The translations under genes and the position numbers were made by a program. From the IMG/VR virus record IMGVR_UViG_3300010300_005275, positions 1-24,625 of that record: a stretch of 24,625 nt of DNA. One strand, given 5' to 3'. This DNA comes from a virus. The notes under the pieces are model-generated. The model was given only the letters and a program-made list of their open reading frames with translations, did no database searches and was not told where the DNA came from. Positions 1 through 24,625 of the stretch are shown here, one piece after another; position 1 is the stretch's first letter; every line of letters starts with the position of its first letter.

Positions 1-966
1 ATAGCTTTAATTAGCCAAGAGCTTTGTTTGTTTGACATGAAACTTTTGCCACCAGACTTAGCCAAATCAGATATTGAATTTTCTATTGAGGGTAAGAATA
101 TCAGATATGGTTTAAATAGTATCAAAGGTGTATCTGAAAAAACATTGGAAAATGTTGTTGAGTTTAATAAATCACAATTAATAGAACAAAATAAATATGA
201 TGTGTTCTTAACAGCTAAAGATTCTGGCATCAATATTGGTATACTATCTGGCTTGATACAAGGTGGTATGATGGACTCTTTTTGTGATAGCTCTAGCGGT
301 GTGCCAAATCGTTGTAGGCTTGTACTAGAAGCTCAATCTTTTAACCTACTTACAGATAGAGAAAAAAGAAACTTCACACAATTAGGTCAAAAGTTCAACT
401 ATGACATACTAAACTCCATAGCTTCAGTTAGAAAAGAAGCTTGGCCAGCAGATGACGGTAGACCATTAATGAAAGACTCTAGGTTCAAAACATTTAAAAG
501 AGATTATGATAAATACCGCCAAATATACGACAAAAATAAAGAGCATTTAGTCTTTGCTAATTGGTTCTTTGAGCGTAAATACCTAGGGTACAGCCATTCC
601 AATGAGATTAAAAACGTTTTTCAAGACACCCAAAATCTTGTAAATAGTTTAGAATTGAAATCCATAGACCAAAATGACCGTGTAAAGTATGTTGGTGTTG
701 TGACAGATTGTGTATCTAGAACAAGCAGAGCGGGCAATAAATACATGAGAGTCGAGATACAAGACGATTATGGCAAAATTAATTTCATGATGACTAACAA
801 TAGAAGATCAGCTACTTTAGATAATTATCTAAATGAGGGTGGTAAAAAACCCAAAGAAGGTCAAATTGTTTTCATTTATGGCACTAAAGGTGAAGATATT
901 ATCTTTGGTGAAAAAATAAACATTCTAGATGAAAAAATCTATACAAGATTATCTGAAATTAAATGA
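1..966 (+). CDS. dnaE: DNA polymerase III alpha subunit (DnaE-like), C-terminal part, 5'-truncated by window edge
   Basis: Open from base 1 with no start in view, so this is the C-terminal third of a larger protein. The first visible residues match the DnaE finger/HhH region: KLLPPDLAKSDIEF followed by IRYGLNSIKGVSEKT, the classic 'GL.aIKGvg' segment. Next comes the HhH-like stretch LSGLIQGGMMDSF, then ERKYLGYSHS, which corresponds to the 'E.E.LG.Y.s.HP' segment before the OB fold. An OB-fold (tRNA-anti) domain follows: YVGVVTDCVSRTSRAGNKYM, then 'VEIQDDYGKINF'. It should be the catalytic subunit of the phage replicase. The protein ends about 50 residues after the OB core, so the tau-binding C-terminal domain of the E. 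coli enzyme appears absent. The TGA stop overlaps the ATG of the downstream Clp-like gene (ATGA), implying coupled translation. Family assignment is firm; the polymerase active site lies outside the window. Confidence 0.9.
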   Translation: MALISQELCLFDMKLLPPDLAKSDIEFSIEGKNIRYGLNSIKGVSEKTLENVVEFNKSQLIEQNKYDVFLTAKDSGINIGILSGLIQGGMMDSFCDSSSGVPNRCRLVLEAQSFNLLTDREKRNFTQLGQKFNYDILNSIASVRKEAWPADDGRPLMKDSRFKTFKRDYDKYRQIYDKNKEHLVFANWFFERKYLGYSHSNEIKNVFQDTQNLVNSLELKSIDQNDRVKYVGVVTDCVSRTSRAGNKYMRVEIQDDYGKINFMMTNNRRSATLDNYLNEGGKKPKEGQIVFIYGTKGEDIIFGEKINILDEKIYTRLSEIK

Positions 967-2357
967 CCGACTTTTCTAGTTACAACTTAACTCCTTCAGC
1001 AAAAAAAAGCTTAATAAAAGCTCAAGAAATAGCTCTTAGCTACAAACATCTCAAGGTTATAGATATACACTTACTGTATGCTTTACTTCAAGCGCAAAAT
1101 GTAAACATAAAATTTGCTATGGAAATTAATGGTTGGATGCCAGAGGGTTTTGAAGCAGCATTAGAGTTAGTGTTAGAACAATACAAAGAGCCAAAAAGAA
1201 AATACAAAGTCTATGCTCCAGAAATTTTTGAAATTTTAGACTCAGCTCAAAAATTAGCAAAAAGACATAAAGATGACTTTGTTGGTGTAGATCACATTTT
1301 AGTTAGCTTGTTAGACCAAAGGGCTGAATTAAGATCTTTTTTTGTGGGCCTACAAGTAGATATTCCTAAGTTTCTTACTGTTCTGCTTTATGTAATGAAA
1401 AATGGTATATCCTCATTTACGCCACCACCCATGGTTGAAATTACAAATCAATCTGCAGTTGCCCAACCTCAAGCCAAAACAAAACAAAACATAACCGATT
1501 GGTGTGAAGATATAAACAAAACCATAGAAGACAGAGGAACTTTCGAAATTTTTGGTAGAGAAAAAGAGACAGAAAGATCTTTTGAAATTTTGTTAAGAAA
1601 AAATAAAAGTAATATTATTTTGGTTGGAGAAGCTGGTGTCGGTAAAACAGCAATCGTAGAAGGTCTAGCTGAAAAGATAATACAAAAAAAATGCCCAAAA
1701 TTTCTACAGAATAAAAAAATTCTTTCTTTGGACATGACATCTGTTCTAGCTGGTACGATGTATCGTGGTCAAATGGAAGAGAAAGTGAAATCAATTATAG
1801 ATGAGATATCTAATAATGACGATTATATTCTCTTTATAGATGAGATACATACTATCGTTGGTGCTGGTAGTTCTGAGGGTGGTTTAGATTTGGCCAATAG
1901 TTTAAAACCAGTTTTATCTAGGGGTGGTTTCGCTTGTATAGGAGCTACCACTAAAGATGAATACTTAAAGTATTTTAAGGGCGACTCCGCACTAAATCGT
2001 CGTTTTGAAAAAATAGACGTGTTAGAACCATCAAAAGAACAAACTTTAGAGCTTCTAAAAAAAGCAAAGAGTTCGTATGAAAAATTCCACAACGTAAAAT
2101 TTACTTCTAGCATTTTGTCTAAAATCATTGACCTCTGCGCTGAGTATTTACCAGAGAAAAAATTTCCAGACAAAGCTTTTGATATTCTAGATGAAGCTGG
2201 TGCTAAATCAAGAATACTTTTTTCAGACAGCAAAGAACAAAAAAAGATTGACATTGAGCTAATATATGGTATATTTGCACAGAAACTTAATACTAACATC
2301 GAAAACGTTAGAAAAAATACAAACATAAATGTAACCAATAAAATAGGATTTTTATGA
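963..2357 (+). CDS. Clp-family AAA+ ATPase, N-domain plus single D1-type AAA module
   Basis: 464 residues resembling the N-terminal half of ClpA/ClpB/ClpC. Residues about 5-140 hold two Clp_N-type helical repeats (NLTPSAKKSLIKAQEIA, then VYAPEIFEILDSAQKLA). The AAA module follows: Walker A GEAGVGKTA at 222-230, pore-loop region GTMYRGQMEEK with its tyrosine, Walker B ILFIDEIHTI (D293, E294), sensor region IGATTKDEY, arginine finger in LNRRFEK, and the small-domain signature KFPDKAFDILDEAGAKSR. It stops there. Bacterial ClpA/B have a second AAA module, which in ClpA carries the ClpP-binding loop, so this protein is unlikely to feed ClpP directly. It could remodel phage or host complexes, or adapt substrates to the host Clp system. 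The ATG overlaps the dnaE stop and its own TGA overlaps the next ATG, so it sits in a replication operon. Family assignment is firm; the substrate is unknown. Confidence 0.9.
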   Translation: MTDFSSYNLTPSAKKSLIKAQEIALSYKHLKVIDIHLLYALLQAQNVNIKFAMEINGWMPEGFEAALELVLEQYKEPKRKYKVYAPEIFEILDSAQKLAKRHKDDFVGVDHILVSLLDQRAELRSFFVGLQVDIPKFLTVLLYVMKNGISSFTPPPMVEITNQSAVAQPQAKTKQNITDWCEDINKTIEDRGTFEIFGREKETERSFEILLRKNKSNIILVGEAGVGKTAIVEGLAEKIIQKKCPKFLQNKKILSLDMTSVLAGTMYRGQMEEKVKSIIDEISNNDDYILFIDEIHTIVGAGSSEGGLDLANSLKPVLSRGGFACIGATTKDEYLKYFKGDSALNRRFEKIDVLEPSKEQTLELLKKAKSSYEKFHNVKFTSSILSKIIDLCAEYLPEKKFPDKAFDILDEAGAKSRILFSDSKEQKKIDIELIYGIFAQKLNTNIENVRKNTNINVTNKIGFL

Positions 2358-2563
2358 GAAAGATAAATCGTATAGTAAAAGCTATGAAAAATAGCAAGGG
2401 TCGTTTTTTTGGCCTTCGAATTAAAAGCGGAGACCAATTTAATGCCCAATTTGTGAAGGAAACGCCCCAATATGTGGTGATTCATGACAGAAACGCAAAA
2501 GAGACGCGAAAATTCGCTAAATCAAGTCTGAGTGGAATCAATCTTGGCGGAGTACGCATCTAA
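2354..2563 (+). CDS. small basic conserved-looking phage protein, function unknown
   Basis: 69 residues, rich in Lys and Arg (RKINRIVKAMKNSKGRFF at the N-terminus). The alternating hydrophobic/polar stretch FGLRIKSGDQFNAQFV, then 'YVVIHDRN', is compatible with a small SH3- or Sm-like beta barrel that binds nucleic acid; this is inferred from pattern only. The ATG overlaps the TGA of the Clp-like gene (ATGA), and an AGGA lies 5 bases upstream of the ATG, one of the few Shine-Dalgarno-like sequences in the window. The gene is followed 4 bases later by a strong intrinsic terminator, so it is the last gene of the dnaE-clp transcript. I do not recognise the family. The coding reality is supported by the coupled start and the tight fit to the terminator. 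Confidence 0.7.
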   Translation: MRKINRIVKAMKNSKGRFFGLRIKSGDQFNAQFVKETPQYVVIHDRNAKETRKFAKSSLSGINLGGVRI

Positions 2564-2567
2564 ATAC

Positions 2568-2594
2568 AAAGGTGGTAGAAATACCACCTTTTTT
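2568..2594 (+). terminator. Rho-independent terminator
   Basis: Perfect 10-bp stem AAAGGTGGTA / TACCACCTTT around a GAAA tetraloop. The T-tract overlaps the end of the stem and continues to 2594. It lies just after the 69-residue gene and ends the dnaE-clp transcript. Its T-run is also the T-run of the start-proximal motif of the next gene. Confidence 0.93.
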
Positions 2595-2603
2595 GTGTAA
2601 TAT
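2589..2603 (+). promoter_or_regulatory. Candidate phage promoter / start-proximal motif, site A
   Basis: TTTTTTGTGTAATAT ends 5 bases before the ATG at 2609. The same arrangement occurs before the gpL-like gene on the other strand (22144-22158) and before the DUF736-like gene (24308-24322). The TG preceding an AT-rich hexamer resembles an extended -10 box, which would place transcription initiation at or next to the ATG. No convincing -35 box is visible. It shares its T-run with the terminator. Promoter function is inferred. Confidence 0.5.
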
Positions 2604-2608
2604 ATTCT

Positions 2609-3700
2609 ATGGATAGGAAAAGTAAATCTAAGTTTTTTTTAAAGAATAAGGTGTTTATAGACTCAGACGGGATATTCATATCCTCCTCAGAAAAAGACTT
2701 TTTGATTGATTTATTAAGATCTAGTAGGGCATTTAGGATTAAATTTCAAGCTGTTTCCGCGGTTAAACAAAGCTTAGAAATATTTAAAATGTCTGGTGAT
2801 TACGATTCTTACACATTTAATTACGCTGGCAAAAAATATATTTTAAAAATTAATGAAAATAGCAATCCTGCCGTATTACAAAAAGAATTTGATGCTTTAA
2901 ATATATTCTACAATAAAGGAATTTGTCCCAAACCCGTAGTCTTTTTTACAAAAGATGAGTGTTCTATTTTAATTACATCTTATGAAAATGGAGAAAGCTA
3001 CCAATCTTTAGGTAGAGACAGTTTTCTTTACAACTTAGAGGGATTTGCGAAACATCTTTCATTTATGCACGAAACTCTTTTCGATGAAAAATTTGATCAA
3101 ACAAAAGAATACTTTGAATATATTATAGATACTTCTGATTTTGAAAAATTTTTGTCGTCTGAAAATATGAGTACGCTAAACTCTGATCCATTATTTGTAG
3201 GTTATCAAAAGTTAAAAGAAGAACTGATTTCAGATTTAAAAAAATTTTTAAATAATTACGAAAACAAAAAAGTTTCATTGTGTCATTTAGATTTAAAACC
3301 AACAAATATATTATTAAGAGATGGATTCTTTAAAATATGTAATTTCAAGGAGTCTTATAAAACCGATCCAATTTTTGATGTAATTGTTGCTGTAACGCAA
3401 AATGATTTACAAGGGGAATCAAAAACTTCATTTATTAAAACTTATTATGATAGCTTCGATTCCGAAAAACCTAGTTATGAAGAATTTTTAGAAAACTATA
3501 AGTCTTTAGAAAATATTTATTTAAAATTATTTTTGTTAAAAAAATTAAATGATAGGTTTTACGAACAGGCGTTGTACGAAATCGATAGACCATCTAAATA
3601 TCTTACTTGGATAGAAAACTACGAATCTATTGAATTATGGGTCAAAGAAAATGTTGGAGATTATTCTGATTTGATAGAAAATATTTTTTACGTTTATTAA
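2609..3700 (+). CDS. APH/choline-kinase-fold phosphotransferase-like protein with altered metal-binding motif
   Basis: 363 residues, the usual length of the aminoglycoside phosphotransferase/choline kinase superfamily. The N-lobe shows the beta-strand lysine in KKYILKIN, the alpha-C-like segment QKEFDALNIF, and the hinge-like CSILITSYENGES. The catalytic loop is HLDLKPTNILL (H226, D228, N233), a good match to the 'H.D....N' motif. The next motif, normally 'IDFE' or 'DW.', reads ICNFKES with N245 in place of the metal-binding aspartate, then TDPIFDVIVA in place of 'DP.yDla'. It may be a weakened kinase or a pseudokinase. A terminator and a promoter-like motif lie directly upstream, and the ATE-like gene starts 1 nt after its stop, so the two probably form a short transcript of their own. 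The substrate is not predictable from the sequence. Confidence 0.75.
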   Translation: MDRKSKSKFFLKNKVFIDSDGIFISSSEKDFLIDLLRSSRAFRIKFQAVSAVKQSLEIFKMSGDYDSYTFNYAGKKYILKINENSNPAVLQKEFDALNIFYNKGICPKPVVFFTKDECSILITSYENGESYQSLGRDSFLYNLEGFAKHLSFMHETLFDEKFDQTKEYFEYIIDTSDFEKFLSSENMSTLNSDPLFVGYQKLKEELISDLKKFLNNYENKKVSLCHLDLKPTNILLRDGFFKICNFKESYKTDPIFDVIVAVTQNDLQGESKTSFIKTYYDSFDSEKPSYEEFLENYKSLENIYLKLFLLKKLNDRFYEQALYEIDRPSKYLTWIENYESIELWVKENVGDYSDLIENIFYVY

Positions 3701-3701
3701 A

Positions 3702-4466
3702 ATGAAAATTTACTTTGATCATATTTGTGGCAAACAAGCAGATACTGATTTTATACATACTTTAGTTAGCGCCACGGTAGATAGAGAAGAAGAACAGGAA
3801 GCTTTAGATAATGGTTGGTGTCCATCTAATATATGGTACAAACAAGACACTAATTTTGTAAAAGAAAATAAAATTATATGGTATCAAAGTCGTCAAACTA
3901 GATTAGATTTAAACAAATATACAGAGAGCAAAAATGAAAAAAAAGCTTGGAAAAAGATAGCTAAATCTAATATTGATATAGAAATAACCACCAACCCAGA
4001 TTTTAAAAAATTATATAAAATTTATAAAAATTATGTAGGGTATAAGAATTTTTCCTCAGTTTTATCCCAAAAAGATTTTATAGAAGTTTACGAAAAAGGT
4101 AATCACATTTTTTTAATCTATGGAGATGTAGCCTTTAGCGTTGTGGAAAAAGTTGGACAAAGCTTGTTGGCTTATCAATTTTGTTGGGGTTATGAAGACA
4201 AGGTTTTGGGATTAGGTAGATTCTCCACATATAGAGAAATAAAACTAGCTAAAGATTTAGGTTTAAAATATTTATATCTTGGACCAAGCTATGAAAATCA
4301 TGGCAAATACAAAAGCACATTTCCAGGATTTGAGTTTTGGACAGGCCGTAAATGGTGTTCTGATGAATCAAAATATTTTTTCCTACTAAACCAAGACGAA
4401 GATATACAATCCATAGAAGATTTAACAAATTCTTACGATTCATTTTTTGATTCGTTTTCAGTATAA
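3702..4466 (+). CDS. Arginyl/leucyl-tRNA-protein transferase-like (ATE/Bpt superfamily)
   Basis: 254 residues, similar in length to bacterial Bpt. The C-terminal half follows the ATE/Bpt pattern closely: LGLGRFSTYREIKLAKDLGL, then KYLYLGPSY (Y190-G194), then KYKSTFPGFEFWTGRKW, equivalent to the family's 'SLGtyai..eI.lak.lgL.YlYLGYwI...kM.YKa.F.P.E.l..g.W'. The N-terminal half shows NGWCPSNIWYK and SRQTRLDL (63-70), corresponding to the 'GfRRsg...RP' and 'SRSQRR' segments. The CxxC cysteines seen in many ATE/Bpt N-domains are not present. Family members transfer an amino acid from aminoacyl-tRNA to a protein N-terminus, creating an N-degron. Here the substrate, and whether tRNA is used, are unknown. 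It follows the kinase-like gene by 1 nt, and its 3' end overlaps the convergent gene by 34 bases. Confidence 0.6.
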   Translation: MKIYFDHICGKQADTDFIHTLVSATVDREEEQEALDNGWCPSNIWYKQDTNFVKENKIIWYQSRQTRLDLNKYTESKNEKKAWKKIAKSNIDIEITTNPDFKKLYKIYKNYVGYKNFSSVLSQKDFIEVYEKGNHIFLIYGDVAFSVVEKVGQSLLAYQFCWGYEDKVLGLGRFSTYREIKLAKDLGLKYLYLGPSYENHGKYKSTFPGFEFWTGRKWCSDESKYFFLLNQDEDIQSIEDLTNSYDSFFDSFSV

Positions 4467-5089
4467 TTTAAATCAGTAAATTCTGTCATAAAAGAGTTAT
4501 CTGTGTATTTTACCCTTTTGTTCTCTACGCTATAAAAGTTTTGGTCTATTTCGTACCCAGGATTTTTAGTTAAAGGCTCTTCTACCCAAGCGTCATCATG
4601 CCATATAATTCTATTATTGGGATAAGCATAGAAATTACCATTTTGCATTTTAAACATATGTGCGCATTTATGTTCTGGGTGTTCTGAAAAATTAGTGTCA
4701 AGTATAGCTTTATTTTCCCAACCCCAGTCTATTGTAAACATATATTCTCCCCACTCTCTTTTGTTTGATGGGGTTATAAGTATTGCTCTAAGGCCTTTTA
4801 ATCTAGATCTGATACCAACGTCCACATACGGAGAAAAACAATCCCAATACATAGCCTCCTCCAATGGTACTGGATCGCACTCTTTCCAACATAAAGCTGT
4901 AATAGGTCTTCTTGTCCAATTAACACCATTATCTAAATAACACTCAAATAAAGGTACTCTTTTTTCCATTGATGTGACAGAATGAACATCACACATGGTA
5001 TATTCCTTATGTCCCTTTTTGTGATTGTATAAATATTCGTTTCTAATGAAACATGTAAAAGTGGGTAAATTGTGCGTTAAATAAGGCAT
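4433..5089 (-). CDS. conserved-looking phage protein of unknown function, lone reverse-strand gene
   Basis: 218 residues starting MPYLTHNLPTFTCFIRNEYL. Rich in Trp, Tyr, His and Asp, with several dense conserved-looking segments: HKKGHKEYTMCDVHSV, NGVNWTRRPITALCWK, MFTIDWGWENK, HPEHKCAHMFKMQNGNFYAY, NNRIIWHDDAWVEEP. From memory, very similar proteins occur as unannotated genes in marine phages, but I cannot check this. No transmembrane segment or signal peptide is apparent. The His/Cys/Asp-rich segments could bind metal, which is an inference. It is the only minus-strand gene in the left 9.6 kb. Its stop lies inside the 3' end of the ATE-like gene, and a 51-bp AT-rich divergent region separates its start from the next plus-strand gene. 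It therefore has its own promoter region. Confidence 0.88.
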   Translation of the reverse strand: MPYLTHNLPTFTCFIRNEYLYNHKKGHKEYTMCDVHSVTSMEKRVPLFECYLDNGVNWTRRPITALCWKECDPVPLEEAMYWDCFSPYVDVGIRSRLKGLRAILITPSNKREWGEYMFTIDWGWENKAILDTNFSEHPEHKCAHMFKMQNGNFYAYPNNRIIWHDDAWVEEPLTKNPGYEIDQNFYSVENKRVKYTDNSFMTEFTDLNYTENESKNES

Positions 5090-5104
5090 TTAAAATATAT
5101 TAAT

Positions 5105-5127
5105 ATTTATATAGAAATTTACACTTA
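5105..5127 (-). promoter_or_regulatory. Candidate promoter for the lone minus-strand gene, site F
   Basis: Read on the minus strand, this is TAAGTGTAAATTTCTATATA followed by AAT, lying 16-38 bases upstream of the ATG at 5089. It combines the recurrent GTGTAA element with a TATAAAT box. The start of the segment resembles the sequence before the last gene of the window (24512-24530). Function is inferred from recurrence only. Confidence 0.35.
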
Positions 5128-5133
5128 ATATTA

Positions 5134-5139
5134 TATAAT
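5134..5139 (+). promoter_or_regulatory. Perfect -10 box TATAAT next to a start codon
   Basis: TATAAT lies one base upstream of the ATG at 5141. A second in-frame ATG at 5147 sits about where transcription would begin, so a leaderless transcript starting at the second methionine is plausible. No -35 box at 16-18 bp spacing is evident. Confidence 0.4.
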
Positions 5140-5140
5140 A

Positions 5141-5611
5141 ATGCAAATGCAATACAATCTTTACAAACCAAACGCAAAAGCAACAGGTTGCGCTTTTTCT
5201 TTTAAAATCATTACAAAAGACAAAGAAGGCAACCCATCAAAGCCAACATTTTTAATTCAAGCTATTAAACAAGCTAGTTGGGATTCCAGCAAGAGAACAG
5301 GGTCATTTAGCGCCAATGCCAAAGATCCAGAAAAGAACATTTATTGTAAAATTAATGAAGGCGAAGCTGGAGCTATTATAGACGCAATTGAAAAATATAC
5401 AGATTGGTCAGCTTATCATACATACAATGATGATAAAACTACAATGTCCTTCAAGCCATATACAAAACCAAATGGTGTTGATGCTTGGTCTTTTGGGGTG
5501 ATTAAAAACTCAGCTCTTAAATTTGGCATTGGGATTGAAAAGGGTGAAGCTAGAACCCTTAAAACCCTACTAGAATTATACCTTATGAAATTATTTGACT
5601 ATAATGGATGA
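5141..5611 (+). CDS. hypothetical phage protein, possibly nucleic-acid binding
   Basis: 156 residues. Starts MQMQYNLYKPNAKATGCAFSF and ends GIGIEKGEARTLKTLLELYL. The middle shows beta-strand-like alternation (FLIQAIKQASW, TMSFKPYTKP, AWSFGVIKN), followed by a C-terminal amphipathic helix. This strand-rich body with a terminal helix recalls PC4/Whirly-type single-stranded DNA-binding proteins, but I see no diagnostic motif and give that only as a possibility. Either ATG 5141 or ATG 5147 may be the start; the second fits a leaderless start from the adjacent TATAAT. The TGA overlaps the ATG of a 53-residue gene (ATGA), so this begins a coupled chain leading to the glycosyltransferases. Confidence 0.85.
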   Translation: MQMQYNLYKPNAKATGCAFSFKIITKDKEGNPSKPTFLIQAIKQASWDSSKRTGSFSANAKDPEKNIYCKINEGEAGAIIDAIEKYTDWSAYHTYNDDKTTMSFKPYTKPNGVDAWSFGVIKNSALKFGIGIEKGEARTLKTLLELYLMKLFDYNG

Positions 5612-5769
5612 AGGAAATCGAATATATGATAAATCTTTTGGAGAAAAGGCAATCAAGCTGTTTCTGTGACAAAAGAGAACTAATTCGAATCAAAAGATCA
5701 ATAGAAATACTAAATAATGTTGGAAACATTTTGGCAGAAGGAAAGAGAATAAGAAACCAAGTTAAATGA
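5608..5769 (+). CDS. small hypothetical protein of 53 residues in a coupled gene chain
   Basis: An ORF of 53 codons starting MKEIEYMINLLEKRQ and ending KRIRNQVK. Its ATG overlaps the TGA of the gene before it (ATGA at 5608-5611), and its own TGA overlaps the ATG of the GT4 gene (ATGA at 5766-5769). This double overlap fills the gap exactly and strongly suggests a real gene. The product is mostly helical and basic, with a CFC pair near the middle (SSCFCDK) and a central ELIRIKRSIEIL helix. It may be a small regulatory or partner protein. No family is recognised. Confidence 0.72.
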   Translation: MKEIEYMINLLEKRQSSCFCDKRELIRIKRSIEILNNVGNILAEGKRIRNQVK

Positions 5770-7454
5770 AAACTATATTATATCATTCAAACAACTCAAG
5801 AGCGTTTACTGGTTTTGGTAAACACTGCAAAAACATTTTAAAATATTTACATAAAACAGGTAAATATAAAATTATAGAATTTGCTAATGGCTCTTCTTGG
5901 AGTGACCCCGTTCACAATTTTAAACCTTGGAAATGCGTAGGTACTTTACCAGACGATAAGAATATTTTAAGACAGCTTAATGCAGACCCTAACAGATCTC
6001 GTGCCGCAGGATATGGTGGCGAAACAATTGACCAAGCTATCACAGAATTTAAACCAGACATTTATATTGGTGTTGAGGATATTTGGGCTTTTGGGGGATA
6101 TTGGGAAAAACCTTGGTGGAATAAAATCAATCATATGATTTGGACAACTTTAGATAGTCAACCAATCTTACCGCAAGCTTTAGAAGCGGCGCCTAGAACA
6201 AAAAACTTTTTTACTTGGGCTTCTTTTGCTGAAAAAGATATGGCTAAAGCTGGACATGGCCACGTTAAAACCTTACACGGAACAGTTAACACAGAAGATT
6301 TTCATAAATTGTCTGACATCCAGAGACATCAACTAAAAGAAAAACACGGTCTTTTAGATGCATATGTTATTGGCTTTGTTTTTAGAAACCAATTAAGAAA
6401 AAGTGTTCCAAATATTTTAGATGGTTTTAAAATGTTTAAAAAAGATTGCCCTAAAGCAAAATTGCTTCTTCATACACACTGGTCGGAGGGTTGGGACATA
6501 CCAAGACTTATTCAAGAAAAAGAAATTGATCCGAAAGACATTTTAACAACTTATTTTTGTAAAAACTGTTTTAGTTATGAAATCAGACCATTTACAGGAC
6601 AAGAACAAAATTGTAGTAGTTGTGGTTCAGAAAAAAGCTTAAACACAACAAATGTTACAGCAGGTGTTGACGAAGAACAATTAAATGAAATTTATAATAT
6701 GATGGATGTTTATTGCCACCCCTTTACAAGTGGTGGTATGGAGATACCTATCTTTGAAGCTAAACTAACAGAGTTGCCTACTTTGGTTACAAATTACTCC
6801 TGTGGTGAAGATTCTTGCACACCAGAAAGTGGGGGTTTTGCTTTGGACTGGGCAGAGTATAGAGAACCAGGCACTCAGTTTATTAAAGCTTCAACATATC
6901 CAGCAAGTATAGCCAAACAGTTAAAGAAAGTATGGAAAATGAAACCAGAAAAACTAAAACAAATTGGCGAAAAGGCGAGAAAATTTACTATTGAAAATTA
7001 TTCAATAGAAGCTGTTGGTAAAAAATTAGAGGAAATACTTGATGGAATGCCAGATGTTTCACTAGAGGATTCAGACTTAAGTTCAGAAACCAAACAAGAC
7101 TTTGCAAATCTTTTAGATGACGGCAAAAGAATTGGTATAGTGATACCTCAATCAGCAGGTGACATTTTGTGGGTAAATAGTTTGATAGATAATTTAAATA
7201 AACTTTATCCAGACTACGATATTTATGTTGTAACTAAATCACAATTTGCACCATACATAGAAGATCACCCTCATGTTTACAAGGTTTTAGAATACAACCC
7301 AAGTATAGATGTTCAATCAGCAAGTCTAGAGGGAGCGGGTCTAGATAAAGGTTATTTTGATATAGCATTTGCTCCACACACTAATACACAAAAACATATA
7401 AACTATACACACAACGCTTTAGATAAAACGGAATTTGAATTATATGACAGTTAA
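5766..7454 (+). CDS. GT4-type glycosyltransferase with zinc-ribbon insertion, fused to the N-terminal half of a GT9 domain
   Basis: 562 residues. Residues 1-430 look like a GT-B, GT4-family glycosyltransferase: N-terminal NNSRAFTGFGKHCKNILKYL, the acceptor-domain end FFTWASFAEKDMAKAG, the donor-domain start YVIGFVFRNQLRKSVPNILDGF, and the nucleotide-sugar region GGMEIPIFEAKLTELPTLVT with the E.......E pair. A CxxC...CxxC zinc-ribbon (C265, C268, C283, C286) is inserted in the C-terminal Rossmann domain. From residue about 455 a second fold starts: RIGIVIPQSAGDILWVNSLI, a GT9 (heptosyltransferase-like) N-terminus. It ends abruptly after FDIAFAPHTNTQKHINYTHN and TEFELYDS. The GT9 C-terminal half is encoded at 7805-8929. 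It probably modifies phage or host glycans, in the cytoplasm. The start is fixed by the ATGA overlap. Confidence 0.88.
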   Translation: MKTILYHSNNSRAFTGFGKHCKNILKYLHKTGKYKIIEFANGSSWSDPVHNFKPWKCVGTLPDDKNILRQLNADPNRSRAAGYGGETIDQAITEFKPDIYIGVEDIWAFGGYWEKPWWNKINHMIWTTLDSQPILPQALEAAPRTKNFFTWASFAEKDMAKAGHGHVKTLHGTVNTEDFHKLSDIQRHQLKEKHGLLDAYVIGFVFRNQLRKSVPNILDGFKMFKKDCPKAKLLLHTHWSEGWDIPRLIQEKEIDPKDILTTYFCKNCFSYEIRPFTGQEQNCSSCGSEKSLNTTNVTAGVDEEQLNEIYNMMDVYCHPFTSGGMEIPIFEAKLTELPTLVTNYSCGEDSCTPESGGFALDWAEYREPGTQFIKASTYPASIAKQLKKVWKMKPEKLKQIGEKARKFTIENYSIEAVGKKLEEILDGMPDVSLEDSDLSSETKQDFANLLDDGKRIGIVIPQSAGDILWVNSLIDNLNKLYPDYDIYVVTKSQFAPYIEDHPHVYKVLEYNPSIDVQSASLEGAGLDKGYFDIAFAPHTNTQKHINYTHNALDKTEFELYDS

Positions 7455-7821
7455 AACACCTATATCAGTTGGAGAGTTAGTTGATAAATTAACCATTTTA
7501 GATATTAAATTAGAAAATATCAGTGATGAAAAAAAACTATCTGAAATTAAAAACGAAAAACATCAACTAGAAAAGTTATATAAAAATTTTTCTGATTTAG
7601 ATATGCATAGGGATATTTTATATCAAATCAATCGAGGACTTTGGTCTGTTGAAGATGATATCAGAAAACACGAGAGAGAACAAAATTTTGGCGCAACTTT
7701 TATTAGGTTAGCCAGAGATGTTTATCAGATAAACGACAAACGTTTTGAAATAAAAAACAAAATTAATGAATTAACAAATTCAGAAATAAAAGAAGTAAAA
7801 TCATATGAGTCATATAGCTGA
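7444..7821 (+). CDS. DUF6165-like protein, gene inserted between two halves of a GT9 glycosyltransferase
   Basis: 125 residues from the ATG at 7444: MTVKTPISVGELVDKLTILD, then IKLENISDEKKLSEIKNEK, RDILYQINRGLWSVEDDIR and KRFEIKNKINELT. The opening 'SVGELVDKiTIL.IK...i.de.Kl..i..El' is what I know as the DUF6165 family, whose bacterial members often lie next to glycosyltransferases. A TTG nine bases upstream is in frame, but the family's proteins begin with this MTVK-type segment, so the ATG is preferred. The product is predominantly helical, possibly coiled coil. It overlaps the GT4/GT9 ORF by 11 bases and the following GT9 half by 17 bases, each in a different frame. It may assist a glycosyltransferase; its biochemical role is unknown. 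Confidence 0.82.
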   Translation: MTVKTPISVGELVDKLTILDIKLENISDEKKLSEIKNEKHQLEKLYKNFSDLDMHRDILYQINRGLWSVEDDIRKHEREQNFGATFIRLARDVYQINDKRFEIKNKINELTNSEIKEVKSYESYS

Positions 7822-8929
7822 AGTTTACGCCAAAGAGTTGGGTGTTAAAATTGGTCGCCCTACAATTACAGAACATTTTATACCAGGATTGCCAGATAAA
7901 TTTATCACTTTGCATTCCTCTAACAAATGTCCAGGATCTTTATATAAATATTGGAATTTAGTAATCCATTTAATTAAACCTCATTTAGATAAAGTAGGTT
8001 TTAAAATAGTGCAAATTGGAGGCCCACAAGATGTGAAAGTTCAAGGCGCAGATGTTATAATGCTAGGCGCTTCTTTCAAACAAATGAATTATATAATGAG
8101 TAAGTCTGAAGGCCATGTCGGAACAGATAGTTTGCCAGGACACCTTGCAGGCTTTTACGATGTCCCATCTGTCATATTGCATTTTAATTTATACAAAGAA
8201 AATTCTAAACCCCTATGGTATAAAAAAAATAGTTGCTTAAGCTTGGAGCCAGATTTCAGCAAAACTAAACCAACTTATAGTCCAGTAGATAGCAGAATCC
8301 AAGAAATAAAAGCAGAGCTTATAGCACAATCTCTTTTAGATCAGTTAAACATAGAAGAAAAAATAAATTTCAAGACATTGCATGTTGGTGAGGCATTTAA
8401 TAATGATGTTATTGAAGTAATACCAAATGACTTTAAAGTATTTGGTTTTATGAAAAATAAAAATATTATTATAAGAGGTGACGTTCATTATGACGAAGAT
8501 GTCATACATAGCTATTTAAAAATTTTACCTTCCGCCTTGCACATTAATCAAAAATATCCTTTGGAAAAATGTACAGGTAATATAAAACATTTAGTTTATG
8601 AAATTAACGAAGATACGGAAGATTTAAACGCTTACTTTAAAAATTTCAAAAGAAACAAAATCAATATAATTATTAGAACTAGAAACAAAGAAATATTAGA
8701 TGATTTAAGACTTAAGTATTTTGATTATGTTGTGGATTACATTGATTTATCAAAATGGGATTCACTTAAGGTCACAGAAAATACAAAATATTTATCTTCT
8801 AAACTTGTTTGTAGTAACGGAGAAGTATATAAATCAATTTATTCTGCGAAAAAACTTGACAAAACAGATAATATATGTTTGAATAATGACTCAATCGAAG
8901 AATTATTTCAATTATATTTATATGAGTAG
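7805..8929 (+). CDS. C-terminal half of a GT9 (heptosyltransferase-like) glycosyltransferase plus an extra domain
   Basis: 374 residues starting MSHIAEVYAKELGVKIG, which reads as a direct continuation of the GT9 N-half ending at 7454. Residues about 30-150 are the GT9 nucleotide-sugar domain: FITLHSSNKCPGSLYKYW (the 'lhpG....k.w' motif), KIVQIGGPQDV, then GHVGTDSLPGHLAGFYDVPS (the 'vg.DSgp.HlA.a...P' motif). The remaining 190 residues are an unrecognised alpha/beta domain (NNDVIEVIPNDFKVFGFM, RNKINIIIRTRNKEILDDL) followed by a low-similarity tail. This half cannot act alone as a GT-B enzyme unless it pairs with the N-half polypeptide. The start ATG overlaps the end of the DUF6165-like gene, and its stop overlaps the next start. 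Confidence 0.82.
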   Translation: MSHIAEVYAKELGVKIGRPTITEHFIPGLPDKFITLHSSNKCPGSLYKYWNLVIHLIKPHLDKVGFKIVQIGGPQDVKVQGADVIMLGASFKQMNYIMSKSEGHVGTDSLPGHLAGFYDVPSVILHFNLYKENSKPLWYKKNSCLSLEPDFSKTKPTYSPVDSRIQEIKAELIAQSLLDQLNIEEKINFKTLHVGEAFNNDVIEVIPNDFKVFGFMKNKNIIIRGDVHYDEDVIHSYLKILPSALHINQKYPLEKCTGNIKHLVYEINEDTEDLNAYFKNFKRNKINIIIRTRNKEILDDLRLKYFDYVVDYIDLSKWDSLKVTENTKYLSSKLVCSNGEVYKSIYSAKKLDKTDNICLNNDSIEELFQLYLYE

Positions 8930-9653
8930 TCCAGAAAAATTTAAAAGAAACGAGCATGGTCTCCTAGAATCAGTAGATTATGTTTTTAACGAAGATGGCT
9001 CCGTTAACTGGAGAGCCATGATTCCATCAGATCACCTTTATCCAAACAAAGATTGGTTTGAGCGCAGAAAAATGCCAGTTCCAGACTCCACAGAGGGTTT
9101 AGATGATCATCAGCTTTTAATTAAGTTGAGTGGTATTAAAGAACTAGCCAAACTACGTGGTTTTCACAACGTCACATATGACATCAGCGAATCATCAGAC
9201 ACTCGTGTTGTGGTTCAATGTATGGTCAACTGGATTGAAAATTACGAAAGTAATGGCACACAAACTTTTGCATCTATTGCAAACGCCACCACTAACAACA
9301 CAAATGGTTTTGCTGCAAAATTTTTAGAATGTATTGCAGAAAATAGAGCGTTTATTCGCTGTGTCCGTAACTTCTTAAATATTCACATTGTTGGTGTTGA
9401 TGAAATTGACAGCTCCAAAGATAAAGCTCCTATCGAGATAGCTCCTAAATCAACTGATATTACGCCTCAAGGGATCTTAGCTAAGAATCTTAAGGACAAG
9501 ATGGGCGTCACCACATTCGACGGGTTTAAAGACTGGTTACGTGCTTTATACAAAGACGGCAAATATGATGGTGATACCGAACAAGTTAAAACTTGGAATA
9601 CATTTAAAGATATATCTGCGAAAGAATGTAGGAAATTATTAAAACTATTATAG
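8922..9653 (+). CDS. hypothetical phage protein, possibly a recombination/annealing-type protein
   Basis: 243 residues from the ATG at 8922, which overlaps the end of the previous gene; an upstream in-frame start at 8886 would reach far into that gene and is less likely. Recognisable segments are WRAMIPSDHLYPNKDWF, RVVVQCMVNWIENYES, TFASIANATTNNTNGFAAKF and AENRAFIRCVRNFLNIHIVG. The last resembles the helical 'A..RA..R.vRn.l.i' segment of phage single-strand annealing proteins, but this is only a resemblance. The C-terminus (TTFDGFKDWLRALY, then WNTFKDISAKECRKLLKLL) looks like a small helical module. It ends convergently, with a 6-base overlap, against the long tail-tip gene. Calling it recombination-related is an inference. 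Confidence 0.87.
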   Translation: MSSPEKFKRNEHGLLESVDYVFNEDGSVNWRAMIPSDHLYPNKDWFERRKMPVPDSTEGLDDHQLLIKLSGIKELAKLRGFHNVTYDISESSDTRVVVQCMVNWIENYESNGTQTFASIANATTNNTNGFAAKFLECIAENRAFIRCVRNFLNIHIVGVDEIDSSKDKAPIEIAPKSTDITPQGILAKNLKDKMGVTTFDGFKDWLRALYKDGKYDGDTEQVKTWNTFKDISAKECRKLLKLL

Positions 9654-12600
9654 TTTTAAACTTCCACTTATACCACTGTAAGTTTCTCCGAATCCTAAAT
9701 GGTCGGATGGTAAAAATCTATAGTGAATAATTCCAGTGTTATATCCACTTTCTGTGGCATAGTTTTCTTTACCTATTCTTATCCACTCTTTCTGAGATAC
9801 ATTAGATGTATTGTAATGCATAAAGTGGCTAAATTCTCCAGTTGCTGATTCTCCAGTATGTATAACTATATTACCCAAATCTTTTACGTTTTTGTCGTTA
9901 ATTAACAATTCAAAAACATTTACTTCATTTATGCCTTGATGGAACTTAACGCTTTCTATGGCTGGCGCTGGGTTTGAGAAATTTATTTGGAATTCATCTA
10001 TTAAACCTTGGAAGTTATTAGACAACTCAAATTTTAAAGTAAACTCTCTTGTGGTTGTATTTGCTAATTTTCCGTAATGTGTGTTTGTAGAGAATGTATA
10101 AGATTTTTTATTATAATCATCTTCAATTAAGTATTCTCCTCCAGTCTTGTCTATCAAAGTTATATCATACCTAGGGTTTGTGGGGGAATCAAATGTAACC
10201 TCTTTTTCATATTGATTTTTTAAATACATAGTAATAGTTGTTTCATCTGAAAACATTTCGGCATCATAGTTTCTGAAACCAGAATTATAATAATGTTTAT
10301 GTAACTCACAATCAGTAGGCTCTATAAAATCAAAATAAATAATATCCTCTAAAACTTCTTCTTGATCAATTATCTCGAATTGTTTTTTAACTGTCTTACT
10401 TGAGTCTGGGTTTCTTACAGATGTAACTTCCACTTCATATGTACCAACATCATTCAAATCATAAAACACAAATTGAGTTTGTGGTGGACTTCCAGCTTGC
10501 TTTTCAAATTCTTGGGTAGTGTATCTTCCATTAGGATAATATAACGCAACTCTATATTTAGTTTCGTTACCTGTTGTAGTTCCAGTAATAGTTCCAGTAA
10601 AGTCAACTTTACCTATTGAGTTTAAGCCAGTGCCTGTTGAAATCCCGCTTGGAGGAGATGGTTTATTGATTACATTATTAGGTACGCCAATATTAAAATT
10701 AGAGTCTTCATCCCCCTCCAAAAATCCATCTCTAGAAACTTTTAAGAAGTCGGAATCTTCTTCAATATATTTAAATTTCAATGGATCATGTTTTATAGCT
10801 TCAACAGCATACAAATTATCAGCTTCTTCAGAAGTTTTAATAACTCTGTATAAAGCTTCTTTTGTATCAAAAGACTTAAAACTAAAACTTGAGCCTGGAT
10901 TTATTAAATGAAAATACACAAAAGATGGATGACCTTTATTAATTTTAACAAAGTTTGTTTTACTTCCTTCCAAGAAGCCAACAACCTTAAGAGGCGCTAC
11001 TTGTGGAGTTTGTATTCCAGAAATTAATTTTGTTGATAAATCATCGTGTACGATATTATTAAATGTTTCAGATCTATTAAATAAAACCATATCATACATT
11101 TTCTTTATATCATTTTGTGGTGCATTATGGTAAACATAAAATTGAGAATTTTCTCCAGTTACCATTTTACCAGTTTCTATATCTTTGCTTATAGCGATTG
11201 AAGCGTATGGAGTATTCGGATCATTATTAATAGATAAAACTTTTCCAAAGTTTACATTAAAGTTTTGTAGCTCATCATCAATTCTAATGATGTCTCCTGG
11301 CGATACCATTAAAGCTTCTTTACCAGCTTGGAATGTTACTGTTTCTGATTCTAATTTATTACTATATAAAATATATTTACCCAGTCTTCTTGCTTGACCT
11401 CTAGACGAACAACCTAAACCATTCATATTGTGTTCTACGACACCATATTTTCTAATTAATTCTTCATCTTCTACATATTCTACTTTTTGTTTATAATCAT
11501 CATCCTTATCAACATAATTTATAGAAACTTTAGAAAATCTTGTATTCTTAGCTAAATCTGCGTACGAAAATTGTCCGTCAAAAACATTTTGATTATTAAA
11601 AACAGCCATAACTTCTTTAGGTTGATCAGCAGAAAAATGGAAAGTTCCGCCATCCCAATAAGTTAATCCATAGAAAGTAGATGCGACGTTTGTAATCATA
11701 CTGTATGCATTTTCAAATTCTTGGAAAGATGCATTGAAAGAAAATCTTGGCTCTAAACCACCCTTACTATCTGGTACGCCATTAAAGAATCCATCTTCGT
11801 CGACCGCATCACAGTATCTGCCAATGTTATAAAGATTAAATATATCTATATCTGTTGGGTCATCTAACTGATCTCCTGCTCCGTATCTTCCATTTAACAT
11901 CAAGTCATAAAGAATCCACGCTGGGTTATCAGTCCAACCTAATTTTAAAGTTCCATCCCAATCTCCATTGTAAATATTATGTTTGTCGGGCCCAAACTTT
12001 TCTCTAAGTTCTACAGTTTCCTGCCTTTTGTAATAAGAAAGTTTTGTATATTGACCATAATTACCTAAAAATTGAGTTCCATAATAAGAATTAATATTTG
12101 CATCTACAGCTTCTTGTTTAGTTTGGGTGGTTGCTAAATCATCGTAGTTTGTTAAATATGGATAATTGCTTCGTCTATTTGAGGTATCATCTTGTATGAC
12201 AACAACTTCCATAATATCTCCGACGAAACCAGTTGCGTGAACATATTCACTTTGGGTATAATCTTGCGTTCCATCAGCTTTTCTACCAGGAAAAGCCTTG
12301 GGATATGTCGATCCATCATGATCTAAATCGTTTGTTCCGCCTGTTATAGAGTGTCCTAAAATTAAAGGCGCTCCTCCATCGTTGTTGTTCCTTGCTGGAA
12401 TTTCATGAGCAGTCTCTTTTGAAAACATTAAGAGTCCATTATTATAACCCCTAAACATAGTTGAGTTATTATTTACCGTAGATTTATCTTTAATTAAAGA
12501 AACGACATATGTCTTTGCGTCTACTTTTCTATCAAAAATGAAAGTATTGTTTACAGATAATTCAAATAAGGCAGGATGATTACCATTACTTTCCCTTACA

Positions 12601-15600
12601 TCATTCATCAAACCTGGATCACTTGCTGAATAAGAACTTTGTTTATGTAATATTGCAAAATGTTGGTTGTTACTTGAATTTCCAGGATGGCCCTTTTTCC
12701 AGTCCATCGGATCCACATTTGGACTTAATTCTGGTCTGTTATCTATATCTATATCAAAATATTTATATTCCCCATTATATTCATCATCTGCTGCAAAAGC
12801 TTGTTCTGAATGGCTTAACAACGGACTGTTAAATTCTTCTGTTGTTGCTTCTGGTATTTTCCATACCCAACCACCATCCGGCTCTCTATTAAATTGATTT
12901 TGGTAAGAAGAGATCCAATGGTGATGATCTCTAAAATCTTTATCATTTACGCCGTGGCTCGCAAAAAAATCATTATTTTCTCTGAGGTGTACTGTATGCC
13001 TTACAATTTCCCACTTTTCGGCTGTATTTATACAAGCTAATCTATACTTATATTCTTCATTACCAATCTGTAGCGCAGGATTTTGTGTTGGAGCTGTATA
13101 CGTTCCAGAAGGAGTAAAAGCTTTATTCCAATTATTATATCTTTCAGCTATTTTACCTTTCCAAAACGCACTATCAAAACTACTTCTGTATCTTGACCTT
13201 TGATCTTCAAATTCTTCGTATCTTACGTTATTTTCGTAAATTCCTAAAAATCTTCTACCTTTAAATTCTTGACGATAATCAAGCCCACCTGCTATTCCAA
13301 AGCTACCTTCATCTTCGTTCCCAAACTCATCCGCTTTAATGGGTCTTAGTCCCAAATCACTATTAGAATTTGCATGAAGCATAGTTCCAAATATTTGTCT
13401 TCTAGCATAATTATTTCTAAACATGCCATCGAAATCTGTAAAACCACCATCTCCAAAATCTGCGTCTATTGGCGCGAAAGCAACATGCAATCCCCATCCC
13501 ACTCCACTCTTTCCGCTATGCCAAAGATTTTCTCGGGTATTAACACCATCAACCGTTACATTTTCTCCACTATTAAGTAGGTATTGATCTCCGTAAAACC
13601 TCATTGCAGGTCTACCTTGATTCTTTAATAATTTACCTTTTTCCGCTACTCTTGGACAAAATTGTAATTTAGCAAGACTTGACGTATGATTTGTTCTTAA
13701 GGATCTTTCATCCCTTTCCGTGCTATTAGCTCCAAACTGGTCAAATAATTTTGTAACAACAGCTAGTCCAGCTGGCACATCAGAAGTAGAACTATCAAAT
13801 GTATTAATTCCATAATCTGTAAATCCAGCTCCATAATCAAATTGTGGCGCAAAAATTTCAAAAGCACTAGATGCTGCCTCAGAATTATTGTTTGATTCGG
13901 GGCAGAAGGGCGGATGAATAGATCCTCCTCCACCTATGTCCTTATATCTGTAAGTTGTTACATTTGGATAAGAGTTGTATGGTATTGTATAATTTAATGA
14001 TAAAAACTCTTTACAACTTTCTGCGTTTTGCTTAATAGAAAGTTTTAAAGCATCGTTTTCTCCAATGTCACCATACCTATCTAATTCTTCTAAAACGTCA
14101 TCATTTATTATTTTAAATTGTGTAAGCAACTCACCATCAATTGGTTCTAATAGCAAAAACGCTATACCCAATCTATAGTAACCATTTCCAGCATCCTCTA
14201 AATATGGTACAGCATCTTCACTTCGGCTATGCACATCTGGAACTCCATTGTCACCAAACTTAAACGCAACAAATGGTCTTAAATTTGCTGGGTGAGTTCC
14301 CAAACTTACTACATCTGTAACTTTTCTAGTTTTCTTTTTTTTGCCCTTTTTAAATTTTTCAATTCTTGTTACAGTTTTAGTAACCTCTATTTCTTCAACA
14401 GTGTTTTTAATTTGTAATACAATGGTTGAAGCGTTTGCATTAAAATCTTTTTGTCTTACATATGCCGAAAAGGTATAAACATCAAATGGAAATAGTTCAT
14501 CTCCGTAATTAATTATTTGAGTTAACTCTTGAAAACGTGGACCCGACTTAGATTTAAATGAGGCATCTTTATGTCGACCTCCGTAAGTTCCGTCACCAGC
14601 TTTTATAGTGAAGGTGTTGCCATCTCTCATTGAAAAATTTATGTTACCGCTAGTTGGGTATTTATCACTTTCGGTGTGATTATAAGTATCCCAACCCTGC
14701 AAAGCAATTTCATCATCAGAGGCATCGTTTAAAACAAGATGAATTGGCTTGTTTGAACAAAATTTCCATAAGTTAACTTGACTATTACTACCAAGTGTAA
14801 AATTTGGCGACCCACCACCAGCACCAGCTGATGTACCGTCATAAACTGGAGTTGTGTTTCCATTTCCGTTTCTGTATCTACTTGCTGGATTATCTAAAGT
14901 TCCATTTATGTTACTTTCTGTCCTTAAAAGATACCATTGACCACTTACTGTGGAGTATCCAGATATATCAACACTAGTGTTAGAATACGGAGCTATTATG
15001 TGGTAATCAGATAATGTGTTACCAAATGCAAAAGTATCTTTCAATAATTCTAATGGCATACCTTGCACTGCATTACCACCATTTCCATCTGCTATCATTG
15101 TAGCTTGAACGGGGCTGTCACCTCCACCAGTAATTAAAAAATCTGTTGTTTCAGATACAGAACTACCTGTTAAATTACCACGGCGTGCTGCACTTGTTGT
15201 TCTGTTTTTATAAATTCTTGTTGCGGCAGGATATAAAACAAAAGAATCTTCTGAAGATTCAGAATCTAAACCTGCATGATCTCCAAATTTTGACACTAGA
15301 ATAGGTTTATCTGAGGATATATAAGATGTTTTTGTGCTATAGTCTCCGCCATTTGAACCTGCACTAAAATCTTGCTCATCTATAGTTTGAATGTCTCCTG
15401 GACTCCCAAGTAAAAAACTGCTAAATTGACCAGCTCCTGTTCCACCAACTCCAGCTTTGTCAGAGAAAAACTTAACTACAGTATTTTCTTCTAAAGCTAT
15501 TACTTTCACTTTATTTGGCCCAAATCTAGCATGGTGATACATAAAACCAGTTCCAGATGCAGTCAATGGTACAACATGATCTGCATGAGCTTGATCAAAA

Positions 15601-16118
15601 GCGTAAAAATAATTAGTTCCAAAAATGACATCACCTTCTTGAGCGACAAACGTTCCAACTTGAGCTGTTTTATCAGACCCATCAATTTTTAATTCTGGCG
15701 TCCCACCAAAACCAGCTTGTTTATATATGTCTGTGTTCTCATAGACGGCAGCGTAATTTATAGTAGTGCTTTCTGTAACATAAAAAGAATTATAACCCCT
15801 TGACCCAAGCAAACCGTTCATTGCTTTAGTTGTGGTATCATTATTGTTAGATGTGCGATAAAAAAATTGTTTGGCGTTATCGTGTTCTGAGTTTGTGGTT
15901 TTATTTGGGACTTCTGTTTCAAAATCCGTATTTGTCATCAAATTAGCGCCCTTAATGAAAGCTTCAATTTCGCCACTTCTAATTTCTGCGGCTGTAAAAT
16001 TTTGCTCAGTTCCATCGTGAGATCTTAGTACTCTGGCAACTGGTATCGTATCAGAAATTGAATCTGTCCTTAACCCTCTAAGAGAATACCCATGATTTTC
16101 AAACGATGAATCTGCCAT
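9648..16118 (-). CDS. Tail-tip/host-specificity protein, C-terminal gpJ part, with lectin-like N-terminal extensions
   Basis: 2156 residues. The gpJ core is clear from about residue 1395: NPAWILYDLMLNGRYGAGD, FNLYNIGRYCDAVDEDG, SRGQARRLGKYILYSNKLES and VSPGDIIRIDDELQNFNV, the arrangement of lambda gpJ's middle region. A fibronectin-III-like domain follows (about 1839-1896, YRVALYYPNGRYTTQEFEKQ). Before the core lie about 1390 extra residues. First is a beta-rich segment resembling IgGFc-binding N-domains (115-480, ISSDKPILVSKFGDHAG). Then comes a Lys-rich patch (FKKGKKKKTRK near 590), and a laminin-G/ConA-like module with insertions (about 790-1350, GRPAMRFYGDQYLLN to GFVGDIMEVVVIQ). The protein should sit at the tail tip and contact the host surface. 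The N-terminal gpJ part is the separate 1256-residue gene upstream. Confidence 0.9.
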   Translation of the reverse strand: MADSSFENHGYSLRGLRTDSISDTIPVARVLRSHDGTEQNFTAAEIRSGEIEAFIKGANLMTNTDFETEVPNKTTNSEHDNAKQFFYRTSNNNDTTTKAMNGLLGSRGYNSFYVTESTTINYAAVYENTDIYKQAGFGGTPELKIDGSDKTAQVGTFVAQEGDVIFGTNYFYAFDQAHADHVVPLTASGTGFMYHHARFGPNKVKVIALEENTVVKFFSDKAGVGGTGAGQFSSFLLGSPGDIQTIDEQDFSAGSNGGDYSTKTSYISSDKPILVSKFGDHAGLDSESSEDSFVLYPAATRIYKNRTTSAARRGNLTGSSVSETTDFLITGGGDSPVQATMIADGNGGNAVQGMPLELLKDTFAFGNTLSDYHIIAPYSNTSVDISGYSTVSGQWYLLRTESNINGTLDNPASRYRNGNGNTTPVYDGTSAGAGGGSPNFTLGSNSQVNLWKFCSNKPIHLVLNDASDDEIALQGWDTYNHTESDKYPTSGNINFSMRDGNTFTIKAGDGTYGGRHKDASFKSKSGPRFQELTQIINYGDELFPFDVYTFSAYVRQKDFNANASTIVLQIKNTVEEIEVTKTVTRIEKFKKGKKKKTRKVTDVVSLGTHPANLRPFVAFKFGDNGVPDVHSRSEDAVPYLEDAGNGYYRLGIAFLLLEPIDGELLTQFKIINDDVLEELDRYGDIGENDALKLSIKQNAESCKEFLSLNYTIPYNSYPNVTTYRYKDIGGGGSIHPPFCPESNNNSEAASSAFEIFAPQFDYGAGFTDYGINTFDSSTSDVPAGLAVVTKLFDQFGANSTERDERSLRTNHTSSLAKLQFCPRVAEKGKLLKNQGRPAMRFYGDQYLLNSGENVTVDGVNTRENLWHSGKSGVGWGLHVAFAPIDADFGDGGFTDFDGMFRNNYARRQIFGTMLHANSNSDLGLRPIKADEFGNEDEGSFGIAGGLDYRQEFKGRRFLGIYENNVRYEEFEDQRSRYRSSFDSAFWKGKIAERYNNWNKAFTPSGTYTAPTQNPALQIGNEEYKYRLACINTAEKWEIVRHTVHLRENNDFFASHGVNDKDFRDHHHWISSYQNQFNREPDGGWVWKIPEATTEEFNSPLLSHSEQAFAADDEYNGEYKYFDIDIDNRPELSPNVDPMDWKKGHPGNSSNNQHFAILHKQSSYSASDPGLMNDVRESNGNHPALFELSVNNTFIFDRKVDAKTYVVSLIKDKSTVNNNSTMFRGYNNGLLMFSKETAHEIPARNNNDGGAPLILGHSITGGTNDLDHDGSTYPKAFPGRKADGTQDYTQSEYVHATGFVGDIMEVVVIQDDTSNRRSNYPYLTNYDDLATTQTKQEAVDANINSYYGTQFLGNYGQYTKLSYYKRQETVELREKFGPDKHNIYNGDWDGTLKLGWTDNPAWILYDLMLNGRYGAGDQLDDPTDIDIFNLYNIGRYCDAVDEDGFFNGVPDSKGGLEPRFSFNASFQEFENAYSMITNVASTFYGLTYWDGGTFHFSADQPKEVMAVFNNQNVFDGQFSYADLAKNTRFSKVSINYVDKDDDYKQKVEYVEDEELIRKYGVVEHNMNGLGCSSRGQARRLGKYILYSNKLESETVTFQAGKEALMVSPGDIIRIDDELQNFNVNFGKVLSINNDPNTPYASIAISKDIETGKMVTGENSQFYVYHNAPQNDIKKMYDMVLFNRSETFNNIVHDDLSTKLISGIQTPQVAPLKVVGFLEGSKTNFVKINKGHPSFVYFHLINPGSSFSFKSFDTKEALYRVIKTSEEADNLYAVEAIKHDPLKFKYIEEDSDFLKVSRDGFLEGDEDSNFNIGVPNNVINKPSPPSGISTGTGLNSIGKVDFTGTITGTTTGNETKYRVALYYPNGRYTTQEFEKQAGSPPQTQFVFYDLNDVGTYEVEVTSVRNPDSSKTVKKQFEIIDQEEVLEDIIYFDFIEPTDCELHKHYYNSGFRNYDAEMFSDETTITMYLKNQYEKEVTFDSPTNPRYDITLIDKTGGEYLIEDDYNKKSYTFSTNTHYGKLANTTTREFTLKFELSNNFQGLIDEFQINFSNPAPAIESVKFHQGINEVNVFELLINDKNVKDLGNIVIHTGESATGEFSHFMHYNTSNVSQKEWIRIGKENYATESGYNTGIIHYRFLPSDHLGFGETYSGISGSLKL

Positions 16119-16126
16119 AACACACT

Positions 16127-16138
16127 TATTTACACTTT
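16127..16138 (-). promoter_or_regulatory. Candidate start-proximal motif before the second gpJ gene, site D
   Basis: In the 24-base gap between the two gpJ-like genes, the minus strand reads AAAGTGTAAATAAGTGTG before TTATG, with GTGTAAATA ending 8 bases before the ATG at 16118. It resembles the GTGYAATAT motif seen before other genes but lacks the T-run. It could give the large second gpJ gene its own transcript. Confidence 0.35.
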
Positions 16139-16142
16139 ATTA

Positions 16143-19100
16143 TCAATTAACAACTCCAGGTTTAAAGGCTGTTTGTATGAAATTAGCGTGATTGCCAAAT
16201 TTTTCGTTTAAACCAAAATAAGGATAATCAATTGTTTTTGTGACAGATCCATCAAAATACAATATTAAATCACCATTTACTCTTATTTTAATATCAGCCA
16301 TCTGCGTTCCAATTGATGTATCCCTACCTATATAAACACCACCATCACCACCTGCTTGTGTGAGTGGGCTTAGAAACAGATTTAATTGAGAATCTCCTAA
16401 AGTCTTAATATCTGTTGCTACCAAAATATCATTTTTATTTCTTACTTGTAATCCTAAAACATTTCCAGCTTTAAAGCATTGAATCTTAAACATTTCTTTA
16501 TCTTTAACTAAGTTATCTGGGGCTGTAACACTTAACTCAGCCGCAAATGGTATAGCTGTGCTAATACCTCCAGGATTTCCCACAAATCGAGCAACTATTT
16601 GAGGCGGATCACCAATGGAGCTCTTTGTTGAAAATATATGAACAGCCGTATCTTCAGCTATATTAGGATCTGATCCACCCCAACTTCCACCTGCGCCTTG
16701 AGGTATTTGTATAAATTCATGAGTAAGGGTGTTCCTATCATAGTTTGTTTTAAAATCTACCGAAAAACTACTAACGTTTGTAAAGTTTTCTCTATATGTG
16801 GCTCTACAATGGGTTTCTCCATCAAAAGTAAATACCCTCCTTAATCCATAATCTTCAGAGCTATTAATAAATCTTTTGTCTTTTCCATCATTTAACAATG
16901 GTGTATAGTTAGATGGAATTAAAACCTGTTTCATTCTCATTTGAAAATTTCTTTTTGGCGCAGCTTGAAAATTTCTAGCATCCAAAGTTTGTCCAACTAA
17001 AGTAGAAAATGGATAACTAAAATTAGTAGGTATAATCTCAGCTATTGTCGCTAACAAACAATCTCTTTGAATTAAAACGGATTCTGTTTCATAATCTCTT
17101 TTTCTAACTTTTACATATCTATTAACAAATTTCCAAGCATCTCCAGGAAAAATTAATTGATCTCTTCCTAGGTTAAAGTTTGTTAAATCAGTCTCCGTCA
17201 AACCAATATCTTCATATGTCATATCCCTTAATTCTCTTGGTGATGGCAACGTACCAAACTCTAATTCTAGAAAATATGGTGATGCAACTATACCTTGAAC
17301 TGAATAGTTTTGTTTTCTAGTGAAAGAGGCCAAAGCTAAAGATCTTAAATCTATTCCTTCTTCTAAGCCCAACTGTATTCTTCTGCTGTCTTCTCTATCT
17401 GTATAGTAATCAGCTAAATTTGTAACAAATTCAAACGAAGGTATTGTAATAGAATTATTAGTTCCTAATATGAAATTTGGTCCAGTAAATAAACCTCCAA
17501 ATAATGCGTTATTTGTTTTAGAAACTAATCCATTGTTGATTTCTGTACTTAAATGTGGTTCTAAATTCCCCTGTGTTTCTATGAAATTTGGCGCTCTAAC
17601 TTGCGATAAACCCTGTATGGAAAGATTTAAATCTTCTAAGCTTGAATATCTTTCTCCAGGATTTGTAATTTCAATTGATCTTATTGTCACAAATAAAGCG
17701 CCTCTATCAGCAGCAGAATTAAAATCGAAATCTTTTAATGAAGCTCCTTCACCTATATTTTCTTGCAAATTTCCTGCCGAGTTTATTAAAGAAAATTTTA
17801 AGTCGGGGGCTGGAGTACCTACATTATCAAAAACCCTATGAACGGTTAAGTCTCCATCATCATTTAACTCTGGTGAAACTTGAAAACATACAAAATCACT
17901 TGATTCTATTACCGCTTGCTTCTCACTGTAATCAACAGGTGAATAATTTACAGCTTCTTCAGCTCCTTCAAAGCCGTATTCTACTTGAAGCCTCAATTTT
18001 TGTTTTAATTGTTTACCTATATCCTCTCCTTCTGATACTGTATCGGACAAAGCTTCTACCGCTACGGTTGGTATAACTGATTCTACAGACCTATTAGAAA
18101 TGACATGTGTATATGCGAACTCTTCAGATTCTGTTGGTGGATTTTTCATCCACGTTGACATATTACCACCTTCTCTAACATCATCATTACCTTGACCCTT
18201 TTTAGCATTACCTCCGTATTTAAATGGGCCTAATAACTTTGAATTTATTTGATGATCAAAAGATCCAAATCCGTGATTAGGTAAATGTGGTTGAACCTCA
18301 TCTCCTAAATTAAATTCAACATCAGTGTTAATATAATTAAATTGGTCATTAAAAGTTGTATAAAAACCTAACTCAATAGGTTTACCAATCGTTTCTCCTC
18401 CTATTGGTGCAGTTTGGTCTGTTAAATTTGAACCTATCGATATTTGTTGTCGTGTGTCGTCAAAAACAAACACGTCGTAATTTCCAGTACTTCCACTAAT
18501 TAGTTTTTGATGCTTATCTGCATCGATAACATTAGTTACAAATTTACCAGTATCTAATTGAGGCAATCCGTCTGATCCAATGCTAGTGTTATAATCTCTA
18601 CCTAAGTAAAAAAACATCAACCCACCACCATAAAACTCTCTAATTTTTGAACCTCCTTCTATTTGCCCTTCTTGTGGGTTTATCGACCTTTCTTCATCAA
18701 CTATCGGTAACAGACTCACCAACCCATTTGGTATTTTAACTAACTCATTACTTTCTGTATCCCTTACGACTCTTTCGTACATATCGCCATCAATTAAATG
18801 ACTGGCGTAAACTTCCGTGGCTGAGTCGGAGTACAATGTTTCATTATCTACATCAACCAACCGATTTGCATCATATTGTATGTAACCCATTCTTCCATCA
18901 AACATTTTATTATCTTTGATAGATTCTTTGAAAATATTTATTCCATTAATTGTATCTTCAGCTTTATTTAACAACCTTCTTCTTTCTGAGGATAATGTAT
19001 CTGTTGCTTGGACAACTTGTTGAATAACCACAGATACGTTACGAGGTTTATGAGGCTTTAGTGACACTCCATAAAAAACATTTACATTTTCTCTTGTTGG

Positions 19101-19913
19101 GTCAACAATTCTTTCAGCTCTACCGACCTCATCAATTTTAACATAAGTCGAGGGTAAACGGTCAGAACCTCTTGGTGTTACATCTAAAGTTTGAAGTACT
19201 TGACCCTTATCATTTTTTATTATAGCTGTGACTTTTAGGAAAAAGTTTTCTACATAACCCAAACCCAAAGCCACTATCGGTGATATAACAAATTTTGTTT
19301 GGTAATATGTTTTATATCCTATGTAACTTGTTTTCCAATTAAATTTATGGCCAGTCCTTGATGTTTTTGCATAACTAGCGCCAGCTTTTTCTAATTCTTT
19401 TCTACTACTATATGAAAATTCTCTCGTGAAAGTTGTCGTTTCCACAGCATTAATTTCTATAATAGCTTTTTGATCAAAACTAACACCAAGTCTTTGAACA
19501 GCTAAAAATCTTTCAAAACTACCTTTTAAGTTCTCACAAGCTCTAGTTAGACCATCAACATCTGCTCTACCCATACTTTTTATATCTGTAGGCGCTATTG
19601 TTTTTGTTAGATAGTATCTGCTTTTATCCTCTCTGATGGGAGTGTCATTGTAAAATATAGAAGACAATGTTTCTGTTCCAATAGCTCTAGTTCCATCTCT
19701 TAAAGCAAATCCATCAACAGGCCCTTCACCAATTAAATCTATAACACCTAAAAAACCGTGACTTTGTAATAAGTCTGTTGATTCTGGTGGTTTTAGTTTA
19801 GCTTTACCACCTGCATTTTTTCTACCCTTTCTAGAGCTACCAGCACCTTGAATTGAATTTTGCTTTTCTAGTCTTTCAATTCTTTTTTTAAAAATATTAC
19901 TACTCTCGCTCAT
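16143..19913 (-). CDS. Tail-tip protein, N-terminal gpJ part, with a C-terminal laminin-G/ConA-like domain
   Basis: 1256 residues. A short coiled coil (IFKKRIERLEKQN) and a Gly/Lys-rich linker precede the gpJ N-terminal signature: GVIDLIGEGPVDGFALRDG and ETLSSIFYNDTPI, equivalent to lambda gpJ 'DliSEGPieGl....l..v.LddtPi'. Long beta-rich regions follow. The last 230 residues (about 1025-1256) form a laminin-G/ConA-like domain: FTFDGETHCRATYRENFTN, FSVDFKTNYDRN, VARFVGNPGG and GDLILYFDG. The canonical gpJ segment around NPAW..YDL is missing here and lies in the downstream 2156-residue gene, so gpJ functions appear distributed over two polypeptides. It starts 8 bases after the gpI-like stop and ends 24 bases before the next gene. 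It probably forms the baseplate hub and first part of the tip. Confidence 0.88.
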   Translation of the reverse strand: MSESSNIFKKRIERLEKQNSIQGAGSSRKGRKNAGGKAKLKPPESTDLLQSHGFLGVIDLIGEGPVDGFALRDGTRAIGTETLSSIFYNDTPIREDKSRYYLTKTIAPTDIKSMGRADVDGLTRACENLKGSFERFLAVQRLGVSFDQKAIIEINAVETTTFTREFSYSSRKELEKAGASYAKTSRTGHKFNWKTSYIGYKTYYQTKFVISPIVALGLGYVENFFLKVTAIIKNDKGQVLQTLDVTPRGSDRLPSTYVKIDEVGRAERIVDPTRENVNVFYGVSLKPHKPRNVSVVIQQVVQATDTLSSERRRLLNKAEDTINGINIFKESIKDNKMFDGRMGYIQYDANRLVDVDNETLYSDSATEVYASHLIDGDMYERVVRDTESNELVKIPNGLVSLLPIVDEERSINPQEGQIEGGSKIREFYGGGLMFFYLGRDYNTSIGSDGLPQLDTGKFVTNVIDADKHQKLISGSTGNYDVFVFDDTRQQISIGSNLTDQTAPIGGETIGKPIELGFYTTFNDQFNYINTDVEFNLGDEVQPHLPNHGFGSFDHQINSKLLGPFKYGGNAKKGQGNDDVREGGNMSTWMKNPPTESEEFAYTHVISNRSVESVIPTVAVEALSDTVSEGEDIGKQLKQKLRLQVEYGFEGAEEAVNYSPVDYSEKQAVIESSDFVCFQVSPELNDDGDLTVHRVFDNVGTPAPDLKFSLINSAGNLQENIGEGASLKDFDFNSAADRGALFVTIRSIEITNPGERYSSLEDLNLSIQGLSQVRAPNFIETQGNLEPHLSTEINNGLVSKTNNALFGGLFTGPNFILGTNNSITIPSFEFVTNLADYYTDREDSRRIQLGLEEGIDLRSLALASFTRKQNYSVQGIVASPYFLELEFGTLPSPRELRDMTYEDIGLTETDLTNFNLGRDQLIFPGDAWKFVNRYVKVRKRDYETESVLIQRDCLLATIAEIIPTNFSYPFSTLVGQTLDARNFQAAPKRNFQMRMKQVLIPSNYTPLLNDGKDKRFINSSEDYGLRRVFTFDGETHCRATYRENFTNVSSFSVDFKTNYDRNTLTHEFIQIPQGAGGSWGGSDPNIAEDTAVHIFSTKSSIGDPPQIVARFVGNPGGISTAIPFAAELSVTAPDNLVKDKEMFKIQCFKAGNVLGLQVRNKNDILVATDIKTLGDSQLNLFLSPLTQAGGDGGVYIGRDTSIGTQMADIKIRVNGDLILYFDGSVTKTIDYPYFGLNEKFGNHANFIQTAFKPGVVN

Positions 19914-19921
19914 ATCAACCG

Positions 19922-20692
19922 TTAATAAAGTTTACCTCCCTTATTGTTATTTATGGCAATACTTGTTGCTCTATAACCCTCTGTAATTCTAGGGCCAGTG
20001 TTAATGTAATTTGGAGATCTAACGTCTCTTCCTCTTTTGGTGTTGTGCATGCTACCACCAACTATTTTTAAAGCTTGTTTTGTTGATACCCTATGAACTC
20101 TTTTGGGTTTTCTTGTTTCTCTATCATAACTTCTTAATGAGTTAGACACCACTTTAGAACCAACTCTAACTAATCCATAATTCAATGGCACTGCGCTACC
20201 CTGTACAGAAGAATTAGCTTGACTAGAAAAATAAAAACTATCACCCCTTACAGAAGCTTCTTGATCTTCGGGAGTTATATTGTCTGGGGCGCTCATTAAA
20301 AATGTTATACCAGCAGTCAACAAACCGACACCTAAAGCAAATGAAGCGGCAGCTGATAAACCTAGTATAGTTGCTCCACCCATTAAAGCGGCTCCACCGA
20401 CAACCGCAGCCACGGCAGCAACTGGTCCAGAACCTACAATACATGGGGCTATTTCCACTGTTTGTATGTCTTGGTTTTTTTCTAACATAAATTCATCCCC
20501 CAACAATCTGCCATTTATAACAATTTGGAAATACATACCCTGCTTTTCCATTTCTATTATTTCTTTAGCAAAACTTGGGAATTTAGTGTTTAGGGCTTTT
20601 ACAACATCTTTTGGTTTAAATATATTAGTGAACTCAAAACCAGTTCCAAATGTTTTTTCTAATTTTCCATGTAAAAATACTTCAGTTCTCAT
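19922..20692 (-). CDS. gpI-like tail assembly protein (ubiquitin-like N-domain, hydrophobic Gly/Ala segment)
   Basis: 256 residues. The N-terminal 85 residues follow the beta-grasp pattern of lambda gpI: MRTEVFLHGKLEKTFG, a helix VVKALNTKFPSFAKEI, FQIVINGRLL, and IQTVEIAPCIVGSG. A Gly/Ala-rich hydrophobic stretch follows (PVAAVAAVVGGAALMGGATI, then LSAAASFALGVGLLTAGITF), which is typical of this family. The C-terminal third contains SAVPLNYGLVRVGSKVVS, also a gpI feature. In lambda, gpI acts in assembly of the tail initiator and is not found in the finished tail. It lies between gpK-like and gpJ-like genes as in lambda; its ATG overlaps the gpK-like TGA (ATGA). Confidence is high from both sequence pattern and position. 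Confidence 0.9.
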   Translation of the reverse strand: MRTEVFLHGKLEKTFGTGFEFTNIFKPKDVVKALNTKFPSFAKEIIEMEKQGMYFQIVINGRLLGDEFMLEKNQDIQTVEIAPCIVGSGPVAAVAAVVGGAALMGGATILGLSAAASFALGVGLLTAGITFLMSAPDNITPEDQEASVRGDSFYFSSQANSSVQGSAVPLNYGLVRVGSKVVSNSLRSYDRETRKPKRVHRVSTKQALKIVGGSMHNTKRGRDVRSPNYINTGPRITEGYRATSIAINNNKGGKLY

Positions 20693-21054
20693 AGAAAAAT
20701 CCTTTCTAAATCTTCTGTTTTTACATCAGATTGTTCTGGATTATAAAAACCAAATTTTTTGTCTTTGTTGCTGTATATTATCATGGGTAAACAAGAAGAT
20801 TCAGCCATAGCTATATCAAATGATGAGGGATCAGAATCACTAAAAACGTGTGAATGAAATACACCTAATATTGGATTCTCTTTTTTTACATTCAAATATT
20901 CTATTGCTGGAATTAAAAAATGGTTTTCTCTATCTTCTGCTCTATTTACACACTTCACTAAATCTATTTCCCCTTGCTTAATTACAACAAAACCACAAAC
21001 CTCTTCTTTAGGGTGTTTGCTTGAAAAATTTCTTAATTTGTCTTTTATCATCAT
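20689..21054 (-). CDS. gpK-like JAMM-type metallopeptidase, tail assembly, without NlpC/P60 domain
   Basis: 121 residues from the ATG at 21054, one base after the gpL-like stop; the start at 21093 would overlap gpL by 38 bases and adds residues not typical of the family. The JAMM zinc motif is intact: E18 in HPKEEVCGF, then HSHVFSDSDPSSFD giving H67-x-H69-x7-S77-x2-D80. Lambda gpK has this peptidase plus a C-terminal NlpC/P60 cell-wall hydrolase domain; here only the JAMM part is present. It should act in tail-tip assembly, perhaps trimming a tail protein. Its stop overlaps the gpI-like start. Confidence 0.9.
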   Translation of the reverse strand: MMIKDKLRNFSSKHPKEEVCGFVVIKQGEIDLVKCVNRAEDRENHFLIPAIEYLNVKKENPILGVFHSHVFSDSDPSSFDIAMAESSCLPMIIYSNKDKKFGFYNPEQSDVKTEDLERIFL

Positions 21055-21055
21055 T

Positions 21056-22138
21056 TTACCTACCAAATTTTTCTGTTCCTGGAAACCCACCAAACGGTAT
21101 GTGTTGTTTAAAGTTTATACCATCAGAATAGTCTTCGTTATAAAATCTTGCCTTACATGCATGAATGTTTTTTGAACAAGCGTCTTTAACCCAAGCGTCA
21201 CCTCTAAATTTTGGATGCGATGCGTTACTATTTGCTTCGTGTGCTAATTTACAAACATAGTAGACTGGAAACGCATCGTAATAATTACTGACACCTTGTC
21301 CAAGCTCCAGTTTGTTTGATTGCGTATAAACATAATCACCAACAGCATAATTTTGTCCAGTCTTCCACTTGCCTTTGGCTACCAAAACCCCATCATTAAC
21401 TCCGTCATAATGAACTGCGTTCCCTGTTTTATCAATCGGAAATATTTCTGGATTTAGGTGCCACTTACCATACGCCAAACCACTTTGAATCACAAAATTA
21501 TTATCTTCTAAAGTCGCTATTGGTCTATCCAACCCATCTCCTGTAGTTTCTGATTCATAACCATATAAACATCCCTCTCCTCTATAAACAAATGGGCAAT
21601 AGTTAGAACCTATCGTTCTACTTGGCACATAAACATTCTCCAATTCAAGGCTAGATACTAATTCCAATTCAACAAATAATTTATTTTCAGAAATCTTTCT
21701 ATTAACGAAAAACTTATCTTCGGAAACGACGGCATCTGGGTTAGCCGATCCAAAAGGATTTTTTGAGTTCGGAAAATTAACGTCATCTAAAAATTTAGCA
21801 AAAGTCCTTTTTCTAATTACTTTGGCTTTGTTTAGGTTGTCGTATTTTCTAAGTAAGGAAGAAAAATACATTCCAGCGTTTGAGAATTTGATTTTGGGTC
21901 TTGGTAGTTTTTGATTACCCAAAACTTCAAAACCATCAGTTTCTAAAGCTATTGGAAGGTATTCTTGACCATTAAAAACTATCGGTGTAAGAATACCATT
22001 ATTATTTGAGGAGTGAACGTAAATAATTTCTTGATTATCCTCTGAGTAGTTGTAGTATATAGCAAATAACTCTAAAAGTGAACTGGATTCCAATTCAGTT
22101 AAATGAGTCTTAAAATCTTGATTGATTCCCTTTGCCAT
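21056..22138 (-). CDS. gpL-like minor tail protein with Fe-S cysteines and an inserted carbohydrate-binding-like segment
   Basis: 360 residues. The pattern follows lambda gpL: ALETDGFEVLGNQKLPRPKI near the N-terminus, SRTIGSNYCPFVYRGEGCLYG in the middle (C181, C190), KDACSKNIHACKARF (C321, C328), and the closing IPFGGFPG. The four cysteines match the Fe-S cluster ligands of gpL. Between the two cysteine pairs lies an insertion of about 110 residues. Residues 250-318 (KWKTGQNYAVGDYVY, PVYYVCKLAHEA, FRGDAW) have the layout of CBM5/12 chitin-binding domains. The protein forms part of the tail hub that joins the tape measure to gpJ. It is the first gene of the minus-strand tail-tip operon in this window, and its start lies 2 bases from the divergent plus-strand gene. 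Confidence 0.88.
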   Translation of the reverse strand: MAKGINQDFKTHLTELESSSLLELFAIYYNYSEDNQEIIYVHSSNNNGILTPIVFNGQEYLPIALETDGFEVLGNQKLPRPKIKFSNAGMYFSSLLRKYDNLNKAKVIRKRTFAKFLDDVNFPNSKNPFGSANPDAVVSEDKFFVNRKISENKLFVELELVSSLELENVYVPSRTIGSNYCPFVYRGEGCLYGYESETTGDGLDRPIATLEDNNFVIQSGLAYGKWHLNPEIFPIDKTGNAVHYDGVNDGVLVAKGKWKTGQNYAVGDYVYTQSNKLELGQGVSNYYDAFPVYYVCKLAHEANSNASHPKFRGDAWVKDACSKNIHACKARFYNEDYSDGINFKQHIPFGGFPGTEKFGR

Positions 22139-22140
22139 AT

Positions 22141-22683
22141 ATGATATTACACCAAAAATACGAAAATTTAAGTAAGTATAAGATACTAAAATATAAATGG
22201 TCTTTTTTCCCAGAAATAGTACATATTTTTAAAAAATTCCAAAAACATGCCCAAATTTCCTCGTTGTTAAATAAAAACTTAAGTTTGGACTCCGCAATTT
22301 ACGATGAATTCATAAAAAATGAGCTAGAATCAATCATTTTAAAAAATAAAGCTACTTATGTGGTCAAAGATATGGAGAGAGGTTGTATATTTTCCGCTTA
22401 CATGTTTTCCGTAGATATTGTCGATAAACCAAGCGTAGAATTGCAAATAGGATTCAAAGACCCAGATTATACCGCAAACAAGATTGGTGTTACCTCTCAC
22501 AAAGAATTAATTGAGCAAGTTAAAGTCGACCTAGATAGAGAGAATATGTTTTCTGTTTTAATGCATAGAAAAAGATATGATAGCTATTTAAAGTATATGC
22601 AAAAACATTTTGGTGTAAAGGTAATTGCGGTTGATGAATTAGGTAGATATATAGTAAAATATCCAAATTATGAAAGAGATTAA
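22141..22683 (+). CDS. hypothetical small protein, possible GNAT-like fold, paralogue 1
   Basis: 180 residues from the ATG at 22141 (a TTG nine bases upstream is less likely as it would overlap gpL's start). The C-terminal region MHRKRYDSYLKYMQKHFGV and GRYIVKYP resembles the end of the third protein of this cluster (TKRENYDKYTNYMLKTF, then ETYIKIKY). This layout, a beta strand then 'Y..Y....F' and a final strand, is reminiscent of the GNAT fold. The acetyl-CoA loop R/QxxGxG/A is not visible, so acetyltransferase activity is unproven. The ATG is 2 bases from the ATG of gpL on the other strand. The stop overlaps the next gene by 14 bases. Confidence 0.75.
   Translation: MILHQKYENLSKYKILKYKWSFFPEIVHIFKKFQKHAQISSLLNKNLSLDSAIYDEFIKNELESIILKNKATYVVKDMERGCIFSAYMFSVDIVDKPSVELQIGFKDPDYTANKIGVTSHKELIEQVKVDLDRENMFSVLMHRKRYDSYLKYMQKHFGVKVIAVDELGRYIVKYPNYERD
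22144..22158 (-). promoter_or_regulatory. Candidate phage promoter / start-proximal motif, site B
   Basis: On the minus strand this reads TTTTTGGTGTAATAT and ends 5 bases before the gpL-like ATG. It matches site A (2589-2603) at 14 of 15 positions, with the same spacing to the start codon. It lies inside the first codons of the divergent plus-strand gene, so it is preserved despite coding constraint on the other strand. Promoter function is inferred. Confidence 0.5.
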
Positions 22684-23203
22684 AAATTACGAACACGGTT
22701 TTACAAAAAAGACAGATCGGGAAGCTATAAGAGCTATGGCTAAAGTTTTTTTTGAAACTGATTATGGTGATGATTTTGACGCTATAGAAGACCCTGTCCA
22801 AAGAGCTAACGACTTAGAAGAAATTTGCGAAGAAGTTTCCCAATCAGCTATTCAAAATAAAGAACAAGTTTCTTTTGTGGCTAGAGATTCCGAGAGCGGT
22901 GATATTTTGGGGTTTTTGGCTGTCGAAAGTTTTAAGAGAAATTCAGTAATGATTAATTGGATTATAACAAATAAAGAGTACAAAGTATCTTTGATTTATA
23001 AAGATTTCTTAATTAAAGCCATGCAATATATAATTGGGTATTTTGGTCGCAAAAAGATTTATATTAGAATGACCGACCGAGATCAAAAGGGAGCTTCTTA
23101 TTTCAGAAGAACTTTTCCAACTAGAACTATAGCTTCTGAGCCTTTTAGCTATATGGAAATAGATTGGTCTAAATATTTCTTTGAAAATAATATACAAATT
23201 TAA
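22670..23203 (+). CDS. hypothetical small protein, possible GNAT-like fold, paralogue 2
   Basis: 177 residues. The middle reads SFVARDSESGDILGFLAVES, a strand-turn-strand typical of GNAT beta hairpins ('v.ad...g.ivGf....'). The rest of the pattern is YKVSLIYKDFLIKAMQYIIG (long helix), KKIYIRMTDRDQ, SYFRRTFPTR and FSYMEIDW. The order is the same as in the proteins before and after it, suggesting divergent paralogues. The usual R/QxxGxG/A acetyl-CoA loop is not evident. The gene overlaps the previous one by 14 bases, and the sulfotransferase ATG follows its TAA directly, so it belongs to one transcript with them. The substrate is unknown. Confidence 0.75.
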   Translation: MKEIKNYEHGFTKKTDREAIRAMAKVFFETDYGDDFDAIEDPVQRANDLEEICEEVSQSAIQNKEQVSFVARDSESGDILGFLAVESFKRNSVMINWIITNKEYKVSLIYKDFLIKAMQYIIGYFGRKKIYIRMTDRDQKGASYFRRTFPTRTIASEPFSYMEIDWSKYFFENNIQI

Positions 23204-23806
23204 ATGCAATTTGAAAACAAAGTATGTTTTTTTCGTATACCCAAAAATGCCAGCACATCTATTTACGAGCATTTGGGCGATAAAAATATAATACGAGATG
23301 AAAATTTAAAAAAATTATTTAAAAAAAATAGATTTCATAATATTTTTGCTCCATCCCATTGTAAGGTATCCGAAGCTATAGAGTGTTTAGGTCAAGAAAT
23401 ACTATTACTACCTTGTTTTGCGGTGTGCAGAAATCCTTTTGACAGAATGGTATCTCAATATTTCTTTTGTCAACAAAATGATTTTATAAATAAAACTTTT
23501 ACTTCTTTTAATAACTTTGTAGATTTTTGTTTGAAAGAAAAAAGCATCGCTTCAATGAGCCAAAGCGAATATTTAGATATTCCAAGCAAGGTGTCGATTT
23601 TGAAATTCGAAAACCTACAAGAAGATTTTAAAAATTTTCTTTTCAACTACAATGTTATAGATATTCCAGTTAATTTACCTCAAAAAAATAAATCTTCACA
23701 CAATAAATATCAAAATTACTACACAAAAGAAACAGAAAAAAAAGTTTTAGATTTGTGGCACGAAGATTTTCAAAGATTTAATTACTCAACCAATGTACAA
23801 GGTTAA
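23204..23806 (+). CDS. PAPS-dependent carbohydrate sulfotransferase-like protein (sulfotransferase family 2 type)
   Basis: 200 residues. The 5'-phosphosulfate-binding loop is RIPKNASTSIYEHLG (K14, S17, S19), and the 3'-phosphate motif is VCRNPFDRMVSQYFF (R76, S84); together they define PAPS sulfotransferases of the carbohydrate (Golgi-type and bacterial) kind. Further matches are SILKFENLQEDF ('..ryE.l..D') and YTKETEKKVLDLWHEDFQRF, the family's C-terminal 'Y....v..ly..Df..f'. It would transfer sulfate from PAPS to a sugar hydroxyl in the cytoplasm. Possible targets are a glycan made with the GT4/GT9 enzymes, or a tail or host-surface sugar; this is inference. It starts right after the paralogue-2 stop and overlaps paralogue 3 by 14 bases. 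Confidence 0.87.
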   Translation: MQFENKVCFFRIPKNASTSIYEHLGDKNIIRDENLKKLFKKNRFHNIFAPSHCKVSEAIECLGQEILLLPCFAVCRNPFDRMVSQYFFCQQNDFINKTFTSFNNFVDFCLKEKSIASMSQSEYLDIPSKVSILKFENLQEDFKNFLFNYNVIDIPVNLPQKNKSSHNKYQNYYTKETEKKVLDLWHEDFQRFNYSTNVQG

Positions 23807-24305
23807 AGAATACATTATTAGAAAATACGAAACAAGAGATTTTACTAAAATTTGTAATTTTATATGTAAGTTTCAAAAAAAAGCTAAACTTATTGGTATT
23901 TCAGATACTGAAAATATGCTATCAGCCAGGAACAAAAGAATACAAACAGAAAATTTTCTCAAAGAGTATGAGGCTAGTAGATTTCATAAATATGTTGCGG
24001 TTAACACCGAAACTAATGATATATTTCTATATTGCGTTTTCGTAAAAGTTGGTGATTCACATCAATTAAAATTCACGGTAAAAAATCCAGATTGTCTATT
24101 GCAAAAAATTATTGTTAGAGCATTTAAAGAAATAATTAATCAATTTTGTGCTGTTAATCAAGTGAAAGAGCTTTATTCGCCACTTACAAAAAGAGAAAAC
24201 TACGATAAATATACAAATTATATGCTTAAAACATTCGATACCGAGCAGGTTGAATCAAACGAAACATATATAAAAATAAAATACAATATTCCGCTTGACA
24301 TTTAG
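23793..24305 (+). CDS. hypothetical small protein, possible GNAT-like fold, paralogue 3
   Basis: 170 residues starting MYKVKEYIIRKYETRDFTKI, an opening like 'iR.y...D...i..f' of GNAT proteins. Then come a helical segment (LSARNKRIQTENFLKEYEA), HKYVAVNTETNDIFLYCVFV, QLKFTVKNPDC, a long helix (LLQKIIVRAFKEIINQF), LYSPLTKRENYDKYTNYML, and ETYIKIKYN. The last two segments resemble those of paralogue 1. No clear acetyl-CoA loop. It overlaps the sulfotransferase by 14 bases and is the last gene of that chain; a promoter-like motif and a small gene follow after 24 bases. Coding is well supported; enzymatic activity is not. Confidence 0.75.
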   Translation: MYKVKEYIIRKYETRDFTKICNFICKFQKKAKLIGISDTENMLSARNKRIQTENFLKEYEASRFHKYVAVNTETNDIFLYCVFVKVGDSHQLKFTVKNPDCLLQKIIVRAFKEIINQFCAVNQVKELYSPLTKRENYDKYTNYMLKTFDTEQVESNETYIKIKYNIPLDI

Positions 24306-24323
24306 TCTTTTTTGTGCAATATT
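24295..24323 (+). promoter_or_regulatory. Candidate promoter with -35 box and start-proximal motif, site C
   Basis: TTGACA (24295-24300) is followed after 17 bases by AATATT (24318-24323), with TG one base upstream of it (extended -10 form). The segment 24308-24322 reads TTTTTTGTGCAATAT, matching site A except for one base. Transcription would begin close to the GTG at 24330. This is the best promoter-like arrangement among the motif copies. Confidence 0.55.
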
Positions 24324-24329
24324 TGTTAT

Positions 24330-24515
24330 GTGAAAAAGTGGCAAAAGCAACAAAAAGGTGCAGTTTGGAAGAAAACTGGCCCAAACGGAACATATCTTTC
24401 TGGTTATGTTGAAATCGATGGAGAACAGCATAGAGTAACGATGTTTCCAAATAATTATAAAAAACATCAAAATCAGCCAGACTTTTTAATTTACAAACCA
24501 TATTCAGATTCTTAA
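24330..24515 (+). CDS. small DUF736-like phage protein, GTG start
   Basis: 61 residues from the GTG at 24330: VKKWQKQQKGAVWKKTG, then YLSGYVEIDGEQHRVTMFPN and QPDFLIYKP. The pattern 'W.k.g..gG.yLsG.v.i.g....v..FpN..K....PDf.iy' is that of small phage and bacterial proteins related to DUF736, whose function is unknown. The alternative ATG two bases earlier (24328) is followed at once by TGA and cannot be used; a TTG at 24312 would add six residues that do not fit. It follows a promoter-like motif with only a few bases between, suggesting a nearly leaderless mRNA. Confidence 0.7.
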   Translation: MKKWQKQQKGAVWKKTGPNGTYLSGYVEIDGEQHRVTMFPNNYKKHQNQPDFLIYKPYSDS

Positions 24516-24524
24516 GTGTAAAGA
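24516..24524 (+). promoter_or_regulatory. Candidate start-proximal motif, site E
   Basis: GTGTAAAGA begins directly after the stop of the DUF736-like gene and is followed by ATCTAT and the ATG at 24531. It is a weaker version of the GTGYAATAT element: it has no T-run and keeps GTGTAA only. With TAAGTGTAAA and CTATAT it resembles site F. Confidence 0.3.
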
Positions 24525-24530
24525 ATCTAT

Positions 24531-24625
24531 ATGGCGGAAAATCCACACGATTTAGAGAAACTAGCAAAGGGTGCATCACTTGACGGTTTAACAGGCAAAG
24601 ATGAAGGTAACATCGTAGACAAAAT
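24531..24625 (+). CDS. start of an unidentified gene, truncated by window end
   Basis: Only the first 31 codons are visible: MAENPHDLEKLAKGASLDG, then LTGKDEGNIVDK. The ORF is open to the end of the window. An acidic/polar helical N-terminus is all that can be said. The ATG follows a GTGTAA element, as several other genes in this window do, which supports it as a real start. Confidence 0.6.
   Translation, partial: MAENPHDLEKLAKGASLDGLTGKDEGNIVDK

Follow-up and report, generated by a model that had tools for sequence, protein, structure and literature searches.

ATE and Bpt enzymes transfer tRNA-borne amino acids to proteins, and the locus described here raises the question of what a virus does with a protein of this kind. 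The gene lies in IMG/VR record IMGVR_UViG_3300010300_005275, of which we analyzed positions 1 to 24,625, a stretch of 24,625 nt of viral DNA called the window below (Table 1). An earlier note made from the letters of the window had proposed a phage-encoded ATE/Bpt-like aminoacyl-tRNA-protein transferase with a possible new acceptor, perhaps serving a phage-made N-degron route. The frame is a real gene, as its start is conserved throughout the family alignment (M-x-[IL]-[FY]-F-D-H, and MK[IL][FY]FDH in the close members) and the dN/dS of 0.04–0.17 among the close relatives compared indicates purifying selection. The C-terminal motifs quoted in the note are all present in the window protein and SRQTR is indeed retained in the N-terminal half, with R64 and R67 being invariant in the family alignments. 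The other invariant residues are F5, H7, G38-W39 and W60 (window numbering), and GFEFWTG is nearly universal.

Table 1: Features of the window around the ATE-like gene.
Feature	Position	Strand	Details
Clp-like ATPase	963..2357	+	Clp_N and one AAA module, AAA_lid_9; no D2
APH-type kinase-like gene	2609..3700	+	ends 1 bp before the ATE-like gene
Probable ATE/Bpt-like aminoacyl-tRNA transferase gene	3702..4466	+	254 aa, ATG at 3702 to stop at 4466
F5-D6-H7, signature of the N-domain in the viral family	3714..3722	+	no variation at F5 and H7 in the wide alignment
WYQSRQTR	3879..3902	+	W60, R64 and R67 invariant; aligns with Bpt CxACxxxRI, cysteines gone
Basic helix, residues 77-88	3930..3965	+	secondary structure of the model; putative counterpart of ATE1 helix alpha-f
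ATE_C core, residues 161-218, CWGYEDKVLGLGRFSTYREI...YLGPSYENHGKYKSTFPGFEFWTGRKW	4182..4355	+	Pfam match, family alignment, profile
PM partner protein, phrog_3704	4433..5089	-	convergent; its 3' end and that of the ATE-like gene share 34 bp (4433-4466)

By class the window protein is very probably an ATE/Bpt-like aminoacyl-tRNA transferase, which is well supported both by profiles and by the full-length fold of its predicted model. The Pfam domain PF04377 (ATE_C) matched the window ORF with an E value of 1.9e-6 (28.9 bits versus a gathering cut-off of 25) and was found in 23 of the 23 family members scanned at E<=0.1, the best match reaching 1.4e-11; PF04376 (ATE_N) was found neither in the window nor in any of these 23 members. 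Seven arginyltransferase models were the best matches in NCBIfam (top 5.7e-11), all of them far under their own cut-offs, with 42.3 bits at best versus the 170 set for the arginyltransferase equivalog. Using the profile of the viral family as query against the PDB, ATE1 chains were the only matches (8e3s, 1.1e-7), and in hhalign the family aligned with 112 cellular Bpt proteins from bacterial genomes at 98.7% (E 2.6e-16) over 159 columns. This alignment covers viral residues 64-222 and opens right after the position of the Bpt CxxCxAC motif.

The AlphaFold2 model of the window protein (pLDDT 78.7, pTM 0.80, low confidence in the N-terminal 50 residues) superimposes on human ATE1 with a Z score of 16.4 over 228 residues and along the full chain 1-254, the N-terminal 50 residues again being of low confidence. 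MprF and FemX score lower (Z 12-13 over 143-195 residues) and plain acetyltransferases rank below them. The top 50 Foldseek matches listed are aminoacyl-tRNA transferases throughout, with LFTR (TM 0.40-0.43) again under ATE1. In these comparisons ATE1 outranks the FemX-like and plain GNAT folds, a confident placement in which would have refuted the earlier note, and the family retains its basic tRNA helix.

With ATE1 (8tzv, 7wfx, 8e3s) the viral protein shares the full-length fold, the WD...LGK...YLG...YK core and the basic helix preceding the GNAT core, but it is shorter, has neither the CxxC...CC metal cluster nor the eukaryotic variable domain, shows only 16-18% identity and carries the invariant FxH, W60/R64/R67 and GFEFWTG as features of its own. 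The Bpt leucyltransferase (NCBIfam PRK01305, ‘arginyltransferase’) has the length, ATE_C, the basic helix and the alignable region 64-222 in common with it, whereas the ATE_N half of Bpt with GFRRS and CxxCxAC is not recognizable in the viral protein, whose family is found only in viruses. LFTR (Aat), FemX, L-PGS/MprF and Sba18/Sbb17, which are GNAT-fold aminoacyl-tRNA transferases with diverse acceptors and serve as a model for acceptor switching, are structurally less similar and match part of the chain only. Because the metal cluster, an ATE_N domain and a score above the equivalog cut-off were looked for and not found, we do not file the protein as ATE1 or Bpt and regard it as a variant of the ATE/Bpt kind that is confined to viruses.

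What has been kept and what has been lost seem to differ between the two sides of the reaction. The stretch of residues 72-92 has a net charge of +3 to +8 in 23 of 23 members, and the helix 77-88 within it may correspond to helix alpha-f of yeast ATE1, which enters the groove of the tRNA acceptor stem (PMC10115844). The LG...YL...YK core is retained as well. ATE1 carries a metal-cluster motif CX2CXnCC (PMC10115844), which was not found in the viral family alignment. As the earlier note had stated for the CxxC pair of the N-domain, the cysteines are gone, with no conserved cysteine column in the whole family, and the viral alignments show GW-P...WY in place of the GFRRS...CxxCxAC motif of Bpt. 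As the tRNA helix and the core are kept and the cysteines and GFRRS are lost, the donor side looks conserved and the acceptor side seems to have been remodelled, which lends the suggested new acceptor indirect support.

Calling the enzyme phage-encoded, as the earlier note did, turned out to be an understatement. Relatives are encoded by at least 543 IMG/VR stretches, and the family is restricted to viruses, namely marine viruses, being absent from the bacterial genomes searched: scanning 85,000 cellular genomes with a pattern gave no member, and when 385 alphaproteobacterial genomes were searched with the profile, each positive genome had a single weak match of 49.5 bits or less, in most cases beginning around residue 61. 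The three top-scoring ones proved on inspection to be host Bpt that have GFRR and the cysteines. Searches of cultured phages with three long and one short query gave no convincing ATE-like gene, with one weak and partial match (E 0.05) in an unannotated record, and a search of plasmids gave no match. PADLOC assigned neither the ATE-like protein nor its neighbour PM to a defence system, and no relevant paper on a phage arginyltransferase was found in the literature searched. A quick tree places Bpt and the viral family as sister branches, with a very long stem of full support between them; the branches of the tree are long and the deep order within the viral family is unsure.

The constant partner of the ATE-like gene is PM. 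Among 116 distinct full-length members PM is the direct neighbour in 95, SpeD lies directly upstream in 14, neither is nearby in four and the contig end cuts the neighbourhood in three; in two of the 95 SpeD is found three genes upstream with PM in between. Tandem PM-ATE pairs mostly overlap by 4 bp (n=91) or 1 bp (n=88), together 179 of 189, with the other 10 at +3 bp, and these 189 include copies of one contig. Within one clade the pair occurs in both orientations, convergent in the window, L006, L007 and L060 and tandem on another backbone in L009 and L063, and PM remains 93% identical across this switch. Neighbourhood clustering placed the pair on several different backbones, and the distances of PM and the ATE-like protein correlate (r 0.78, 79 pairs). 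We take the adjacency across orientations and backbones as a functional link and not as hitchhiking, and as the ATE-like gene is almost always found beside PM, the phages seem to use this chemistry for an undescribed purpose of their own.

PM itself gave no Pfam match, its profile found nothing convincing and no solved relative in the PDB, and its structure model has a pLDDT of 33. The same protein family (phrog_3704) is annotated as purM or ferredoxin in cyanophages and pelagiphages (PMC3037559, PMC9599517). Neither identity has profile support, and a role as auxiliary gene of purine synthesis looks unfounded. About 110 cyanophages and pelagiphages in culture have phrog_3704 but no ATE-like gene, so that PM does not need modifying; no divergent ATE-like gene was hidden beside PM in six of the cultured phages.

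The best reading, which we hold tentatively, is a phage aminoacyl-tRNA transferase working together with PM on an acceptor specific to the phage cassette. The GNAT-fold protein of the ATE/Bpt branch would be an active enzyme with an aminoacyl-tRNA as donor and would most likely take its amino acid from an aminoacyl-tRNA of the host; we assume a host tRNA because no tRNA genes were found in the window, nor next to the majority of its relatives. An amide would then be formed between the tRNA-borne amino acid and an amine of the acceptor, for which PM or something bound by PM would be the first candidate, and not host proteins destined for degradation. Several observations count against this explanation, among them the low model confidence in the N-terminal 50 residues, the cultured phages that have PM and no ATE-like gene, and the four members with neither PM nor SpeD nearby. 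The N-terminus of PM (MPYL or MAYL) is not a usual ATE/Bpt acceptor, and the FxWDY motif, which has its D in most members, has G instead in the window and its closest relatives.

The genes found around some relatives suggest small amines as possible acceptors. In a SpeD-linked clade the gene immediately before the ATE-like gene is SpeD in 14 of 14 members, and the ATE-like gene is followed by phrog_10325 in most; this SpeD is 42-48% identical to pelagiphage SpeD, including that of HTVC201P, and SpeD homologues of pelagiphages may act as arginine decarboxylases, as the HTVC201P enzyme does (PMC9992855). One locus has the order SpeD-SpeE-PM-ATE (L072), and in the record of L060, which belongs to the clade of the window, about 5.7 kb separate the ATE-like gene from a SpeE-SpeD fusion of 413 aa (L480:583-1824). 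A short ATE-like subfamily (at least 230 stretches) of about 145 aa consists of the GNAT half only and aligns with the long form at E 9e-30 in hhalign. In 54 of its loci phrog_10325, common to this subfamily and the SpeD clade, is adjacent in 40, an amidinotransferase related to AGAT, SxtG and HsvA, with HxD and the GG-HC cysteine kept, is found within 37, and PM is adjacent in four; DUF6614 also occurs, and radical-SAM genes in some. These clusters are possibly phage-encoded biosynthetic clusters. It is unlikely, though conceivable, that the cassette as a whole is biosynthetic and delivers no degradation tag, comprising PM, SpeD/SpeE and phrog_10325 and, with the short form, the amidinotransferase and radical-SAM enzymes, so that an amino acid would be loaded from tRNA onto a polyamine, a guanidino small molecule or PM. 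A live but less likely alternative is a related explanation by analogy with FemX, L-PGS and Sba18, which transfer amino acids to non-protein acceptors: the acceptor might be a polyamine, agmatine or an amidino-polyamine and the product an aminoacylated polyamine-like compound. However, the window, like most PM-type records searched, has no SpeD (these are fragments), a search of 25 long-form records run without a positive control found no amidinotransferase, and the short subfamily, having no tRNA helix, may do something else. Because marine phages commonly carry SpeD, which in other places lies next to ribonucleotide reductase and precedes NrdA in HTVC201P, we regard the small-amine acceptor as a lead only.

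Two further explanations have to be weighed against an acceptor belonging to the cassette. Quite doubtful is a GNAT protein independent of tRNA, using acyl-CoA or being non-catalytic, that would act as a PM-associated factor. Weak Acetyltransf_6 matches in five of the 23 members, the widely missed NCBIfam cut-offs and the lost metal cluster are consistent with it, but the tRNA dependence of all the best Foldseek matches listed and the basic helix present in every member scanned are not; moreover, the acetyl-CoA loop shows, by reading, no conserved (R/Q)xxGxG/A motif, and GFEFWTG and YK are strongly constrained. The N-degron route of the earlier note, in which a destabilizing residue would be placed on host or phage N-termini for ClpAP or the phage Clp-like ATPase, is not supported and is unlikely. 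Besides the homology to ATE/Bpt, it could draw on the Clp-like ATPase in the backbone of the window, a ClpC-like gene a few genes away in L040 and a ClpP-like gene upstream in L072. The ATPase gene claimed in the window is real and has the N-domain, but it encodes only Clp_N and one AAA module: it aligns with residues 7-454 of 764 in phrog_4871, making it a half-length protein of Clp_N and D1, and a D2 module of the ClpAP type with ClpP docking was not found in it. The gene is conserved across the clade of the window and common only to phages of the same backbone. As a backbone gene without D2 it was set aside as support for an N-degron, and the neighbour that stays constant across unrelated backbones is PM. 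In addition, the neighbourhoods of the large PM-type clades, as clustered, contain no Clp genes, the GFRRS and cysteine features of the acceptor side are lost, and bacteria already possess Bpt.

If the reading of a transferase acting with PM on a cassette-specific acceptor is true, the small PM-ATE cassette of two genes would be the first described case of viral tRNA-dependent aminoacyl transfer of the ATE/Bpt type, as far as the papers searched show. It would also provide the first functional handle on a widespread gene of cyanophages and pelagiphages that is annotated purM and is now counted, without profile support, as an auxiliary metabolic gene of purine synthesis.

Several minor observations concern other neighbours. 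In most of the window's clade an APH/fructosamine-kinase-like gene immediately precedes the ATE-like gene; it is absent in L060. On the plus strand, positions 22132-24305 of the window hold in a row two small proteins of 183 and 170 aa that are related and fall into one cluster, a 177-aa protein with no Pfam match and a sulfotransferase-like protein, the latter called by reading. The SpeE-SpeD fusion at L480 is flanked by a small protein resembling that at 22132-22683 of the window and by a sulfotransferase-like gene, both also by reading. Clusters of phrog_10325, AGAT-like amidinotransferase, DUF6614 and radical-SAM genes are seen in L447, L451, L458, L467 and other short-form loci. Exceptions among the relatives that have no tRNA genes nearby are L115 with one tRNA gene and the jumbo record L068, a viral contig of 347 kb in which 15 tRNA genes (L068:1325-3224) lie upstream of a divergent PM-ATE pair, and in the SpeD-linked clade one phage contig has, according to ARAGORN, a tmRNA (L106:2631-3027) with the tag AKQKRIAC.
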